A stretch of DNA of 64,000 bases. Origin: Rickettsiales bacterium (lineage in GTDB: Bacteria; Pseudomonadota; Alphaproteobacteria; Rickettsiales; SXRF01). The notes beneath the pieces are model-generated. The model was not told where the DNA came from and ran no database searches. It worked only from the letters and a program-made list of their open reading frames with translations. Numbering within the stretch: position 1 is the first letter of the stretch; each line of letters starts with the position of its first letter. The DNA lies in assembly GCA_025464625.1 (NCBI GenBank), contig JAOAUZ010000002.1, forward strand, positions 372,001 through 436,000. The letters run 5' to 3'. Shown piece after piece: positions 1 to 64,000 of this stretch. Both the position numbers and the translations under genes were made by a program.

Positions 1-171
1 GGTTACATCTGGACGTTGTTCTTCAATTTTTAGTTGACGTTGAACATTTTCAGGGCGAGCAGTATTCGGAACAACCACCGCATTTGCAGCCACTGGTAAT
101 ATAACAAGTGCTGAAGTAGTCATTGCTACCAGTAGTAAATTATTGGTGAGGCGACGAGCTGGGCTATACAT
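1..171 (-). CDS. N-terminus of a secreted or outer-membrane protein, possibly a ShlB/FhaC-type transporter (partial)
   Basis: This leftward reading frame starts with ATG at 171 and runs off the left edge after 57 codons. A strong Shine-Dalgarno sequence, AAGGGA, lies just upstream of the ATG. The first 30 or so residues have a basic start, a hydrophobic stretch and a small-residue end (VAANA), which is a clear signal peptide. The mature start, NTARPENVQRQLKIEEQRP, resembles the linker before the POTRA domain of two-partner-secretion transporters (ShlB/FhaC/HecB). That match is from memory and is weak, because neither POTRA nor barrel is in the window. It diverges from the SH3 gene at 304. An exported protein is well supported, but the family is a guess. 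Confidence 0.5.
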   Translation of the reverse strand, partial: MYSPARRLTNNLLLVAMTTSALVILPVAANAVVVPNTARPENVQRQLKIEEQRPDVT

Positions 172-276
172 ATTTATTCCCTTGTTTTTATGTGATTTTA
201 ATATTTGCTGGAGGTACAGACTCACCACCTACTACATAAATTAGTATTTTGCAATCCAATTATTAAGTTAATTACC

Positions 277-291
277 CTCTTTTCAAAAGAG
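277..291. repeat. Short perfect dyad in a divergent intergenic region
   Basis: CTCTTTT and AAAAGAG flank a single C. The dyad lies in the 132-base space between two divergent genes, 13 bases before the SH3 start. It could be an operator or a chance AT-rich palindrome, and the right half also provides the only purine-rich stretch ahead of the SH3 start. I see no convincing -35/-10 pair nearby. Confidence 0.3.
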
Positions 292-303
292 TGTGATATT
301 GAT

Positions 304-822
304 ATGACAGTTCATATGTCGTACAGAAATTCAATTATAATAATTTTCATTAATGTATTTTGTTTGTTTTCGTTACCGTCGTTTGCGACGGGGATGGTAA
401 GCAACAGCGGGTTGCCTGTACCACGTTTTGTATCACTTAAATCGGATGAAGTGAATGCGCGTACAGGACCAGGTACACGCTATCCTATTTCATGGGTTTA
501 CAGGCGCGCTGGAATGCCAGTTGAGGTGATTGAAGAGTTTGATATGTGGCGCAAGATACGCGATGCAGAAAATACTACTGGCTGGGTACATAAGACCATG
601 CTGGAAGGTAAGCGCAACGCCATTATAAAAGGAAAAAAACCACAGATTGTGAGAATCGATCATGAGAAAGATGCCAAGCCATTATTAAAGATTGAACCGA
701 CAGTTATTGTTCGTTTGGTGGAGTGTACAAAAGACTGGTGCCGAGTTCAGATAAGCGGTCGCAAGGGCTGGATAGAAAAAAATATTCTCTGGGGCGTGTA
801 TCAAGATGAGGTGATGGAGTAG
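304..822 (+). CDS. Exported protein with bacterial SH3 domains
   Basis: The protein has about 172 residues and probably acts in the periplasm, where such proteins usually bind cell wall or partner proteins. The frame is open from 205, but the start is placed at 304 (or 316, MSYRN). Either start puts a hydrophobic signal peptide (IIIIFINVFCLFSLPSFATG) at the N-terminus, which the longer form would bury. The mature part carries an SH3_3-like repeat with the typical NARTGPGTRYP motif and then GWVHKTML. A second SH3-like stretch ends with CRVQISGRKGWIEK. Proteins of this layout are common single-gene units in alphaproteobacteria. It ends two bases before the converging pntAB gene, leaving no room for a terminator. 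The fold is well supported, but the exact role is unknown. Confidence 0.8.
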   Translation: MTVHMSYRNSIIIIFINVFCLFSLPSFATGMVSNSGLPVPRFVSLKSDEVNARTGPGTRYPISWVYRRAGMPVEVIEEFDMWRKIRDAENTTGWVHKTMLEGKRNAIIKGKKPQIVRIDHEKDAKPLLKIEPTVIVRLVECTKDWCRVQISGRKGWIEKNILWGVYQDEVME

Positions 823-824
823 CT

Positions 825-1235
825 TTAGGATGTTTTTTCTTTAACAGCCTTTTTCTGGAACATGGAAAGCATACGCTGCGTAACTACAAAACCACCAAAA
901 ATATTAATTGAAGCTATAACCACTGCGATGAATCCAGCCAGATGTGAAAATCCATATCCTTCTGGCCCTAGTGCAATGATAGCACCAACAATTATAATAC
1001 CAGAAATAGCATTTGTTACTGCCATAAGCGGGGTATGCAATGCTGGAGTAACTTTCCACACCACATAGTATCCCACGAAACACGCCAGAACAAAAACTGT
1101 GAGACCAAAAATAAATGGATCAATCGAGCTTTGCTGTTGCAACTGTAGATTCATTGCATTTATGTCTTCAGCTAATTCTGCTGCTTGTTGTGCAAGATTT
1201 TGTGCTTTTTGATTTACCATTTCGCTATCAAACAT
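825..1235 (-). CDS. pntAB: Proton-translocating NAD(P) transhydrogenase, membrane subunit alpha 2
   Basis: This 136-residue protein is the short membrane part of the alpha subunit in the three-polypeptide transhydrogenase known from Rhodospirillum-type alphaproteobacteria. That enzyme uses the proton gradient to move hydride from NADH to NADP+. The N-terminal 40 residues are polar and helical ([17 protein letters not shown]). Three to four membrane helices follow, with the family motif [13 protein letters not shown] near residue 67 and a basic C-terminus. It starts nine bases after pntAA ends, so the two form one operon. The third subunit gene, pntB, is not found next to it: the following gene is the convergent SH3 gene. 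The identification is firm. Confidence 0.93.
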
Positions 1236-1244
1236 AATTCCTCG

Positions 1245-2354
1245 CTATTTTGTAAACATTACATGGATAACTTCGCTGTTATGCGTGAGCAAAGTTCCTT
1301 TAATTAATTCATCGTCCCACTTTACATTTAGGCTATTTTTTTCAATTAGCAAAGTGGAGATAAAATTGTAAAGGTTGCGAGCATAAAGTTGGCTGGCATC
1401 AATTGCCACGCGCGAAGGCATATTGCTGTAGCCAATCAGCATAACCCCATATCTAACTACGGTTTTGTCAATTTCAGTAAGCGGACAGTTGCCTCCGCTT
1501 GCTGCTGCTAGATCCACAATTACGGAACCTTGTTTCATTGTTTTTACCATTTCTTCGGTAATCAGAACAGGGGCGGGGCGACCCGGAATAAGAGCGGTAG
1601 AAATTACTATATCTTGCTTTTTGATAGTTTCTGCAATTAGCTCACTTTGCTTGCGTTTGTAATCTTCACTCATTTCTTTGGCATAACCGCCACTTGCTTC
1701 GCCAGACTCGCTGGCTGCGACCTCAATAAATTTTGCACCAAGGCTTTCAACCTGTTCTTTTGCAACGGGACGCACATCAAAAGCAGAGACAACCGCGCCG
1801 AGGCGTTTTGCAGTAGCAATCGCCTGTAAGCCAGCAACACCAGCACCAAGCACCAAAACTTTTGCAGGAGCAATTGTCCCTGCCGCTGTCATCATCATAG
1901 GCACCGCTTTACCGAGTGTAGAGACGGCATCTATTACTGCGCGATAGCCTGCAAGGTTGCTCTGCGAAGAAAGAACATCCATGGATTGCGCGCGTGATAT
2001 ACGCGGTAATAATTCCAGTGAAAATGCAGAAATCCTACGTTGATTATATATTGCAAGTTTTTCGCGTTCGCTATGGGGATCGAGCATTCCAACGAGAATA
2101 GCATTCTCCTTCATTCTAACTAATGTATTAGAGGAGGGAGAGCGTACACATAAAACAATATCCGTATCGCTAATATTATTAGATATAGTTGCACCAGCTG
2201 ATTCGTAATCAGCATCAGAAATAGACACACCCACACCAGCATTGGGTTCAACTGTTACGGTCGCACCAAGGGCAATATATTTTTTCACGGTATCAGGAGT
2301 GGCGGCAACGCGTCGTTCTCCCTCTATTTGTTCGCGCAATACAGTAATTTTCAT
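1245..2354 (-). CDS. pntAA: NAD(P) transhydrogenase, NAD-binding subunit alpha 1
   Basis: This 369-residue soluble domain I subunit binds NAD(H) on the cytoplasmic side and passes hydride to the NADP-binding subunit. The alanine dehydrogenase/PNT N-terminal domain starts with ITVLREQIEGERRVAATP. The NAD-binding Rossmann motif LVLGAGVAGLQAIATAKRLG sits near residue 167. The QDIVISTALIPGRPAP loop, equivalent to the mobile RQD loop, lies near residue 247. Length fits the short PntAA form without fused membrane helices. It is followed by pntAB, and an unknown glycine-rich gene in the same direction lies 72 bases upstream. The 72-base gap contains TATAAT (minus strand) without a good -35. Confidence 0.95.
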   Translation of the reverse strand: MKITVLREQIEGERRVAATPDTVKKYIALGATVTVEPNAGVGVSISDADYESAGATISNNISDTDIVLCVRSPSSNTLVRMKENAILVGMLDPHSEREKLAIYNQRRISAFSLELLPRISRAQSMDVLSSQSNLAGYRAVIDAVSTLGKAVPMMMTAAGTIAPAKVLVLGAGVAGLQAIATAKRLGAVVSAFDVRPVAKEQVESLGAKFIEVAASESGEASGGYAKEMSEDYKRKQSELIAETIKKQDIVISTALIPGRPAPVLITEEMVKTMKQGSVIVDLAAASGGNCPLTEIDKTVVRYGVMLIGYSNMPSRVAIDASQLYARNLYNFISTLLIEKNSLNVKWDDELIKGTLLTHNSEVIHVMFTK

Positions 2355-2426
2355 AATTTATCCCAGCTGTCGAAATTATATCTGATGTGTAATAGTTTTT
2401 GTGCAAAACTGCAAAGAAGAAATTTA

Positions 2427-2906
2427 TTATAGCCCGAGTCCGCCTCTGCCACCGCCACCACCTGTATCAGAAGGTGTCAGGTTGCCGAGTGAGCCGTATG
2501 ACATACTTTGCACGGGAAGTCCCTCAACCGCTGGCTTGGCGATATTGCTGAAATCCATTTTGAAATTTATTTTATTTGTCGCTATATCAGCCAACACACC
2601 ACCTTTTGCACCTAGTGCGGACGCACCCTGATTAACAGACTTGTCAGCCCATCCCTGTTGTGGTGTAAATTGCGCAAAAGCGCTGGTCGAACCAAGCGTC
2701 CTAAACCTGACTTTTATGAGACCGAAAGTCAATTTGCCAATAAGCCTCGACATGTGGGAAACGAAAGCATCAGCAACAGTATCAAAATGCCCTTTGTCTC
2801 CGCCACTACCACCGCCTCCACCACCACCGACGGAATTTGCTCCCATCAACATGCGCTGGGCTATTACGGCGGGATCTTCCAGTTTTGGACCGTCATTCGC
2901 AGCCAT
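2427..2906 (-). CDS. Unknown glycine-rich protein upstream of pntAA
   Basis: I do not recognise this 159-residue protein. It has a polar start (MAANDGPKLEDPAVIAQRML), then a run of glycines near residues 27-37. A central segment of about 80 residues has mixed hydrophobic and basic character (SRLIGKLTFGLIKVRFRTLG). A second glycine-rich run (TGGGGGRGGLGL) closes the protein. No signal peptide or clear membrane helix is seen. It reads the same way as pntAA and could share its transcript. A weak minus-strand promoter, TTGTAA-17-TTTATA (2959-2987), lies upstream. The opposite strand is also open over much of the region because glycine codons read as proline codons there. I prefer the minus strand because it fits the operon direction and has a non-repetitive core. 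Confidence 0.6.
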   Translation of the reverse strand: MAANDGPKLEDPAVIAQRMLMGANSVGGGGGGGSGGDKGHFDTVADAFVSHMSRLIGKLTFGLIKVRFRTLGSTSAFAQFTPQQGWADKSVNQGASALGAKGGVLADIATNKINFKMDFSNIAKPAVEGLPVQSMSYGSLGNLTPSDTGGGGGRGGLGL

Positions 2907-3017
2907 ATTCTACCTAATCACCTCTATATTACTCTGCTGTATACTACAATATTTGTCGTATAAAAGCACTTTACAAATTTGTTACAATAAAAACTAGTGC
3001 TTTTAGTGCTGTAATAT

Positions 3018-3055
3018 AAAAAAACCGCCCCTTAATCTAGGATCAAGGGGCGGTT
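3018..3055 (-). terminator. Intrinsic terminator of the pilin gene
   Basis: An 11-bp perfect GC-rich stem (AACCGCCCCTT with AAGGGGCGGTT, at 3023-3033 and 3045-3055) continues after one mismatch into ATC/GAT around a three-base loop. On the minus strand it is followed by seven T residues (A run 3018-3024 on the plus strand). It lies 30 bases beyond the stop of the pilin gene at 3085. This is a textbook factor-independent terminator. Confidence 0.92.
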
Positions 3056-3084
3056 CAGTATTGATTATACTAACTAACCAGTTT

Positions 3085-4023
3085 TTAGTTGAAGCGCATA
3101 CGCAGAGTACAAGCAGGTGTACCACCTGGTGTTGCGCCACGAGCATAAGTATTTGCTGTGTCAGTAGCGGTAGCACCTGTAGTCATACAGTCACCAGCTA
3201 CAGCACTAGCAGCAGTTGCGGTTGACCATACACCTTTACTGGTTCCAGAAAGTGTAGGGAAAATAGTATCAGCAGCAGCACCCATAGTTGCATAACCGCG
3301 TGCCTGAATGATACCAGTGTTTGGCATACCATCATCAAGTTTGCTGTCGATGTTATATGCTTCAACTGGGGTCAAACCACCACCCACTGTTGTTGCATAA
3401 GTAGCAGTTGCAGCAGCACCAGCAGTTATACCAGTTACAGAAGCAAGAGCATAATAGTTCTGACCAGCACTTGAACCAGCGAGCCAGTAGTTACCACGAC
3501 CAAGTTTTGCCGCTGGTAAATATAAAGCTGCTGTCGGTGAAGCTGCTGTTTGACCAGTTGCAGCTGCAAGGCTTGTACCATAAGCACCTTCAACTAGGTT
3601 TGCATCAGCAAGATGACGCCAGATTATTAGAGTTTCGCCAACAGGAGCATTCAGGTTGGCAGCAGCAGTATCGGTGATAAGACCGTTGCCATCACCAAGA
3701 CCAGTTCCAGCAGTTGCAGCACCAGTATAAGCAAAAATACCAAAAGCAGCTGCCTGACCACCAGTACCACCAGAAATATCACCTGGCATAGCATTATACT
3801 TTGTACGGAAAGTATTCATTGCAGAGTTGTATTTTTCGTACTGACCGATGGTTGAGCGAATTTCCGCCGCTTTAATCAGATCCTGTCCAACTAACACGCC
3901 ACCGACAATAAGACCGATGATAACTAGTACGATGGACAACTCTATGAGCGTGAAGCCCACTTGTTTAATCAGGCTAGGATTTTGTTCCTCAGTCTGCATG
4001 ATTTCTACAGTTGCAACTTTCAT
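3085..4023 (-). CDS. Type IV pilin-like / pseudopilin protein
   Basis: This 312-residue protein has a class III (prepilin) signal. A 23-residue leader ending in QVG precedes FTLIELSIVLVIIGLIVGG, with the Glu+5 residue of the family and one hydrophobic helix. A prepilin peptidase would cut after the Gly. The rest is an Ala/Thr/Gly-rich head (about 230 residues) with a DISGG segment. Two cysteines near the C-terminus (GDCMTT and PACTLRMRFN) may form the usual disulfide loop. The start at 4023 follows AAGGAG at good spacing. No prepilin peptidase, ATPase or secretin gene is near, so assembly genes must lie elsewhere. The protein could be a major pilin, or a pseudopilin of a type II secretion or competence system. 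The long head and own terminator favour an abundant pilin. Confidence 0.85.
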   Translation of the reverse strand: MKVATVEIMQTEEQNPSLIKQVGFTLIELSIVLVIIGLIVGGVLVGQDLIKAAEIRSTIGQYEKYNSAMNTFRTKYNAMPGDISGGTGGQAAAFGIFAYTGAATAGTGLGDGNGLITDTAAANLNAPVGETLIIWRHLADANLVEGAYGTSLAAATGQTAASPTAALYLPAAKLGRGNYWLAGSSAGQNYYALASVTGITAGAAATATYATTVGGGLTPVEAYNIDSKLDDGMPNTGIIQARGYATMGAAADTIFPTLSGTSKGVWSTATAASAVAGDCMTTGATATDTANTYARGATPGGTPACTLRMRFN

Positions 4024-4345
4024 TTGGTAACTCCTTAATTGGTTAAATAAAGTATTCTTTAGATATATAACAGTATGGCTATATCGGTTGATGTTGAAGT
4101 AAAATTGGTTCTCTCGCTACTCATGTTATAATGAATAACAAAATAACCAGAGATTTACCAAAACTACACAGCAAAGGTTAATAATTCGTTAGTAAGTTAA
4201 AAAACTTTGATTTTATAAGGAAATAATTTTTAAATAAGTTTCTGATGATGCTCATTTTAGTTGTTTTGCTAAAATAAGAAGTCATTATTTTGCTTAATGT
4301 GTTGTTTTGATACAACACATTAAGTAGTTCAGCATGGGATATAGG
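4024..4345. other. 322-base intergenic region upstream of the pilin gene
   Basis: The region is AT-rich and holds no reading frame I trust, and no tRNA. It must contain the pilin promoter on the minus strand. The best -10-like match is TATAAC within TTCATTATAACATGAG, read on the minus strand (plus positions about 4125-4140), but it has no good -35 partner. The far end holds a 13-bp hairpin listed separately. Confidence 0.4.
4292..4325. repeat. 13-bp perfect hairpin downstream of the AraC-type gene
   Basis: CTTAATGTGTTGT (4293-4305) pairs perfectly with ACAACACATTAAG (4312-4324) around a six-base loop. It lies 21 bases after the stop of the minus-strand regulator gene. Neither strand has a T run after the stem, so it is not a standard intrinsic terminator. 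It may stabilise the transcript end or be a binding site. Confidence 0.55.
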
Positions 4346-5443
4346 TTATATTTTGCTAGAGTTTTTGAATTCTGTGGGCGATAAACCAACTTTTTCCTTA
4401 AATACACGGTTGAACGAGGCTATGGAGTTAAAGCCAACCTCAAAGCCGATAGTAGTGATTTGTTGGGCTGGCTCATTATGCAACCTCTGTTTTGCTTCTT
4501 CTATGCGGTATGAATTGATCAGGTCGTTAAAACTTTTGCCAAAATGGTGGTTTATAATGCGTGATAAATAATGTTCCCCAATGCCAATTTTTTTTGCAAG
4601 AGACGCTCGGTTCAGGCGCATTTCGCGGTATATTTTTTCATCTTTGAGTAAGGAATTGATACGCTCAACATGTGGTAGATCTAGATTGTAGTCATGTGTT
4701 GGCAGATGTGCTTTTACAATTACTTCACGAACTAAGTTTGGATAAAATACACGCAGAAGTGATGTCAGAACCAGATATATAAAAGTCAGGCGTAAAACAA
4801 CAGCACTTAGCTGTGCTTGCGCCACGTTTACATATTCGGCAATGCGCAGCAAATCAACGATCAGTAAAAATAAATGTAATAAGATAAGTGATATTATCAG
4901 CCAGTATTTATGTTTCATATCTACGCTATCAGATCTGATATTACGAATGCGCGAAAAATACACCAGTAACAGCAAAAACATGAATGATGACGAAATAATA
5001 TGATATAGTGAGCTGACGGAATCAGCATCAAGGCAAGATGTTTGCTGGCAAACATTACTCAGTTGCAGAATATTGGCATATAATATTGTGCTGCTTCCCA
5101 GAAGTGGTATCGCCAGCACCAGCCAATACCCCCACGATGGCAACCGCGCCATGATAAATTGGCAGATTAATAAAAAACCAAATGCTACAAGCAAGCTGTC
5201 TCCCATTAATAAGCCACCATGTACCCACATATTCGTGGCATAGTTTGGATATAGTTCCAGCAAAGGTAGAGCAAAGCCACATGCTAGAGACAGGAAATAA
5301 AGAATGGGAATAATAGTTTGTTTATTACTGCGTAACAGAGTTAGCAAAAATGCTGCAACAAACAGGCTTGGCACTAGACCAACAAGCTGCATTGCCTGTG
5401 TTAGCGTAAATACAGTTTCATTATTAAATGTCGAATCAACCAT
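4346..5443 (-). CDS. Membrane-anchored AraC-family transcriptional regulator
   Basis: The protein has 365 residues. The first about 235 form seven hydrophobic segments (for example LVPSLFVAAFLLTLL, SWGYWLVLAIPLLGSSTILY and KYWLIISLILLHLFLLIVDLL), like a 7TM sensor. The last about 105 residues are an AraC-type double helix-turn-helix. They include NRASLAKKIGIGEHYLSRII (first HTH) and ITTIGFEVGFNSIASFNRVF followed by KEKVGLSPTEF (second HTH, the family signature). Such fusions place a DNA-binding domain on the inner face of the membrane to sense a ligand directly. It follows an enoyl-CoA hydratase gene by 24 bases and may be co-transcribed with it, which hints at a lipid or acyl signal, though this is inference. 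The ligand and targets are unknown. Confidence 0.88.
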   Translation of the reverse strand: MVDSTFNNETVFTLTQAMQLVGLVPSLFVAAFLLTLLRSNKQTIIPILYFLSLACGFALPLLELYPNYATNMWVHGGLLMGDSLLVAFGFLLICQFIMARLPSWGYWLVLAIPLLGSSTILYANILQLSNVCQQTSCLDADSVSSLYHIISSSFMFLLLLVYFSRIRNIRSDSVDMKHKYWLIISLILLHLFLLIVDLLRIAEYVNVAQAQLSAVVLRLTFIYLVLTSLLRVFYPNLVREVIVKAHLPTHDYNLDLPHVERINSLLKDEKIYREMRLNRASLAKKIGIGEHYLSRIINHHFGKSFNDLINSYRIEEAKQRLHNEPAQQITTIGFEVGFNSIASFNRVFKEKVGLSPTEFKNSSKI

Positions 5444-5467
5444 AGGTTGATATAAGCATAAAATATG

Positions 5468-6250
5468 TTAGTTGCCAGTGAAAACAGGCTTTCGCTTCTC
5501 ATTGAAAGCATTAATGCCTTCAACGCGGTCTTTGCTATTTAGCAATAGATTATAATGATTTGATTCGGCGGAAAGAGCCTCGTTTATTGGCAAATGCACG
5601 CTATGGGTGGCGACGCGTTTAATTGCCACAACCGATAATGGCGCAGCCTTTGCTATAGCGCGCGCGCAGACGAGAGTATCCTCAATTAAGGATGCAGGTT
5701 CACAAAGTTTGTTAATTACACCCCAGTAATAGGCATCGGTAGCAGAAAAACTGCTACCAGTTAGCAATAGTTCTTTGCTGCGACGCAGCCCAATCGCTCG
5801 TGGTAAATTTTGTGTTCCACCCATACCCGGCATGATGCCGAGAGTAGCTTCGGGTAGAGCAAAATGCGCCGTTTTAGAAGCGTAAATAAAATCACATCCC
5901 AGAGCTAATTCCAAGCCACCACCATATGCCGCGCCATTTATCGCTGCAATAACTGGAATCTGGCAATCCATTATGGAGTGTAAAGCCCCCCTGAACTTCT
6001 GGTGTTGGATCTGCCAAGATGCTGTATCCATACCACGGCGTTCTTTTAAGTCAGCTCCTGCGCAAAAGGCTTTTTCTCCATCGCCAGTTAGAATGACCGC
6101 CCGTATATTTTTAGCTAATTTAGAAAAAACATCCTTTAATTCCAATGCCATTTGTGAATTTAGGGCATTGGCAAATTTCGGGCGCGAAAGGGTAATTATG
6201 GCAATATTACCGTCACTAACTGCGTATTTAACTGTAGGCTCCGATGTCAT
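5468..6250 (-). CDS. Enoyl-CoA hydratase/isomerase family protein
   Basis: This crotonase-fold enzyme of about 260 residues would hydrate enoyl-CoA or act on a related acyl-CoA in the cytoplasm. The frame is open to 6301, but the family N-terminus (VKYAVSDGNIAIITLSRP) fits a start at 6250. The oxyanion-hole region AFCAGADLKER is present. The AAINGAAYGGGLELALGCDF motif and LPEATLGIMPGMGGTQ follow. Both glutamates that act in true hydratases (GGGLEL and LPEA) are there, so hydratase activity is plausible. The C-terminus EGINAFNEKRKPVF is typical. It is followed by a membrane-bound AraC regulator. The substrate cannot be told; a leucine/methylglutaconyl-CoA or short-chain role is possible. Confidence 0.85.
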   Translation of the reverse strand: MTSEPTVKYAVSDGNIAIITLSRPKFANALNSQMALELKDVFSKLAKNIRAVILTGDGEKAFCAGADLKERRGMDTASWQIQHQKFRGALHSIMDCQIPVIAAINGAAYGGGLELALGCDFIYASKTAHFALPEATLGIMPGMGGTQNLPRAIGLRRSKELLLTGSSFSATDAYYWGVINKLCEPASLIEDTLVCARAIAKAAPLSVVAIKRVATHSVHLPINEALSAESNHYNLLLNSKDRVEGINAFNEKRKPVFTGN

Positions 6251-6369
6251 GACACTTAAAATACTTGAATATTCACAAAAAACCACTAAATAAGTGTTCA
6301 AAGTAGCAAATCTTGCAAGTGGGTTTGCAGCAAAGTTTTATTATCATTTTTTTACTCAGAGAATTAATT

Positions 6370-6909
6370 ATGACCTTACCTTTGATGCCTAAAGCGACCG
6401 CCGTGTGGTTGGTTGAAAATACAGCCCTTACTTTTGAACAGATTGGTGATTTCTGCGGAATGCACCCTCTGGAAGTGCAAGGTATTGCTGATGGTGATGT
6501 ATCAGGTGGAATTCGTGGCAATGATCCAATAGCCAGTGGGCAGCTTTCCAGAGAGAATATTGCTGAATGTGAAAAAGATGCAGATAAACGCCTTGAAATG
6601 CTCGGCACTGCTAAACAGTATATCATGCAGAAAACCAAAGGTAGTCGCTATACTCCTGTGGCACGCCGTCAGGATAAACCAGATGCGATTGCATGGCTGG
6701 TGAAAAATTTCCCAACTATGACAGACGGACAGATTGCTAAGTTGGTGGGAACTACCAAAAACACTATTTCTGCGGTGCGCGGAAAAACCCATTGGAATAG
6801 CAGTAATATCCGTCCACGTGACCCAGTGTTGCTTGGTTTATGCACCCAAACCCATCTTGATGCAGCAGTTGCCAGCATCAAACCATCTGCGGAAGCAAAA
6901 GAGGCTTAG
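6370..6909 (+). CDS. trcR: Cell-cycle transcriptional regulator TrcR (DUF1013)
   Basis: This 179-residue protein belongs to the DUF1013 family, which is almost confined to alphaproteobacteria and is described as a conserved regulator that associates with transcription. The start at 6370 (MTLPLMPKATAVWLVENTAL) matches the family N-terminus, and the 19 codons upstream are not conserved in style. Two related helix-turn-helix-like units are visible: VWLVENTALTFEQIGDFCGM near residue 10 and AWLVKNFPTMTDGQIAKLVG near residue 106, the second followed by TTKNTISAVRGKTHWN. The C-terminal DPVLLGLCTQTHLDAAV is also typical. It converges with lptG, 12 bases away. Confidence 0.9.
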   Translation: MTLPLMPKATAVWLVENTALTFEQIGDFCGMHPLEVQGIADGDVSGGIRGNDPIASGQLSRENIAECEKDADKRLEMLGTAKQYIMQKTKGSRYTPVARRQDKPDAIAWLVKNFPTMTDGQIAKLVGTTKNTISAVRGKTHWNSSNIRPRDPVLLGLCTQTHLDAAVASIKPSAEAKEA

Positions 6910-6921
6910 TTTTTTCTAAAA

Positions 6922-8037
6922 CTAGCCATCTTCCAAATGTAGTAGCAACGATACGCCAATCATGTTGGCGACAAGTGCTGGTGTCCATGCTGCGAGCATG
7001 GTGGGAATTGTTCCTGCTGCGCCGAAGGCAAAAATAATATCGGTGAAGAAGTGCATCAAAAAGCCAGTGGTCACACCAGATACTATCAAAATCCCGATTT
7101 TCCCACGCCGTGGTGAGCGTAGTGAAAACACCGCAGCAATTAACACCGTTCCAATCATCAGGAACGGGTTGGCGAGCAAAGTGTGCCAGTAAAGCTTGTG
7201 TTTCAGTGCCGAAAATCCTGCGCTTTCCAGCATGCTTATGAAAGCTGGCAAATGCCAGAAAGAGATTGTTTCTGGCGAGGCAAAACTATCTTGAATATGT
7301 TCCAGAGTCAGAGTGGTCGGTAACTCATATTCCATCATAACTTCTGGCGGTTTACTGGGAACAGATCGAATTACCTCTGTTAGGCGCAATGATTTATCTT
7401 TTAATATTGCATGCTGCGCATCCAACCTTTCAACAAATTTTTTGTTTTTATCAAATGCAAAAATTATAACTTTGGCAAATGACATATCATTTTGCAGCAA
7501 TTTAGCGGAGTAAATAATATGTTCGCTAATATTGCTATTTGGGTCATCACTATTTTCTAGTTGTCTAAGCCATAAACCTGATGACGAAACGGCAAGCAGA
7601 TTAGATCGACCAGAAATATATTTTGCTTCAATCTGTTCGTTGCGCATCATAAGTGCAGCAGCAAACGGATTAAAAAGACTAGTCATAAACACGCCGATGG
7701 TAAACACCACTACCATAGCAGGGGCAAGAAATTGCCATACCGATATACCAGCCGATCTTGCAATCACGAGTTCTTGCGTTCTTGTTAGGCGGGTCAGAGC
7801 CATCATGCTGCCGATTAGCATTGCATAAGGCATTAGCTTAATAACAAAGCTCGGCATTTTGAGCAGGGTAAGGGTTATTATTACATGAAATGCTACACCG
7901 TCACGTCCAGAGGCGCGGCGTATCATCTCCACCACGTCAATAAGAGAGGTTATGGCAATCAAACCAAATAATGCGAGCATTATAGATAGTATAAAATGCT
8001 TGCCGATATAGCGTGATAATGTCCAAGGCAATTTCAT
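6922..8037 (-). CDS. lptG: LPS export ABC transporter permease LptG
   Basis: This 371-residue inner-membrane permease pairs with LptF and the ATPase LptB to lift lipopolysaccharide out of the inner membrane toward LptC/A/D. It has the YjgP/YjgQ layout: helices at residues about 13-33, 60-80 and 100-120. A periplasmic beta-jellyroll of about 130 residues follows, then three more helices (TLLANPFLMIGTVLIAAVF and so on). The motif LTRTQELVIARSAGISVWQF is the coupling helix typical of LptG. Its ATG overlaps the lptF stop (ATGA, 8034-8037). That, its position second in the pair and the LptG-like start (LSRYIGKHFILS) decide the name. It is essential in LPS-bearing bacteria. Confidence 0.93.
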   Translation of the reverse strand: MKLPWTLSRYIGKHFILSIMLALFGLIAITSLIDVVEMIRRASGRDGVAFHVIITLTLLKMPSFVIKLMPYAMLIGSMMALTRLTRTQELVIARSAGISVWQFLAPAMVVVFTIGVFMTSLFNPFAAALMMRNEQIEAKYISGRSNLLAVSSSGLWLRQLENSDDPNSNISEHIIYSAKLLQNDMSFAKVIIFAFDKNKKFVERLDAQHAILKDKSLRLTEVIRSVPSKPPEVMMEYELPTTLTLEHIQDSFASPETISFWHLPAFISMLESAGFSALKHKLYWHTLLANPFLMIGTVLIAAVFSLRSPRRGKIGILIVSGVTTGFLMHFFTDIIFAFGAAGTIPTMLAAWTPALVANMIGVSLLLHLEDG

Positions 8038-9146
8038 GCTGTTCTTTCCCTATTGGAAATATGATCGCTAATTATCCAGCTCATTATAAAAGCAGGTATC
8101 AGCAGGGTAAGATAAGCAACTGGAATCATCATCGGCTGCACTGACATCATGCCACGGATACCAACAGCAGAAAATAGCAATATAGTGGCTATTACTACAG
8201 CAATGGTTATGCGTTGCCACTGTCCGCGCCTATTAAACTGACCAGAAAATAATGTAGCAAGTGCGAGTAAGGTTAAACTTAAATTGTATGCTGGCCAAAC
8301 GATGCGTTGATGTGCTTCTGCGCGGCGTTTCATAATATCAGCGGGCGTTAGGTCTTTTTCATCAGTAAAGCCTAATAATTCAGACAAAAATAATTCCTGT
8401 ACATCAGGTTTTCTAGCATTCATGGAGTTAGTATAAAAACTTATATCCAGTGTATAGCTTTCAAAATTTAGAAACGCTAAACGACCATCAGTCATTTCTT
8501 GTCTATTGCCGTTTTCCAGCAAAAATCTTGGACCTTGTGGTGTTTCTACTAGGCGACCTGATTCTGCCATCATGGTGATAGATTTATTGGGTTGTTTACT
8601 GTTTTGTTGCCTATTGTCATGCACTAAAATTCCGTGAAGTTTACCGTCAGCATCACGTTCACGGATGAATACAGTCAGCCCATCTACAGGGTTGCTGAAT
8701 ACCCCTTCCTGCACTAATAGCGATACATATTTATCGCGTAAAATATACTGCATGTCTTTGAATTGTTTGTAACTCACTGGCTGTAGATAAAATGCGATGC
8801 CGTAGGTCAGTAATGTAACTATAGTTGCTACTATTATTGCTGGGCGCGCCAGCCGCCAACGGCTAAGTCCCATAGCCTGCATAACCACCAACTCGCTATC
8901 GCTCGTAAGTTTATTATAAGTGAACAGCACCGCGCAAAATATGGCAGGTGGAAAAATCATCATTAGCAGTGATGGAATAAGCAATAAAGTGAGGTTCAGG
9001 AATACGGTGATGGATACACCCTGATTGACGATAAATTCAACAAAGCGCAACGCTTGCGTCAGCCATACGATACTGGTAAGACTGATGGTAATAAGCAGAG
9101 TCGAATGGACAAGATGCTTGATTATATATTTATTATAACGATACAT
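8034..9146 (-). CDS. lptF: LPS export ABC transporter permease LptF
   Basis: This 370-residue partner of LptG has the same architecture of three helices, periplasmic jellyroll and three helices. The coupling-helix motif SDSELVVMQAMGLSRWRLAR is near residue 87. The start is set at 9146 (MYRYNKYIIKHLVHS), which fits LptF proteins. An extension to 9188 would run into the start of divergent pepA and adds polar residues without homologous character. It is the first gene of the two-gene operon with lptG. The short space to pepA (9147-9188) must hold both promoters or parts of them. The presence of the pair shows that the organism makes LPS, in line with the large polysaccharide locus later in the window. 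Confidence 0.93.
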   Translation of the reverse strand: MYRYNKYIIKHLVHSTLLITISLTSIVWLTQALRFVEFIVNQGVSITVFLNLTLLLIPSLLMMIFPPAIFCAVLFTYNKLTSDSELVVMQAMGLSRWRLARPAIIVATIVTLLTYGIAFYLQPVSYKQFKDMQYILRDKYVSLLVQEGVFSNPVDGLTVFIRERDADGKLHGILVHDNRQQNSKQPNKSITMMAESGRLVETPQGPRFLLENGNRQEMTDGRLAFLNFESYTLDISFYTNSMNARKPDVQELFLSELLGFTDEKDLTPADIMKRRAEAHQRIVWPAYNLSLTLLALATLFSGQFNRRGQWQRITIAVVIATILLFSAVGIRGMMSVQPMMIPVAYLTLLIPAFIMSWIISDHISNRERTA

Positions 9147-9188
9147 ACCCACAGTTTTTAGCTGGGAAAAATTATAAAGGGAATACAA

Positions 9189-10688
9189 ATGAAAATAAAT
9201 TTTATCGAACGGGCAGCAACCACAACTGATAAAGCAGTAATTTTTTTGGTTGGTGAGGATAAAAAACTCTCAAGCGAGGCTGGGACCTTAGATAAAAAAG
9301 CTAATGGGTTGCTCACTAAGGCTATGGCAAGCGCAGATTTTTCTGGCAAGCGCGGGAAATATCTAGCGGTTAATCTAGCGCAAGGCGCGCGCGCGGACTA
9401 TGCTATATTGGCTGGCACTGGTGCTGCAAAAACTTTGGATGCAACGGCTTTAGAAAATATTGGTGGCGGTGTTGTTCCTAAGCTAAATAGTTTGCGCGTG
9501 GCATCGGCGACTTTAGTGCTAGAAAGTGCAAAAATTGGTAATTTGAGTTCTGCAGAGGCTGCTGCTAGAATTGCTAATGGTGCAAGGCTTCGCAGCTATA
9601 ATTTTGACAAATATTTCACCAAAAAAACTGATGATGAAAAACCAACTTTAAAAAGTTTTACAGTTGCACTTGCTGGCTCTAAGGCTGCTGCAAAGCCATA
9701 TGCCGAGCTTTCTGCAATTACGGATGGGGTTTTATTTACCCGCAATCTGGTGAGCGAGCCAGCTAATATTATCAATCCTGAAACTCTAGCTGAACAATGC
9801 AAAACTTTAGAAAAGCTGGGTGTTGAAGTAGAAGTTCTTGGTGAAGAAGAAATGTACAAATTAGGTTTTGGTGCGTTGCTTGGTGTTGGTCAGGGTTCTG
9901 CTATTGAATCACAATTAGTGATTATGAAATGGAATGGTCTGGGCAAAAATTCAAAGGCTGCTCCGCTTGCTTTTGTTGGCAAAGGTGTAACGTTTGACAC
10001 GGGTGGCATCAGCATAAAACCAGCTGGCGGAATGGAAGAAATGAAGTGGGATATGGGTGGTGCAGGTGTGGTGATAGGGTTGATGAAAGCTCTCGCTGGG
10101 CGCAAAGCCAAAGTAAATGCTGTGGGTGTGGTTGGTTTGGTAGAAAATATGCCAAGTGGCAACGCGCAGCGCCCTGGGGATGTGGTTAAATCTTATTCAG
10201 GGCAAACAATCGAAGTGCTAAATACTGATGCAGAAGGTCGTTTGGTGCTTGCCGATGCTTTATGGTACACACAAAAACATTTCAAACCAAAATTCATTGT
10301 TGATTTAGCAACCTTGACTGGCGCGATTATAGTTGCGCTTGGAACATCACGAGCAGGATTATTTTCTAATGATGACAAACTTGCAGAACAGATTTTCAAA
10401 ACTGGCACAAAAGTTGGTGAAGAAGTTTGGCGTTTACCTCTTGCTGAAGTGTATGACAAACAAATTAATTCCGACATAGCCGACATGCAGAATATTGGCA
10501 AAGACCGTGAGGCTGGTTCAATCACCGCTGCCCAATTCCTGCAACGTTTTGTAAATAAAACGCCATGGGCGCATCTGGATATTGCAGGTGTTGCTTGGAG
10601 CAAAAAAGATAGCGATATTACTCCAAAAGGTGGCACAGGCTATGGCGTTCGCTTGCTGAATCAGTTGATTGAGGATTACTACGAGTAG
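9189..10688 (+). CDS. pepA: Leucyl aminopeptidase (M17 family)
   Basis: This 499-residue cytoplasmic metallo-aminopeptidase releases N-terminal amino acids from peptides. The signature NTDAEGRLVLADAL lies near residue 343. The metal-binding VGKGVTFDTGGISIKPAG is near residue 264, with the catalytic Lys of GISIKP and the Arg of the NTDAEGR loop. The N-terminal macro-like domain is divergent, as usual. AAAGGGA lies at good spacing before ATG 9189. Length fits the family of about 500. In Escherichia coli, PepA neighbours holC and the lptFG pair, and the same grouping (lptFG divergent, holC downstream) is kept here. Confidence 0.96.
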   Translation: MKINFIERAATTTDKAVIFLVGEDKKLSSEAGTLDKKANGLLTKAMASADFSGKRGKYLAVNLAQGARADYAILAGTGAAKTLDATALENIGGGVVPKLNSLRVASATLVLESAKIGNLSSAEAAARIANGARLRSYNFDKYFTKKTDDEKPTLKSFTVALAGSKAAAKPYAELSAITDGVLFTRNLVSEPANIINPETLAEQCKTLEKLGVEVEVLGEEEMYKLGFGALLGVGQGSAIESQLVIMKWNGLGKNSKAAPLAFVGKGVTFDTGGISIKPAGGMEEMKWDMGGAGVVIGLMKALAGRKAKVNAVGVVGLVENMPSGNAQRPGDVVKSYSGQTIEVLNTDAEGRLVLADALWYTQKHFKPKFIVDLATLTGAIIVALGTSRAGLFSNDDKLAEQIFKTGTKVGEEVWRLPLAEVYDKQINSDIADMQNIGKDREAGSITAAQFLQRFVNKTPWAHLDIAGVAWSKKDSDITPKGGTGYGVRLLNQLIEDYYE

Positions 10689-10692
10689 TGAT

Positions 10693-11139
10693 GTGACCAC
10701 CGTCCAATTTTACCACCTCACCACCACACCGTTAGAGCGTGCATTGCCAAAATTATTGGAGCGTGCGCTTTCTGGCGGATATCGTGTTTGTCTGGCGGCT
10801 GAATCTGATGCGCGTGTGGAGCAGCTTAATCAACTGTTATGGACTTATGATCCCGATAGTTTTTTGCCACATGGCAGCGATAAAGATGAATTGCCAGAAG
10901 AACAGCCTATATTGTTATCTACAGGCATAAATACACTTAATTCTGCAAATTTATTGGTGGTGACTGATGGGCGTAGTGTTAAAGAAGAAAAATTTGAGCG
11001 TGTTCTTGACATTTTTGATGGAAATGATGTTCAGGCAACTGCAGCAGCGCGCATACGTTGGGCTGAATATAAAGATATAGGTCATGAGCTTACCTATTTT
11101 AGCCAGAATGAGCAGGGTGGATGGCAGAAAAAGGCTTAG
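10693..11139 (+). CDS. holC: DNA polymerase III chi subunit
   Basis: This protein of about 148 residues is the chi subunit of the clamp-loader complex; it links the replicase to single-strand binding protein. The start is taken as GTG 10693, giving VTTVQFYHLTTTPLERALPK, which matches the family start. The frame is open back to ATG 10669 inside pepA, which would add eight residues. Typical segments are LLERALSGGYRVCLAAES, LWTYDPDSFLPHGSDKD and the C-terminal RIRWAEYKDIGHELTYF. It follows pepA almost without gap, which is its classical place. A long palindromic element starts right at its stop codon. Confidence 0.9.
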   Translation: MTTVQFYHLTTTPLERALPKLLERALSGGYRVCLAAESDARVEQLNQLLWTYDPDSFLPHGSDKDELPEEQPILLSTGINTLNSANLLVVTDGRSVKEEKFERVLDIFDGNDVQATAAARIRWAEYKDIGHELTYFSQNEQGGWQKKA

Positions 11140-11240
11140 AGCATTTTTCATTTAATCCTACACTGCGTTAACCTTCGTCTCGTGTAGTTTTTCTACACTT
11201 CGCCTCGGTTGCCTTGTGTAGACTTAAAGCAAAAACGCTC
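11139..11240. repeat. 102-base imperfect palindromic element between holC and glyQ
   Basis: The element begins GAGC at the holC stop and ends GCTC. Read inward from both ends, the arms match in blocks: GAGC, TTTTT, TTTAA, CTACAC, AACC and GTGTAG, separated by symmetric mismatches of 1-8 bases. CTACAC/GTGTAG occurs four times, two of them around the central TTTTT. Such a structure could fold into one long cruciform or hairpin in DNA or RNA, and could stop holC transcription. The layout resembles non-autonomous palindromic repeats (MITE-like) more than a simple terminator. No second copy is seen in this window. Confidence 0.7.
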
Positions 11241-11258
11241 TGATGTTCCGAAAAAACC

Positions 11259-11287
11259 TTGAATTTTGGGTAAAAACACCATAAAAG
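11259..11287 (+). promoter_or_regulatory. Candidate sigma-70 promoter for glyQ
   Basis: TTGAAT and TAAAAG are separated by 17 bases, 28 bases ahead of the GTG start of glyQ and just after the palindromic element. Each hexamer matches consensus at four positions. The position after a likely transcription stop supports it. Confidence 0.4.
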
Positions 11288-11315
11288 AAGGCTCAACTTA
11301 AAATTAGAGACTATT

Positions 11316-12200
11316 GTGGCGTTATCATTCCAACAGATGATTTTGAATTTGCACCAGTTTTGGGCAAATCAAGGCTGTGTTATTTTGCAGCCTTATGATA
11401 TGGAGGTGGGGGCAGGGACATTCCACCCTGCAACAGCTTTGCGCGCGCTTGGAACAAAAGATTGGAAAGCTGCTTATGTGCAGCCATCACGTCGTCCGAA
11501 GGATGGGCGTTATGGTGAAAATCCAAACCGCTTGCAGCATTATTATCAATATCAGGTGATACTAAAACCTTCGCCCGATAATATTCAGGAATTATATTTA
11601 GAGAGTCTGAAGATGTTGGGCATTGACCCGATGCAGCATGATATTCGCTTTGTTGAAGATGATTGGGAATCGCCGACTCTAGGAGCATGGGGCTTAGGTT
11701 GGGAGGTTTGGTGTGATGGAATGGAAGTTACGCAGTTTACTTATTTCCAGCAGGTCGGTGGCATTGAATGCAAGCCAGTTTCAGGCGAGATTACCTATGG
11801 TCTAGAGCGTCTTGCCATGTATATTCAAGGCAAGGAAAATGTGTACGATCTTGATTTTAATGGCGCAGGCGTTAGCTATGGCGAAGTATTTTTGCAAAAT
11901 GAAAAAGAATTTTCTGCTTATAATCTTGAATATGCTGACACTGAACAATTGCTGCGTCAATTTGAGGATGCGGAAAAAGAATGTAACTCATTGCTTGCAA
12001 AAAATTTGCCGCTTCCTGCATATGACCAATGTATAAAAGCCTCGCATCGATTTAACCTGCTTGATGCACGCGGAGTTATTTCGGTGACGGAACGAGCTGC
12101 TTATATAGGTCGCGTGCGCGCCCTAGCAAAAGGCTGTTGTGAAAGTTATGTAAACACCCAAACTGTCATACCGACGCAAGTCGGTATCCAGAATATATGA
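11316..12200 (+). CDS. glyQ: Glycine-tRNA ligase alpha subunit
   Basis: This 294-residue catalytic alpha chain of the bacterial alpha2beta2 glycyl-tRNA synthetase charges tRNA-Gly with glycine together with GlyS. The start is GTG at 11316 ([20 protein letters not shown]). Class II motif regions are clear: [20 protein letters not shown] near residue 54, [19 protein letters not shown] near 134 and the [11 protein letters not shown] motif near 159. The last 12 residues ([12 protein letters not shown]) are not native. They are encoded by a palindromic repeat (12164-12191) that belongs to the inserted GIY-YIG unit. The stop codon overlaps the start of the GIY-YIG gene (ATGA). The change is at the very end and is unlikely to harm function. 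glyS follows four genes later, so the glyQ-glyS pair is split. Confidence 0.95.
12164..12191 (+). repeat. Left palindromic repeat of the GIY-YIG unit, inside glyQ
   Basis: ATACCGAC (12168-12175) and GTCGGTAT (12180-12187) form a perfect stem with a GCAA tetraloop (a GNRA loop if transcribed). It is read in the glyQ frame as [10 protein letters not shown], a peptide typical of such repeats when they fall inside genes. Confidence 0.85.
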
Positions 12201-12481
12201 GCAGTGCATATGTTTATATTTTGGCAAGTAAAAGAAATGGTACATTATATATTGGGGTTACGAATAATATCACTCGTAGGGTGTGGGAGCATAAGCAAGG
12301 ATTGGCAGAAGGTTTTACTAGAAAATATAAGGTACATGCACTTGTATATGTTGAGTGTTTTGAGAGAATTGATGAAGCTATTTATCGTGAAAAACAACTT
12401 AAAGAATGGAAGCGTATTTGGAAATTGGAGCTTATTGAAAAATGTAATCCAGAATGGAATGATTTATATGAAACACTCTAA
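12197..12481 (+). CDS. Small GIY-YIG endonuclease-domain protein
   Basis: The protein has 94 residues, nearly all of them a single GIY-YIG (UvrC N-terminal/URI-type) domain. The two beta strands read YVYILASK and [12 protein letters not shown]. The catalytic Arg is in TRRVWEHK, and the metal-binding Glu lies in [14 protein letters not shown] near residue 75. Stand-alone proteins of this size are common and mostly uncharacterised. Its ATG overlaps the glyQ stop (ATGA) and has no clear Shine-Dalgarno, so it is probably translated by coupling to glyQ. It is flanked by perfect inverted repeats, which suggests a link between the nuclease and the repeat. DNA cleavage activity is likely from the intact motif, but its target is unknown. 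Confidence 0.9.
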
Positions 12482-12509
12482 CTGGATACCGACTTGCGTC
12501 GGTATGACG
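12482..12509 (-). repeat. Right palindromic repeat of the GIY-YIG unit
   Basis: This is an inverted copy of the repeat at 12164-12191, starting one base after the GIY-YIG stop codon and ending 17 bases before the phzF-like start. It has the same 8-bp stem, and the loop reads TTGC on the plus strand. The match to the left copy is perfect over 12482-12508. Confidence 0.85.
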
Positions 12510-12526
12510 GCTGTGGGGTGTGTTGT

Positions 12527-13366
12527 ATGACGCAGCCGAATCTGTGGATTATAGACGCATTTACAGATGTTGCTTTTCGCGGAAACGCAGCAGCGGTGTA
12601 TTTGTTGTCTGAATTTTCCGATGATAAACAATTACAATTGCTGGCGATGCAAGCAAATTTGTCGGACACTGCCTTTGTGGTTCATAAACTCGCTTCTAAT
12701 TATGATTTGCGCTGGTTTACACCTGAAACTGAAGTGAAATTATGTGGTCATGCCACACTCGCAGCAGCGCATGTTTTAGTGCAGACTGGGCAAGCTAAAG
12801 CTGGTGACGTAATCACCTTCAATACGCTTAGTGGGGTATTAAAAGCAAAAATACTCAAAGATGGTATAGAACTTGATTTTCCAACTCTTGCGGGAAGTGT
12901 TGCCAAACCTGATTCTGCACTAAAGGCTCTGGGCGTTGATATTGTCGCTTGTGAAAAAAATCGTGATGATTTTCTGGTTGAGGTAAAAGATTTTGATACA
13001 CTACTCGCAATCAAGCCCGACATGAAAAAACTTGCCAAAATTGACGCACGCGGAGTTATTGTAACAACCGCTAACGGTGTTGACGGCTATGATTTTGCTT
13101 CACGCTTTTTTGCGCCTGCAATAGGCATTAACGAAGACCCTGTGACAGGTTCGGCGCATTGTTTCCTAGCTCCATACTGGGTAAAAAAACTGGGGAAAAA
13201 CAAATTCCACGCTTTGCAGGCATCACGCGCACGCGGTGTTCTAGACGTAACGCTTGCTGGTGACCGCACACTTATCAAAGGCAATTGCGTTACGACTATC
13301 AAGGGTACAATAAATTTTTCACAAAAACCAACAAACTCAAAAAATAAAAAGGAACTTCAAGCATGA
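12527..13366 (+). CDS. PhzF-family isomerase-like protein
   Basis: This 279-residue protein has the two-lobed diaminopimelate-epimerase fold of the PhzF/YddE family. The start is set at 12527 ([20 protein letters not shown]), the standard family start; the frame is open back to 12494 only because it reads through the repeat. Family motifs are [43 protein letters not shown] and [17 protein letters not shown]. The general acid/base in PhzF is a Glu in the (N)LSETAF motif. Here it is Asp, which could lower or alter activity. Members act in varied pathways and most are unassigned. It overlaps panD by four bases and probably shares its transcript. Confidence 0.88.
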
Positions 13367-13719
13367 TGCTTACTATGCTCCACAGCAAACTGCACCGCGC
13401 CCGCGTTACGCATAGCGAACTGCATTACAATGGCTCAATCGGCATTGATAAAGAGCTGCTCGAGCGCACAGGGATTTTAGCAGGACAACAGGTTGATGTT
13501 CTTAACGTGAATAATGGAGAGCGTTTTACGACTTATGCTATTGAAGAAGAAGCAGGTAGCAAGCGCATAGGCGTGTATGGAGCGGCGGCACATCTGGTTG
13601 ATCCTGATGATTTGGTTATCATAATTGCCTACGCGCAAATGGCACCAGAAGAAGCAAAAACTTATAAGCCAGTGGTTTTGATTATGGATGAAAATAACAA
13701 CGTGGTGGAAAATGCCTGA
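13363..13719 (+). CDS. panD: Aspartate 1-decarboxylase
   Basis: This 118-residue pyruvoyl enzyme makes beta-alanine for pantothenate and coenzyme A. It is made as a proenzyme that cuts itself between Gly and Ser in YNGSIGID (near residues 28-29), and the new Ser end becomes the pyruvoyl cofactor. [13 protein letters not shown], the active-site Tyr in [12 protein letters not shown] and NGAAAH-like VYGAAAHLV are present. The ATG at 13363 overlaps the phzF stop; a second Met four codons in (MLHSKLHRA) is also possible. Length is near the usual 115-126. A palindromic repeat follows the stop by 12 bases. Confidence 0.93.
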
Positions 13720-13731
13720 TCCAATTTTATT

Positions 13732-13804
13732 TGTCATCCCGAACGTATGTGAGGGATCTTTACAAAGACGAGATTCCTCGTCGCTGCGCTCGCTCGGAAT
13801 GACA
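13732..13804. repeat. 73-base palindromic repeat (family B) between panD and glyS
   Basis: The element begins TGTCATCCCGA and ends TCGGAATGACA, inverted ends with one mismatch. Inner blocks GAGGGATCTT and GAGATTCCTC are also related by inversion. The reverse complement matches the repeat at 51563-51633 in four blocks: TGTCATTCCGA, GAGGAATCT, AAGATCCCTC and GGATGACA. The right end lies ten bases ahead of glyS, and AGGAG just after it can serve as the glyS Shine-Dalgarno. Confidence 0.85.
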
Positions 13805-13814
13805 GGAGCAGCAA

Positions 13815-15929
13815 ATGCCTGATTTTTTACTTGAGCTTTTTTCTGAAGAAATTCCAGCGCGGATGCAGCAGGATGCGCTCGCGCATCTGCAGAATTCTTT
13901 GCAAAAATCTTTGAGTGTTGCTGCAAGTGAAGGATTTGTTACACCACGTCGTCTTGCAGTGATAATAAAAAATCTGCCAGCAACTCAACCTGACGTGACT
14001 ACTGAACTAAAAGGACCAAAGATAGATGCGCCAGAAGCTGCGCTGAATGGGTTTTTGAAGAAAAATAATCTTGAATACGGAAAATTAGAAAAGCGCGATG
14101 GCGTATTTTTTGCCACCACTTTTCAAAAAGGGAAGCAGACTGCGGAAATTATAAAAACCATCATTGAGGAAATACTGGAAAAATTCCCATGGCAAAAATC
14201 TATGCGTTGGGGCAGTGGCAGCAGTACATGGGTGCGCCCGCTACATAATATACTTTGCATTTTTGATGGTAAAATTGTTCCTGTGGAATTTGCAGGTGTT
14301 AAGGCTTCCAATGTAACTTATGGACACCGTTTTTTAGCACCGCAGGCAATCACCATCAACAAGCCAGAAGAATATGAAACTGCTTTAGAAAAGGCTTTCA
14401 TAATTGCCAACCGAGATAAGCGTAAAGCTGAGATTTTCAAGCAGGCGGAGGCGGTTTCTGCTGCCAAAAATTTAAGCGTTAAAAAAGACGATGCGTTGCT
14501 CGAAGAAGTTGTTGGATTGGTTGAATATCCACAAATATTGGTGGGTAAAATTGACGATAAATTCATGGATCTGCCACCTGAAGTTCTCACCATGGTGATG
14601 CGCGCGCACCAGAAATATTTTGCCCTTATACCCTCTCCCTCTGGGAGAGGGCAGGGTGAGGGCATCTCACCATACTTCCTCATCACCTCCAATATGAAAA
14701 CTGAGGATGGTGGCAAGGCAATTATTGCGGGTAATGAGCGTGTGTTGCGTGCGCGTTTTGCTGATGCTCGCTTCTTTTGGGATAGTGACCGCAAAAAACC
14801 ACTCTCTGACTGGGCGGAAGGTCTAAAAACTGTGACCTATCATGCGAAACTGGGAACAGTGGCGGATAAGGTTGAACGGGTTAAAATCATTGCGCTGGCA
14901 CTGGTAGATTATATTCTAAATGCAGATAAAACTCTGGTTGCTCGTGCAACCGAACTTTGCAAAGCAGATCTGGTTACAGGTATGGTCGGTGAATTTGCTG
15001 AGTTGCAAGGCATCATGGGGCGGTATTACGCTATGCAACAAAATGAACCTCAAGAAGTTGCCGATGCCATTCGTGACCATTATAAACCACAAGGGGCAGG
15101 GGATAGTGTTCCCACTGCGCCAGTTTCAATCTGTGTGGCACTGGCGGATAAATTTGATATTGTATTTAGCATGCGGTCGATGGATGAAACTTTACCTACA
15201 GGTTCAAAGGATCCATATGCGGTGCGTAGAGCAATGCTTGGTATAAATTATATTATTGAAAGGCACGGCATTAAAATTCCACTTAGGCTTTTTCCTAAAA
15301 AGATATTTGGTGATGCTACGCAGAATAAATTTGATAAAATTAAAGATAATTATATTCAACGATTAAAAATAAAAGAATCTGGAAAATTAGTGGTTGTTCT
15401 GGAAGATGATTTGCTTAAATTTGCAACTGATCGCCTGAAAGTACAGCTTAAAGACTCTAACATTCGTCATGATGTTATTGATGCAGTCATCGCCAACGGT
15501 GACGATGATTTAGTGCGGATAGTTGCTCGCGCTAAGGCGCTACAGGAATTTCTGGCAACTGATGATGGAAAAAACCTGCTTGCTGCTTATAAACGCGCAG
15601 TGAATATTTTGAATATTGAAGAGAAAAAAGATTCTCACAAATATTCTAGTAAAGAACTGGAAGAATCATCTCTGGTAGAAGACGCGGAAAAGTCATTGGT
15701 GGCAGCCTTAAGCAATGCCTCGCAAATAGAAAAAATGCTTAAAAATGAACAATATAAAGAAGCAATGACTATGCTTGCGACACTTCGTTCACCTGTTGAT
15801 TTGTTTTTTGAAAAAATCATGGTAAACGTAAAGGATAATGAATTGCTACGCAGTAACAGATTACGCTTGCTTGATCGCATAAGAACATTAATTGATGGCA
15901 TAGCTGATTTTTCGAAAATTGAAGGGTAA
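13815..15929 (+). CDS. glyS: Glycine-tRNA ligase beta subunit
   Basis: This 704-residue tRNA-binding beta chain of glycyl-tRNA synthetase works with GlyQ. The start (MPDFLLELFSEEIPARMQQD) is the family signature. RWGSGSSTWVRPLHN (near residue 133) and VMRAHQKYFAL (near 260) are typical. The C-terminal part contains the HD-like and anticodon-binding regions (SICVALADKFDIVFSM, LRSPVDLFFEKIMVN). Residues 273-283 (PSPSGRGQGEG) are encoded by a palindromic repeat placed in frame between the conserved FAL and PYFLITSN segments. The family usually has a short polar loop there, so the enzyme should tolerate it. Downstream ppdK begins five bases after the stop. Confidence 0.95.
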   Translation: MPDFLLELFSEEIPARMQQDALAHLQNSLQKSLSVAASEGFVTPRRLAVIIKNLPATQPDVTTELKGPKIDAPEAALNGFLKKNNLEYGKLEKRDGVFFATTFQKGKQTAEIIKTIIEEILEKFPWQKSMRWGSGSSTWVRPLHNILCIFDGKIVPVEFAGVKASNVTYGHRFLAPQAITINKPEEYETALEKAFIIANRDKRKAEIFKQAEAVSAAKNLSVKKDDALLEEVVGLVEYPQILVGKIDDKFMDLPPEVLTMVMRAHQKYFALIPSPSGRGQGEGISPYFLITSNMKTEDGGKAIIAGNERVLRARFADARFFWDSDRKKPLSDWAEGLKTVTYHAKLGTVADKVERVKIIALALVDYILNADKTLVARATELCKADLVTGMVGEFAELQGIMGRYYAMQQNEPQEVADAIRDHYKPQGAGDSVPTAPVSICVALADKFDIVFSMRSMDETLPTGSKDPYAVRRAMLGINYIIERHGIKIPLRLFPKKIFGDATQNKFDKIKDNYIQRLKIKESGKLVVVLEDDLLKFATDRLKVQLKDSNIRHDVIDAVIANGDDDLVRIVARAKALQEFLATDDGKNLLAAYKRAVNILNIEEKKDSHKYSSKELEESSLVEDAEKSLVAALSNASQIEKMLKNEQYKEAMTMLATLRSPVDLFFEKIMVNVKDNELLRSNRLRLLDRIRTLIDGIADFSKIEG
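14631..14662 (+). repeat. Palindromic repeat (family C) in frame inside glyS
   Basis: CCCTCTCCC (14631-14639) and GGGAGAGGG (14643-14651) form a perfect 9-bp GC-rich stem with a TCT loop, followed by CAGGGTGAGGG. Read in the glyS frame it gives PSPSGRGQGEG. This is a widely seen bacterial repeat type, but within an essential synthetase it is unusual. Confidence 0.85.
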
Positions 15930-15933
15930 AAAA

Positions 15934-18594
15934 ATGAACGCACAAACAACTACACAAAGAAAAGAAAATATGTCTAAAAAATTGGTTTATAGCTTTGCTG
16001 GCGGAGCTTCGGATGGCAATGGCAGTATGCGTAATTTGTTGGGTGGTAAAGGCGCGAATCTAGCAGAGATGTGTTCTCTTGGTTTGCCTGTTCCTCCCGG
16101 ATTTACCATCACCACGGAAGTATGCGTTGGTTATTACACCAATGGAAAAACACTACCTGATGGTTTGCAGAAGCAAGTTTCAGATGCGCTTTTGGCAGTA
16201 GAAAAAGATGTTGGCGCGAAATTTGGTGACGGCGAAAATCCATTGCTGCTTTCGGTGCGTTCTGGCGCACGCGCTTCTATGCCGGGGATGATGGATACAG
16301 TGCTGAATCTGGGTTTGAATGACGTAACCGCGAAGGCACTAGCGAAGAAAACTGGCAATGAACGCTTTGCTTATGATAGCTATCGTCGCTTTATACAGAT
16401 GTATTCTGATGTGGTGCTTGAAGTTGATCATTATTATTTCGAAGAAATGCTCGAGCAAAAAAAGCGTGACCGTGATATTGAGCTTGATACTGAACTTACC
16501 GCGCAGGATTTGAAAGAGCTGGTTAGTGAGTATAAAGCTAAAGTTGCAGAGGAACTCGGAACACCATTTCCTGATGATGTAAATGCGCAGCTTTGGGGTG
16601 CAATTCAAGCCGTGTTTAATTCGTGGATGAATCCGCGTGCCAATACTTATCGCCGTTTGCACGATATTCCTGAAAGCTGGGGAACGGCTGTTACTGTGCA
16701 GTCCATGGTGTTCGGCAATATGGGAAATGATTGTGCAACAGGCGTTGCTTTCACTCGTAATCCGTCAACTGGTGAGCGTAAATATTATGGTGAGTTTCTA
16801 GTAAATGCACAGGGCGAAGACGTTGTTGCTGGAATTCGCACACCGCAGCCACTTGATGAAATGCCAGCAGTAATGCCAGATGTTTACAAGCAGCTCACTG
16901 CGGTTTTTGATAAGCTGGAAGCGCATTATCGCGACATGCAGGATATTGAATTTACCATCCAGAATGACAAATTATGGATGCTACAAACTCGTAACGGCAA
17001 ACGTACTGCTGCTGCTGCGGTAAAAATCGCGGTGGATATGGTGGCTGAAAAAGTCATTACGCAGGCGGAAGCAATTAAACGCATTGATCCACTCTCGCTT
17101 GATCAGCTACTTCATCCAACCCTTGACCCTAAAGCTAAAAAAACAGTTATAGCAACAGGGCTTCCTGCCTCACCGGGGGCAGCTTCAGGAAAGGTGGTTT
17201 TCACCGCTGAAGATGCAGAGGCGATGGCACTTGAGCATAAAGAAAAAGTTATATTGGTGCGCATCGAAACCTCACCAGAAGATATTCACGGAATGCACGC
17301 AGCGCAAGGGATCCTCACTGCGCGCGGTGGTATGACCAGTCACGCAGCAGTGGTGGCGCGTGGTATGGGTAAGCCTTGTGTTTCTGGTGCTGGCGACCTG
17401 CGTATTGATTATGCGAAGAAGGAACTTAAAGCAGGAAGCGTTACCATAAAAGAAGGCGATATTATCACCATTAATGGTGGCACGGGTGAAGTGATGCTGG
17501 GTTTGATTGCAACTGTGCAGCCGGTTCTGTCAGAAGATTTTAACACGCTGATGGGCTGGGCGGATGAAACGCGTACCCTTAAAGTTCGTACCAATGCAGA
17601 AACACTGATGGATGCTGCTGTTGCTCGTAAATTTGGCGCGGAAGGTATTGGGCTGTGCCGTACTGAACACATGTTCTTTGACGCGCAGCGCATCATCGCT
17701 ATGCGTGAAATGATTGTGGCGCAAAATGTGGAAGGGCGTAAGGCTGCGCTCTCCAAACTTCTTCCAATGCAGCGCAATGATTTCGTAGAATTATTCCGCA
17801 TTATGAGTGGTCTGCCTGTTACTATTCGTTTGCTTGACCCGCCATTGCATGAATTTTTACCACACACTGAAGAAGATATAAAACAAGTGGCAAGTGCAGC
17901 CGGTGTTAGCGTGGAAACTGTGCGTCACCGCGCGCATGAGCTGAAAGAACAAAACCCGATGCTTGGGCATCGCGGTTGCCGCCTCGGCATTACCTATCCT
18001 GAGATTTATGAGATGCAGGCACGGGCGATTTTTGAAGCAGCAGCACTCATCATTAAAGAAGGTAAGGAAAACGTGATTCCAGAAATTATGATTCCGCTGG
18101 TGATGATGCCGAAGGAATTAGAAATTCTGAAAGCTCTGGTGGATAAAACCGCGAGCGAAGTTATGAAAGAAAAGAATGTAAAAATTGAATATATGGTGGG
18201 AACGATGATAGAGCTACCACGCGCTGCTCTGCGTGCTGGTGAAATCGCAAATTCTGCCGAGTTTTTCAGTTTCGGCACGAATGATTTGACGCAGACTACA
18301 CTGGGCATTTCGCGTGATGATTCGGCATCTTTCATTGAGGCTTATAAAAAGCAAGGGATTGTTGAGCAAGATCCATTTGTATCGCTGGATCAATCTGGTG
18401 TTGGCGAGCTTATCGAAATGGCTGCGCAGCGCGGACGTAAAACTAATCCTGATTTGAAATTGGGAATTTGTGGTGAACATGGTGGCGATCCTGCATCTAT
18501 TGCCTTCTGCCAGAAAGCTGGACTCACTTATGTTTCCTGCTCGCCATACCGCGTTCCAGTAGCAAGGTTGGCTGCAGCGCAAGCTGCTTTATAG
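15934..18594 (+). CDS. ppdK: Pyruvate, phosphate dikinase
   Basis: This 886-residue enzyme interconverts pyruvate, ATP and phosphate with phosphoenolpyruvate, AMP and pyrophosphate in the cytoplasm. The start is placed at 15934, seven bases after GAAGGGT; a shorter form from 15970 (MSKKLVYSFAGG) also fits the family start. In order it shows the ATP-grasp domain (GGKGANLAEMCSLGLPVPPG, SVRSGARASMPGMMDTVLNL), the swivelling phosphohistidine domain (GGMTSHAAVVARGMGKPC) and the PEP/pyruvate barrel. Barrel motifs are EGIGLCRTEHMFF, GTNDLTQTT and the end segment LTYVSCSPYRVPVARLA. Length is typical. It lies directly after glyS, an order common in alphaproteobacteria. It can feed gluconeogenesis or glycolysis with pyrophosphate. 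Confidence 0.96.
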   Translation: MNAQTTTQRKENMSKKLVYSFAGGASDGNGSMRNLLGGKGANLAEMCSLGLPVPPGFTITTEVCVGYYTNGKTLPDGLQKQVSDALLAVEKDVGAKFGDGENPLLLSVRSGARASMPGMMDTVLNLGLNDVTAKALAKKTGNERFAYDSYRRFIQMYSDVVLEVDHYYFEEMLEQKKRDRDIELDTELTAQDLKELVSEYKAKVAEELGTPFPDDVNAQLWGAIQAVFNSWMNPRANTYRRLHDIPESWGTAVTVQSMVFGNMGNDCATGVAFTRNPSTGERKYYGEFLVNAQGEDVVAGIRTPQPLDEMPAVMPDVYKQLTAVFDKLEAHYRDMQDIEFTIQNDKLWMLQTRNGKRTAAAAVKIAVDMVAEKVITQAEAIKRIDPLSLDQLLHPTLDPKAKKTVIATGLPASPGAASGKVVFTAEDAEAMALEHKEKVILVRIETSPEDIHGMHAAQGILTARGGMTSHAAVVARGMGKPCVSGAGDLRIDYAKKELKAGSVTIKEGDIITINGGTGEVMLGLIATVQPVLSEDFNTLMGWADETRTLKVRTNAETLMDAAVARKFGAEGIGLCRTEHMFFDAQRIIAMREMIVAQNVEGRKAALSKLLPMQRNDFVELFRIMSGLPVTIRLLDPPLHEFLPHTEEDIKQVASAAGVSVETVRHRAHELKEQNPMLGHRGCRLGITYPEIYEMQARAIFEAAALIIKEGKENVIPEIMIPLVMMPKELEILKALVDKTASEVMKEKNVKIEYMVGTMIELPRAALRAGEIANSAEFFSFGTNDLTQTTLGISRDDSASFIEAYKKQGIVEQDPFVSLDQSGVGELIEMAAQRGRKTNPDLKLGICGEHGGDPASIAFCQKAGLTYVSCSPYRVPVARLAAAQAAL

Positions 18595-18601
18595 ATTATT
18601 T

Positions 18602-19921
18602 ATGGTTGTAAAAGTCCGTTTTGCCCCATCTCCTACTGGTTATTTGCATCTTGGCAACGTGCGCACTGCGCTTGTCAACTATCTGTTTGCGCGTAAAACT
18701 GGTGGTGAGTTCTGGCTTAGGATTGATGACACTGATACAGATCGTTCCAAGGTGGAATATGAAGATGCACTCAAAGAAGATCTCGTATGGCTTGGTATAA
18801 AATGGGATGGGTTTTTTAAGCAGTCGGACAAATTCGCGCAGTATGAAATAGCCAAACAAAAACTCATTGCCTCAGGAAGGCTCTATCCTTGTTATGAAAC
18901 GCAGGAAGAATTGGATGTGCAGCGTAAAATGCAGGCTTCGCGCAGTCTTCCACCGATTTATAATCGTGCTAGCTTGAAACTAACTGATGAACAAAAAGCA
19001 AAATATGAAAATGAAGGGCGCAAACCGCACTATCGTTTTCTGCTCGAAGACAAACCAATAATCTGGCAGGATTTGATTCGTGGTGAAGCAAAATTTCAGG
19101 CAACTCACATGAGCGACCCTGTGTTGGTGCGCGAAGATGATGTTCCGCTTTATACTTTTGCTTCGGTGGTGGATGATGGTGAAATGGGAATCACTCATAT
19201 TGTGCGTGGCGAAGACCATGTTTCTAACACTGCTGTGCAGGTGCAGATTTTTGAGGCTTTGGGCTATACATTGCCAGTATTTGGGCATCTGGCACTGCTA
19301 AAAACCAAAGAAGGTGAGATGTCAAAACGGGTAGGTGGCAATGATATCCGCACGCTCCGCGAAAACGGCATCATGCCGATGGCGATTAATTCTCTACTGG
19401 CACATATCGGAACGTCGGATTCCGTTGAACCATATTTGGAATTGAACGAGTTGGTAAAAACATTTGATTTCAAAAAATTTGGTCGCGCACCTGCCAATTA
19501 TGATTCAGCAGAACTAGAAAAATTAAATGAAAAATTACTGCACAAGTTACCATTTTCAGAAGTAAAATCGTTAATTCCTTTCGCGGATGAAAAATTCTGG
19601 AATTCAATCCAAGCGAACTTAAAAAACATCACCGAAGCAAAAATTTGGTGGGATATTATGCATGGCGAGGTATCGGCAGATTTGAATTCTGAAGATTGTA
19701 CTTTCTTGCAGAAAATCCTCATTCTCCTGCCTATTGAACCGTGGAATGAATCCACTTGGGATGTATGGCTTGCTGCTATAAAGCCAACAACTGACCGCAA
19801 GGGCAAAGATTTATTCATGCCTATCCGTAAAGCACTCACAGGCTTGGATCATGGACCAGAATTTAAAAAACTATTGCCGCTACTTGGTCGTGATAAAACA
19901 GTAAAAAGATTAACTATATGA
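18602..19921 (+). CDS. gltX: Glutamate-tRNA ligase
   Basis: This 439-residue class I synthetase charges tRNA-Glu. The HIGH-like motif is in FAPSPTGYLHLGNVRTAL (residues 7-24), and the KMSKS-like motif is EGEMSKRVGGNDIRTL near residue 235. RIDDTDTDRSKVEY and HIVRGEDHVSNTA are typical. The C-terminal anticodon-binding part is short and divergent, as in the second GltX of several alphaproteobacteria, which have two copies and may charge tRNA-Gln with glutamate. Whether this is the discriminating form cannot be told from the sequence alone. It starts seven bases after ppdK and overlaps cysS by four bases. Confidence 0.93.
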   Translation: MVVKVRFAPSPTGYLHLGNVRTALVNYLFARKTGGEFWLRIDDTDTDRSKVEYEDALKEDLVWLGIKWDGFFKQSDKFAQYEIAKQKLIASGRLYPCYETQEELDVQRKMQASRSLPPIYNRASLKLTDEQKAKYENEGRKPHYRFLLEDKPIIWQDLIRGEAKFQATHMSDPVLVREDDVPLYTFASVVDDGEMGITHIVRGEDHVSNTAVQVQIFEALGYTLPVFGHLALLKTKEGEMSKRVGGNDIRTLRENGIMPMAINSLLAHIGTSDSVEPYLELNELVKTFDFKKFGRAPANYDSAELEKLNEKLLHKLPFSEVKSLIPFADEKFWNSIQANLKNITEAKIWWDIMHGEVSADLNSEDCTFLQKILILLPIEPWNESTWDVWLAAIKPTTDRKGKDLFMPIRKALTGLDHGPEFKKLLPLLGRDKTVKRLTI

Positions 19922-21354
19922 CCATTCAACTATACAACACCCTCACTCGCAAAAAAGAGGAATTAAATCCTGCGGACGCTAAAAACGTGCGGATGTATGT
20001 GTGCGGACCAACGGTTTATGATCGCCCACATCTGGGCAATGCCCGATCGGTGGTGGTGTATGATGTTTTATATCGTTTGCTGTGCCATGTTTACGGCAAA
20101 GAGTATGTCACTTATGTGCGCAATATCACTGATGTTGATGATAAAATAAACGCTGCTGCTAAAGCAAATAATGAGCCTATTTCTGCTCTAACCAAGCGGG
20201 TGGAAGGCTGGTTTCATGAAGATATGGGAGCATTAAATTGTTTGCTGCCAACTCATGAGCCACATGCCACTGACCATATCAAAGAAATGATAACTATAAT
20301 TGAAAAGCTGATTGCTGGCGGGCATGCTTATGTTTCGCAGGGGCATGTGCTGTTTCGCGTGGCGAGTTATAAGGATTACGGGCAGCTTTCTGGGCGCAAA
20401 TTAGAAGATTTAATCGCAGGTGCGCGGGTGGGGGTAGAAAGCTATAAAGAACATGCTGGCGATTTTGTGCTATGGAAACCAGCGGATAGCGAAGATGACT
20501 CAAGCAGCGTTTTTGCTTCACCTTGGGGTGCTGGTCGCCCTGGGTGGCATATTGAATGTTCAGCGATGAGCAGCAAATATCTGGGTGATGATTTTGATAT
20601 TCACGGTGGTGGTGCAGATTTGATGTTCCCGCATCATGAAAATGAAATAGCGCAGAGCTGCTGCGCTGCGCCAAAATCTAAATTTGCAAAAACATGGGTG
20701 CATAATGGTTTCCTCACCGTGAATGGCGAAAAAATGAGTAAATCACTCGGCAATTTTACTACGGTGAAGGATTTACTGGACAAAGGAGTACGCGGTGAGG
20801 TGATACGTCTAGCATTTCTCATGACCAAATATAATGAACCACTAGACTGGAGTGACAAGTTGCTTGATGACGCAAAGAGTACATTAGATCACTGGTACAG
20901 AAACAAAGGTTTGCAGGAATCAAATGGGATTAAAATCTATTATGATTCTCTACCTCCATTAAATTCAATGTTTTTAATGAGTTTGCAAAACGACCTTAAT
21001 ACTCCTATGGGCATATCTCTTATGTATACTGCTGCTCCTGACGATCGTCAGGCGATGGCTAACTTGCTTGGTATATTGCAATATTCAGCTGATGAGTGGT
21101 TTAAGGGCGGTGGTAGCACAGATAAAACCGAAAAACTATTCAATGCAGCTAAGGCTAGAGGAATTGATAGAGTCCCTGGGCAAGACTATGCAAAGTCAGA
21201 AGAAGAATTGATTAGTCGTATGATAGAATCGCGTAGTATGGCAAAATTAGCTAAAAACTGGGCGCAGGCGGATGGTATTAGAAAAGACCTTGCAGAACAA
21301 GGAATTATACTGGAAGACCGCCCTGACGGCACGACCGACTGGCGCAGGGAATAA
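19918..21354 (+). CDS. cysS: Cysteine-tRNA ligase
   Basis: This 478-residue class I synthetase charges tRNA-Cys. The N-terminal MYVCGPTVYDRPHLGNAR carries the zinc-binding Cys and the HIGH-like motif. GWHIECSAMS and FPHHENEIAQS hold further zinc ligands and are signature segments, and EKMSKSLGNFTTV is the KMSKS motif. The C-terminal DALR-type helical region is more divergent. The ATG overlaps the gltX stop (ATGA), so the two synthetases are translationally coupled. Length agrees with the family (about 460-490). Confidence 0.95.
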   Translation: MTIQLYNTLTRKKEELNPADAKNVRMYVCGPTVYDRPHLGNARSVVVYDVLYRLLCHVYGKEYVTYVRNITDVDDKINAAAKANNEPISALTKRVEGWFHEDMGALNCLLPTHEPHATDHIKEMITIIEKLIAGGHAYVSQGHVLFRVASYKDYGQLSGRKLEDLIAGARVGVESYKEHAGDFVLWKPADSEDDSSSVFASPWGAGRPGWHIECSAMSSKYLGDDFDIHGGGADLMFPHHENEIAQSCCAAPKSKFAKTWVHNGFLTVNGEKMSKSLGNFTTVKDLLDKGVRGEVIRLAFLMTKYNEPLDWSDKLLDDAKSTLDHWYRNKGLQESNGIKIYYDSLPPLNSMFLMSLQNDLNTPMGISLMYTAAPDDRQAMANLLGILQYSADEWFKGGGSTDKTEKLFNAAKARGIDRVPGQDYAKSEEELISRMIESRSMAKLAKNWAQADGIRKDLAEQGIILEDRPDGTTDWRRE

Positions 21355-21368
21355 TTTTCCTATTGCCC

Positions 21369-21397
21369 TTGAAAGTATAGGCATAAAAGTGTATATT
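21369..21397 (+). promoter_or_regulatory. Promoter of rpoH
   Basis: TTGAAA and TATATT are 17 bases apart, a strong sigma-70-type match in a 67-base gap. The start of transcription would be near 21404, just before the GGAGG ribosome site at 21406-21410, so the leader is very short. The upstream bases read CCCTTGAAA, which also fits the -35 of heat-shock (sigma-32) promoters, so autoregulation is possible. Confidence 0.65.
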
Positions 21398-21421
21398 ATT
21401 CCTTCGGAGGACAGATAAAAC

Positions 21422-22333
21422 ATGAAATCAAGTTTGAAGACTGAGATTGCTCCAATAGCTTCTAATACTAATGTACCAATTCCTGCAAGCCCGTCATCGC
21501 CTGATGGGTTGCGTCGTTATTTGCAGGACATTACAAAGTTTCCAGTGCTTGAACAGAAAGAAGAATACGAACTTTCCAAGCGTTGGCACGATCATGGTGA
21601 CATGTCGGCAGCGCACCGCCTTGTTACCAGCCATTTGCGCTTGGTGGCAAAGATAGCCTTCCGTTATCGCGGTTATGGTTTGCCAATGGGTGAGCTGATT
21701 GCCGAGGGTAATATTGGCATGATGCAAGCGGTAAAACGCTTTGAACCAGATAAAGGTTTCCGCCTTTCCACTTATGCTATGTGGTGGATTCGTGCAGCTA
21801 TTCAGGAATATATTTTGCGTTCATGGTCAATGGTAAAAATCGGCAGTAGCGCAGCGCAGAAACGACTATTTTTTAATCTTCGTAAAATCAAAAGCAAAAT
21901 CGGTGCGATTGGCGAGCGCGGAATGACGCATGAGCAGGTTGGTGACGTTGCTAAAATTCTTGATGTGACGCGTGAGGAAGTGATCGATATGGATCAGCGC
22001 ATGTCAGGTAGTGATGTTTATCTGAATAGCGCAATTTCTGCTGATGGTGATGGTGAAAAAATGGATTTGCTGGTTGAGCCAGCAGAAAGCCACGAAGCTG
22101 TGTTAGTGCAGCGCGAGGAGCAGCAAGGTAGGCAGGCACTCCTTACCAGCGCAATGGCAAAACTAAGTGAGCGTGAGCGTGATATTATACAGCGTCGCAG
22201 GCTTAAAGATGAGCCAGATACGCTGGAAGATTTAAGCCAGATTTATAACATTTCCCGCGAGCGCGTGCGCCAGATTGAAGTTCGGGCGATGGAAAAGCTG
22301 CAAAAGGAAATGCTGGGCAAGGTTGCAGCGTGA
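21422..22333 (+). CDS. rpoH: Heat-shock RNA polymerase sigma factor RpoH
   Basis: This 303-residue sigma-70-family factor of the sigma-32 type directs RNA polymerase to heat-shock promoters. Region 2 is clear: AAHRLVTSHLRLVAKIAFRY, GNIGMMQAVKRFEPDKGFRL and STYAMWWIRAAIQEYIL. The RpoH box equivalent, AQKRLFFNLRKIKSKIG, follows near residue 141. Region 4 ends with LEDLSQIYNISRERVRQIEV. The N-terminal 30 residues are longer and Pro/Ser-rich. A strong GGAGG lies 11 bases ahead of ATG. Promoter and very short leader are described separately; no RNA-thermometer-sized leader is possible if that start is used. A CBP3-family gene overlaps its stop. Confidence 0.95.
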   Translation: MKSSLKTEIAPIASNTNVPIPASPSSPDGLRRYLQDITKFPVLEQKEEYELSKRWHDHGDMSAAHRLVTSHLRLVAKIAFRYRGYGLPMGELIAEGNIGMMQAVKRFEPDKGFRLSTYAMWWIRAAIQEYILRSWSMVKIGSSAAQKRLFFNLRKIKSKIGAIGERGMTHEQVGDVAKILDVTREEVIDMDQRMSGSDVYLNSAISADGDGEKMDLLVEPAESHEAVLVQREEQQGRQALLTSAMAKLSERERDIIQRRRLKDEPDTLEDLSQIYNISRERVRQIEVRAMEKLQKEMLGKVAA

Positions 22334-22854
22334 GTTTCTCTGCTTTAAAAAAAATATTTGCAGCAGATCCTTTTCAGATTCCTGCCCATGAGGCTTATGT
22401 TGCTCTGGTGAATCAGGCTAGGAAGCCGTTTTTTTATCAGGAATGTGGCGTTGCTGACACTCTGGACGGCAGGTTTGATGTTATCGTTCTGCATATATTT
22501 TTGCTCACCCAGCGTTTGAAAAATGAATCACCAGAGTTCATCCGCGCTTTGTGGGAAGTGTTTTTCTCGGATATGGACAGAAGCCTGCGTGAAATGGGCG
22601 CAAGCGACACAGGAATTGGCAAGCGCGTTAAAAAAATGGCGCAGGCATTTTATGGGCGGATTGATGCTTACGAAAAAACTGTAGCAAATAAAGATGATTT
22701 TAAGGATAGTTTAGCACGCAATTTATATCGCAGTGCAGAGGTGAATGAAACACATCTCGCCTGCTTAATTTCCTACGTTTCCCGCAATTTGGAGCATCTG
22801 AAAAAACAGGATGTTTTAGCAATAGTTAAAGGTGATTTGAAGTTTTGTGATTAG
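22330..22854 (+). CDS. Ubiquinol-cytochrome c chaperone family protein (CBP3-like)
   Basis: This 174-residue protein is related to CBP3, which assists cytochrome b and bc1 complex assembly in mitochondria; the bacterial homologues are typical of alphaproteobacteria. Visible family features are YVALVNQARKPFFYQECGV, TLDGRFDVIVLHIFLLTQRL and ALWEVFFSDMDRSLREMGAS. GIGKRVKKMAQAFYGRIDAY near residue 98 is another. It starts at GTG 22330, overlapping the rpoH stop, so the two are translationally coupled. It overlaps the end of the convergent M16 peptidase gene by four bases. Confidence 0.85.
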   Translation: MSFSALKKIFAADPFQIPAHEAYVALVNQARKPFFYQECGVADTLDGRFDVIVLHIFLLTQRLKNESPEFIRALWEVFFSDMDRSLREMGASDTGIGKRVKKMAQAFYGRIDAYEKTVANKDDFKDSLARNLYRSAEVNETHLACLISYVSRNLEHLKKQDVLAIVKGDLKFCD

Positions 22855-24107
22855 GATAACTTCCCACTCAACTTCTCATAAGGCAACACCCTAGAAACAT
22901 CTCCGAGTGCAGAAATTGTTGGCTTTCCGCTGGCTATTTGTTTTGCAAGGCGCAGCAATTGTTCTTTATTTACGGCATTTATTTTTTCTATTATGCCGCT
23001 TGCCTGACGATATTCGCCGAATAGTAAGAGGTGTCTGCCTATCCAAGTAGCAATAGTTTGCGGGTTTTCGCGTGCCATGAGCAGCTCGGCTTTTTGTTGG
23101 TTTTTGGCGCGGGTTATTTCTTTATCAGAAATATCTTTCGCCATATCTGCAATTTGTTCGCAGAGTACCGCCGAAAGTTCCGCTGCTTTATCGGGAGCAG
23201 CAGCGGCATACACGCTCATCATTCCCAAATCTTCATAGGCGGATGCCATAGCGTAAACTGTGTAAGCCAGCCCACGTTTTTCACGCACTTCCTGAAAAAG
23301 GCGTGAGGACATGCCACCACCCAAAATCGTTGAGTATAATTGTAATGCATAATAATCAGGTGAGTGCATGGAAACCGCAGGCAAGCCGATAAGCAGATGC
23401 AACTGCTCAAAATCCGCGGTGACGCGGTTGTCACCACCTATATATTTTGCTGTTTCAAAACTTTTTCCATTTTCCACTTTGGGCAGGGCAAAAAATCGTT
23501 CCACCAGCGCAACAAAATCAGCGTGCTGAATATTGCCTGCTGCGGTTATAATCATGCGCTGCGGGCGGTAATGTTTTGTCATGTAATTTCGTAAATCATC
23601 GCTAGTATAAGCAGCGACTTTATCAGCTGTGCTTAAAATTGAGCGACCAAGAGGTTGCCCCGCAAAGGCGGTGCTATCAAAATAATCAACAATTAGCTCA
23701 TCAGGCGTGTCTTGGTACATGGCGATTTCCTGAATAATCACCTCTTTTTCGCGCACCAGTTCACTCTCTTCAAAAGTGGAATTCTGCATAATATCGGCAA
23801 GAACATCCACAGCTAGAGCTACATTCTGTTTTAGAACCTTTGCGTAATAAACTGTAAGTTCCATTCCAGTATAGGCGTTTAATTGCCCGCCGATAGCATC
23901 AAAAGTTTCGGCAATATCACGCGCACTGCGGGTCTTTGTACCCTTAAATGCCATGTGTTCCAGCAAATGCGAAATTCCGTTTTCGGCTTCGCTTTCATAA
24001 CGCGCGCCAGTGCCAACACTCACAGCAACAGCCACACTTTCAACCCCAGCTAAAAACTCGCTGGCGACTCGCATCCCGTTAGGCAGTGTGGTGATTTTAT
24101 AGGTCAT
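22851..24107 (-). CDS. M16-family zinc metallopeptidase (processing-peptidase-like)
   Basis: This 418-residue protein resembles mitochondrial processing peptidase beta and the bacterial pepR products. The inverted zinc motif HLLEH is in NGISHLLEHMAFKGTKTRSA near residue 47, and the third ligand Glu lies in FEESELVREKEVIIQEIAMY near residue 123. The substrate-binding Gly-rich loop is in YSTILGGGMSSRLFQEVREK near residue 259. A partner inactive subunit is not seen. The gene overlaps thrC by four bases (ATGA), the usual alphaproteobacterial pairing. It probably digests peptides in the cytoplasm or periplasm; no signal peptide is seen, so cytoplasmic action is likely. Confidence 0.93.
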   Translation of the reverse strand: MTYKITTLPNGMRVASEFLAGVESVAVAVSVGTGARYESEAENGISHLLEHMAFKGTKTRSARDIAETFDAIGGQLNAYTGMELTVYYAKVLKQNVALAVDVLADIMQNSTFEESELVREKEVIIQEIAMYQDTPDELIVDYFDSTAFAGQPLGRSILSTADKVAAYTSDDLRNYMTKHYRPQRMIITAAGNIQHADFVALVERFFALPKVENGKSFETAKYIGGDNRVTADFEQLHLLIGLPAVSMHSPDYYALQLYSTILGGGMSSRLFQEVREKRGLAYTVYAMASAYEDLGMMSVYAAAAPDKAAELSAVLCEQIADMAKDISDKEITRAKNQQKAELLMARENPQTIATWIGRHLLLFGEYRQASGIIEKINAVNKEQLLRLAKQIASGKPTISALGDVSRVLPYEKLSGKLS

Positions 24108-25492
24108 ATATTACTTTCAATAAAATCTTTCACTGCATCTGCATCATTGCCAATATGCTCAAATTTTTCCTTGCGCGAAAATAAATCAGCTAGATGTGTA
24201 GGCAGGGCAGGGCGGACTCCGCTTGCGCTTTTGACTGCATCAGGGAATTTAGCAGGGTGGGCGGTTGCCAAAATTACCAGAGGTGTTTCTTTGCCTTTTC
24301 GTGCCTTGTTTCCTGCACATAAACCAACTGCTGTGTGTGGGTCGAGCAATTCACCAGTTGTTTGGTAGCAGGTTTTTATAGTTTCTTTGGTTTCTGTATC
24401 ACTCGCTGAAGCTGCTGCAAATTCAGCACGCAAGCGCGAAAGTGCAAGAGGTGTTAATGTAAATTTTTTATGCTCACGGAAATTAGCCATCATTTCGGCA
24501 ATGGTTTTTCCATCACGATCATATAAATCAAAAAGCAACCTCTCGAAATTGCTGGAAATCTGAATATCCATGCTTGGTGAGAGTGATGGCTCAACTCCTG
24601 CCATTTCATAAGTTCCTGTGGCAAGTGTGCGTGCTAAAATATCATTGCGGTTAGTGGCGATAATAAGTTGCTCAATAGGCAACCCCATTTTCTTTGCAAT
24701 ATAGCCAGCATAAATATCACCGAAATTACCAGTAGGTACAGAAAAACTAACTGCCTTTGCGGGTGCGCCTAGCTTTAGTGCTGCATAAAAATAATATACT
24801 ACCTGCGCTAATATTCGCGCCCAATTGATAGAGTTTACAGCGGTGAGGTTGTGTTTTTCGCGGAATTCTTTATCGGCAAATAGAGTTTTTACAATATTCT
24901 GACAGTCATCAAACGTGCCATCTACTGCCAGATTATGCACGTTTTTATCCAGCACAGTGGTCATCTGCAAACGTTGCACATCAGACACTCTTCCGTGTGG
25001 ATACATGATAAAAATATCCATATTTTTTCGTCCGCGACAGCCAGCAATCGCCGCTGAACCAGTATCACCAGAAGTTGCGCCAATAACAACAACTTTTTGT
25101 TTTCGTTTCTCTAAAATATGTTCAAGCAACCGCCCTAAAAATTGTAGCGCAAAATCTTTGAATGCTAAGGTTTCACCGTGGAAAAGCTCCAGCAAATAAG
25201 TGTTAGCATCTAGCTGTTTAAGAGGCGCAACAGAAGCATGGCGGAAGGTTTTATATGACTCATCAATTATGTGTTTCAGTACGTCAGGTGCTATAGTTTC
25301 ACCTGTAAAGCGTGAGATTATGTTATAGGCAAGTTCTGAATATGTAAGTGATTGCATGGCAGTTATTTCTGCCATAGAAAGTGCTGGCACGTTCTCTGGC
25401 ACATACAGCCCACCATCGCTGGCAAGACCAGCCAGCACAGCATCTTCAAAGGATAATTTTGGGACAGCTCCCCGTGTTGAGATATATAGCAT
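24104..25492 (-). CDS. thrC: Threonine synthase
   Basis: This 462-residue PLP enzyme converts O-phosphohomoserine to threonine. The start MLYISTRGAVPKLSFEDAVL is the family N-terminal signature. The PLP-binding lysine is in TLAFKDFALQFLGR near residue 110. GATSGDTGSAAIAG and SVPTGNFGDIYAGYIAKKMG are the cofactor phosphate-binding segments. The C-terminal DPHTAVGLCAG is conserved. It is coupled to the M16 peptidase gene downstream. Upstream, a toxin-antitoxin pair ends only two bases before the start codon, so thrC may be read through from that operon. No separate promoter for thrC is obvious. Confidence 0.95.
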   Translation of the reverse strand: MLYISTRGAVPKLSFEDAVLAGLASDGGLYVPENVPALSMAEITAMQSLTYSELAYNIISRFTGETIAPDVLKHIIDESYKTFRHASVAPLKQLDANTYLLELFHGETLAFKDFALQFLGRLLEHILEKRKQKVVVIGATSGDTGSAAIAGCRGRKNMDIFIMYPHGRVSDVQRLQMTTVLDKNVHNLAVDGTFDDCQNIVKTLFADKEFREKHNLTAVNSINWARILAQVVYYFYAALKLGAPAKAVSFSVPTGNFGDIYAGYIAKKMGLPIEQLIIATNRNDILARTLATGTYEMAGVEPSLSPSMDIQISSNFERLLFDLYDRDGKTIAEMMANFREHKKFTLTPLALSRLRAEFAAASASDTETKETIKTCYQTTGELLDPHTAVGLCAGNKARKGKETPLVILATAHPAKFPDAVKSASGVRPALPTHLADLFSRKEKFEHIGNDADAVKDFIESNI

Positions 25493-25494
25493 TT

Positions 25495-25734
25495 TTATAC
25501 TTTACTTCTATACTCATCAAGCAAGCGACGAATCATAGCCTGATAGGGAACATTATGTTTTGCTGCTTCTTTCTTGAAGAAATTCAAACTATCACTGCTG
25601 ATAGACAGGGTTATCTTTGTAGTTTTTTCGGCTTTAGCCAGTTCAGCAGGTGAGGGAAGATTCGGTAAAAACACACGTTTTCCAACCTTTACATTGCCGA
25701 AAGGACTTTCTTCGTATTTAGTCTCTTTGCGCAT
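25495..25734 (-). CDS. brnA: BrnA-like ribbon-helix-helix antitoxin
   Basis: This 79-residue protein starts at ATG 25734, preceded by AAGGAG at ideal spacing; the frame is open to 25770, but the longer start has no ribosome site. The C-terminal part, KITLSISSDSLNFFKKEAAK followed by YQAMIRRLLDEYRSK, is the ribbon-helix-helix seen in BrnA antitoxins (CopG-like, bound to the operator as a dimer). The N-terminal half is polar and probably wraps the toxin. The start lies inside the end of brnT, so the order is toxin first, antitoxin second, as in known brnTA operons. It ends two bases before thrC. Confidence 0.88.
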   Translation of the reverse strand: MRKETKYEESPFGNVKVGKRVFLPNLPSPAELAKAEKTTKITLSISSDSLNFFKKEAAKHNVPYQAMIRRLLDEYRSKV

Positions 25735-25993
25735 AATATTTTGCTCCTTTTCTCCAGTAAGCTGCCCCAAAAATTCTTATTGTTTTTCCTCTTATTGTAA
25801 AGCGCACAGTCATCACCCTTCCATTTACTTTACCAAAACAAAAATATCTATCTTCCTCTGTGCTATGCTCCAAATCATCTCTTGTAACTAAATTTTCATC
25901 AAAAAAAGCCTTTGTTGCCTCATCAAAAGAAACCCCATGCTTTTCTTGGTTTAACTCATTCTTATCTTGATCCCATTCAAAATATTTACTCAT
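25718..25993 (-). CDS. brnT: BrnT-family ribonuclease toxin
   Basis: The protein has 91 residues with the BrnT fold (RelE-like mRNA interferase). Family motifs are FEWDQDKNELNQEKHGVSF, EATKAFFDE, RYFCFGKVNGRVMTVRFT and the C-terminal IRIFGAAYWRKGAKYY. BrnT proteins typically carry R-x-I-S-A-R-x-A near the end; here it reads IRIFGAAYWRKG, so one of the usual Arg/Ser positions differs and activity may be reduced. The gene starts inside a repeated AT-rich operator-like region and overlaps brnA by 17 bases. It lies between the SURF1 gene and thrC, two genes that usually travel close together in this class. Confidence 0.87.
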   Translation of the reverse strand: MSKYFEWDQDKNELNQEKHGVSFDEATKAFFDENLVTRDDLEHSTEEDRYFCFGKVNGRVMTVRFTIRGKTIRIFGAAYWRKGAKYYAQRD

Positions 25994-26026
25994 ATATTAC
26001 CATATATTAATATGGCTATTTGTCAA
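25991..26026 (-). promoter_or_regulatory. Probable brnTA operator/promoter
   Basis: CATATATTA occurs twice as a direct repeat (25991-25999 and 26001-26009), the first overlapping the toxin start codon. CCATAT/ATATGG also forms a dyad across 26000-26015. A perfect -35 hexamer TTGACA lies on the minus strand at 26021-26026, but the -10 at 17 bases (ATGGTA) is poor. Such repeats at a toxin-antitoxin start suit binding by the ribbon-helix-helix antitoxin. If that -10 is used, the transcript would be almost leaderless. Confidence 0.5.
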
Positions 26027-26049
26027 TACTATAATATAACCGTAACTTA

Positions 26050-26742
26050 TCATTCTTTGGCTTTCTTATAATAAAAGCCAAACATGATAAGCCCTATTAT
26101 AGCTGTTGAAAACCATGTTATAGCATAGCCTAGATGGTCATTCTGTAAATTTATTTTGCCGTCGCCAACTATAGGGAATTCACCATTTTTTTCTTTTCCG
26201 ACCTGTTCTACAATAAGAGGTGTAAGCGATAGACTTGTAGCCTGCGACATTGCGGGAATATCCTCATAAAACCATACATTCTTTTCTGGTATATTTTCAG
26301 GTGCGAAGAAGCGTTTTTCCCTAGGCGGACGAATCACACCTTCTATAGTTTGAGTGCCTTCTGGCTTAGTTTCTTTACCCAATGGAGAAAAACCACGATT
26401 AACAAGTATAATACGTCCGTCGTCTTTAAGCTCAAAGGGTGTGACTATAAAATATCCAGGGAAATTTCCGCGTTGACGACCGATCATATGAAGAGCATTT
26501 TCATGCTTAAAAACACCAATTAATGTGACTTTCAGATATTCAAGCCCTTCCAGCTTTTCTGGTAATATTTGCAGTGGCGGTAGTGCCTGCACCTCTTCAA
26601 TTTGTTTTATAAGTGCATTTTTCCACTGCAATCTCTGCACCTGCCAAACTCCAAGCCATGTAAGCACGATAGTTGACGTAATTATGAACAGCAACGGAAT
26701 AAGCTGTGGTTTGCGAAAATTACGCTGGAAAAAGGTGAGCAT
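26050..26742 (-). CDS. SURF1-family cytochrome oxidase assembly protein
   Basis: This 230-residue inner-membrane protein helps insert haem into cytochrome c oxidase. One helix near the start (LIPLLFIITSTIVLTWLGVW) is followed by QVQRLQWKNALI. The periplasmic domain carries GRQRGNFPGYFIVTPFEL, ILVNRGFSP and FYEDIPAMSQ. NDHLGYAITWFSTAIIGLIM is the second helix with the conserved family motif. The start is placed at 26742 (MLTFFQRNFRK); an upstream Met at 26778 would add 12 residues. It normally sits at the end of a cox operon near thrC. Here a toxin-antitoxin pair separates it from thrC. Confidence 0.9.
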   Translation of the reverse strand: MLTFFQRNFRKPQLIPLLFIITSTIVLTWLGVWQVQRLQWKNALIKQIEEVQALPPLQILPEKLEGLEYLKVTLIGVFKHENALHMIGRQRGNFPGYFIVTPFELKDDGRIILVNRGFSPLGKETKPEGTQTIEGVIRPPREKRFFAPENIPEKNVWFYEDIPAMSQATSLSLTPLIVEQVGKEKNGEFPIVGDGKINLQNDHLGYAITWFSTAIIGLIMFGFYYKKAKE

Positions 26743-26785
26743 TAGAATATCTGACAAAAAAAGTAAGGTTTTATACAAACAACAC

Positions 26786-26813
26786 TTGAACCTTATATTT
26801 GAGGGACTATATA
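26786..26813 (+). promoter_or_regulatory. Promoter of the peroxiredoxin gene
   Basis: TTGAAC and TATATA lie 16 bases apart, with the expected transcript start near 26820. It is the only strong match in the gap between the divergent SURF1 and peroxiredoxin genes. Confidence 0.55.
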
Positions 26814-26815
26814 TT

Positions 26816-26844
26816 TGCTAGGCATTTTTTAATTTAACCTAGCA
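26816..26844. promoter_or_regulatory. Dyad at the peroxiredoxin transcript start
   Basis: TGCTAGG (26816-26822) and CCTAGCA (26838-26844) form a perfect 7-bp inverted repeat with a 15-base AT-rich loop. It lies across the predicted transcription start and ends five bases before the AAGGAG ribosome site at 26850-26855. It could be an operator for a redox regulator or a protective hairpin at the 5' end of the mRNA. Confidence 0.45.
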
Positions 26845-26861
26845 TTTCTAAGGAGAATCCC

Positions 26862-27500
26862 ATGAGTGTATTAGTTGGCAAACAAGCCCCAGATTTTACT
26901 GCTAAAGCTGTTTTGGCGGATGGCAGTTTCGATGAAAGTTTTAATCTTTACAATTATTTAGGTATTAAAAAAGATGCTTCTGGCAAGGTTACCAAAAAGG
27001 GCAAAATTGGCGTGCTGTTTTTCTGGCCACTTGATTTCACTTTCGTTTGCCCATCGGAAATCATCGCTTTTAACAACCGTTTGAAAGAATTTAAGCTGCG
27101 TAAGACCGAAGTTATTGGCGTTTCTGTTGACTCGCATTTTACTCACTTGGCATGGAAACAAACTCCAGTTGAAAAAGGTGGCATTGGTAATGTGCAGTTC
27201 CCGATGGTTGCCGATCTTACCAAATCTATTGCTCGTGATTATGATGTTTTGCTTGGTGATGCTGTTGCTTTCCGTGGCACATTTATGATTGATGGCAATG
27301 GTGTTGTGCGTCATCAGGTGGTAAATGATCTTCCACTGGGTCGTAATGTTGATGAGGCGCTTCGTATGGTTGACGCGCTGCAATTCCATGAAGAGCATGG
27401 CGAAGTTTGCCCTGCTGGTTGGAATCGTGGTGATGAAGGTATGAAGGCAAACGCTGCTGGCGTTGCTAAATATCTAAAGGGTCATGCGAAGAAATTATAA
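26862..27500 (+). CDS. Typical 2-Cys peroxiredoxin (AhpC/Prx1 type)
   Basis: This 212-residue peroxidase reduces hydrogen peroxide and organic peroxides in the cytoplasm. The peroxidatic Cys is in FFWPLDFTFVCPSEIIAF near residue 59. The resolving Cys is in HGEVCPAGWNRG near residue 180, which makes it a two-cysteine enzyme forming dimers or decamers. A segment KKDASGKVTKKGKIG near residue 40 is a small charged insert. AAGGAG precedes ATG at ideal spacing. The thioredoxin reductase gene follows 78 bases later and could supply electrons through thioredoxin. The hairpin between them may separate or tune the two. Confidence 0.95.
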   Translation: MSVLVGKQAPDFTAKAVLADGSFDESFNLYNYLGIKKDASGKVTKKGKIGVLFFWPLDFTFVCPSEIIAFNNRLKEFKLRKTEVIGVSVDSHFTHLAWKQTPVEKGGIGNVQFPMVADLTKSIARDYDVLLGDAVAFRGTFMIDGNGVVRHQVVNDLPLGRNVDEALRMVDALQFHEEHGEVCPAGWNRGDEGMKANAAGVAKYLKGHAKKL

Positions 27501-27510
27501 GAAAGGATGA

Positions 27511-27569
27511 GTATAGAATGTTGAGTTTGGTGAAGAAATTTCTTACACTCAAAACTCAACATTCTATAC
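27511..27569 (+). repeat. 59-base nested hairpin between peroxiredoxin and trxB
   Basis: GTATAGAATGTTGAGTTT (27511-27528) pairs perfectly with AAACTCAACATTCTATAC (27552-27569). The loop holds a further stem (GTG-AAGAAA with TTTCTT-A-CAC, one bulge), so nearly the whole 59 bases can pair. There is no T run after it, so it is not a standard terminator. It ends ten bases before trxB. It may be an mRNA processing or attenuation element, or another mobile palindrome. Confidence 0.75.
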
Positions 27570-27578
27570 CCCGCACTC

Positions 27579-28514
27579 ATGGAACATAAAACAAAAATCC
27601 TCATAATAGGTTCTGGCGCAGCGGGTTGCACCGCTTCAATCTATGCTGCGCGTGCTGGCTTAAACCCTATCATGGTGCATGGTTTGCAACCGGGGGGGCA
27701 GCTTACCATAACCACTGACGTGGAGAATTACCCAGGTTTTGAGCATGCTGTTCAAGGCGGTTGGCTTATGGAACAGATGGAAAAACAAGCGGCGCATGTG
27801 GGAACGAATATTATCCATGATACAATAATGTCTGTTGATTTCTCCAAACGACCGTTTGCTGCTATTGGTGAATCTGGTGATAGCTATGTTGCGGATGCAG
27901 TTGTAATTGCCACAGGTGCAAGCGCGCGCTGGCTGGGGATTCCTAGTGAACAAAAATTCTCTGGTTTTGGTGTTTCCGCTTGTGCAACCTGTGATGGATT
28001 TTTTTATAAAGGCAAAGAAGTTGTGGTGATTGGTGGTGGCAATAGTGCGGTGGAAGAGGCTCTTTACCTTGCCAATATTGCTTCTAAGGTTACACTCATT
28101 CATCGCCGTGATAGTTTGCGCGCAGAGAAAATCGGGCAGGAGAGGTTGTTTGCTCATCCGAAGATTTCGGTGATTTGGGATAGCGCGGTGGAAGAATTTT
28201 TGGGAACTGAAAATCCAAATTCACTTACTGCTGTACGTCTTAAAAACCTAAAAACAAATGCTATTTCAGAATTAAAAACTGATGGCGCGTTCGTTGCCAT
28301 TGGTCATTCGCCAAACACAGAATTATTCAAAGGCGTAATTACTTTGGATAATGATAATTATATCGTAACCGACAAAGGCAGCACCAAAACTAATATTGCG
28401 GGCGTGTTTGCTGCTGGTGATGTGCAGGATAAAATCTTCAGGCAAGCAGTAACAGCAGCGGGAACTGGCTGCATGGCAGCTCTTGAAGCGGAACGGTTCC
28501 TAAGCGGTCACTAG
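27579..28514 (+). CDS. trxB: Thioredoxin-disulfide reductase
   Basis: This 311-residue flavoprotein uses NADPH to reduce thioredoxin. The FAD-binding motif IIGSGAAGCTASIYAARAGL lies at residues 9-28. The redox-active pair is CATC in SACATCDGFFYKG near residue 134. The NADPH motif VVVIGGGNSAVEEALYLANI lies at about residue 149. The C-terminal GVFAAGDVQDKIFRQAVTAA is the second FAD site. It follows the peroxiredoxin gene, so the two suit a shared antioxidant role. It overlaps the convergent manC gene by four bases. Confidence 0.96.
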   Translation: MEHKTKILIIGSGAAGCTASIYAARAGLNPIMVHGLQPGGQLTITTDVENYPGFEHAVQGGWLMEQMEKQAAHVGTNIIHDTIMSVDFSKRPFAAIGESGDSYVADAVVIATGASARWLGIPSEQKFSGFGVSACATCDGFFYKGKEVVVIGGGNSAVEEALYLANIASKVTLIHRRDSLRAEKIGQERLFAHPKISVIWDSAVEEFLGTENPNSLTAVRLKNLKTNAISELKTDGAFVAIGHSPNTELFKGVITLDNDNYIVTDKGSTKTNIAGVFAAGDVQDKIFRQAVTAAGTGCMAALEAERFLSGH

Positions 28515-29947
28515 CCTACTTTGAGGGAAGTTTTGTTAGTGGATCGTCCATAATGGTCGTCAAAACGGGTAATGTCATCTTCACCGAGATATGCTCCACA
28601 TTGCACTTCAACAATAACCAGAGCCTCATCTTCATTGTTTTGCAAGCGGTGCTTGTTACCTGCTTGTATATAAGTTGATTGCGACGGCAGGAGATCAAAA
28701 ACCTCATCACCATTTTGCACTGTTGCCTTGCCTGAAACCACCACCCAATGCTCGCTGCGATGTTTATGCATCTGTAAAGAAAGCTTATGTTTTGGCAGAA
28801 CCTCAATGCGTTTTACCTTAAAGCCAGCGGACTCCTGAAGCACTGTATAGCTCCCCCACGGGCGGAAAATTGTGCTGTGTTCCTTAGAGGCAGAGTGGTT
28901 GCATTCTTTAAGCTGGCTAACGATTTGTTTTACATGTTGTGCCTGCTCGCGGTCAGTTACCAGAAGTGCATCAGGTGTGTCGATTACAATGAGATTTTGC
29001 ACCCCGACTGCTGCAATAATCCGTCCCTCAGATTGAATAAAACAGCCCGTGCTGTTATGCGTATAAACCTCGCCAACTAGCTTATTTCCATTGCTGTCAG
29101 CATCCAGCATACCTGCCATAGCACTCCATGAACCAACGTCATTCCAACCTATATCACAGGCGACAACCGCCACATTTTTTGATTTTTCCATCACTGCATA
29201 ATCAACTGATATATTAGGAATTTCAGCGAATAAATCATCTTCAAGCTCAACATAATTATATGTTGCTTGCGTCCAGTTATCAGGCGCGGCAATTTTTACA
29301 GCCTCAGCTATTTGCGGTGAGTGTGATTCTAATTCGCTCAGAAAAACTCCTGCTTTGAAACAGAAAATCCCTGCATTCCAAAGGTGTTTCCCGCCACTAA
29401 CATATTTTTCAGCAGTTTCTAAATCTGGTTTTTCTACAAAACGTTTTACTATATGACTATCACCACGCTCAATATAACCATAGCCAGTTTCAGGGCGGTT
29501 TGGTGTTATTCCAAAAGTTACTAGGTAATTCTTTTCAGCAAGTGTTTTTGCCTCAATAATTGCTTTGGAAAATGCTTCAACATCACTGATTAATTGGTCG
29601 GCTGATAATACAAGCAGAATTGTGTCATCACCATACATCGCGCTGGCATAAGACGCTGCCATGGCAATGGCGGGAGCGGTATTCCTTCCCATTGGTTCGA
29701 GAATAAATGAAGTGATGGCTTTATTTTTGTTTACCGCACTATATTCGCTGCGAGTCTTAAAATAATGGTCGCGATTTGTTACAGTTAAAATCTCAGTCAC
29801 ATTTGGTTGTGCGCAGGCTCTAAGAAATGCCTTTTGAATCAGGCTCTGTCCGTCTGGCATCGTAATAAATGGTTTAGGGAATGCTGCGCGCGAAACTGGC
29901 CATAAACGTTCACCAGAACCACCAGAAATTATTACAGGCAGAAGCAT
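28511..29947 (-). CDS. manC: Mannose-1-phosphate guanylyltransferase / mannose-6-phosphate isomerase
   Basis: This 478-residue bifunctional enzyme of the ManC/AlgA type makes GDP-mannose from mannose-1-phosphate and GTP and can isomerise fructose-6-phosphate to mannose-6-phosphate. The N-terminal nucleotidyltransferase begins PVIISGGSGERLWPVSRAAF with the FPKPF lysine, and GYGYIERGD and FVEKPDLETAEKYV follow. The C-terminal cupin has LQMHKHRSEHWVVVSGKATV. It supplies GDP-mannose to gmd across the divergent gap. It lies 45 bases after the phosphoglycosyl transferase gene and is probably co-transcribed with it. No phosphomannomutase gene is in the window. Confidence 0.95.
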   Translation of the reverse strand: MLLPVIISGGSGERLWPVSRAAFPKPFITMPDGQSLIQKAFLRACAQPNVTEILTVTNRDHYFKTRSEYSAVNKNKAITSFILEPMGRNTAPAIAMAASYASAMYGDDTILLVLSADQLISDVEAFSKAIIEAKTLAEKNYLVTFGITPNRPETGYGYIERGDSHIVKRFVEKPDLETAEKYVSGGKHLWNAGIFCFKAGVFLSELESHSPQIAEAVKIAAPDNWTQATYNYVELEDDLFAEIPNISVDYAVMEKSKNVAVVACDIGWNDVGSWSAMAGMLDADSNGNKLVGEVYTHNSTGCFIQSEGRIIAAVGVQNLIVIDTPDALLVTDREQAQHVKQIVSQLKECNHSASKEHSTIFRPWGSYTVLQESAGFKVKRIEVLPKHKLSLQMHKHRSEHWVVVSGKATVQNGDEVFDLLPSQSTYIQAGNKHRLQNNEDEALVIVEVQCGAYLGEDDITRFDDHYGRSTNKTSLKVG

Positions 29948-29992
29948 AAATTGTGCTTTCTTATGAAGAAAAATCGGACATATTGTTATTTT

Positions 29993-30655
29993 TCATGAAC
30001 CGTAACGTTTTTTTGCTTCCAGTTCTACAGGATTTTCATTCATACCTTTGCGGTAATCATCTAACCGTAAAAAAGTTGCGTAGCCTTCAGTCTTAACGTC
30101 ATCACGCTTAAGTACGACCAAAACAGTCTTGAGAATAATTTTCAAATCAAGCCATAGCGACCAGTTATCAACGTAATCAACATCCATTTTCAGGCGATCA
30201 TCCCAATTCAGGTTATTACGACCGTTAACCTGCGCTGGTCCAGTAACCCCTGGTTTCATTTCATGACGACGCATTTCCTGAGCAGTATAATAGGGGAAAA
30301 AATCATAAAGCAGGGGACGCGGTCCAACAATGCTCATATCGCCTTTTAGAATATTTATAAGCTGCGGTAATTCGTCTAGGCTATAATCGCGGATCATATC
30401 CCCAAATTTGGTTAGACGTTGCTCATCAGAAAGTGGGTTGCCTTTTGCATCGGTTTCATCCCTCATGCTACGGAATTTAATGATTTCAAATGGTTTTCCA
30501 TCTAATCCAGGGCGGATTTGCCGAAAAAATATTGGTCTGCCCATAGTAACAAGCACCATAACAGAAACCGCAGCGATAACTGGGCTAAACACCACCAGAG
30601 CCAGCGTAGCTGCACAAATATCAAAACCGCGTTTTATAGCCTTATTTTTTAACAT
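29993..30655 (-). CDS. Undecaprenyl-phosphate sugar phosphotransferase (small monotopic PGT)
   Basis: This 220-residue enzyme transfers a sugar-1-phosphate from a nucleotide sugar to undecaprenyl phosphate, the first membrane step of surface-polysaccharide assembly. It is the short PglC-like form with one re-entrant hydrophobic helix (ICAATLALVVFSPVIAAVSV). Family motifs are FRQIRPG, FEIIKFRSMRDETDAKGNPL, SLDELPQLINILKGDMSIVG, PRPLLYDFF and KPGVTGPAQVNGRN. The Asp-Glu catalytic dyad is in SLDELPQ. It reads with manC, away from the rest of the locus, and shares a 171-base divergent region with gmd. Its donor sugar cannot be read from the sequence. Confidence 0.93.
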   Translation of the reverse strand: MLKNKAIKRGFDICAATLALVVFSPVIAAVSVMVLVTMGRPIFFRQIRPGLDGKPFEIIKFRSMRDETDAKGNPLSDEQRLTKFGDMIRDYSLDELPQLINILKGDMSIVGPRPLLYDFFPYYTAQEMRRHEMKPGVTGPAQVNGRNNLNWDDRLKMDVDYVDNWSLWLDLKIILKTVLVVLKRDDVKTEGYATFLRLDDYRKGMNENPVELEAKKRYGS

Positions 30656-30752
30656 AATGCCCTATTATTACCACATTTGTAATGTAAATACACCATTGCA
30701 GAGCAACCTGTCCATTATATTCATAAATTATCCATGTATCTTTTGTAAGACT

Positions 30753-30781
30753 TTGACAGCGTGACTGGAAGAGGTTAAAGA
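30753..30781 (+). promoter_or_regulatory. Candidate promoter of the rightward polysaccharide operon
   Basis: A perfect -35, TTGACA, is followed 17 bases later by a weak -10, TAAAGA, 46 bases ahead of the gmd start. It lies in the divergent region 30656-30826. No clear match is seen for the opposite direction. Confidence 0.4.
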
Positions 30782-30826
30782 TTCAGTGAAAGATTAAGTT
30801 AAGTATTATTTAGTTTAAGGTTGTTC

Positions 30827-31954
30827 ATGAAAAAAGTGGCTTTAATAACGGGTGTGACGGGGCAGGACGGCTCGTATCTTGCAGAATTATTGTTGGGTAA
30901 GGGCTATATTGTTCATGGAATAAAGCGTAGAGCTTCTCTGTTTAATACCGATAGGATTGATCATCTCTATCAAGATCCGCATGTCGATAATCGTCAGTTT
31001 ATTTTGCATTACGGGGATATGACCGATAGCACAAATCTGGTGCGTTTGGTGCAGTCTATCCAGCCCGATGAAATTTATAATCTGGCGGCGCAGAGCCATG
31101 TTAGCGTTAGTTTTCAAGAACCAGAATATACGGCGGATGTTGATGCGATGGGAACGCTTCGTTTATTGGAAGCCATCCGTATTTGCGGGTTGGAAAAAAA
31201 GACCCGTTTTTATCAGGCAAGTAGCAGTGAATTATACGGAATGGTGCAGGAAATTCCGCAGAAGGAAACGACACCGTTTTATCCGCGCAGCCCCTATGCT
31301 GTGGCAAAACTATATGCTTACTGGATAGTGGTGAATTACCGTGAGGCTTATGGAATATATGCTTGCAACGGAATTTTATTTAATCATGAATCGCCAGTGC
31401 GTGAGGAAACATTTGTAACGCGCAAAATTACCCGTGCGCTGGGGCGGATTTATCTGGGAACGCAGGATTGTCTGTATCTAGGAAATATGGACGCACTGCG
31501 CGATTGGGGGCATGCTAAAGATTATGTGGAAATGCAGTGGTTGATGCTGCAACAAAAAGAAGCGGAAGATTTTGTAATTGCAACTGGTGTTCAATATAGT
31601 GTTCGTGATTTTGTAAATGCATCTGCTGCTGAACTGGGAATAACTCTACGTTGGCAGGGAAAAGGTGTGGATGAGGTTGCAACTATTGATAAAATATCTG
31701 ACAGTTGCAATAAGTCTGAAATAAAATGTAAAATAGGGCAGGTTGTGGTTAAGGTTGATCCGCGCTATTTCCGCCCAACAGAGGTGGAAACCCTGCTTGG
31801 TGATGCCACAAAAGCCAAAAACAAACTAGGCTGGACACCAAAAATATCTTTCAAAGAGCTGGTTGTCGAAATGATGCAGTCGGATTTGCAGTTAGCTAGG
31901 CGCGATTCATTAGTGAAAGAGCATGGATTTAGTGCCTGTGCGCATCGTGAATAG
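30827..31954 (+). CDS. gmd: GDP-mannose 4,6-dehydratase
   Basis: This 375-residue SDR enzyme turns GDP-mannose into GDP-4-keto-6-deoxymannose, the precursor of GDP-fucose. The start is ATG 30827 ([20 protein letters not shown]). The Rossmann motif TGVTGQDG, the FHLAAQ-like NLAAQSHV, and the catalytic SSSELYG and [12 protein letters not shown] (YxxxK) are present. [10 protein letters not shown]-like [18 protein letters not shown] and [20 protein letters not shown] complete the family set. GDP-fucose synthase follows nine bases later. It is the first of 24 co-oriented genes. Confidence 0.96.
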
Positions 31955-31963
31955 GAAATTATT

Positions 31964-32926
31964 GTGAGCAATTTTTCCATCAATTCACCAATATTTGTAG
32001 CAGGGCATTTAGGGCTTGTTGGCTCGGCACTGGTTCGTGCATTAGAAAAATCTGGATATAAAAATCTAAAAACTCGTAGCCATAAAGAATTGGATTTGTG
32101 CAATCAACAGAAGGTAGAGGAGTTTTTTTCTGCCGAAAAACCAGAAGCTGTTTTGCTCGCTGCTGCTAAAGTTGGTGGAATTCAGGCTAATAATACCTAT
32201 CCTGCAGATTTCATTATTAATAATTTGCAGATCCAAGCCAATGTGATTGATGCCGCATATCGTCACGGTGTAAAACGGCTGATTTTTATGGGTTCAAGCT
32301 GCATTTATCCGCGAGATTGTCCGCAGCCAATGCATGAGGAATATTTATTCAGTGGTTCATTAGAAGCAACAAATCGTCCTTATGCTGTAGCAAAACTCTC
32401 TGGTGTCGAGATGTGTTGGGCATATAACAGGCAATATGGCACGCAATATTTAGCAGTTCTTCCTACTAACACTTACGGAATAAATGATAATTATCACCCA
32501 GAAAATTCTCATGTTCTGCCTGCGCTTATTCGCAAATGTCATGAGGCTAAGATGCGTGGTGAGGCAGAGGTTGTCGTATGGGGAACAGGGGTGCCCAAAC
32601 GTGAATTTATCTACGCCGATGATTTGGCAGAGGCTTGTGTTTTTTTGCTGTCTGATAGTGATGCTATGGCAGAGCTTACAAAACCAGAAATATTGCCAGC
32701 AATTAATATCGGTTGTGGTGAGGATCTCACAATTCGGGAACTTGTGGAGTTGGTAGCAAAAACGGTTGGATTTGCAGGTAAAATTGTTTTTGATAGCGAA
32801 AAACCAGATGGCACTCCCAGAAAATTGCTTGATATTGGACGGATGAAAAGACTGGGATGGAAGCCACAATTTCCGCTTAGTGAGGGAGTTAAGCTTGCCT
32901 ATCAAGATTACCTAAAAAAATTATAG
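31964..32926 (+). CDS. fcl: GDP-L-fucose synthase
   Basis: This 320-residue epimerase-reductase makes GDP-L-fucose from the Gmd product, using NADPH. The start is GTG 31964. VAGHLGLVGSALVRAL is the nucleotide-binding motif. AAAKVGGIQANNTYPADFI, FMGSSCIYPRDCPQPMHEEY and YAVAKLSGVEMCWAYNRQYG hold the family signature with the catalytic Cys, Tyr and Lys. ENSHVLPALIRKCHEAK and WGTGVPKREFIYADDLAEA are also diagnostic. With manC and gmd it completes a GDP-fucose route from mannose-1-phosphate. The next gene starts four bases after its stop. Confidence 0.95.
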   Translation: MSNFSINSPIFVAGHLGLVGSALVRALEKSGYKNLKTRSHKELDLCNQQKVEEFFSAEKPEAVLLAAAKVGGIQANNTYPADFIINNLQIQANVIDAAYRHGVKRLIFMGSSCIYPRDCPQPMHEEYLFSGSLEATNRPYAVAKLSGVEMCWAYNRQYGTQYLAVLPTNTYGINDNYHPENSHVLPALIRKCHEAKMRGEAEVVVWGTGVPKREFIYADDLAEACVFLLSDSDAMAELTKPEILPAINIGCGEDLTIRELVELVAKTVGFAGKIVFDSEKPDGTPRKLLDIGRMKRLGWKPQFPLSEGVKLAYQDYLKKL

Positions 32927-32929
32927 ATT

Positions 32930-33601
32930 ATGTTGGATAAATCAAAGCGAGTACTGATTTTTGATTGGGACGGCACTTTGTTTGATTCCATGCCGACAAA
33001 ATATAAAACTTTTAGTGAAGTGGTGGCTGGCTATTTATCCCCGCGCAGTGAGCAGGTAACGGTGCAGAAAGTGTGTGATTTATACAAGCAATATAGCGGT
33101 GAACCACGAGCTGTTATATTTAACAAAGTAGCTAGATATTATGAGCTTGAGCTTGATAGCAACGATACTGATAAAATGAGTGCGTTGCTTTCTGCGCGTA
33201 ATGCACAGGAACTGCTTACAGCTAAGTTATTTCCTGATGCAGAAATGCTGCTATCTAAACTCAAAAAATCCCCTTATAAGCTATATATATCATCTTCTGT
33301 TCCGATGGAAGAATTGCAATTATTGGTGAAACATGCTGTTCCAACTGCTATTTTAGCGGTAATCGCTGGAATTTTTGGTAGTAAACAGGGATTTTCCAAA
33401 GGGATAGAACATGTGGAGTATATTTGCGCGCAGGAAAATTGTGGGCGTGAAGCCTGCATTATGTTTGGTGATGATGAGGCGGATATGCGCTTGAGTCTAG
33501 CCGCAGGAATTGCTAGTAAACTGGTAGATAGATCTGGTCGTTATATGAATTCTGATTGGCAGAGAATAAATTCTTTTGAGGAAGTGATAGCATGTCTGTA
33601 A
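32930..33601 (+). CDS. HAD-superfamily phosphatase
   Basis: This 223-residue hydrolase is of the phosphoglycolate phosphatase/beta-phosphoglucomutase type. The nucleophile Asp and acid Asp are in LIFDWDGTLFDSMPTKYKTF at residues about 10-29 (DWDGT). The second motif is YISSSVPMEELQLLV, and the last acidic motif is CIMFGDDEADMRLSLAAG. An alpha-helical cap lies between residues 25 and 95. In a locus with NeuB- and NeuA-like genes it may remove phosphate from a nonulosonate-9-phosphate-like or other sugar phosphate intermediate, though this is inference. It overlaps the next gene by ten bases. Confidence 0.85.
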   Translation: MLDKSKRVLIFDWDGTLFDSMPTKYKTFSEVVAGYLSPRSEQVTVQKVCDLYKQYSGEPRAVIFNKVARYYELELDSNDTDKMSALLSARNAQELLTAKLFPDAEMLLSKLKKSPYKLYISSSVPMEELQLLVKHAVPTAILAVIAGIFGSKQGFSKGIEHVEYICAQENCGREACIMFGDDEADMRLSLAAGIASKLVDRSGRYMNSDWQRINSFEEVIACL

Positions 33602-35325
33602 AAAACCGCTTTGCTTCGCTAGTAAAGCGACAAACCCTGATTAAAGATACAATTACCTTAATGGGTAGTTCGCAGGAGAACAAGCATATTGCTGGCTTTG
33701 CAGTGGTTGTTGATGAACAGAATAAAGTTGTTGGTGTGATAACAGATGGAGATATTCGCAGGGGGCTATCAAAAGGTTTTGATGTTAATTCGCAGGTGGA
33801 AAAAATTGCTAATTTTAAGCCTCTTACTCTGAATAAAAATCTCTCACCGTCACTTATGCGTCGCGTGCTAATAGATGAAGCACGGACTCGCGGAACAAAT
33901 TTCATGAAATATGACAAGCTGGTGCTAGTTGAGGATGACGGCAAATTCTATGATGTCATCATGCTTACTGATATACTTGAACCGAGCGTTGATGAAAAAA
34001 CTATCGCGGTATATGGGCTTGGGTTTGTTGGGCTTACTCTTGCATGTACTCTAGCCAACGCAGGTCTTTCAGTTATCGGGATTGATACGAATGCGGAACG
34101 TTTGAAGTTGTTAGAAAAAAATACAGCACCTTTTTATGAAAAAGGGCTGGATTCTATGCTTTATTCACTCGCAGCCACTAACCCAATTCGCTACACTGAT
34201 GATGCAAAAAAATATGCTGCCAACATCCACATTGTAAGTGTTGGTTCACCGATAAATTCTGCTGGTAAACCAGATCTTTCAGCGATTGAGGCGGTGGCAA
34301 ATACCATTGCCGATATTATAAAAACAGGTGATTTAGTTATCTTTCGGTCTACTGTTCCTGTTGGTACGATGCGCCGTGTTGTGCTTCCGATATTAGAAAA
34401 GAATGATATGGTTTGTGGCACAGATTTTCACCTTGCCTTTGCACCAGAGCGTACAGTAGAAGGTAATGCACTAGAAGAATTGCGAATATTGCCACAGATT
34501 GTTGGAGGATTTAATCTTGAAAGCACTAATTTAGCAGCGCATTTATTTCGCAAAATAACCAATATAATTGTTGAAGTGCAATCGTTGGAAGAAGCGGAAA
34601 TGGTGAAGTTGATGAATAACACCTACCGCGATCTAACTTTTTCTTTTGCCAATGAAATCGCTTATATGTGCGATGAATATAATATAAATGCTTTCCGCAT
34701 TATTCGTGCTGCCAATGAAGGCTATCCACGTGATAGAATCCCTCTGCCTAGCCCTGGTGTTGGTGGAATTTGTTTGACTAAAGATCCACTTTTATATTCG
34801 CAGCCAATTGGTGATAATGTCTATAATCCGATTCTTGGTCGCGCTAGCCGCAGCATCAATCAGCGCGGGGCGGATTATGTTCTGGAGAAGATTGAAAAAT
34901 TTTCTAAAACAATAAACAAGCCAGTTGAGTCTTTGAAGATTTTAGTAGTGGGATTGGCGTTTAAGGGTATGCCAGAAACCTCGGATATTCGTGATGCGAT
35001 AGCCACAAATATTGTAAAAAAATTGCCAAATAAAGCAAATATTTCAGTGAAAGATTTTGTAGTGCCAGCCTCTGATGTTTCTGCACTTGGCTGCACGCCA
35101 GCCACAGGTGAATTGCAGGAAATACTAGCGCAGTATGATGTTGTGCTGTTCATGAATAATCACTACCGTAATAATAAATTCAATGTCATTCAGGCAGTGC
35201 AGGGATGCAAACATCCTATGTTATTCTTTGATGGTTGGAGCATGTTTGATTGGCGGGAAATTGAACGAATTCCGAGTGTCTGCTACGCAACTATGGGCTA
35301 CTCAACCGCAGGGTTTTTAAGCTAA
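33592..35325 (+). CDS. CBS-domain / nucleotide-sugar 6-dehydrogenase fusion
   Basis: This 577-residue protein has two parts. Residues about 1-135 form a CBS pair (GFAVVVDEQNKVVGVITDGD, then DKLVLVEDDGKFYDVIMLTD), like the regulatory part of PtmE-type nucleotidyltransferases. From residue about 138 follows a full UDP-glucose/UDP-ManNAc dehydrogenase. It has the NAD motif IAVYGLGFVGLTLACTLANA, then SVGSPINSAGKPDLS, FRSTVPVGTMRRVV, FAPERTVEGNALEELRILPQ and the Lys/Asn of LMNNTYRDLTFSFANEIA. The catalytic Cys is in GVGGICLTKDPLL. All key residues are present. The dehydrogenase group resembles WecC/WbpA more than Ugd. The CBS pair suggests allosteric control by a nucleotide, which I infer from CBS biology. 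Confidence 0.88.
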   Translation: MSVKNRFASLVKRQTLIKDTITLMGSSQENKHIAGFAVVVDEQNKVVGVITDGDIRRGLSKGFDVNSQVEKIANFKPLTLNKNLSPSLMRRVLIDEARTRGTNFMKYDKLVLVEDDGKFYDVIMLTDILEPSVDEKTIAVYGLGFVGLTLACTLANAGLSVIGIDTNAERLKLLEKNTAPFYEKGLDSMLYSLAATNPIRYTDDAKKYAANIHIVSVGSPINSAGKPDLSAIEAVANTIADIIKTGDLVIFRSTVPVGTMRRVVLPILEKNDMVCGTDFHLAFAPERTVEGNALEELRILPQIVGGFNLESTNLAAHLFRKITNIIVEVQSLEEAEMVKLMNNTYRDLTFSFANEIAYMCDEYNINAFRIIRAANEGYPRDRIPLPSPGVGGICLTKDPLLYSQPIGDNVYNPILGRASRSINQRGADYVLEKIEKFSKTINKPVESLKILVVGLAFKGMPETSDIRDAIATNIVKKLPNKANISVKDFVVPASDVSALGCTPATGELQEILAQYDVVLFMNNHYRNNKFNVIQAVQGCKHPMLFFDGWSMFDWREIERIPSVCYATMGYSTAGFLS

Positions 35326-36098
35326 TGCGCTATTATGAAATAGCTCGTCTTACAGAGGGTGTTTCCATAGAATTTTCAGATGATTTAGTGCGGGTGGATT
35401 TGGATAAAATCACGCTGCAAGATAGTATAACTAATGATGCAGAATTGCAAGCAGCACAGGGAAAGGGAGTATATTTTTATCTTTCTGGTGGCGGAACGAT
35501 TCTTATTAATGGTCGTTATATGCCAGTGGTTAAGCGTGCGCAAACCGCAAAAATAAATCCCAATAAATATTCTCTATTTACTGGCAGGGCGGAGGGTATG
35601 GAGGAATGGAAAAAACCAGAATCTGTTACCCGCGAATTATTTGAAGAGTTGCATATTTATAAAAATGGAGAGCAACTCATTCCACAATGCCAAGAATTTC
35701 AGGAAATAATAGATGCAACATATAGTGCTGCACCAATAACAAATAATCATCTGAAATTGAAATATATTCCTCTTCATAACGTTAAATTACAAGCCCGTCA
35801 TTTTGGCGTAGAAAACACACGAAATTGCTTCCTGCATATTGGCGAAAATGGAGATATAAACTTACTCTTTGTTTTTGCTGTAGATATTGAGCTAGATGGC
35901 TTAGAAATACGCGACGGAGAGGCATTAAATAGTGGCGGTGGGCGTGAAGTTTTGCTGCTGGATATAGGGAGTAATGGATTGCAAAAAATAACTGGTGAAA
36001 AAGAAAGCAAAATGCTAGGAATATGTGATAAAGAGCAGATGACGCCACATCTTAGCGCATTGGTTGATGCTGTTAAAGTTTCTTTGAAAGGTAAATAA
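35325..36098 (+). CDS. Nudix-hydrolase-like protein
   Basis: The protein has 257 residues. A Nudix-box-like segment is seen near residue 88: GRAEGMEEWKKPESVTRELF followed by EEL. It has the usual Gly, Glu and RExxEE elements, but the spacing between the first Glu and RE is about two residues longer than the consensus. The rest, including the N-terminal VYFYLSGGGTILINGRYMPV, is compatible with a Nudix beta-sheet. Such enzymes cut nucleoside diphosphates linked to other groups, including nucleotide sugars. Its ATG overlaps the previous stop by one base (TAATG), and neuB follows directly. A housekeeping role for the nucleotide-sugar pathway is likely but unproven. Confidence 0.65.
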   Translation: MRYYEIARLTEGVSIEFSDDLVRVDLDKITLQDSITNDAELQAAQGKGVYFYLSGGGTILINGRYMPVVKRAQTAKINPNKYSLFTGRAEGMEEWKKPESVTRELFEELHIYKNGEQLIPQCQEFQEIIDATYSAAPITNNHLKLKYIPLHNVKLQARHFGVENTRNCFLHIGENGDINLLFVFAVDIELDGLEIRDGEALNSGGGREVLLLDIGSNGLQKITGEKESKMLGICDKEQMTPHLSALVDAVKVSLKGK

Positions 36099-37112
36099 AT
36101 GAAAAACAATCTCAAAATAATTGCTGAATTTTGTCAGAATCATAATGGTGATTTTGATATTTTGAAACAGATGATTGCTGCTGCTTCGCAGGCAGGTGCG
36201 ACGCACGGAAAAATCCAAACTATATTTGCTAGTGATGTTAGTTTTCGCCAAGAATTTGAGGAAGGAAAAACTGGTGCAGATGGTAAGGTGGAGGTGATTA
36301 AACGTCCATATCAACCTGAGTATGATAGGCTTAAAGGGCTTGAGTTAAGCTATGAGCAGCAGCGCAAATTTATTGATGAATGTAAGGGAGCTGGACTAAT
36401 TCCCCTTACCACTGCTTTTAACTTAACTTGTATTCCTGCCATCGCGGAACTCGATTGGAAAGTGGTAAAAGTTGCTAGTTATGATTGCGGTTCTCTGCCG
36501 TTGCTTCAGGCTCTTACCGAATCATTTGACGAACTTATTGTTTCAACTGGGGCATCGACTAATCAAGAAATAGCAGATGCTGCAAAATTGCTGCGCGCGA
36601 GCGGTAAAAAATATAGCATGCTGCACTGCGTAACTATTTATCCAACCCCGCTGGAGCAAATGCATCTGGCGCGGATGAATTGGCTGAAAAACTATGCAGA
36701 TCATGTGGGCTTAAGCGATCATTCTCTGGTAGCGCGTGATGGTGTAAAAGCTGCGCTTGCTGCGATTTATCTTGGTGCAGAAATTATAGAGCGGCATTTT
36801 ACAGTTCTGCCTGAAGAGCAGAGCCGTGACGGTCGCGTATCAATTCGTGCTGAACATATCGTGAAAATAAAAGAATTTGCTGCTTTGAGTAAAGACGCGC
36901 AGCTTGAATATTTGAATTCTGAAATTCCTGATTGGAAGATAATGTTAGGGCAGGAAGATCGCCCTCTGAGTCATGAAGAATTGCTTAACAGAGCTTATTA
37001 TCGTGGGCGTTTCTGCAACAAAATAGACGGAAAACAAATCTTCAATTGGCAGCCAGAAGCAACAGTAGTGATGCAGGAAGTGGCTAAGAAAAGGCAGAGA
37101 AATGCGGCGTAA
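36099..37112 (+). CDS. NeuB-family nonulosonate synthase-like enzyme
   Basis: This 337-residue TIM-barrel enzyme would condense phosphoenolpyruvate with an N-acetyl sugar to form a nine-carbon (or similar) 3-deoxy acid. The NeuB start IIAEFCQNHNGDFDILKQMI, VVKVASYDCGSLPLLQALTE and STGASTNQEIADAAKLLR are clear. MLHCVTIYPTPLEQMHL and GLSDHSLVARDGV also fit. The HFTVLPEEQSRDGRVSIRAE segment replaces the usual HFTLD...PGPDH...S motif and is divergent. The C-terminal antifreeze-like domain looks short (RAYYRGRFCNKIDGKQIF). The Nudix, HAD and NeuA-like genes nearby support a CMP-sugar pathway. The exact sugar (sialic, legionaminic, pseudaminic or another) cannot be told. No epimerase NeuC is present. 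Confidence 0.85.
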   Translation: MKNNLKIIAEFCQNHNGDFDILKQMIAAASQAGATHGKIQTIFASDVSFRQEFEEGKTGADGKVEVIKRPYQPEYDRLKGLELSYEQQRKFIDECKGAGLIPLTTAFNLTCIPAIAELDWKVVKVASYDCGSLPLLQALTESFDELIVSTGASTNQEIADAAKLLRASGKKYSMLHCVTIYPTPLEQMHLARMNWLKNYADHVGLSDHSLVARDGVKAALAAIYLGAEIIERHFTVLPEEQSRDGRVSIRAEHIVKIKEFAALSKDAQLEYLNSEIPDWKIMLGQEDRPLSHEELLNRAYYRGRFCNKIDGKQIFNWQPEATVVMQEVAKKRQRNAA

Positions 37113-37881
37113 CGAACAGCTTAAAGAAGTTTATAATTATGCCTATTCTGGCAGCAAAAATTATGCTGGTGATAAGGATAGTTTTTTTACATTTTCCACT
37201 ATGGACGTTACACAGTATTTGCTGGCGCGAGTAGATTTTTCGGGCAAGAATGTGCTGGAAGTTGGCTGTGGTACTGGAGAGACGGCAATAGCAATAGCAG
37301 ATGCTGGGGCAAAAAATGTTTATGCTGTGGATTATGCGCAGGAGGCAATAAAGGGCTGCAAGGAACGTCATAAGAGAGATAACCTTATTTTTGATACGAA
37401 AGATTACCATGATATTTCTGAACTCTATGACGTGGTAGTTTTGCAGGAAGTTATTGAACATCTTGATCATCCAGAGCAAGCCATTATAGACCTTATGCAG
37501 CGTGTAAAAAAGGATGGGATATTGGTTGTGACCTGCCCGAATTTTACCAATCTGCGTGGGTACGTTTGGATGACGTTACAGCTGCTTTTAGATGTGCCAA
37601 TGTCGCTTACGGACATTCATTTTTTCTCACCGTTTGATTTTATAGAGATGGCGCAGAAACATAATTTTAAGCTGGAATGGGGTACGTTCGCGCATGATAG
37701 AATATACGGTGAGAGCTTGATTGTGGATATGCGTAAACGCCTGACTAATGCTTTGCGTGACGCGAATTTGGATAACAGCAAAGTTGAAAAAATGATGGAG
37801 TGGTTGAAAAAGGTAATAACCATCGATAACGTGCCTAGCGAAATTAATGGTGGGAAGGGGTTTTATGTCTTCAGTTGGTAA
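37102..37881 (+). CDS. SAM-dependent methyltransferase (first of three)
   Basis: This 259-residue class I methyltransferase has motif I at VLEVGCGTGETAIAIADAGA near residue 52. Post-I VYAVDYAQEAIKGC and LQEVIEHLDHPEQAIIDLMQ, the Ubie-like motif, follow. The remainder, GILVVTCPNFTNLRGYVWMT, fits the sugar O- or N-methyltransferases of polysaccharide loci. It overlaps neuB by 11 bases and the next methyltransferase by 17. The target may be a sugar of the repeat unit, but this is inferred from location only. Confidence 0.85.
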   Translation: MRRNEQLKEVYNYAYSGSKNYAGDKDSFFTFSTMDVTQYLLARVDFSGKNVLEVGCGTGETAIAIADAGAKNVYAVDYAQEAIKGCKERHKRDNLIFDTKDYHDISELYDVVVLQEVIEHLDHPEQAIIDLMQRVKKDGILVVTCPNFTNLRGYVWMTLQLLLDVPMSLTDIHFFSPFDFIEMAQKHNFKLEWGTFAHDRIYGESLIVDMRKRLTNALRDANLDNSKVEKMMEWLKKVITIDNVPSEINGGKGFYVFSW

Positions 37882-38605
37882 AAAAGCCATGATAGATGTG
37901 GTGGGTGATAATATAGCTGCTTCTCGTGCTAATTGGAGTTTTGCAGGGGAAACAGCGAAGCATTTTGATAGCCATGTTTCCAAGTCTGTACCGCTTTACA
38001 ATGAAGGTCATCAGCTGGTTTGTGACTTGAGTGATTTTTTCTTAAAGCCAAGTTCGCTTTGTTATGAAATAGGTTGTTCAACTGGTGCATTAACGACCAA
38101 GCTTGCGGAGCATACCAGCGGAAAAGCTGATGTGCGCTTTATCGGAGTTGATGTTGAGTCAGACATGGTAGAAATAGCGAAGCAGCGTGGCAAAGATTTT
38201 AATAATGTATCATTCGTTGTTGATGATGCTTTGACTATGGAAATGCAGCCATGTGATTTGATTGTGTGTTATTATACTGTGCAGTTTATCCGTCCCAGCG
38301 AACGTCAAAGGCTCATTGATAAATTATACAATAATCTGCAATGGGGTGGCGCGCTTCTTATGTTTGAGAAAGTGCGCGGGGCAGACGCACGTTTTCAAGA
38401 TATGCTGACTCGTATGTATGATGATTATAAACTGGCACAGGGCTACACGCCTGATGAGATAGTTTCTAAGGCTCGCAGCTTGAAGGGAGTGCTTGAACCA
38501 TTTTCCACGCAGGGAAATATCGATATGCTGAAGCGCGCTGGTTTTATCGATATAATGTCGATTATGAAATATATATGTTTTGAAGGATTTGTGGCGATAA
38601 AATGA
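37865..38605 (+). CDS. CmoA-like SAM-dependent methyltransferase (second of three)
   Basis: This 246-residue protein starts at ATG 37865, after the ribosome site GGGAAGGGG; a Met six codons upstream is less well placed. KHFDSHVSKSVPLYNEGHQL, CYEIGCSTGALTTKLAEHTS and LIVCYYTVQFIRPSERQRLI strongly resemble CmoA, the carboxy-SAM synthase used for tRNA wobble modification. In a polysaccharide cluster it may make carboxy-SAM or a related cofactor, or have become a plain methyltransferase. No CmoB gene is seen, and the usual tRNA context is missing. Confidence 0.78.
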   Translation: MSSVGKKAMIDVVGDNIAASRANWSFAGETAKHFDSHVSKSVPLYNEGHQLVCDLSDFFLKPSSLCYEIGCSTGALTTKLAEHTSGKADVRFIGVDVESDMVEIAKQRGKDFNNVSFVVDDALTMEMQPCDLIVCYYTVQFIRPSERQRLIDKLYNNLQWGGALLMFEKVRGADARFQDMLTRMYDDYKLAQGYTPDEIVSKARSLKGVLEPFSTQGNIDMLKRAGFIDIMSIMKYICFEGFVAIK

Positions 38606-39705
38606 AAACTCAGGTTAAAGAACGTGCAACAGCACAAATAGGTGATTTTGATATAAATTCTTTTGAAGAACGCTTGGAAGCAAAAAGCCGTTTTGATGGT
38701 AATTTGCTGCATGGTGCGAAGAATTTTCATGATAAAACCAATCGTAGTGGCAAGGGCAAGCCTTCGAGTGGCTATCTTATCCGTGAACATGCGATGCTGG
38801 TTGATGACTCTGGTATAGACCGTTATCAGCGCAAGGAAGGCATGTGGGAGGATGTAAATAGCTGTCCAGTATGTGACGGTAAAGAGCGCGAGCATTTTCT
38901 GTCACGTTTTGGGTTAGATATTTATCGCTGCCTTGATTGCACGCATCGCTATTTGCATCCGCGTGTAAAATTTGATGTGGCTGAACGGGTGTATATGGAT
39001 GATAAAACGGCATCTGATATTTACACTCAGCCACTGCAAATTGAAATTGATGAAATAAAATATCAATATGGGTTGGATTTGATAGAAAAGCTGAACCCTT
39101 CTGCGCGCGGGAAGATCTTAGATCTTGGCTGTGGTGCTGGAGTATTTCTAAAAATGGCGCAGCGCAACGGTTGGAAACAGTGTGTAGGGGTTGATGTAAA
39201 TGAGCGTTACAGCGATATTTACAATGACGGAGGCGGTATCCAGTTTATCAATTCCAGTTTTGAGCGTTTAGAGCCAAATAAATTAGGTAGCGATTATGAC
39301 GCAATTTCAATGTGGAGTGTGTTGGAACATCTCTATGATAAACACGCGATCTTGGATGCGCTTATAAAGATGCTCAAGCCGAATGGCTTGCTGTTTATTT
39401 TAGTGCCAAATGTTGAATCTCTGGCGACGCGCTTGATGCGGGAAATGTCTCCAACGTTTGCGTGGAAGCATGTGTCGCATTTCTCACCAAAAAGTCTTAC
39501 CGTTCTAATGGAGCGTCATGGACTGGCAAAAATATTTCATGAAACGGTGATTACAGAAATTGACAACATAAAAAGCTATATGTCTGGCGAGTATCCTTAT
39601 CATGGCTATGGTGACCCAGCGGGGCTGTTTAACTGGATTACGCCTGATTATATCCACCAGAATATGCTTGGCAGCCGTCAAATTGCCATTTTTAAAAAAG
39701 CATAG
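38602..39705 (+). CDS. Zinc-ribbon SAM-dependent methyltransferase (third of three)
   Basis: The protein has 367 residues. A four-cysteine zinc-binding module (SCPVCDGKEREHF and YRCLDCTHRYLHPRV, residues about 92-125) precedes the methyltransferase motif I (ILDLGCGAGVFLKMAQRNGW, near 172). MWSVLEHLYDKHAILDALIK follows. This Zn-ribbon plus methyltransferase layout is known from NDP-sugar C-methyltransferases and other enzymes of surface-glycan loci. The ATG overlaps the previous stop (ATGA). It may modify the same sugar as the neighbouring methyltransferases. Confidence 0.85.
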   Translation: MKTQVKERATAQIGDFDINSFEERLEAKSRFDGNLLHGAKNFHDKTNRSGKGKPSSGYLIREHAMLVDDSGIDRYQRKEGMWEDVNSCPVCDGKEREHFLSRFGLDIYRCLDCTHRYLHPRVKFDVAERVYMDDKTASDIYTQPLQIEIDEIKYQYGLDLIEKLNPSARGKILDLGCGAGVFLKMAQRNGWKQCVGVDVNERYSDIYNDGGGIQFINSSFERLEPNKLGSDYDAISMWSVLEHLYDKHAILDALIKMLKPNGLLFILVPNVESLATRLMREMSPTFAWKHVSHFSPKSLTVLMERHGLAKIFHETVITEIDNIKSYMSGEYPYHGYGDPAGLFNWITPDYIHQNMLGSRQIAIFKKA

Positions 39706-39719
39706 AAAGAAATAATATA

Positions 39720-40436
39720 ATGATACGCGGACAGAAACTTACGGCAATTATCCCTGTGCGTGGTGGCTCAAAAGGAATTCCCGGAAAAAATCTTAGCAGA
39801 TTAGGCAAGGATACCTTGCTTGAGCGCACAATTAAACTTGCTAAAGCATCGCCGTATGTTGATCGTGTGATTGTTTCCACTGATGACAAAGAGATGTTTG
39901 CTATTGCAAAGCAACATGCTGTGGCGATGAAAGATTTGCGCCCCGCAGAATTGGCAACTGATACCGCAAAAACTGTTGATGTGGTGAAGCAGGCTATTGC
40001 CGCAGAAAATATAGATGAAGGTTATATTTTGTTGCTGCAGGTTACATCTCCCCTGCGGGTGCTTGCGGATTTGCAAGCATTATGCAACGCCTTTGATAAT
40101 TCCGACCCTGCACAGGCGGAGGCGATAGTGAGTCTGGTGGAGCATGATTCTCCGCATCCTGATAAAATTCAGAAAATTGATGATGGTTATGTACGCTCTT
40201 ATCTTGGTAAAGAATCTATGGTTGCACGTCAGCAGCTTCCTAAAGTTTATTCCCTTAATGGAGCTTTTTATTTAACCCATCGTGATATATTGCTCACCAA
40301 ATCAACCTTCATGCCACCTAAAACTATTCCCTACGTTATGCCGCCTGAACGCAGCCTTAATCTTGACACAAAAATGGATATGTTCCTGCTGGAAATGCTG
40401 GTGGAAAAAGGGCGAATTATGATTGAAGATTTATGA
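39720..40436 (+). CDS. Acylneuraminate cytidylyltransferase-like (CMP-sugar synthetase)
   Basis: This 238-residue nucleotidyltransferase is expected to couple CTP with a nonulosonate to form the CMP-sugar. The start MIRGQKLTAIIPVRGGSKGI contains the family's PVRGGSKGIPGKN motif for CTP binding. STDDKEMFAIAKQH, ELATDTAKTVDVVKQ, LLLQVTSPLR and LNGAFYLTHRD are present in the right order. It belongs with the NeuB-like enzyme. Three methyltransferase genes lie between them. It is followed by a membrane glycosyltransferase whose start overlaps its stop. Confidence 0.9.
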   Translation: MIRGQKLTAIIPVRGGSKGIPGKNLSRLGKDTLLERTIKLAKASPYVDRVIVSTDDKEMFAIAKQHAVAMKDLRPAELATDTAKTVDVVKQAIAAENIDEGYILLLQVTSPLRVLADLQALCNAFDNSDPAQAEAIVSLVEHDSPHPDKIQKIDDGYVRSYLGKESMVARQQLPKVYSLNGAFYLTHRDILLTKSTFMPPKTIPYVMPPERSLNLDTKMDMFLLEMLVEKGRIMIEDL

Positions 40437-42040
40437 AATCATGCTGCTCATCTCTCAAGAACGTATTTGATAAATATTTTGCAATATTAATCATAGGCAT
40501 TTTGGTAGTTTTGCTTGGAGTTTGGAATGTTGGCATACCTCTTGGCGACGAAGGCATTCACGCGCTGCAAGGACTAAATCTTGCAGGTAACAAAACATTC
40601 TCAATGAATCTATATTACTCTATTTACGCGCTTCTGTTCCGCACCGTAACGGATGATCCTGTTGTTGCTCATGTAATAATACGTTTTGTGGTGACTGTTG
40701 CTACAACTCTGGGGATGTATTTTGTAATAACCGCGTTTAAGTCAATAAGTCGCCTTGCTGCGGTTGTAGCGTGCTTGATATGGGCATCTTCGACCTACGC
40801 AAATCCTTATGTTCAAATAGGTAATATCAATGGTTTTGCCTTTGTTTTTGCTGTGCTGGGGCTGGGCATGTTACTGCGCTATCCAACTATAAATAGCTTG
40901 CTACTATTTATAATCGGAGCGTTTTGGGCAGCAAATGTAAGACCAGAATATTACGCTTCGCTGCTGGCAGTGTCATTATGCGGTGTGGCATTGTTGATGG
41001 TTGCCAAAAAAAAATGCAGTTTTATATCCACATTGGTTATCTCATCATTGCTTATCGCTTCGGTGTGGTCATCCGTTACTGCAAAGGTAGAGCGTGGCAG
41101 CTTGAACGAATATTTATTGCAGGGTTTAGGGCAGTGTTACGCGGTGTATTATCTAAAAAATAATCCATCAGAAATATTTGATCCGATGACGGAATATCAG
41201 CCAATTTTAGACAAAACTTTTGGGAATCCGAAGAATTTTTTTGAAGCTGTTGCAAATAATCCAGCCGAAGCATTTAAGTATTTAGCTATCAATGGAGTAA
41301 AAAATACCCTCCGTATTATACCAGCTATGACAGCTTCAAATTACATAGCAAAATCAGTTCTTACCAAAATACTTGTAGTTATTGGAACGATTGTTGGCAT
41401 TAGAGCTATTTTCCTAAGATACAAAAACCGCCAGCCAGCATCAAATTCCAGCTTGCAGGATAAATTAAAAATATTGATTCTCCTTGCTTTTGCATCTGCT
41501 TCATCCGCTGCAATAATATTGCTGATTCCTGACCCGCGCTATTGGATTTCCTGCGCTCCGCTGGTATATCTCTGGTTTGCATGGGCAATTGATAATTTTC
41601 TCAGTATAAAATGGGTTGCACTCCATAAGAGGAATATTGTTCTTGCGATATTATTATTTCTCAGCATCCCGCATCTGATTGTTGGTAAGCCTAAAAGAGT
41701 ATCAAATCAGCAGATGATTTATGCCATGCGTGAGGCGGCAAAGCAGCTTCCCGCACCAGTTCCAGCAAAACCAGTTATTGCAGGCAATTTTGTTGCTCCT
41801 GTGGCATCTTTTGTTTTTCGCGGTGAGGCGACTCCTATTAACACTTATAACGGATTATCTGTTGAAGATCTAAAAAAGCACAAGTATGATATCTTTGTTG
41901 CTACAGAACTAGAAAACACGTCACTTTGGCAGTCAGAATTGGCTTTTCTCAAAAATTTTAGGGAAGAACCAGAAAAATTCGGATATAGAAGGCTCATTGG
42001 TTCTGATGGTGAGATGTATGATATTTATGTGCGTAAATAG
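40433..42040 (+). CDS. Polytopic membrane protein, probable polyprenyl-sugar glycosyltransferase
   Basis: The protein has 535 residues with 10-12 hydrophobic helices (FAILIIGILVVLLGVWNVGI, AHVIIRFVVTVATTLGMYFV and others). An acidic pair, GDEGIHALQGLNLAGN, in the first loop is typical of GT-C fold transferases (PMT/ArnT-like), which use polyprenyl-linked sugars on the periplasmic side. A soluble C-terminal domain of about 110 residues follows. It is not a Wzx-type flippase by helix pattern. The ATG overlaps the neuA stop. The exact acceptor and donor are unknown. Confidence 0.65.
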   Translation: MKSCCSSLKNVFDKYFAILIIGILVVLLGVWNVGIPLGDEGIHALQGLNLAGNKTFSMNLYYSIYALLFRTVTDDPVVAHVIIRFVVTVATTLGMYFVITAFKSISRLAAVVACLIWASSTYANPYVQIGNINGFAFVFAVLGLGMLLRYPTINSLLLFIIGAFWAANVRPEYYASLLAVSLCGVALLMVAKKKCSFISTLVISSLLIASVWSSVTAKVERGSLNEYLLQGLGQCYAVYYLKNNPSEIFDPMTEYQPILDKTFGNPKNFFEAVANNPAEAFKYLAINGVKNTLRIIPAMTASNYIAKSVLTKILVVIGTIVGIRAIFLRYKNRQPASNSSLQDKLKILILLAFASASSAAIILLIPDPRYWISCAPLVYLWFAWAIDNFLSIKWVALHKRNIVLAILLFLSIPHLIVGKPKRVSNQQMIYAMREAAKQLPAPVPAKPVIAGNFVAPVASFVFRGEATPINTYNGLSVEDLKKHKYDIFVATELENTSLWQSELAFLKNFREEPEKFGYRRLIGSDGEMYDIYVRK

Positions 42041-42051
42041 GATTGCCTGAC

Positions 42052-43596
42052 ATGACAAGCATGATTGCGAAGAAAAAACTGCTTATATTTATTGTTGCCT
42101 ATAATGCTGAAAAGACCATTGAGAGTGTTCTGACTCGGATACCTGAGTCGTTGGGCGAGAATTTTGATACAGAGATTCTGGTTATTGACGATGCTTCAAA
42201 AGATAATACCTTTGAACGGGGCGAATTGATGCGTCGTGGTAATTCCCTGCCTTTTCCGCTACGCGTGCTTTTTAACCCAAAAAATCAGGGTTATGGCGGT
42301 AATCAGAAGATAGGATTTCATTACGCCATAGAAAATAATTTTGATTTTGTTGTGCTGCTGCATGGTGACGGGCAATATGCTCCTGAGATGCTCCCTGTTT
42401 TATTGTTGCCACTTTCTGCTGGCGTTGCTGATGCTGTATTTGGCTCGCGGATGATTTCGCGCTTCGGAGCGTTAAAGGGTGGAATGCCACTGTATAAATA
42501 TGTTGGCAATAAGGTTCTTACATTCATACAGAATAAACTTCTTGGCTCGAATCTAAGTGAGTTTCACTCTGGCTATCGGCTCTATAGCGTTAATGCTTTG
42601 AGGCGCATACCTTTTGATAAAAATTCTAACGTTTTTCATTTCGATACCGAAATAATTATTCAATTAATGTTCGCTGGTTTGCAGATTAAGGAAGTGCCAA
42701 TCCCAACCTATTACGGTGATGAAATATGTTATGTAAACGGTATGCGCTATGCTATTGACGTGCTTATTGCCACAGCTAAGGCGAGAATGCAGAAAATGGG
42801 GTTGTTTTATGATAGGAAATTTGACTGTCGTAATGACTCACCAGTCAATAGCCACTACCAAATAAAATTGGGCTATACCAGCCCGCATAGCATTGTTTTG
42901 GACAAGGTAAAAGCTGGCTCAAGAGTTTTGGATCTGGGCTGTGCTGGTGGCTATCTTTCAGCAAAACTTAAGGAGCGTGGTTGCGTGGTAACGGGTATAG
43001 ATGTTGCTCCTCTGGAAGCTGGCATCACATTGGACGAATTCCATATCCATGATTTGAATAAACCGCTACCTATTGATGCCTCGCAGTTTGATTACATATT
43101 GCTTATGGATGTGATTGAGCATCTGAATTCACCAGAAAAATTTGTGGAAAATCTGCTGGAATCTATGAAGGGCAGGGACAAGGCAGAGATTATGGTAAGC
43201 AGCGGAAATGTTGCATTTTGCCTAATGAGACTTATGCTGTTGTTTGGACAATTTAATTATGGAAAACGCGGTATATTAGATCTCACCCACACTCGTCTTT
43301 TTACTGCAAAAACATTAAAGCAACTATTTTTGCAGAACGGGTATGAGGTGGCCGAATGCTTAGGTGTTCCTGCGCCGTTTCCTCTTGCTGTTGGCAATAA
43401 TATGCTTGGTCGCGCTATGTGCAAAATAAATGATTGGTTTATTTATCTAAGCAAATCACTTTTTTCTTATCAGATTTTCTTCGTGATTCGTGCCAAGCCA
43501 ACGCTTGCAGCATTGCTTCAGGATGCTTATGAATCATCATCAGCTCGCTGCGAGACTTTGGATGAAACTCTGCATGTTAGAAGAGCCACTAGTTAA
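42052..43596 (+). CDS. Glycosyltransferase family 2 / methyltransferase fusion
   Basis: The protein has about 514 residues. The N-terminal GT2 domain shows LLIFIVAYNAEKTIESVLTR, LVIDDASKDNT and VVLLHGDGQYAPEMLPVLLL (the DGQY segment of dolichol-phosphate mannosyltransferase-like enzymes). GSRMISRFGALKGGMPLYKY and FHSGYRLYSV follow. From residue about 280 a SAM methyltransferase follows, with motif I VLDLGCAGGYLSAKLKERGC and LLMDVIEHLNSPEKFVENLL. The start is ATG 42052 or 42061; a TTG at 42043 is less likely. A single chain that joins a polyprenyl-type glycosyltransferase and a methyltransferase may add and methylate one sugar. Confidence 0.85.
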   Translation: MTSMIAKKKLLIFIVAYNAEKTIESVLTRIPESLGENFDTEILVIDDASKDNTFERGELMRRGNSLPFPLRVLFNPKNQGYGGNQKIGFHYAIENNFDFVVLLHGDGQYAPEMLPVLLLPLSAGVADAVFGSRMISRFGALKGGMPLYKYVGNKVLTFIQNKLLGSNLSEFHSGYRLYSVNALRRIPFDKNSNVFHFDTEIIIQLMFAGLQIKEVPIPTYYGDEICYVNGMRYAIDVLIATAKARMQKMGLFYDRKFDCRNDSPVNSHYQIKLGYTSPHSIVLDKVKAGSRVLDLGCAGGYLSAKLKERGCVVTGIDVAPLEAGITLDEFHIHDLNKPLPIDASQFDYILLMDVIEHLNSPEKFVENLLESMKGRDKAEIMVSSGNVAFCLMRLMLLFGQFNYGKRGILDLTHTRLFTAKTLKQLFLQNGYEVAECLGVPAPFPLAVGNNMLGRAMCKINDWFIYLSKSLFSYQIFFVIRAKPTLAALLQDAYESSSARCETLDETLHVRRATS

Positions 43597-45236
43597 TGAT
43601 ATTAGATAGCTTGTCGATTTTTCTAAAGAAATTGCCTAGTGCTTTGCGTTTGCGTTATGGCTGGCTGAGGGATTTTTTAGTTTACCGAAAAACCTTCAAA
43701 AAAATTGAGCTTCCTGCCATCGGGAATAGAGGCACGCTGCTGTTTGTGGCAGGGCGGGGGATGAATATAACTTGGGCGCAGATGTGGACGTATCTCGGAG
43801 TTTCCTGTCGCGCTGCTGGCTATTTGCCTGCCGTGATTCTGCTGCGGAAACAATGGATACATAAATTATATTTTAGGCTCATAAATGCGCGTATTTATAT
43901 CCTTGAAGATTGCCTTAATAGTTCATCATCATCATTTCCGCTCTCTCAGTTGGATAATTGCCGTAGTGTAGAAGATTGGAAGCAGATAAAGCATAAAAAT
44001 ATGCCTGTGGGGGCGATGGTGCTTTCTACCTATTGCCGTCATAATGCTACAGGTTTTATTGACCCAACACTTCCTGATTTTCTACCGTTTGCTAGGAAGT
44101 GGGTAGAAAATATATGCAAATCATATGATGCCGCGGAGAGTTTTTATAAAAATAACAATGTAAAAGCGGCGATGTTCTCAGAAACATTTATCGAGGAATA
44201 TGGCGGGTTTTATTATGCTGGTTTGGCAAGTGGGCTTGATATTATAAAAACCTGTGGGACAGTGCGCGATAATGCTATCGTTGTGCAGCGCAGACGGGCA
44301 GAAAATGAAAGATTGCACCATGCTGCTCTGACCAGTGGTGCGTGGGAATATATAATGAAACTTGGTAATGATGCAGAAATTCAGCAGGAAGTGGCGAAGA
44401 ATTTTTCTGATCGTTATAGCAATCGCTGGTTGCGTTCAAAACGTAACCATGCTGACACACAAATTTTTACTCGTGAAGAAGGCAGGGATAAGCTAGGAAT
44501 TCCGCCAGAGAGAAAGGTTGTGGTTCTGTTCAGCCATATATTATATGACGCACTGTTTCATTATGGTGATGAGCTATATCAGGATTATGCGACATGGCTG
44601 GTTGAAACCATAAAAATTGCCAAAGAAAATCCTAATATTGATTGGTATATAAAACTACACCCATCAAATTTATGGCGCGGTGAATTTCAGTCTTTGCTCA
44701 AAGGGAAATATGAAGAAGAAAGAATTATTCAGGAGCATATTGGAGAACTGCCAGCACACATCAAAATGATTTATGCCGATACTCCAATCAGCCCTTACGG
44801 TTGGTATCAAATCGCAGATTATGGAATTTCAGTGCGCGGAACGGCTGGTCTGGAAATGCCATGCCTTGGCAAACCAGTGGTGACAGCAGGCACAGGGCGC
44901 TATGAAGGCAAAGGCTTTACGATAGATCCGAAAACACCAGATGATTACAGGAATATTCTTCTGCATTTGCACGAAGTTCCACCGCTTAATGATAAGCAGA
45001 TAGCCCTAGCAAATCGTTACGCTTACGGATTATTTAATCTAAAACCATTTGAGCTTTCTGGCTTGAAACCGACCTTACGCTATGGTGTGACGAAGGTAAA
45101 AGAATCAGATGATTTGATTTATATTCCAGTAGCATCAAGCAAGCAGAAAGGGCTACCCGCAGATTTGCAACAATTTACCAAATTCTTACAAGATAAAAGT
45201 AGCCTTGATTTGTTGAATATTATTAATTTCAAATAA
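43596..45236 (+). CDS. Capsule-polysaccharide-synthesis-like protein
   Basis: This 546-residue protein has no membrane helix. The C-terminal half carries KVVVLFSHILYDALFHYGDE, WYIKLHPSNLWRGEFQS and SPYGWYQIADYGISVRGTAG followed by LEMPCLGKPVVTAGTGRYEG. This resembles the GT-B-like capsule synthesis proteins (KpsC/KpsS/LipA group) and related glycosyltransferases. The N-terminal 250 residues have RGTLLFVAGRGMNITWAQMW, a typical first strand and loop, but are otherwise unrecognised. It begins at the stop of the previous gene. Three hairpins follow it, the first overlapping its last codons. Confidence 0.6.
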   Translation: MILDSLSIFLKKLPSALRLRYGWLRDFLVYRKTFKKIELPAIGNRGTLLFVAGRGMNITWAQMWTYLGVSCRAAGYLPAVILLRKQWIHKLYFRLINARIYILEDCLNSSSSSFPLSQLDNCRSVEDWKQIKHKNMPVGAMVLSTYCRHNATGFIDPTLPDFLPFARKWVENICKSYDAAESFYKNNNVKAAMFSETFIEEYGGFYYAGLASGLDIIKTCGTVRDNAIVVQRRRAENERLHHAALTSGAWEYIMKLGNDAEIQQEVAKNFSDRYSNRWLRSKRNHADTQIFTREEGRDKLGIPPERKVVVLFSHILYDALFHYGDELYQDYATWLVETIKIAKENPNIDWYIKLHPSNLWRGEFQSLLKGKYEEERIIQEHIGELPAHIKMIYADTPISPYGWYQIADYGISVRGTAGLEMPCLGKPVVTAGTGRYEGKGFTIDPKTPDDYRNILLHLHEVPPLNDKQIALANRYAYGLFNLKPFELSGLKPTLRYGVTKVKESDDLIYIPVASSKQKGLPADLQQFTKFLQDKSSLDLLNIINFK

Positions 45237-45259
45237 GAACTATACAGCTCTTATTTGAA
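45228..45259 (+). terminator. Hairpin 1 at the end of the first half of the polysaccharide operon
   Basis: TTCAAATAAGA (45228-45238) pairs perfectly with TCTTATTTGAA (45249-45259), and two more pairs extend it after a mismatch. The TAA stop lies within the left arm. No T run follows, so it would be a weak intrinsic terminator or a transcript-stabilising stem. Confidence 0.45.
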
Positions 45260-45280
45260 GACACGCTGCCTACGGCGCGG

Positions 45281-45306
45281 AAAATCGGTCTCTCGGACTC
45301 GATTTT
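45281..45306. repeat. Hairpin 2 in the operon break
   Basis: AAAATCG (45281-45287) and CGATTTT (45300-45306) form a 7-bp stem. GTC and GAC inside it (45288-45290 and 45296-45298) can add three pairs. It lies between two other stems in the same gap. Confidence 0.45.
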
Positions 45307-45307
45307 C

Positions 45308-45344
45308 ATAGTCATTATGTATAAGAATTATACATAATGACTAT
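45308..45344. repeat. Hairpin 3: perfect 17-bp stem with a GAA loop
   Basis: ATAGTCATTATGTATAA (45308-45324) pairs perfectly with TTATACATAATGACTAT (45328-45344), leaving a three-base loop. It is AT-rich and symmetric, without a T run. It could be a binding site, an inserted palindrome or a strong pause structure. Confidence 0.7.
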
Positions 45345-45358
45345 ACCTAAAAGATTAG

Positions 45359-45387
45359 TTGCTGCTAGTATTATGCTCAATTATAAC
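45359..45387 (+). promoter_or_regulatory. Internal promoter of the second half of the polysaccharide operon
   Basis: TTGCTG and TATAAC lie exactly 17 bases apart, and the transcript would begin near 45394, 25 bases ahead of ATG 45419. The -10 matches five of six positions, the -35 three. It directly follows the three hairpins, which fits a restart after a stop. Confidence 0.5.
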
Positions 45388-45418
45388 CTTGTTAGATAAA
45401 CTTAATTGGCAACATACT

Positions 45419-45985
45419 ATGTTAAAACACAAAAAATTTGATAGTGGAATTCTATCAGGAAAAAAAATTCTTGATATAGGGTGTGGTAGATCAAAATTAT
45501 CTGGTGCAACTGGGCTTGACAGCAGACCATTTGCTGGAGTTGACATAGTTTCTGACTTGAACCAGAAACTCCCGCTAGAAAGTGAAAGCTATGACGTTAT
45601 CCACGCTAACCAAGTGTTAGAGCATGTCGAGAATTTGATTGGCTTGATGTATGAGATTCACCGTGTTTTACGCAAAGGTGGAGTTTTGGTAGCGCATACA
45701 CCTTATTTTCGTTCCTCATGGGCGCATATTGACCCAACACATATCAGAAGCTTTACTATCAATAGTTTAGATTATTTTGTAAAGGGAACGTATTGTTACG
45801 AAAATTATAGATTCGCTGAAGATTGTTTTTCTAAGCAGGAAGTCTATATCGACACGGATTATCGTTCATCATTGCTGCGTGGAGTTTTCTCTAATCTTGC
45901 TCTTAGATGGCCGTTTCGTTACGAAAACAGTATTCTTTCATTTGTCTATCCATTTGAACAAATCACATATGTTCTGACTAAATAG
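45419..45985 (+). CDS. SAM-dependent methyltransferase
   Basis: This 188-residue protein starts at ATG 45419 (MLKHKKFDSGILSGKKILDI); an earlier start would overlap the promoter. Motif I is ILDIGCGRSKLSGATGLDSR with the acidic end GVDIV. Later motifs are VIHANQVLEHVENLIGLMYE and HRVLRKGGVLVAHTPYF. The length is short for the family, with few extra elements. The target is unknown; a sugar or lipid acceptor in the same locus is likely. Confidence 0.8.
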   Translation: MLKHKKFDSGILSGKKILDIGCGRSKLSGATGLDSRPFAGVDIVSDLNQKLPLESESYDVIHANQVLEHVENLIGLMYEIHRVLRKGGVLVAHTPYFRSSWAHIDPTHIRSFTINSLDYFVKGTYCYENYRFAEDCFSKQEVYIDTDYRSSLLRGVFSNLALRWPFRYENSILSFVYPFEQITYVLTK

Positions 45986-45989
45986 CTAT

Positions 45990-47045
45990 ATGCTCTTTCA
46001 AACCGTCACCGCCGTGAACTATTTGCCCATGACATTAGTTATGGCGCGGACTCTTAGGCAGCATATTCCTGATTCCCGCCTATCTATATTGGTCACGGAT
46101 GCCTCAAGAAATTTGATAAAAAATATCAGAGAAAAATTTTCTGATGTTGCTGATTTTATATGCTGTGATGATCTGGGTTTTGATAATTTACCAGCTATGC
46201 GCAGCTATTATTCTGTTTTGGAATTTAGCTCTGCTTGCAAAATTCTTTCCCTTGATTACCAACTGCGTAAAAATGGCGAAAAGGCGTGTTATTTTATCGA
46301 TCCTGATATGTTTGTTATGGGCGATTTCAGAAAATGCACAGAAGAAATCGGAAAAGATATAGTGCTTACATATCATAGCACTAGCTCTTATCCGCAGGAT
46401 GGAGAGTTGCCCAATGAATTAGAGTTGGTTGTTGCTGGTGCTATTAATGGCGGGTTTATTTATATGCGGAGTAGCAAACGCACTTTAGAAGCTCTCAATT
46501 GGTTAATTGGCAATATAAGTTATAAATGGTTTGTTGCGCCAGTCTATGGAATGTATGGAGATCAGCAATGGCTAGGGTTTTTGCCACAATTTTTTGGTGA
46601 TATTACAGAGATTCTAAAAGCACCCAATGTGAACATCGCTTATTGGAATTTACATGCTTTGCAACTGAGGGAATCAGAAGGAAAATTTTTTATAGATGAG
46701 AAAAAAGAGATACCCGCACTGCTGTTCCACTTTAGTGGATTTCCTGATAGTGGAGAGCTAAAATTAACCCGCCATTCGCAGCGTAAATTTGATTCTCAGA
46801 CAGAATCCAGTATAGCTAGTCTTATAACAATTTATAGGAATTCCATTGAGAGTGAAAGATTGCACGTTGCAAAGTCAGGAATTTCACCTGATATTGGTTT
46901 TAGTAAGGATTCTTTGCATAAGCGTATGGCAATTGCCTCAAAACTTTATAATTATAACTTTATAGAAGTCGCTTCTCCTGTAGGAATTTTTGCAAGGATT
47001 GGAAATAAATTGGATAGGTTAGTTAGGAAGTATTTTTCATGGTAA
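45990..47045 (+). CDS. Glycosyltransferase, GT8-like
   Basis: The protein has 351 residues. The start MLFQTVTAVNYLPMTLVMAR and FIDPDMFVMGDFRKCTEEIG, a D-x-D motif (DPDMFV), are those of GT-A fold retaining transferases related to GT8. NGGFIYMRSSKRTLEALNWL and the Asp-Gln-Gln-Trp segment GDQQWLGFLPQFF fit too. The C-terminal 90 residues end in a basic stretch that may bind the membrane. It overlaps the next gene by seven bases. Donor and acceptor are unknown. Confidence 0.75.
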   Translation: MLFQTVTAVNYLPMTLVMARTLRQHIPDSRLSILVTDASRNLIKNIREKFSDVADFICCDDLGFDNLPAMRSYYSVLEFSSACKILSLDYQLRKNGEKACYFIDPDMFVMGDFRKCTEEIGKDIVLTYHSTSSYPQDGELPNELELVVAGAINGGFIYMRSSKRTLEALNWLIGNISYKWFVAPVYGMYGDQQWLGFLPQFFGDITEILKAPNVNIAYWNLHALQLRESEGKFFIDEKKEIPALLFHFSGFPDSGELKLTRHSQRKFDSQTESSIASLITIYRNSIESERLHVAKSGISPDIGFSKDSLHKRMAIASKLYNYNFIEVASPVGIFARIGNKLDRLVRKYFSW

Positions 47046-48022
47046 AACCAAAAGCACTTATAACAGGCATAACAGGGCAGGATGGCTCATATCTAGCAGA
47101 GATGTTGCTTGCAAACGGCTTTGAGGTTCACGGCATAATACGGCGTGAAGCACTGGAAGATCCCAAACATCGCCTTACCAATATCATTGCAATTCAGGAT
47201 AAAATCCATCTCCATGTTGCTAATATTGATAACCCGCTATCCATTCGCAAAATAGTATCAGACGTGCGTCCAGACCAGTGTTATCATCTGGCTGCAGCAA
47301 GTTTTGTTAGCTATGCGTTTGATGATGAAAATACCATTTTAAGCCATAATTTTTCAGCAACTCATTATTTGCTTTCTTCGCTTAAAGAGCTTGCGCCTAA
47401 ATGTCGTCTTTATTTTGCTGGTTCTAGCGAAATGTTTGGTGAGCCTGATGCTTTTCCACAGAATGAAAAAAGCCGTTTTAATCCGCGCTCGCTATATGGG
47501 ATTTCCAAACTCGCCAGCTATCATCTGGTTGCTAATTATCGCAGGCAACATGGTTTATTTGCTTGCGCTGGTATATTGTATAACCATGAATCACCGCGTC
47601 GTGGGTTTGAGTTTGTCACGCGCAAGATAACTTCCAGCGTTGCACAAATTCATCTTGGTATTCTGAAACGCCTAGAGCTTGGAAACATTGCTGCTAAGCG
47701 TGATTGGGGCTATGCACCAGAATATGTTCAGGCGATGGTTGCTATGCTAGAACATGACGTGCCAGATGATTATGTGATTGCCACAGGTGTGCTGCATAGC
47801 GTTGAAGATGTGCTGCGCGTTGCATTTTCAGCTATTGGCAAAGATTATAAAAATTTTGTCGAGGTGAATGAACAATATTTCAGACCAGAAACAGATATTC
47901 CGTTAGTTGGTGATGCCAGCAAAGCCCGCAAAATTCTTGGGTGGAAGAATGAGCGCAGCTTTGAATCTATAATTGAAGAAATGGTGGCTGCTGATATAAA
48001 ACTCTTAAAAGGTGCAGCATGA
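47039..48022 (+). CDS. GDP-mannose 4,6-dehydratase-like epimerase/dehydratase
   Basis: This 327-residue SDR protein is a paralogue of the gmd product at 30827, with the same [16 protein letters not shown] start. LAAASFVSYAFDDENTI, YFAGSSEMFGEPDAFPQNEK and SLYGISKLASYHLVANYRRQ (YxxxK) are present. LYNHESPRRGFEFVTRKITS and GNIAAKRDWGYAPEYVQAMV follow. All active-site positions appear intact. It is about 48 residues shorter than the other. It may act on a different GDP sugar, or be the RMD-like enzyme of GDP-rhamnose or talose synthesis. It overlaps both neighbours. Confidence 0.85.
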   Translation: MVKPKALITGITGQDGSYLAEMLLANGFEVHGIIRREALEDPKHRLTNIIAIQDKIHLHVANIDNPLSIRKIVSDVRPDQCYHLAAASFVSYAFDDENTILSHNFSATHYLLSSLKELAPKCRLYFAGSSEMFGEPDAFPQNEKSRFNPRSLYGISKLASYHLVANYRRQHGLFACAGILYNHESPRRGFEFVTRKITSSVAQIHLGILKRLELGNIAAKRDWGYAPEYVQAMVAMLEHDVPDDYVIATGVLHSVEDVLRVAFSAIGKDYKNFVEVNEQYFRPETDIPLVGDASKARKILGWKNERSFESIIEEMVAADIKLLKGAA

Positions 48023-49245
48023 ATATTTTATTCACCACACCAATACTCGAACATCCGCCAGCAGGAGGTCCGCAGCTTCGCATTGAAAACAGCATAAAAG
48101 CCCTGCATCGTGTGGGAAAGTTGCATATTATTTCGCGTGCCAGCAAACAGATGATTGGTGGGCAGCAGGCAGAAGACTTCTATACTGGATACGCGCAGGA
48201 ATTTCGCTACAGCCCATCTTGCATTGGGCATTGTAACAACCGCTATATTCGCAAGGCGCAGCGTGTTTTTGGAAGCATAACAGGTTTGGATGCAGCGCGC
48301 GACTCATCCTATATTCTAAGATGTGTTGATGAGTGGAAAATAGATGTTGTGTGGCTTGGCTATGGCAATATTTCTTTTCCTTTGATTAAAAAATTGCGTG
48401 TAGCACGACCAAGTCTGAAATTGGTTTGCGATACGGATAGTATCTGGTCACGTTTTGTGCTGCGTGAACTTCCTTATATAAAAAATACATGGCGTAAATT
48501 ATTGGTTACGCGTAAGGGAAGCGCTAAAGAAATTGAGGAGAAAAATTGGGTTGAGTTATGTGATGTTACCACAGGCGTTTCTGAGGTAGATTGTGCTTAT
48601 TATCGCTCCCTCACAAATCGCACCGAGAAGGTACAGCAATTTTCTAATGTTATAGATTTGGATAGCTATGCCAATGTTCAGCCCGCTGCTAATGGTTTGC
48701 ATAAACCCTATATTTATCTGGCTGGCACTTTTGGACATGCCAATAGCCCGATGGACAAGGCAGCGCGCTGGATGCTGGATGAAGTAATGCCAATAGTCAG
48801 GAAAACCATTCCCAACATCCATTTTTATATTGTTGGCAGCGGTTCGGATTTAACGCTTGGGCATGAAACAAACGAAAATGTGACCGTAACTGGAAAACTA
48901 AAATCGGTACTTCCCTATTTATGCTACGCCGATGTTTCGGTTGTGCCGCTGAAATTTGAATCTGGCACACGCTTTAAGATATTGGAGGCTGCTGCCTGCA
49001 ATATTCCTATTGTTTCTACTGTTCTGGGCGCAGAGGGGATTCCTGCCGAAAATGGCCAGCATCTGCTGCTTGCTGATAGTGCTGAAGATTTTGCGGGTGC
49101 TATCGTTAAATTAGTTGGTGACAGGCAATATGCCAAGCAGCTTGCTAAAGCTTGTAAGGAGATGGTATATAAGCAGTTTAGTATTGATACGCTTGAAAAA
49201 GAAGCAAAAAACATATTGGAATATCTGGAAAAATGTCAGAGATGA
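48019..49245 (+). CDS. Glycosyltransferase family 4 (GT-B)
   Basis: The protein has 408 residues. The N-terminal Rossmann part begins MNILFTTPILEHPPAGGPQL, and the C-terminal donor-binding part carries HFYIVGSGSDLTLGHE and CYADVSVVPLKFESGTRFKI followed by LEAAACNIPIVSTVLGAEGI. The acidic EX7E motif of GT4 retaining transferases is in FESGTRFKILEA. The ATG overlaps the previous stop. Donor unknown. It overlaps the cupin gene by 13 bases. Confidence 0.85.
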   Translation: MNILFTTPILEHPPAGGPQLRIENSIKALHRVGKLHIISRASKQMIGGQQAEDFYTGYAQEFRYSPSCIGHCNNRYIRKAQRVFGSITGLDAARDSSYILRCVDEWKIDVVWLGYGNISFPLIKKLRVARPSLKLVCDTDSIWSRFVLRELPYIKNTWRKLLVTRKGSAKEIEEKNWVELCDVTTGVSEVDCAYYRSLTNRTEKVQQFSNVIDLDSYANVQPAANGLHKPYIYLAGTFGHANSPMDKAARWMLDEVMPIVRKTIPNIHFYIVGSGSDLTLGHETNENVTVTGKLKSVLPYLCYADVSVVPLKFESGTRFKILEAAACNIPIVSTVLGAEGIPAENGQHLLLADSAEDFAGAIVKLVGDRQYAKQLAKACKEMVYKQFSIDTLEKEAKNILEYLEKCQR

Positions 49246-49679
49246 TTGAACGCTTAACACAAAATGGACAGTTGCTTGCGATTATTATCCGCGCGGATTT
49301 TCGTGAGCATGGCATCCATTTTTTCACCGAGCCTGATTTGTCGCAGCAGCTTGGCTATATGCGCCACCCAGCGGGCAAAGTTATTGCTCCGCATGTGCAT
49401 AATCCTGTGCCGCGTGAGGTGCATTTCACGCAGGAAGTTCTGCTTATTCGCCGTGGCAGTGTTCGTGTTGATTTTTATGATGATAAGCAGCAATATCTTG
49501 AAAGTAGAATTTTGCGCTCTGGTGACACTATTTTACTAGCCACTGGTGGGCATGGTTTTGTTGCCTTGGAAGAGTTGGAAATGATAGAGGTAAAACAAGG
49601 GCCACACGCGGGAGAATCAGACAAAACCCGTTTTTCCCCTATCCCTGAATCGCAGCTAAAAATAAAGGATTCAGCGTGA
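49233..49679 (+). CDS. Cupin-domain protein
   Basis: This 148-residue single-domain cupin has the first motif H-V-H in GKVIAPHVHNPVPREV and the QEVLLIRRGSVRVDFYDD continuation. The second motif is GDTILLATGGHGFVAL. The His and Glu ligands of the metal site are present. In nucleotide-sugar loci such cupins act as epimerases, ketoisomerases or dioxygenase-like enzymes. The next gene, a DegT-type aminotransferase, overlaps it by four bases, so the two may act on one 4-keto sugar. Direct evidence of reaction is lacking. Confidence 0.75.
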   Translation: MSEMIERLTQNGQLLAIIIRADFREHGIHFFTEPDLSQQLGYMRHPAGKVIAPHVHNPVPREVHFTQEVLLIRRGSVRVDFYDDKQQYLESRILRSGDTILLATGGHGFVALEELEMIEVKQGPHAGESDKTRFSPIPESQLKIKDSA

Positions 49680-50797
49680 GCGATTTTATCCCAGTAAATG
49701 AACCCCTGCTTAACGGCAATGAAAAAAAATATTTATCCGAGTGTATTGATACTGGCTGGATTTCCTCAGAAGGACCATTTGTAAAACGTTTGGAAAAAGA
49801 TTTTTCTGCGCGTGTGGGCAGGAAACACGGTATTGCGGTTGCCAATGGCTCGGTCGCGCTGGATTTGGCTATTGCTGCGCTTGGTATAGGGCAGGGCGAT
49901 GAGGTGATACTACCCAGCTTTACCATTATTTCTTGTGCAGCAGCGATAGTGCGTGCTGGTGCAACGCCAGTTGTGGTGGACTGCGATCCAAAAAACTGGA
50001 ATATGGATTTAGGGCAGGTTAAGGCTCGCATCACGGAGCGTACAAAAGCTGTTATGGCAGTGCATATTTATGGTTTGTGTGTGGATATGGACGCGCTACT
50101 GGCAATCACCAAGCCACTGGGTATTGCGGTAATCGAGGATGCAGCGCAGGCGCATGGGCAAACTGTGCGCGGTCGTCCATGCGGTAGTTTTGGAGAAATT
50201 AGCAGTTTTAGTTTCTATCCAAACAAGCACATAACCACAGGTGAAGGCGGAATGGTGATGGTTGATGACGATGCTCTGGCTGCTCGCTGCGATAGCCTGC
50301 GTAATCTATGTTTCCAGCCAGAAAAACGTTTTGTACATGAAGAGTTAGGTTGGAATTTCCGTATGTCGAATTTGCAGGCAGCAGTTGGTTGCGCGCAGCT
50401 TGAAAGATTGGATGAATTCACCAAAATCAAGCAGAAAATGGGAAAATTATATAGGGAATTGCTGGCTGACGTAAAAGGAATTGAACAGCCACTTCCAGCT
50501 ACTCCTTGGGCAGAAAATATCTATTGGGTTTATGGCTTGGTGCTTTCCGATGATGTGGCTTTTGATGCGAAAGAAGCCATGAAGCGTCTGGCAAAATTAG
50601 GGATAGGAACGCGTCCATTTTTCTTTGGAATGCATGAGCAGCCAGTATTCAAAAAAATGGGATTATTTTCTGGTGAAAAACTTCCAGTTACAGAGCGTCT
50701 GGCGCGGCGTGGTTTTTATATTCCTAGCGGAATGGCTCTTACCAAGCAACAGGCAGAGAGAGTGGCAACAGCAGTAAAAGAGGTGCTCAGAGCATGA
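49676..50797 (+). CDS. DegT/DnrJ/EryC1/StrS-family aminotransferase
   Basis: This 373-residue PLP-dependent sugar aminotransferase adds an amino group to a keto-sugar nucleotide. The start is GTG 49676 (MSDFIPVNEPLLNGNEKKYL). ARVGRKHGIAVANGSVALDL, LPSFTIISCAAAIVRAGATP, VIEDAAQAHGQTV and FSFYPNKHITTGEGGMVMVD are present; the last holds the PLP Lys. NFRMSNLQAAVGCAQLERLD and the C-terminal YIPSGMALT fit. It resembles perosamine synthase (uses GDP-4-keto-6-deoxymannose), which would suit the gmd genes in the locus. That assignment is inference. Confidence 0.9.
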   Translation: MSDFIPVNEPLLNGNEKKYLSECIDTGWISSEGPFVKRLEKDFSARVGRKHGIAVANGSVALDLAIAALGIGQGDEVILPSFTIISCAAAIVRAGATPVVVDCDPKNWNMDLGQVKARITERTKAVMAVHIYGLCVDMDALLAITKPLGIAVIEDAAQAHGQTVRGRPCGSFGEISSFSFYPNKHITTGEGGMVMVDDDALAARCDSLRNLCFQPEKRFVHEELGWNFRMSNLQAAVGCAQLERLDEFTKIKQKMGKLYRELLADVKGIEQPLPATPWAENIYWVYGLVLSDDVAFDAKEAMKRLAKLGIGTRPFFFGMHEQPVFKKMGLFSGEKLPVTERLARRGFYIPSGMALTKQQAERVATAVKEVLRA

Positions 50798-51549
50798 TAG
50801 TATTTGCCGAATATGCAAAATATTATGACCTGCTTTATAAGGATAAGCCTTATAAGCAGGAAGTGGCATATATAACAAAAATATTAAAAAAACATGTTCC
50901 GCAGGCGAAATCATTAATTGAGCTTGGTTGTGGTTCGGGTGTCCATGCTTCTTATCTGGCACAGGAGGGATTTCGCGTTTATGGTGTTGATCAAAGTGAA
51001 TCAATGTTGGAAGCGGCGAAAGAGCGTTGTGCAAAAATTCCACAAGTTAGCCTGCATAAGGGCGATGTTCGCAGCGTACGCCTTAATGTAAAAGTTGATG
51101 CAGTTCTTTCTCTTTTTCATGTTGTGAGTTACCAAACATCTGACGTGGATGTGCGGGCTATGTTTGCAACTGCCAGTGAGCATTTGCAGGCTGGTGGTAT
51201 TTTCTTTTTTGATGTTTGGTATGGGCCTGCGGTGCTGACCGACCGCCCAGTGCTGCGTGTAAAAGAACTTGCGGATGACGAGGTGCATATCACCCGCATA
51301 GCTACGCCGACAATGGATGCGACAAAAAATTTGGTGGATGTGCATTATCGCTTAATAGCTAGAAACAAAAAAACTGGTGCTTACAGCGAGACAGATGAAC
51401 ATCATCTGATGCGCTATTTTTTCACTCCAGAGCTCAATCAATTTGCAGAAAATAGCGGTTTTGAAGTTGTTGATTCACACGAATGGATTACAGAAAATGC
51501 TCCAAGTTTTAATAGCTGGGGTGTAAGTTTTGTATGCCACAAAAAATAG
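50794..51549 (+). CDS. SAM-dependent methyltransferase
   Basis: This 251-residue protein is a class I methyltransferase. LIELGCGSGVHASYLAQEGF (motif I) is followed by RVYGVDQSESMLEAAKERC and LSLFHVVSYQTSDVDVRAMF. The C-terminal MRYFFTPELNQFAENSGFEV is the common cap of small sugar N- or O-methyltransferases. It may methylate the amino group left by the DegT enzyme just upstream; the overlap of four bases supports joint action. It overlaps the next glycosyltransferase by 16 bases. Confidence 0.85.
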   Translation: MIVFAEYAKYYDLLYKDKPYKQEVAYITKILKKHVPQAKSLIELGCGSGVHASYLAQEGFRVYGVDQSESMLEAAKERCAKIPQVSLHKGDVRSVRLNVKVDAVLSLFHVVSYQTSDVDVRAMFATASEHLQAGGIFFFDVWYGPAVLTDRPVLRVKELADDEVHITRIATPTMDATKNLVDVHYRLIARNKKTGAYSETDEHHLMRYFFTPELNQFAENSGFEVVDSHEWITENAPSFNSWGVSFVCHKK

Positions 51550-52820
51550 GAAATACATCATCTGTCATTCCGAATGAAATGAGGAATCTTTGCAATAATA
51601 ATGAAAAGATCCCTCGGCAAGCTCAGGATGACAAGCAACATCATAGCATTGGTTTATATCTCGGGTTTCGCTATGGGCAGGGCGGAATTTTTCAATATAG
51701 CCTTAGTGTACTTGATGCACTTTGCGCTCTGCCTGCTGAGAGTTATAAAATAATAGTGGCGTATGAAGATCCTAGCTGGCAGCCGTATTTTTCTGGGAAG
51801 AATATAGGGGTTGTTCATATTGGCACGCAGCAAGGTGAGCGCAAAGGTTTGGGCTGGCTTTGGGGTAAATTATGCCTGCCATTATTGTTGTGGAAAATTG
51901 GTTTTTGGCGATTTGATAAAACAGCACGTTTTTTTGCCAATTCCAAAGCGGATTATTGGATTTTTCCTGCACAAGATCATTGGACATATCTTGCGCGTGT
52001 TCCTGCCATAGGCGTAATTCATGATTTGATGCACCGCTATGAATCGCAGTTTCCTGAAGTTTCCAGCAAGGGGCGTTATTTCCTGCGTGAGCATCGCTTC
52101 CGTTCAATATGTCGCGCTGCAAGGGCAATATTGGTTGATTCTGAAACTGGCAAAAAACACGCAATAGAAAGTTATGGTGTTGCAGCAGAAAAAATTTATC
52201 CGCTGCCTTATGTTCCTCCGCGCTATATTTATAATAAAGAAGTTCCAGAAGATTTTGCCACGCGTTTTCCGTTGCCACAAAAATATTTTTTCTATCCCGC
52301 GCAGTTTTATCCGCATAAAAACCATTTGCGTTTGTTGCAGGCAGTAGCTGATATACGCAAAGATTGCCCAGCTATACATTTAGTTCTAGCAGGACCAAAA
52401 AATCACGCATATTCAGAAATTGTAGTTGAGGCAAAAAGGCTTGGCGTTGAAGATGCCGTGAGTTTTATTGGTTATGTGCCAGATGAATATTTGCCAGAAT
52501 TATATAGAAGGGCGCAGGCGTTGGTGATGCCCACATTTTTTGGGCCAACCAATATTCCGCCACTAGAGGCACAGGCACTTGGTTGTCCTGTGATAATTTC
52601 TGGAACGTATGGAATGCCAGAGCAATCTGGGGATGCTGCGTATTATATTGAGCCATCATCAGTTGATTCTATCGCCACCGCACTAAAAACATTGTGGAAT
52701 GACGATGCTTATTGTATATCGCTACGAGACAAGGGGTATGAACGTGCCAAAAACTGGAAACAAGATGATTTCAGCAGAAGAATGCACGAAATATTGTGCT
52801 TGATAGGTGGTGGTGTATGA
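51534..52820 (+). CDS. Glycosyltransferase family 4 with a repeat-derived N-terminus
   Basis: The protein has 428 residues. From residue about 38 it is a normal GT4 enzyme: SIGLYLGFRYGQGGIFQYSL begins the fold. FYPAQFYPHKNHLRLLQAVA, LVLAGPKNHAYSEIVVEAKR and FIGYVPDEYLPELYRRAQAL follow. VMPTFFGPTNIPPLEAQALG holds the EX7E-like region, followed by CPVIISGTYGMPEQSGD. Residues 10-34 (SVIPNEMRNL to IPRQAQDDK) are encoded by a family-B palindromic repeat at 51563-51633. The start at 51534 overlaps the upstream gene; an ATG at 51579 lies inside the repeat. Only the repeat or upstream bases offer a start, so the insertion has replaced or extended the native N-terminus. Confidence 0.88.
   Translation: MPQKIGNTSSVIPNEMRNLCNNNEKIPRQAQDDKQHHSIGLYLGFRYGQGGIFQYSLSVLDALCALPAESYKIIVAYEDPSWQPYFSGKNIGVVHIGTQQGERKGLGWLWGKLCLPLLLWKIGFWRFDKTARFFANSKADYWIFPAQDHWTYLARVPAIGVIHDLMHRYESQFPEVSSKGRYFLREHRFRSICRAARAILVDSETGKKHAIESYGVAAEKIYPLPYVPPRYIYNKEVPEDFATRFPLPQKYFFYPAQFYPHKNHLRLLQAVADIRKDCPAIHLVLAGPKNHAYSEIVVEAKRLGVEDAVSFIGYVPDEYLPELYRRAQALVMPTFFGPTNIPPLEAQALGCPVIISGTYGMPEQSGDAAYYIEPSSVDSIATALKTLWNDDAYCISLRDKGYERAKNWKQDDFSRRMHEILCLIGGGV
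51563..51633 (+). repeat. 71-base palindromic repeat (family B) inside a glycosyltransferase gene
   Basis: It begins TGTCATTCCGA and ends AGGATGACA, with inner blocks GAGGAATCT and AAGATCCCTC. It is a member of the same family as 13732-13804, in the opposite orientation. It is read as SVIPNEMRNL and IPRQAQDDK, peptides known to mark this widely spread repeat when it lies in genes. Confidence 0.85.
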
Positions 52821-54202
52821 AGTCGATATTTGTAGAGAAAGTGAAATTATTTAATAATAAATTTTCGTTTCTATTTCCAATATCGCTAGCGGTTTTATTA
52901 TTTGGGCAAATATTTTTTCTGATTGCCAATTATTATATAGGTGTTTCCCATCCTGCGTGGTCATTAGCACTTATACTTTTAATATTACTTGTGGCTCGTA
53001 TTATTACAGGAAATTACATATTTCGGCTGGCATGGCTGGATATTTGTATGGTGGTATTTTTTATACTAATTCTTACTTCTTTATTGTTGCACGGACAGTA
53101 TTCCAATCAATTATTTTTTAAATATTATATTGGCTTTATGATAGTACCATTTATGGCAGGTAGGTTACTATCTGCAAATGAGATGAAGCCATTTATTTTT
53201 ACAGTCTTAACCATAACTTTTACAGCAGCTGTTGCTGTGACATTGGCGCTGTTGTTTATGTCGCCTCAGGAATACAATCAAGATCGTATTTCAACATTAT
53301 TTTCAGTTTATAGCAAAAATTTCTATGGCGGGATTCCTTGCAACATTTTTGCTGGGTTTGCATTAGGACCATTGTTGATATTGTTGCACTGCCCAATATT
53401 TAGAATGAAATATAGTAAGATATTTAACTTAATAAAAGCAGGGACAATTTTTTGGTGTGTATGGCTTTTATTAATTGTAGCTACCAGAAGCACAATATTG
53501 AGCGGATTATTTTTTTCTATGATTGCAATTATATTTTTTAATTACAACAACAGGCGGGCATTGTTCAAGCAAATTGCCGTTTTAATCTTGGCGATTTTAC
53601 TTTCTTTGCTTCTTCTTCCTGAGACCAGAACCAACTTTTTGTTGGGAAGTTATAGCCAGTTGATACAGGCAATAAAAGAACATAATGAACCAGAATTTCA
53701 GAAAACAATTTTGGAAATTCAGCCACAACTTAAAGATCCTAGGATACAAGAATATTGCGTAGCCAATTGCAATTCAGTTTCAGCTAGATATTATTTATAT
53801 CTTAATGCACTTGAAATGTTTGAAAGCAGCCCAATTCTAGGGATAGGTGCTAATAACTATGGGGCGTATTCAGCAGCGGAATCATCTTCTTTAGCATCAC
53901 CTCACAATCTTACATTGTATATTTTTTTAGAATTAGGAGTTGTTGGTGGTGTATTATATGTATTTATCGTAGGTGGCTTACTTTTTTATTTTAAGCGTAA
54001 TGTGGAATATAGGGGAAATACTAAGGGGCGTAGTAGATTACATATTATTTTTCTGCTATGGGGGTTTGTATTATTGGTTGAGCAATTTTCAGGTAATTAT
54101 TTTGTGACCTATCAATTTTATGCTATGACAGGCATGCTGATATCCGCCTATCAACAGTTCTTTATAATGAAGCAGGGGCGTTTTAGTAATGCACAAAGCT
54201 GA
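52817..54202 (+). CDS. O-antigen ligase/polymerase family membrane protein
   Basis: This 461-residue protein has 10-12 membrane helices (ISLAVLLFGQIFFLIANYYI, SLALILLILLVARIITGNYI, and LILAILLSLLLLPETRTNFL). A periplasmic loop of about 90 residues follows helix 8. It carries the family segment YYLYLNALEMFESSPILGIG and the ASPHNLTLYIFLELGVVGGV motif of the Wzy_C/WaaL group. The start is ATG 52817, overlapping the previous stop. It may polymerise repeat units (Wzy) or ligate the chain to lipid A core (WaaL); length and motif fit either. It is the only candidate for either job in the window. Confidence 0.85.
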   Translation: MKSIFVEKVKLFNNKFSFLFPISLAVLLFGQIFFLIANYYIGVSHPAWSLALILLILLVARIITGNYIFRLAWLDICMVVFFILILTSLLLHGQYSNQLFFKYYIGFMIVPFMAGRLLSANEMKPFIFTVLTITFTAAVAVTLALLFMSPQEYNQDRISTLFSVYSKNFYGGIPCNIFAGFALGPLLILLHCPIFRMKYSKIFNLIKAGTIFWCVWLLLIVATRSTILSGLFFSMIAIIFFNYNNRRALFKQIAVLILAILLSLLLLPETRTNFLLGSYSQLIQAIKEHNEPEFQKTILEIQPQLKDPRIQEYCVANCNSVSARYYLYLNALEMFESSPILGIGANNYGAYSAAESSSLASPHNLTLYIFLELGVVGGVLYVFIVGGLLFYFKRNVEYRGNTKGRSRLHIIFLLWGFVLLVEQFSGNYFVTYQFYAMTGMLISAYQQFFIMKQGRFSNAQS

Positions 54203-54980
54203 TTCTGGCACTTTGCCTTTAATCTCCATCATAACCGTGTGTTATAATTCAGCGGATACGATTGCCGATACGCTGCGCTCGATTGCTGAACAAAATTATC
54301 CGAACATAGAATATATAATTATTGACGGTGGTTCGACGGATGGGACTTTGGATATAATCAAGCAATATGAAAAACATGTTTCTGTGCTTGTTTCCGAGTC
54401 AGACAAGGGAATTTATGATGCCATGAATAAAGGATGGCAGAAAGCAACTGGTGATGTAGTTGCTTTTCTAAATTCGGATGATTGCTACATGCATAAAAAT
54501 GTACTTAGTGAGGTTGCAGAGATAATGTCAAATCCTGATATAGATGCTTGTCATGGCGATCTAATTTATGTTGATAGGGTGGATACCAACAAAATAATTC
54601 GCTATTGGCAGGGGCATGATCATAGGGCAGGGGATTGTCTTAAAGGCTGGATGCCAGCGCACCCGACTTTTTTTGCGCGACGTTCGTTATTTGAGCGTTG
54701 TGGAGGGTTTGATACACGCTATCGCAAGCAGGCGGATTTTGAGCTTGCGGTACGCTGGTTTGAACTTCATAAAATACGCAGCCGATATGTGCCAAAAATA
54801 TGGACGCGGATGCGAACTGGTGGAGCTTCTAATAATAGCCTGCGTAATATTATAAAGGGAAATTTGGAATCATATCATGCGTGTAAATCACTCGGCTTTA
54901 ATATCTCCCCATTTTTTATAATACGCAAAATATTATCACGCTTTCCGCAATATTGGCGTAAGCCAGAGATGCCTGTTTAG
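54189..54980 (+). CDS. Glycosyltransferase family 2
   Basis: This 263-residue GT-A enzyme begins PLISIITVCYNSADTIADTL. It has IEYIIIDGGSTDGTLDIIKQ with the first Asp, GIYDAMNKGWQKATGDVVAF followed by LNSDD (the D-x-D-like motif), and DACHGDLIYVDR. CLKGWMPAHPTFFARRSLFE follows. The sequence fits the WcaA/colanic-acid-type inverting transferases. It overlaps the polymerase gene by 14 bases. The donor is unknown. Confidence 0.88.
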   Translation: MHKADSGTLPLISIITVCYNSADTIADTLRSIAEQNYPNIEYIIIDGGSTDGTLDIIKQYEKHVSVLVSESDKGIYDAMNKGWQKATGDVVAFLNSDDCYMHKNVLSEVAEIMSNPDIDACHGDLIYVDRVDTNKIIRYWQGHDHRAGDCLKGWMPAHPTFFARRSLFERCGGFDTRYRKQADFELAVRWFELHKIRSRYVPKIWTRMRTGGASNNSLRNIIKGNLESYHACKSLGFNISPFFIIRKILSRFPQYWRKPEMPV

Positions 54981-55904
54981 ATGCGGGTTTTTATCACAGG
55001 GGCGACCGGTTTTGTAGGCGTGAAGCTGGCACAGAGCGGTATGAATCTGAAGGAGTATGAGTTGTTGCTCCTTGCCCGTGATAGAAAAAACATACCTGAT
55101 AATTTAAAACATTTAGTGTGGCGTATAGGCGATATTCAGTCATTAACACCCGAAGATTTGAATGGCGTTGATGTGGTGATACACACCGCAGCAAAAGCAC
55201 ATGACGCAAGCGCTCCAGAATCAGAATATATAATAAATAATTCACAAGCCACGCATCACTTGGCGGAATGTGCAGCAAAAGCTGGTGTGCGCCGCTTTAT
55301 ATTTATCAGTACTATAAAAGTGCATGGTGAATATAGTTTTCCTAACCAACCTTTTATGGCGACTGACAAACCAAATCCTTGTGATGCGTATGCACGTTCA
55401 AAGTTGGAATCAGAACAACATCTGCAAACTATTGCTGATGAATATGGAATGGATTGGGTGATAATTCGCCCGCCACTTATTTACGGAAGTCAAGTGAAGG
55501 GTAATTTGCAGAAGCTGGCAGGCTTGATAATAAAGAAAATACCTCTGCCGTTTGGTGCAGTTAAAAACCAGCGAAGTATTCTTTCGGTTGATAATCTGGT
55601 CGATGCGTTGTGGTATATGCTAATTATTGAAAATGCCTCTAAGCAGATTTTCTTAATAAGTGATGGTGCGCCAGTATCAACGCCAGAGCTTATTCGCTAT
55701 ATTGCTAAATCTATTGGCGTGTCACCAGTATTAATATCTATTCCAGAGTTTATATTAAGGTTCGGCTGCCGTTTGTTGGGCAAGGAGGGGATATATACCC
55801 GAACCTGTATGTCTTTGCATGTTGACGACAGTGATATAAGAAAAAAGTTGAACTGGTCGCCACCATTTACCACTGAAGAAGCTATGAAAAAAGCCATGGT
55901 GTAG
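54981..55904 (+). CDS. NAD-dependent sugar epimerase/dehydratase
   Basis: This 307-residue SDR protein has the NAD-binding motif VFITGATGFVGVKLAQSGMN and then DVVIHTAAKAHDASAPESEY. RRFIFISTIKVHGEYSFPNQ, CDAYARSKLESEQHL (YxxxK) and WVIIRPPLIYGSQVKGNL follow. It resembles the UDP-GlcNAc/UDP-glucose 4-epimerase type that commonly precedes a lipid-linked sugar transferase in O-antigen loci. Its ATG directly follows the previous stop (54980/54981). It is the last gene of the rightward polysaccharide operon. Confidence 0.85.
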   Translation: MRVFITGATGFVGVKLAQSGMNLKEYELLLLARDRKNIPDNLKHLVWRIGDIQSLTPEDLNGVDVVIHTAAKAHDASAPESEYIINNSQATHHLAECAAKAGVRRFIFISTIKVHGEYSFPNQPFMATDKPNPCDAYARSKLESEQHLQTIADEYGMDWVIIRPPLIYGSQVKGNLQKLAGLIIKKIPLPFGAVKNQRSILSVDNLVDALWYMLIIENASKQIFLISDGAPVSTPELIRYIAKSIGVSPVLISIPEFILRFGCRLLGKEGIYTRTCMSLHVDDSDIRKKLNWSPPFTTEEAMKKAMV

Positions 55905-55974
55905 GTCAATTTTGCCTACCTCTTCTGGAAAAGAATGTAAAAATTTGGCATTCAAGTGCTGTGATAAAAAAATC

Positions 55975-56052
55975 TCACCCTGTTGCACAAAAGACACGAT
56001 TGGCAAAAATATGTTATAAATCATAAGATTGGAGATGACATCCACAGGGTGA
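55975..56052. promoter_or_regulatory. Inverted repeat flanking the promoter of the LuxI/FeeM-like gene
   Basis: TCACCCTGT (55975-55983) and ACAGGGTGA (56044-56052) are perfect 9-base inverted arms with centres 69 bases apart. A candidate promoter, TTGGCA-16-CATAAG (56000-56027), lies between them, so a dimeric regulator could bind both arms. The whole 252-base gap 55905-56156 otherwise shows only a small CTTAC/GTAAG stem (56071-56090) in the likely leader. Confidence 0.45.
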
Positions 56053-56156
56053 AAATGTAACAATTGTTTGCTTACGGGTTTTTAGGTAAGAAACTTATTG
56101 CTTTTATTAATAATTACTAATATTTGGTTAATATCAAATTTATAGGATTAACGATT

Positions 56157-56900
56157 ATGCCCGAACAAGTGTTACAAAAAGATGACTATAGGTCACTAAA
56201 TTTTCTATCTGCTTTGCAATCGATAGCTACGAAGCGTTCTTTTAACCCTTATGCTAAGGGTGAACAGATTACTTATGAATTTACCGAAGACCCAGCACTT
56301 TTACACCAATATTATAGGATTCGTGAAATTAGATATGGGGAGACATTGAAATCCGAGAATTACAACTGGGGTGAAGATTTTCATGATAAATTGAGTCATA
56401 TATTAATAGCACGCAGAGGAAAGCTTTGTCTCGGCGGTTGTAGGCTCACCATTCGTGAAGGTGATGAAGATTGGACGCTACCAGTAGAAAACGAAGAATT
56501 TAATCTTCGTAACACTTTTCCGAATTTGCATCTGGATCGTGTTAAGCACGCAGAGATATCTAGATTTGTTATTATGGAAGACGGTGGCACTGCGAACGAC
56601 GATATCTTTTATGGCTTGTGCAAGGCTATGTATAACAGGGTGGTGAGTTCAGATATTCATTATTTATTTGCGGTTTCATCTTATATTTTAGCCAGAAACT
56701 GGAGAGCTATCGCTAATAGTTTTGGAGTGAAAACCACCAAGATTGTGGAAAATATACATCCTGTTGAGAAGGCATTGGGCGATGAGGTGAAGTGGTACTT
56801 AGTATTATCTGATCTGACTAGTTTCCGCAAAAATGTTGATTCTTCAGTAAATAGTGTTTCAAAAACATATTACAATGAAGCCTCCAAAATCTTGAACTAG
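56157..56900 (+). CDS. LuxI/FeeM-like acyltransferase (GNAT fold)
   Basis: This 247-residue protein starts at ATG 56157 after TAGGA; the frame is open from 56124, but that start has no ribosome site. YRIREIRYGETLKSENYNWG, EDFHDKLSHILIARRGKLCL, GGCRLTIREG and AEISRFVIMEDGG are arranged like the conserved Arg, Trp, Asp, Arg and Glu-x-x-Arg of acyl-homoserine-lactone synthases and FeeM-type N-acyl amino acid synthases. It probably joins an acyl chain from acyl-ACP to an amine. No LuxR-type gene lies nearby, so the product may be a signal or a modified amino acid. It lies between the polysaccharide locus and a TonB receptor gene. Confidence 0.7.
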   Translation: MPEQVLQKDDYRSLNFLSALQSIATKRSFNPYAKGEQITYEFTEDPALLHQYYRIREIRYGETLKSENYNWGEDFHDKLSHILIARRGKLCLGGCRLTIREGDEDWTLPVENEEFNLRNTFPNLHLDRVKHAEISRFVIMEDGGTANDDIFYGLCKAMYNRVVSSDIHYLFAVSSYILARNWRAIANSFGVKTTKIVENIHPVEKALGDEVKWYLVLSDLTSFRKNVDSSVNSVSKTYYNEASKILN

Positions 56901-57011
56901 ATGAAATCTGTTTAGCAATTATTTTAAGGCAGTTAATTGATTGTTAACTATATCAGGCTATCACCGATAATTGGGATTATTTAACCAAAATAATTATTCG
57001 GAGATAGTGGC

Positions 57012-59009
57012 ATGTCACAATCTAGTTTGTTCGCACTGTTTACGGGTGTTGTCGCTCTCTCTGCATCGACAGTTTTGGCGAGCAGCACAGAAGATGCCGA
57101 GATAAAAAAGTTGCTCAGCATGTCTTTGGAAGAATTATCTAATGTTGTTGTTACTTCCGTTTCAAAGAAAACCGAACCTGAAAATGAGGCTGCTGCCGCT
57201 GTGTTCGTAGTATCACAGGAAGATATTCGCCGTTCTGGCGCAACGACTATTCCTGAAGCTTTGCGCATGGTACCGGGGATTTCCGTAGCACAATCTGGAT
57301 CAAACAATTGGACAGTGACCGCGCGCGGGTTCAACAGCCAGTTTGCCAATAAACTTTTGGTGTTGATGGATGGAAGGACTATTTATTCACCGTTATTTTC
57401 TGGGGTAATTTGGGATTCTCAGGATGTTATGATGGAAGATATTGAACGCATCGAAGTTATCCGTGGTCCAGGTGCTACTTTGTGGGGTGCTAACGCTGTT
57501 AACGGTGTTATTAACATTATAACAAAAAATGCTAGAGATACTCAGAAGGGATTAGCGTCGGCAAGTGTAGGTAACCAGATGAGTGGCGGTGCTGTTCGCT
57601 ATGGTACCAAGTTTGGTGATGATGGTCATGTTCGCGCTTATGCAAAATACAATGATTATAATTCACAATATACGAGTTCTGGTGGTGACGCTGGTGATTC
57701 TTGGCGCAAACAACAGGCAGGATTCCGCAGTGATATGAAAATTTCCAGTGATGATAAGATTACTGTTCAGGGTGATATATACTCGGTTGATGAGGATGAT
57801 TCTTTCTTGTTTCCTAATTTATCTTCAGCCACATATTATGATTCTTCAAAAGGCTTTAAATTAAGCGGTGGCAACATCTTGTTGCACTGGGAGCAAAAAC
57901 AAAGTGACTTGTCGGAAACATCGGTGAAGGCATATTTTGATAATGCTGCTTCGGAAACATTATTTTTTAATGATAAAGCCAATACAGCAGATATTGAATT
58001 TCAGCATGTGTGGACAGGGTGGGAGAGGCAAGAATTTGTCTGGGGTGGCGGGTATAGATTTATAAATGATAGTAATGATCCCAGCACGCAATACGCTCTG
58101 ACTCCGCGTACCAGAAATGATAGCCTTTATAATGCATTTTTGCAGGATAAGATCGCACTAATACCAGAGAAAGTGTTCCTTACTCTTGGGTCTAAATTTG
58201 AACATAATGATTACTCTGGGTTTGAGGTGCAGCCTAGTGTCCGCATGTCTTGGCTTCCTTCTTATACTCAGACAGTGTGGGGTGCTGTATCGCGCGCAGT
58301 TCATACTCCCAGTAGGTTTGATGAGAATGGTAGATTATCCCAGCTCATAGTTCCTCCCTCTGCTTCTCTGCCAATACCAACTTTGGTAGATAGTGTGGCA
58401 AATAGTAATTTAGATTCAGAGAAATTAATTTCTTATGAATTAGGTTATCGCTTTCAGCCAGTTAAAAATCTTTCTGTGGATCTTACTGGCTATTACAATG
58501 ACTATAGCAATCTATTGACTAACTCGCTGGGAACTCCTTCGGTAATTGGTGGTACACATGTGTATCAACCGCTTATCACAGGAAATTCTAATAAGGCTCA
58601 TTCTCTAGGATTTGAGGCAGTGGCAAGGTATGACATAAACTCATCATGGCGGCTTCTCGGCTCTTACAGCTATATAGATTTAGTTTTTGATGATAAAGGT
58701 AAGGTCGGTCTGTATTCTTTAGGAAAAAACCCGAAACATATGTTTAATTTGCGCTCTACCTATCTATTCCAAAATAGGATAGAGATGAATAATTCATTAT
58801 ATACTGTTTCCAAGTTGCAAAGCATTAATGTCCCGAGCTATTACCGTTTTGACACTCAACTTTCTTACCCACTTACAGACTCGGTAAAGGTTAGCTTGGT
58901 TGGGCAGAATTTGTTTGATAAAAGACACAAAGAATTCTCTCCGTTCCTCTACCAGACTCAGGCAGAAATCGGGCGCAGCGTGTACGCTGGAGTGTCTTAC
59001 AAGTTTTAG
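57012..59009 (+). CDS. TonB-dependent outer-membrane receptor
   Basis: This 665-residue protein starts after GGAG with a signal peptide (SLFALFTGVVALSASTVLA). A short segment MSLEELSNVVVTSVSKKTEP follows. The plug domain contains DIRRSGATTIPEALRMVPGI, NKLLVLMDGRTIYSPLFSGV and IERIEVIRGPGATLWGANAV followed by NGVINIITK. From residue about 190 a barrel of about 22 strands ends in a terminal aromatic (SVYAGVSYKF), the usual outer-membrane signal. LSYELGYRF-type segments and NLFDKRHKEFSPF near the end match the family. The ligand (siderophore, vitamin B12 or other) cannot be told. No Fur-like box is clear in the 111-base upstream gap. Confidence 0.92.
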   Translation: MSQSSLFALFTGVVALSASTVLASSTEDAEIKKLLSMSLEELSNVVVTSVSKKTEPENEAAAAVFVVSQEDIRRSGATTIPEALRMVPGISVAQSGSNNWTVTARGFNSQFANKLLVLMDGRTIYSPLFSGVIWDSQDVMMEDIERIEVIRGPGATLWGANAVNGVINIITKNARDTQKGLASASVGNQMSGGAVRYGTKFGDDGHVRAYAKYNDYNSQYTSSGGDAGDSWRKQQAGFRSDMKISSDDKITVQGDIYSVDEDDSFLFPNLSSATYYDSSKGFKLSGGNILLHWEQKQSDLSETSVKAYFDNAASETLFFNDKANTADIEFQHVWTGWERQEFVWGGGYRFINDSNDPSTQYALTPRTRNDSLYNAFLQDKIALIPEKVFLTLGSKFEHNDYSGFEVQPSVRMSWLPSYTQTVWGAVSRAVHTPSRFDENGRLSQLIVPPSASLPIPTLVDSVANSNLDSEKLISYELGYRFQPVKNLSVDLTGYYNDYSNLLTNSLGTPSVIGGTHVYQPLITGNSNKAHSLGFEAVARYDINSSWRLLGSYSYIDLVFDDKGKVGLYSLGKNPKHMFNLRSTYLFQNRIEMNNSLYTVSKLQSINVPSYYRFDTQLSYPLTDSVKVSLVGQNLFDKRHKEFSPFLYQTQAEIGRSVYAGVSYKF

Positions 59010-61334
59010 CTAGTTGCGTAGTGGCTTGCCTGTTTGTAGCATGTGTTCTATGCGGGCGATTGTGCCTTTGGTTTTTACCAGTTCCATGAAGCCAGCCACT
59101 TCGAGATCCAAAATCTGCTGCTCGCTGATTTCATCGGCAATATCAGTATCACCGCCAGTTAGAACCTGTGCCAGCACCCGCGATACCACCACATCATGCG
59201 GAGTTGCTTTGCCAGAGGCAGCGTATCCATCAATTGCCATGAACAATGCTACCTTCCCAGCCTCACCAGTAAGGCGCAGAGTTTGTGGAGCAGGTGCTGT
59301 GTAGTCATCAACCATTGCAAGGCAACGTGCCTTGGCATCTGCCAGAACGCGGGTGCGGTTCATACTAATACCATCATTTTCACGCATGATTTTAAGGTCT
59401 TTTGCTTCCAGTGCTGAACCGCCTGTTTTTGCTGTGCCAATCATCTCAAATACTTTGCTGATGGTCGGCATTGCATTTGCAGGATTATTAACATCGGCAT
59501 GGCGCAGCAGCATTTCCTTACATCCGCCCCAAGCTGGAATTAGTCCAACACCAACCTCTACAAGTCCGGGATATGATTCGACATGTGCTTGCACTGCGTT
59601 CGAGTGCAGCACAATTTCACAACCACCACCAAGTGCCATGCCAGCTAGTGAAGAAACTACAGGAAACGGCGCATGTTTCAGTGCCATCATCGCGTGTTGA
59701 CCAGCACGAATAACATCTTCAATCTGTTTCCATGCAGCAATATTCGCTGCCATAAGCATAAAACCAAGATTTGCACCAACGGAGAAATTATCGGCATCAT
59801 TTCCTATAACCAGTCCACGGAAATCTTTTTTTACTAAACCTACAGTTTGCTCAATCAGAGATAAAATGTCAGGATCAACCGAATTCATTTTCGAGGTTAG
59901 TTCAAGGCAGGCGATACCATCACCAATATCCCATAAACTAGCGGAGGCATTCTTTATAACTGGTTTCTTGTTTAATTTTATATCACCTAACATTAATGTC
60001 CCTGCAGGCGGAACTATAGGAGAATATTCTCCTTTAATGTTCATCGCGGATTTCTGACCAGCAGCCACCGAATACAGAGTTTTTCCTGATGCTTTGGTAA
60101 GCAGTGTGGGAACGGGTATTCCTTTGGCTTGCAGCATTTTTACAAAATTATCGACACCGATTTTATCAATCATTTCAAACGGACCATATTTCCAACTATA
60201 GCCGAGCTTCATAGCATTATCGACGGCAGCGATATCATCAGAAATTTCTGGAATGAGAGAGGCAGCATAATGCAATGTTCCACCCAAAACTGAGGCAGCG
60301 TATTGTCCGCCAATATCAGGATGAGTAAGCAGAGCCGCAAGCCCAGCTTTTGCAGCATCAACACTAGCTAATTCCACCTTGCTAGAAACTGGCTTATACT
60401 CACCAGTTTTAAGGTCGATAACTTCTTTGATTTTTTTCTCACCTTGTTTATTCATGCGGTAAAAACCGCCTTTGCCTTTGCGCCCAGTATAGCCGTCGGC
60501 AATCATCTTTTTAACAAGCTCAGGTTCTTGATAGAGCGCGCGGAAAGCATCATTTTCAGGCAGTGTGGCAAGCATCGCTTTAGCGATTAGTGGCATCAAA
60601 TCGATACCAATCAAATCGAACAAACCGAAAATGCCTGTGCTTGGCATCCCTACAGGCTTTCCCATAACAGCATCAGCCTGCTGCGGAGAAATACCAAGGC
60701 GCATAGCTTCAATTAGCCCAAGCATCATCCAATAAACACCGATGCGGTTGGCGATGAATCCCGCAGTGTCTTTGCAATGAACAACAGTTTTTCCCAACTT
60801 TATATCGGCAAATTGCTCTATGGCTTGCAGCGCTTCTTTGCGAGTAGTTTCTCCTCCCAAAACTTCCAGCAGACGCATAAAGCGTGGCGGGTTGAAGAAG
60901 TGGGTTATCATGAAATCTTGTTTGAAAGAATCAGGAAGTCCACCAGTCAGAGTTTTTAAGGGAAGGGTGGAGGTGTTTGATGAAATTACACTTCCAGCTT
61001 TGCGCACAGAATCTATTTTGCGATAAACATCTTGTTTTACATCCAGCCGCTCTAAAACTGCTTCGATAATCCAGTCGCAATCGGCGAGCATATCCAGATT
61101 ATCTTCGAGGTTACCGCAGGTAACAAGTTTTGTAACTTTAGGATGAACAAATCCAGAAGGCTTGTTAGCAAGTTGTTTTTCGATTGCTTTTTCGGTTAGA
61201 ATATTACGGTTTTCTGCACCAGCAGGAACAATATCTAATAGAACAACTGGAGTGCCACTTGCGGCAATATGCGCTGCAATACCACTACCCATTACCCCCG
61301 AGCCGATAACGGCAATCTTTTTTATACTGGTCAT
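59010..61334 (-). CDS. 3-hydroxyacyl-CoA dehydrogenase / enoyl-CoA hydratase, FadN type
   Basis: This 774-residue bifunctional beta-oxidation enzyme acts in the cytoplasm. The N-terminal dehydrogenase (KIAVIGSGVMGSGIAAHIAA; IKLGKTVVHCKDTAGFIANR; GIFGLFDLIGIDLMPLI) comes first. A second dehydrogenase C-terminal domain follows (FEMIDKIGVDNFVKML), then a crotonase domain from residue about 460. That domain has SLAGMALGGGCEIVLHSN and LVEVGVGLIPAWGGCKEMLL, with both glutamates. This order, dehydrogenase first, is that of FadN, the reverse of FadB. AAGGA lies ten bases ahead of ATG. No thiolase gene is next to it. Confidence 0.93.
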   Translation of the reverse strand: MTSIKKIAVIGSGVMGSGIAAHIAASGTPVVLLDIVPAGAENRNILTEKAIEKQLANKPSGFVHPKVTKLVTCGNLEDNLDMLADCDWIIEAVLERLDVKQDVYRKIDSVRKAGSVISSNTSTLPLKTLTGGLPDSFKQDFMITHFFNPPRFMRLLEVLGGETTRKEALQAIEQFADIKLGKTVVHCKDTAGFIANRIGVYWMMLGLIEAMRLGISPQQADAVMGKPVGMPSTGIFGLFDLIGIDLMPLIAKAMLATLPENDAFRALYQEPELVKKMIADGYTGRKGKGGFYRMNKQGEKKIKEVIDLKTGEYKPVSSKVELASVDAAKAGLAALLTHPDIGGQYAASVLGGTLHYAASLIPEISDDIAAVDNAMKLGYSWKYGPFEMIDKIGVDNFVKMLQAKGIPVPTLLTKASGKTLYSVAAGQKSAMNIKGEYSPIVPPAGTLMLGDIKLNKKPVIKNASASLWDIGDGIACLELTSKMNSVDPDILSLIEQTVGLVKKDFRGLVIGNDADNFSVGANLGFMLMAANIAAWKQIEDVIRAGQHAMMALKHAPFPVVSSLAGMALGGGCEIVLHSNAVQAHVESYPGLVEVGVGLIPAWGGCKEMLLRHADVNNPANAMPTISKVFEMIGTAKTGGSALEAKDLKIMRENDGISMNRTRVLADAKARCLAMVDDYTAPAPQTLRLTGEAGKVALFMAIDGYAASGKATPHDVVVSRVLAQVLTGGDTDIADEISEQQILDLEVAGFMELVKTKGTIARIEHMLQTGKPLRN

Positions 61335-61391
61335 GTTAAATTGATCCTTTCTTGCTTAGGGCGGGTAGGTGGTGCTGAGTAAACAGGTTTT

Positions 61392-61419
61392 ATTCTAACA
61401 TAATCTGTAATTTAGTTAA
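61392..61419 (-). promoter_or_regulatory. Candidate promoter of the FadN-type gene
   Basis: On the minus strand TTAACT (61414-61419) and TAGAAT (61392-61397) are 16 bases apart. The -10 matches five of six. It lies just after the stop of the upstream TPR gene and about 58 bases before the start codon. Confidence 0.4.
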
Positions 61420-61421
61420 AT

Positions 61422-63998
61422 TCATTTAGTGGCAGGTGTTTTTAGATTTGCTGTATTAATACGGGCTTTGTAATTTTCAATAAACGAGCGTGTATTGTTA
61501 ATAGACTGTATTACCTCATCAAAATTGCGGGAGTTAGGAATAACATCTTGTGAGGTAACAAACTCGAATACTTTTTTATTGGGGTTTGCAGCCATTAATG
61601 GACCAAAATAATCACGCAGATATTGTAGTTGCTCTCTATTATCAGTAAAAATATATGCCAAAGCCAGCTTTATTAAATATTCGCTTTCATCAAGATTTAT
61701 TGGCGCGGTGATATCTTGCCGTTTTTTTAAAATGGTTTCGATGCTGGCAGTTAATTTTGTCCAATCTTTTGCCTTCCAATAGATACTAATTCGTACACGT
61801 TCTGCCTCTGGCGTATCGTCTTGCCCCAGAGTTTGTAGTGCTAAATCTGACTTATCCAAACTCACCATTGCTTCTGCTGCAAGGCGATTACGCAGTAGGC
61901 GTAATAATACTTGGTTTTCACCATATACTGAATCTTGCAGTGCGGTCAGGGCTTTTTGTGGCTGGTGATTTAAGATGTGTATAGTTGCGAGTTTTGCGCC
62001 TAGTTGGCTGCGCCGCTCTTTTTCTGCCTGTGCATGCATTTGATGATCGAGCAGACCTGCTGCTTGCTCCATTAAGTCAACAGAAATAAGGCGATCTGCC
62101 AAACGGTCAAGCATCTCGTTACCAGCAGTACCGCTAGGCATATAGTTGCGATATTCATAGTAAAGAGCGAGTGCTTCAAGCGGAGGGAGTGTATCCGCCA
62201 CACCTTCATTGAACATGATAACAAACACCTCGCTCATTTTTCGTGCCATATCTACAGCGGTAGAAGTATTCTTAAATGATTGTACGCCATTGTTCCATAC
62301 ACGCATGGCGTTCACATAATCTTTTCTTTCGTGGTATAACTCGCCCAGAAGCGTCAATACTTGTAACTCTAGACTATCGCCATGCCAGTTCAGCCGTAGT
62401 CGTTCTAACCTATCAATTGCTTTATCTTTTTCTAGACCTCCGTCCATATCACGGGCGATACGAGTAAATTCAGCGCGAGCTTTAACAAATGGATGCTTAA
62501 AATCTTCCGCTAACTTATCCAAATTTTCTGTAGCCTCTTTTTCCTGACCAGTACTCATGGAGATTTTTGCCATAAGGAAATTGATATAGACATTGATGGA
62601 ATCAAGAAGATTGTCTTGATGAAGGGAGTCAAAGATTTTAAGCGCGATATTATAATCTTTTGCTGCTATTGCTCTATCCGCTGCGACAATTGCTAGGCGT
62701 TGACGAAATACAGGCGGATATTTACTTATGTAATCCTCGTTCATTGCAAGATAATCATAGGTTTGACCAGCATTACCCAATAAATCGGAAAGGACAGCAC
62801 GCCAATAATCAACTTCTTTGTTGTTGTTTAATTCTGTTGCTGAGAAATCTTTTGCTGCCTCTATAAAACGCGTCATCAAAAAATTGGCAACACCGTGCAT
62901 AGCATTTAGTTTTGCGCTGCGGTAAAAAGATGGATCTGCACGATTTATTCCATCGAGTAAGGCATTCGCTTCTGGAGCCAAACCTTCACTTAGATATATT
63001 TGAGCCATGCGTAACCGTGCATTGTTGGCATCTTGAACGTTCTCTGTTTCTACTGTCTGATGAAATAATTTTTGTAATTGCTTCTGACGTGATTCGGTGA
63101 TGCCAATTTTCCATATTTCATAAGGAAATAATGTAGGACTAGCTTGTGCGGCATCGTTTATTGCCTTTATATCAAGTTTAGGAAGATCGGGAGAAATAGT
63201 AGCGCCTTTCGTGGTGGTAATTCGCAGACCATTTCTTAATTGCACTACTGATATATCATCAGCTTTTTTAACAACTGCTATTCCCTGTACAGTTTCTAAT
63301 ATATTAAATTCTATGAACTCACGGGCATTGGTTACGCCTTCTCCTATTTTAAAAAGTGGAGTGATTATTATCTCATCTCCGATTATTGGATCACGCACAG
63401 CGATAGGATCTGCCATTTCTAATGTAGATACTAAAACATGTGGCGGTGCAGGAGGAGAGGTGCTGACTTCAACAGGTAATGGCGAGGAAATAGGTTGTTT
63501 TTTTTGTGTAATTAATAAGGCTACATTATTTGAATTTTCTTCCTTTGTTAAGCTGCTATAAACATTATCATCAATTGGGATATAAAGAATTGTCGCCTTA
63601 GAATTAGGAATTATTTTTGGTTTTGCAATTACGGTTTTTTCCATATCTTCAAATTCAGATAAATCTAATTTTACTCCTTTTTCCAAAATCACCCATAAAT
63701 TATGATTGCGCTTAAATACGGCAAATGCTGTGCGTTCAGCTAGTGGAAAGCGAATGGTCGCACTATCATTGGCGGAAGAAACAGTGACTTTGTTTATCTG
63801 CACGGCTTCGATGGGAGCAGCAGAGCTTGGTTGGGCAATCCCATCATCTTCTTTGGGCGATGATTCTTTTGTGGCGGTGCTTTCACCTGCTGTTGGCGCA
63901 AGATTGGCCAGAATTTTAGCATAGCTATTCACGGCATTTTTAGATGAATCCACAACTTTCACGCTGTCACGCACAGACTCTAAAGGAATAAGTGGCAT
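61422..63998 (-). CDS. Large TPR-type protein (partial at the right edge)
   Basis: At least 858 residues are visible. The first Met in the window (63998) has no signal peptide and no visible ribosome site, so the gene probably begins beyond the edge. Residues about 1-280 are a low-similarity region with short beta-like repeats and Ser/Pro-rich linkers. From residue about 310, helical repeats appear (ARLRMAQIYLSEGLAPEANA, AIAAKDYNIALKIFDSLHQ, YVNAMRVWNNGVQSFKN), consistent with TPR or SEL1-like repeats to the C-terminus. Such scaffolds often sit in the periplasm. The partners are unknown, and the family is unrecognised beyond the repeats. Confidence 0.75.
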   Translation of the reverse strand: MPLIPLESVRDSVKVVDSSKNAVNSYAKILANLAPTAGESTATKESSPKEDDGIAQPSSAAPIEAVQINKVTVSSANDSATIRFPLAERTAFAVFKRNHNLWVILEKGVKLDLSEFEDMEKTVIAKPKIIPNSKATILYIPIDDNVYSSLTKEENSNNVALLITQKKQPISSPLPVEVSTSPPAPPHVLVSTLEMADPIAVRDPIIGDEIIITPLFKIGEGVTNAREFIEFNILETVQGIAVVKKADDISVVQLRNGLRITTTKGATISPDLPKLDIKAINDAAQASPTLFPYEIWKIGITESRQKQLQKLFHQTVETENVQDANNARLRMAQIYLSEGLAPEANALLDGINRADPSFYRSAKLNAMHGVANFLMTRFIEAAKDFSATELNNNKEVDYWRAVLSDLLGNAGQTYDYLAMNEDYISKYPPVFRQRLAIVAADRAIAAKDYNIALKIFDSLHQDNLLDSINVYINFLMAKISMSTGQEKEATENLDKLAEDFKHPFVKARAEFTRIARDMDGGLEKDKAIDRLERLRLNWHGDSLELQVLTLLGELYHERKDYVNAMRVWNNGVQSFKNTSTAVDMARKMSEVFVIMFNEGVADTLPPLEALALYYEYRNYMPSGTAGNEMLDRLADRLISVDLMEQAAGLLDHQMHAQAEKERRSQLGAKLATIHILNHQPQKALTALQDSVYGENQVLLRLLRNRLAAEAMVSLDKSDLALQTLGQDDTPEAERVRISIYWKAKDWTKLTASIETILKKRQDITAPINLDESEYLIKLALAYIFTDNREQLQYLRDYFGPLMAANPNKKVFEFVTSQDVIPNSRNFDEVIQSINNTRSFIENYKARINTANLKTPATK

Positions 63999-64000
63999 TA

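Follow-up and report, generated by a model that had tools for sequence, protein, structure and literature searches.

A probable mobile unit of about 350 bp that pairs a small GIY-YIG nuclease gene with inverted CGTC REPs

Introduction

The closest described systems are the REPtrons (RAYT/TnpA-REP), in which one nuclease gene lies between inverted REP hairpins, REP dimers occur genome-wide and the REP type is specific to its enzyme. The unit described here shares these features, including the flanking by gene-specific inverted REPs. However, the enzyme of REPtrons is a HUH tyrosine transposase (Y1_Tnp) and their REPs are GTAG-tagged, whereas the unit encodes a GIY-YIG protein (PF01541) and carries a (C/T)GTC tag; since enzyme and REP tag both differ, we regard the unit as REPtron-like, but not as a REPtron. 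Furthermore, RAYT genes "do not copy themselves", as stated in a passage of PMC8049555, whereas here the gene appears to move with its REPs. By analogy, the unit appears closest in plan to the RAYT-REP systems, and our best reading is that it is RAYT-like in role and unrelated in enzyme.

A separate group of REPs carries a CGTC tag. As outlined in parts of Di Nocera et al. 2013 (PMC3733652), it comprises the types CGTC-1 to CGTC-4 and includes dRS3 of Neisseria and RPE-4/RPE-6 of Rickettsia. The tag, the stem starting with AT, the loop of 4-5 nt, the CCA tail and the dimers described there are also found for the REPs of our window, i.e. the whole stretch of 64,000 nucleotides from a Rickettsiales genome (G000) that was analysed. 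CGTC REPs "apparently lack a dedicated transposase" according to these parts of PMC3733652, which report no dedicated enzyme, whereas here a candidate enzyme can be named.

GIY-YIG proteins are known from several other settings. Free-standing GIY-YIG homing endonucleases resemble the unit in their catalytic domain and as small selfish genes, but the unit has REP ends; because, in addition, the compared empty sites carry no REP and no extra Pfam domain is present, it does not appear to represent a typical homing endonuclease. The UPF0213 and prokaryotic Slx1-like GIY-YIG proteins share fold and minimal size with the nuclease. To our knowledge, UPF0213 has not been linked to REPs, no lone GIY-YIG protein joins DNA ends, no nuclease of GIY-YIG type drives a transposon alone, and no element uses a lone GIY-YIG enzyme in the way considered here. 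Penelope-like retroelements, which show variable target duplications, likewise encode a GIY-YIG nuclease, but the 344-bp unit lacks a reverse transcriptase. Their nuclease is thought to cleave the target, according to a passage of the GIY-YIG superfamily survey PMC1564403, and Slx1-Slx4 processes branched DNA, as given in the titles of PDB entries.

The initial annotation had suggested that a link between GIY-YIG nucleases and palindromic repeats may be undescribed. In agreement with this, no paper linking GIY-YIG nucleases to REPs was found among the matches listed in a search of the full-text literature, with subscription papers and preprints outside its scope; the sole listed match with both "GIY-YIG" and "repetitive extragenic" (PMC9465073) names, in the portion concerned, one gene of each kind (GIY-YIG and RAYT) within a single gene table, and the sections of PMC1564403 that were covered mention no REP link.

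Results

A REP-flanked nuclease gene at the 3' end of glyQ

The features of the locus and of a second site in the window are as follows.

11316..12200, + strand: glyQ; last 10 to 12 codons from the unit
12165..12508, no strand: putative mobile unit REP-gene-REP, 344 bp; absent in G190 and G192, present in G191
12165..12191, + strand: left REP, CGTC-1 type; tag (C/T)GTC, stem ATACCGAC/GTCGGTAT, loop GCAA, tail CCAG
12197..12481, + strand: GIY-YIG nuclease gene, 94 codons; PF01541 E 2e-17; ATG overlaps the glyQ stop (ATGA)
12482..12508, - strand: right REP, identical to the left 27-mer but inverted
12527..13366, + strand: phzF-like gene just 3' of the right REP; start codon picked by alignment with relatives
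19918..19952, + strand: empty site, intact gltX-cysS junction with ATGA overlap; the relative G199 carries a unit here

The initial annotation had described a 94-codon GIY-YIG gene that starts on the glyQ stop and lies between two inverted copies of a 27-base repeat, each forming a hairpin with a GCAA or TTGC loop. Indeed, the 27-mer GTCATACCGACGCAAGTCGGTATCCAG on the + strand (12165-12191) has an exact inverted copy on the - strand (12482-12508), and the ORF between the two copies matches PF01541, its ATG overlapping the TGA at 12198-12200. A 29-nt version of the repeat shows one mismatch between left and right copies, and 100 shuffles of the window contained no match at up to 3 mismatches. 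Both strands of the repeat are predicted to fold into a hairpin with an 8-bp stem and a GCAA or TTGC loop (free energies of -8.3 and -7.2 kcal/mol; folding z = -5.9 and -4.3, respectively). A structural REP scan of the whole window found no REP besides the flanking pair. The REPs do not represent intrinsic terminators, of which a simple scan found 0.

The repeat fits the CGTC-1 type, with a (C/T)GTC tag, an 8-bp stem starting with AT, a 4-nt loop and a CCA tail; the unpaired tag reads TGTC in the left and CGTC in the right copy. In three REP sets (71, 214 and 154 sequences), the base preceding GTC is C or T in 97-99% of the cases, and a pyrimidine-rich stretch lies directly upstream of the tag.

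The homology of GlyQ to its closest relatives breaks off at residue 282-284 of 294, with the exception of G191, which itself carries the glyQ unit. From this we conclude that about 10 to 12 codons at the end of glyQ derive from the left part of the unit, close to the 12 codons originally proposed, and that the left REP also codes for part of the new GlyQ C-terminus. The genus mates G190 and G192 and the family mate G197 have neither gene nor REP at the glyQ-phzF junction, their glyQ end is normal and the phzF-like gene directly follows. G191 carries the unit as in G000, i.e. one site is kept between two species. A comparison of these junctions had been proposed at the outset, with relatives that keep the gene here in the absence of repeats as evidence against a mobile unit; this was not so in the relatives compared (G190, G191, G192), where gene and repeats are either both missing, next to a normal glyQ end, or both present.

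In the genus g170 (G194 and G199), a degraded gene-less REP dimer is located at the glyQ end, and the glyQ end is thus a repeated landing place. The REP of this dimer supplies the glyQ stop codon in both genomes (L197 and L198). In G204, a four-helix-bundle gene (L199; PF05635, E 4.5e-37) follows glyQ between other inverted repeats, GGCTTCAGG... and ...CCGAAGCCC, which is perhaps another small mobile gene-repeat pair.

The nuclease and its relatives

PF01541 was found in all 64 members of the alignment A3, and a weak T5orf172 match in 17; the Pfam search of these 64 members revealed no extra DNA-binding (NUMOD-type) domain, the window protein being 94 aa long. Y7, Y18, G20, R28, E65 and N84 are invariant in A3, and we take the catalytic residues of the GIY-YIG family to be among them. 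An AF2 model of the 94-aa protein (pLDDT 93) is nearest in fold to UPF0213 (E 9e-5), the only PDB match with E < 0.001. Weaker matches (E 0.007-0.04, TM up to 0.60) are Slx1 structures and include Slx1-Slx4 with 5'-flap DNA, so that a hairpin would fit as the substrate of a structure-specific nuclease, as far as can be judged from the modelled fold.

Ka/Ks between the window nuclease and its G191 orthologue is 0.10. The 14 nuclease pairs tried gave 0.01-0.16 in ten cases, 0.31 and 0.35 in two, 0 in one and no estimate in one, i.e. the gene is mostly under purifying selection. A role as one of the anti-phage defence genes covered by PADLOC was rejected, because the search gave no match. Searches of plasmids and phages returned 35 and 11 records; phages are not an obvious vehicle for the unit, since at least 80% of the query was covered in only 1 of the 11 phage records. 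A second member of the family in G000 (L200, G000:C6:374753) is 52% identical and flanked by imperfect palindromes of a third type, GTCATCTCGAACGCAGTGAGAGATC.

Linkage of the nuclease to REPs across bacteria

A protein-based scan with the six-row alignment A2 led to named loci in many phyla; at least 586 relatives were confirmed, and we evaluated the best 80 of them, which are partly dependent (L101 and L109 share one genome, L103 and L135 another). By a strict structural rule, 38 of these best 80 of at least 586 had correctly oriented REPs on both sides, 25 had them on one side and 17 had none. By contrast, of 114 other ORFs in these loci with a length of 120 aa or more, 0 had them on both sides and 6 on one side (38/80 vs 0/114, p 3e-18; at least one side, 63/80 vs 6/114, p 7e-28). 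REP density outside such ORFs was 8.6 per kb up to 150 bp from the gene, compared to 0.38 per kb at distances above 600 bp. Sixteen of the 17 loci missed by the strict rule (again among the best 80 of at least 586) were viewed by eye and mostly show variant or longer GTCAT palindromes, an impression that serves neither as a count nor as evidence; in the 17th, L124, the REPs have the opposite orientation.

The initial annotation had proposed tabulating how often the gene is flanked by inverted copies. Inverted pairs were counted by a union rule, which is wider than the strict rule and replaced a general 5-bp-stem rule. Such a pair was present at 58 of the 80 homologues (best 80 of at least 586; shifted controls 1/143), at 23 of 29 viral-contig loci (controls 0/54), at 23 of 30 loci of the window's own order (controls 0/57) and at 52 of 103 loci of a class census (controls 1/198), the other 51 of which had no pair. 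For the census, 111 of 112 rows were read, leaving out the second fragment of a broken copy, and 8 shorter than 225 nt were dropped; the viral-contig set comprises 29 of 30 loci without the short match L094, and the own-order set the 30 of 33 matches with loci, one being the G191 copy of the window's unit. Any sign, including one-sided REPs, was detected at 77 of the best 80 of at least 586 loci, but also at 18 of 143 controls, and one-sided hits are therefore weaker evidence.

None of 15 other GIY-YIG loci (8 UvrC-length ORFs, 7 others) had a CGTC REP within 800 bp of the matched stretch. One of these, L209, is adjoined by a different inverted palindrome and is also counted in the class census; at L211, another of the 15, a REP lies about 890 bp away from the stretch matched.

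The inverted-pair rate in the census is steady from the closest to the most distant bin of identity to the window protein (13/25, 19/37, 13/27, 7/14), and strict both-side CGTC REPs drop with divergence from 11/28 to 1/17. Several distant paralogues lie between other inverted palindromes, e.g. TCATCCTGAGC...TCGAAGGATGA at L297 or GTCATCGCGAG... at L255 and L257, which were seen rather than counted.

The genome G085 contains two copies of a GIY-YIG gene (L255 and L257; 99% aa identity), around each of which the palindrome GTCATCGCGAG...GTGGCGATCCA is repeated several times. A Neisseria gonorrhoeae record filed as a plasmid (L201) carries a homologue that has no annotated feature and lies among dRS3-like REPs, where the plain REP-gene-REP arrangement is absent.

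Match between the enzyme and its REP type

At 78 loci, the left and right REPs are more similar to each other (identity 0.915) than REPs are between loci (0.715; 0/2000 permutations), and the left-right comparison in the two genomes with at least two scorable units gave 0.926 (n=5) and 0.714 (n=8). In the tree set, which includes 63 loci with REPs on both sides, the two REPs have the same length parity in 61 cases and are identical in 21.

The nuclease tree was built from 191 proteins minus 5 with stops in the matched stretch, leaving 186 rows, of which 101 were loop-labelled, 82 unlabelled, 2 mixed and 1 of another type. Even-length REPs with a 4-nt loop (69 rows) and odd-length REPs with a 5-nt loop (32 rows) require 14 changes on this tree, compared to 27.3 when loop types were shuffled and 26.1 when they were shuffled within host groups, with 0 of 300 shuffles as low as 14; the tree is poorly resolved (92 columns, 105 of 183 forks open), and the shuffles were run on the identical tree. 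Within the own class alone, 6 changes contrast with 13.4 in the shuffles (lowest 9). Loop type is thus tracking the nuclease tree beyond host group. Taken together, the matching arms and the loop type that follows the nuclease tree point to a direct recognition of the hairpin by the protein.

Empty sites and target duplications

Four empty-site comparisons, i.e. at glyQ-phzF, sufB-sufC, the G014 site and gltX-cysS, revealed relatives that have neither REP nor gene at the respective position. In Azospirillum lipoferum 4B, sufB and sufC are separated by a unit that is bordered left and right by REP dimers, whereas A. oryzae, A. ramasamyi and strain B510 (94-95% identity) contain neither an insert nor a REP at this position. 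G147 is without the G014 unit and its REPs, with a diverged spacer and edges that are not sharp; the genera of G123 and G014 offered one other genome each for such a comparison.

In G199, a REP-nuclease-REP unit is located in the junction of gltX and cysS, as we name these genes from their translations, together with a perfect 35-nt duplication of the 5' end of cysS. The junction is simple in G000 (in the window) and in G197. L121, from a named Rickettsiales bin, shows the insertion as in G199 and was not counted again. At the same junction, L435 (G191) has an insert of about 1 kb with a REP-like remnant adjoining cysS, and the insert of L426 (G194) contains a decayed second cysS 5' end and two small ORFs, which look to us like a BrnT-BrnA toxin-antitoxin pair.

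Among unit-unit alignments, 168 cover the gene and 30 reach both REP outer edges, 25 of which stop no more than 6 nt away; such edges are expected of a unit in unrelated surroundings, and the shared REP consensus contributes to them. Within the genus, the number of nuclease copies is 0 in G190, 2 in G000, 2 in G192 and 4 in G191. Of the features by which DNA transposons and insertion sequences are recognised, terminal inverted repeats are thus present and movement as a unit is supported.

A target duplication is clean in one unit insertion (35 nt, G199), and two weaker cases were found: a 15-16 nt repeat flanks the unit at the 3' end of a thiC-like gene in L361 (G196), presumably thiC judging from its translation, and a direct repeat of about 23 nt flanks a degraded gene-less dimer at an acs-like 3' end (L023, G000:C2:82118). 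Direct repeats with a score of at least 12 outside the REP pairs were more frequent than expected by chance, being detected for 7 of 75 unit-like pairs (null 0.5%) and 11 of 102 dimers (null 0), many of which are REP arrays. For freshly fetched gene-less dimers, 30 of 32 had no direct repeat with a score of at least 10; of the 40 stretches fetched, 8, including some chosen as single REPs, contained no dimer by the rule, and the other 32 entered the scoring. Long direct repeats at L150 and L122, which include REPs, and at L252 and L258, which lie among repeated REPs or arrays, were rejected as target duplications. From this we conclude that target duplications are not the rule. The four empty-site comparisons and the clean 35-nt duplication nevertheless support the minimal mobile unit that the initial annotation had proposed.

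Alternatively, the nuclease could act as a homing endonuclease that cuts existing REPs or dimers, which would then be its target, with the gene copied in by recombination through REP sequence. Free-standing homing endonucleases do occur among GIY-YIG nucleases (in a passage of PMC1564403), REP dimers share the inward orientation of the unit, and the degraded gene-less dimer in g170 occupies the very glyQ end at which the unit lies in G000. However, the empty relatives examined at the four compared sites carry no REP, so that REPs and gene were gained or lost together there, 35 nt of host sequence are duplicated at gltX-cysS, left and right REPs match far above chance, also in the two genomes with at least two scorable units, and Pfam finds no extra DNA-binding domain. 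We therefore consider homing unlikely and favour a unit whose REPs and gene move together.

The REP class and its spread in genomes

A search of the 1.9-Mb genome G000 with a loose REP pattern, allowing up to 2 mismatches, gave 31 matches (backward control 2), which represent the REP class and not the exact 27-mer; of the closest two, one is a 1-nt variant and the other a partly degraded copy. Ten of the 31 form five gene-less inward pairs, oriented like the unit and with starts about 60 bp apart. The repeat class is thus not unique to the glyQ site; its restriction to this site had been named beforehand as a finding that would speak against a mobile unit. The 1-nt variant of the unit's REP (L003 and L410; G000:C6:8858-8884) lies in frame inside a gene that we take to be ybeY-like, where it reads LDTDFRRYD, a 9-residue insert, and presumably resembles the intragenic RPEs of Rickettsia.

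Among 190 genomes of the class, the nuclease gene is present (best E < 1e-18; 7 genomes whose matches are weaker counted as without) in 25 of 31 with at least 10 REPs and in 28 of the 159 others (p 2e-11). This association holds in small and large genomes but is not significant in the 2-3.5 Mb stratum (p 0.16), and 28 of the 53 gene-bearing genomes fall below 10 REPs by the pattern applied. Six of the 31 REP-rich genomes lack the gene, the sole GIY-YIG match being a UvrC-length ORF in 4 of these 6, which implies that REPs can outlive the gene or do without it. Y1_Tnp (PF01797) was matched in only 9 of the 31 REP-rich genomes, one of them under the cut-off, and neither in the other 22 nor in G000; given this lack of a match in G000, RAYTs were rejected as the source of its REPs.

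These data also bear on a passive association, in which another enzyme, such as a RAYT, spreads the REPs and GIY-YIG genes are cargo in REP-rich intergenic places. It would account for the genomes that have REPs in the absence of the gene, and REPs are known landing sites of insertion sequences, as stated in part of PMC1525189. Such an association is nevertheless improbable, even more so than homing, considering that a REP pair flanks 0 of 114 other ORFs, that the arms match and loop type follows the nuclease tree, and that Y1_Tnp matches are absent as described above. A domesticated nuclease with DNA or RNA hairpins of REPs as its substrate, which would act e.g. in repair or in the control of neighbouring genes and no longer move, is the least probable alternative: it would agree with the purifying selection in most pairs, the UPF0213- and Slx1-like fold and the glyQ unit kept at one site in G000 and G191, but is at odds with copy numbers of 0 to 4 within one genus, units in unrelated surroundings and the perfect target duplication at gltX-cysS, which implies recent movement.

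Discussion

We consider it likely that the locus is a mobile unit of about 350 bp, in which a stand-alone GIY-YIG gene of Slx1-like type is bounded by two inverted CGTC REPs and the nuclease is their dedicated partner. As anticipated by the initial annotation, the nuclease is linked to a palindromic repeat much as RAYTs are to REPs, and this linkage recurs across phyla with strong controls. A point against this reading is that G000 has only about two near copies of the unit's REP type beyond the flanking pair.

In the mechanism that we propose, the nuclease would recognise the REP hairpin, either as a single strand or as a cruciform, and cut beside the pyrimidine-GTC foot. The REP-gene-REP strand, freed or copied, would then join a staggered break at another site, in some cases at least a gene end or a stop/start overlap, where fill-in would leave a duplication of variable length. 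Provided in trans, the enzyme would also spread gene-less REP dimers. At glyQ, the unit would have landed just upstream of the stop, and read-through of the REP would supply the new C-terminus, so that the host gene survives.

With less confidence, although we still lean towards it, lone GIY-YIG nucleases may mobilise a whole superfamily of GTCAT-type palindromes, which would comprise the CGTC REPs and, through more divergent paralogues, related ones such as GTCATCGCGAG..., TCATCCTGAGC... and GTCATCTCGAACG...; the hairpin type recognised would then be specific to each nuclease clade.

CGTC REPs are widespread, the paper defining them left the spreading agent open, and a small candidate enzyme makes the question testable. 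If this wider reading is true, REP-gene-REP units, with a length of about 350 bp, would rank with the smallest self-coding transposable elements, in a class defined by GIY-YIG chemistry, and gene-less REP dimers would be their non-autonomous offspring. If the candidate enzyme is confirmed, it would add a second, independent REP-plus-nuclease partnership beside the RAYTs, and it would explain many genes that are unannotated or recorded as "GIY-YIG nuclease family protein", as well as some altered protein ends.
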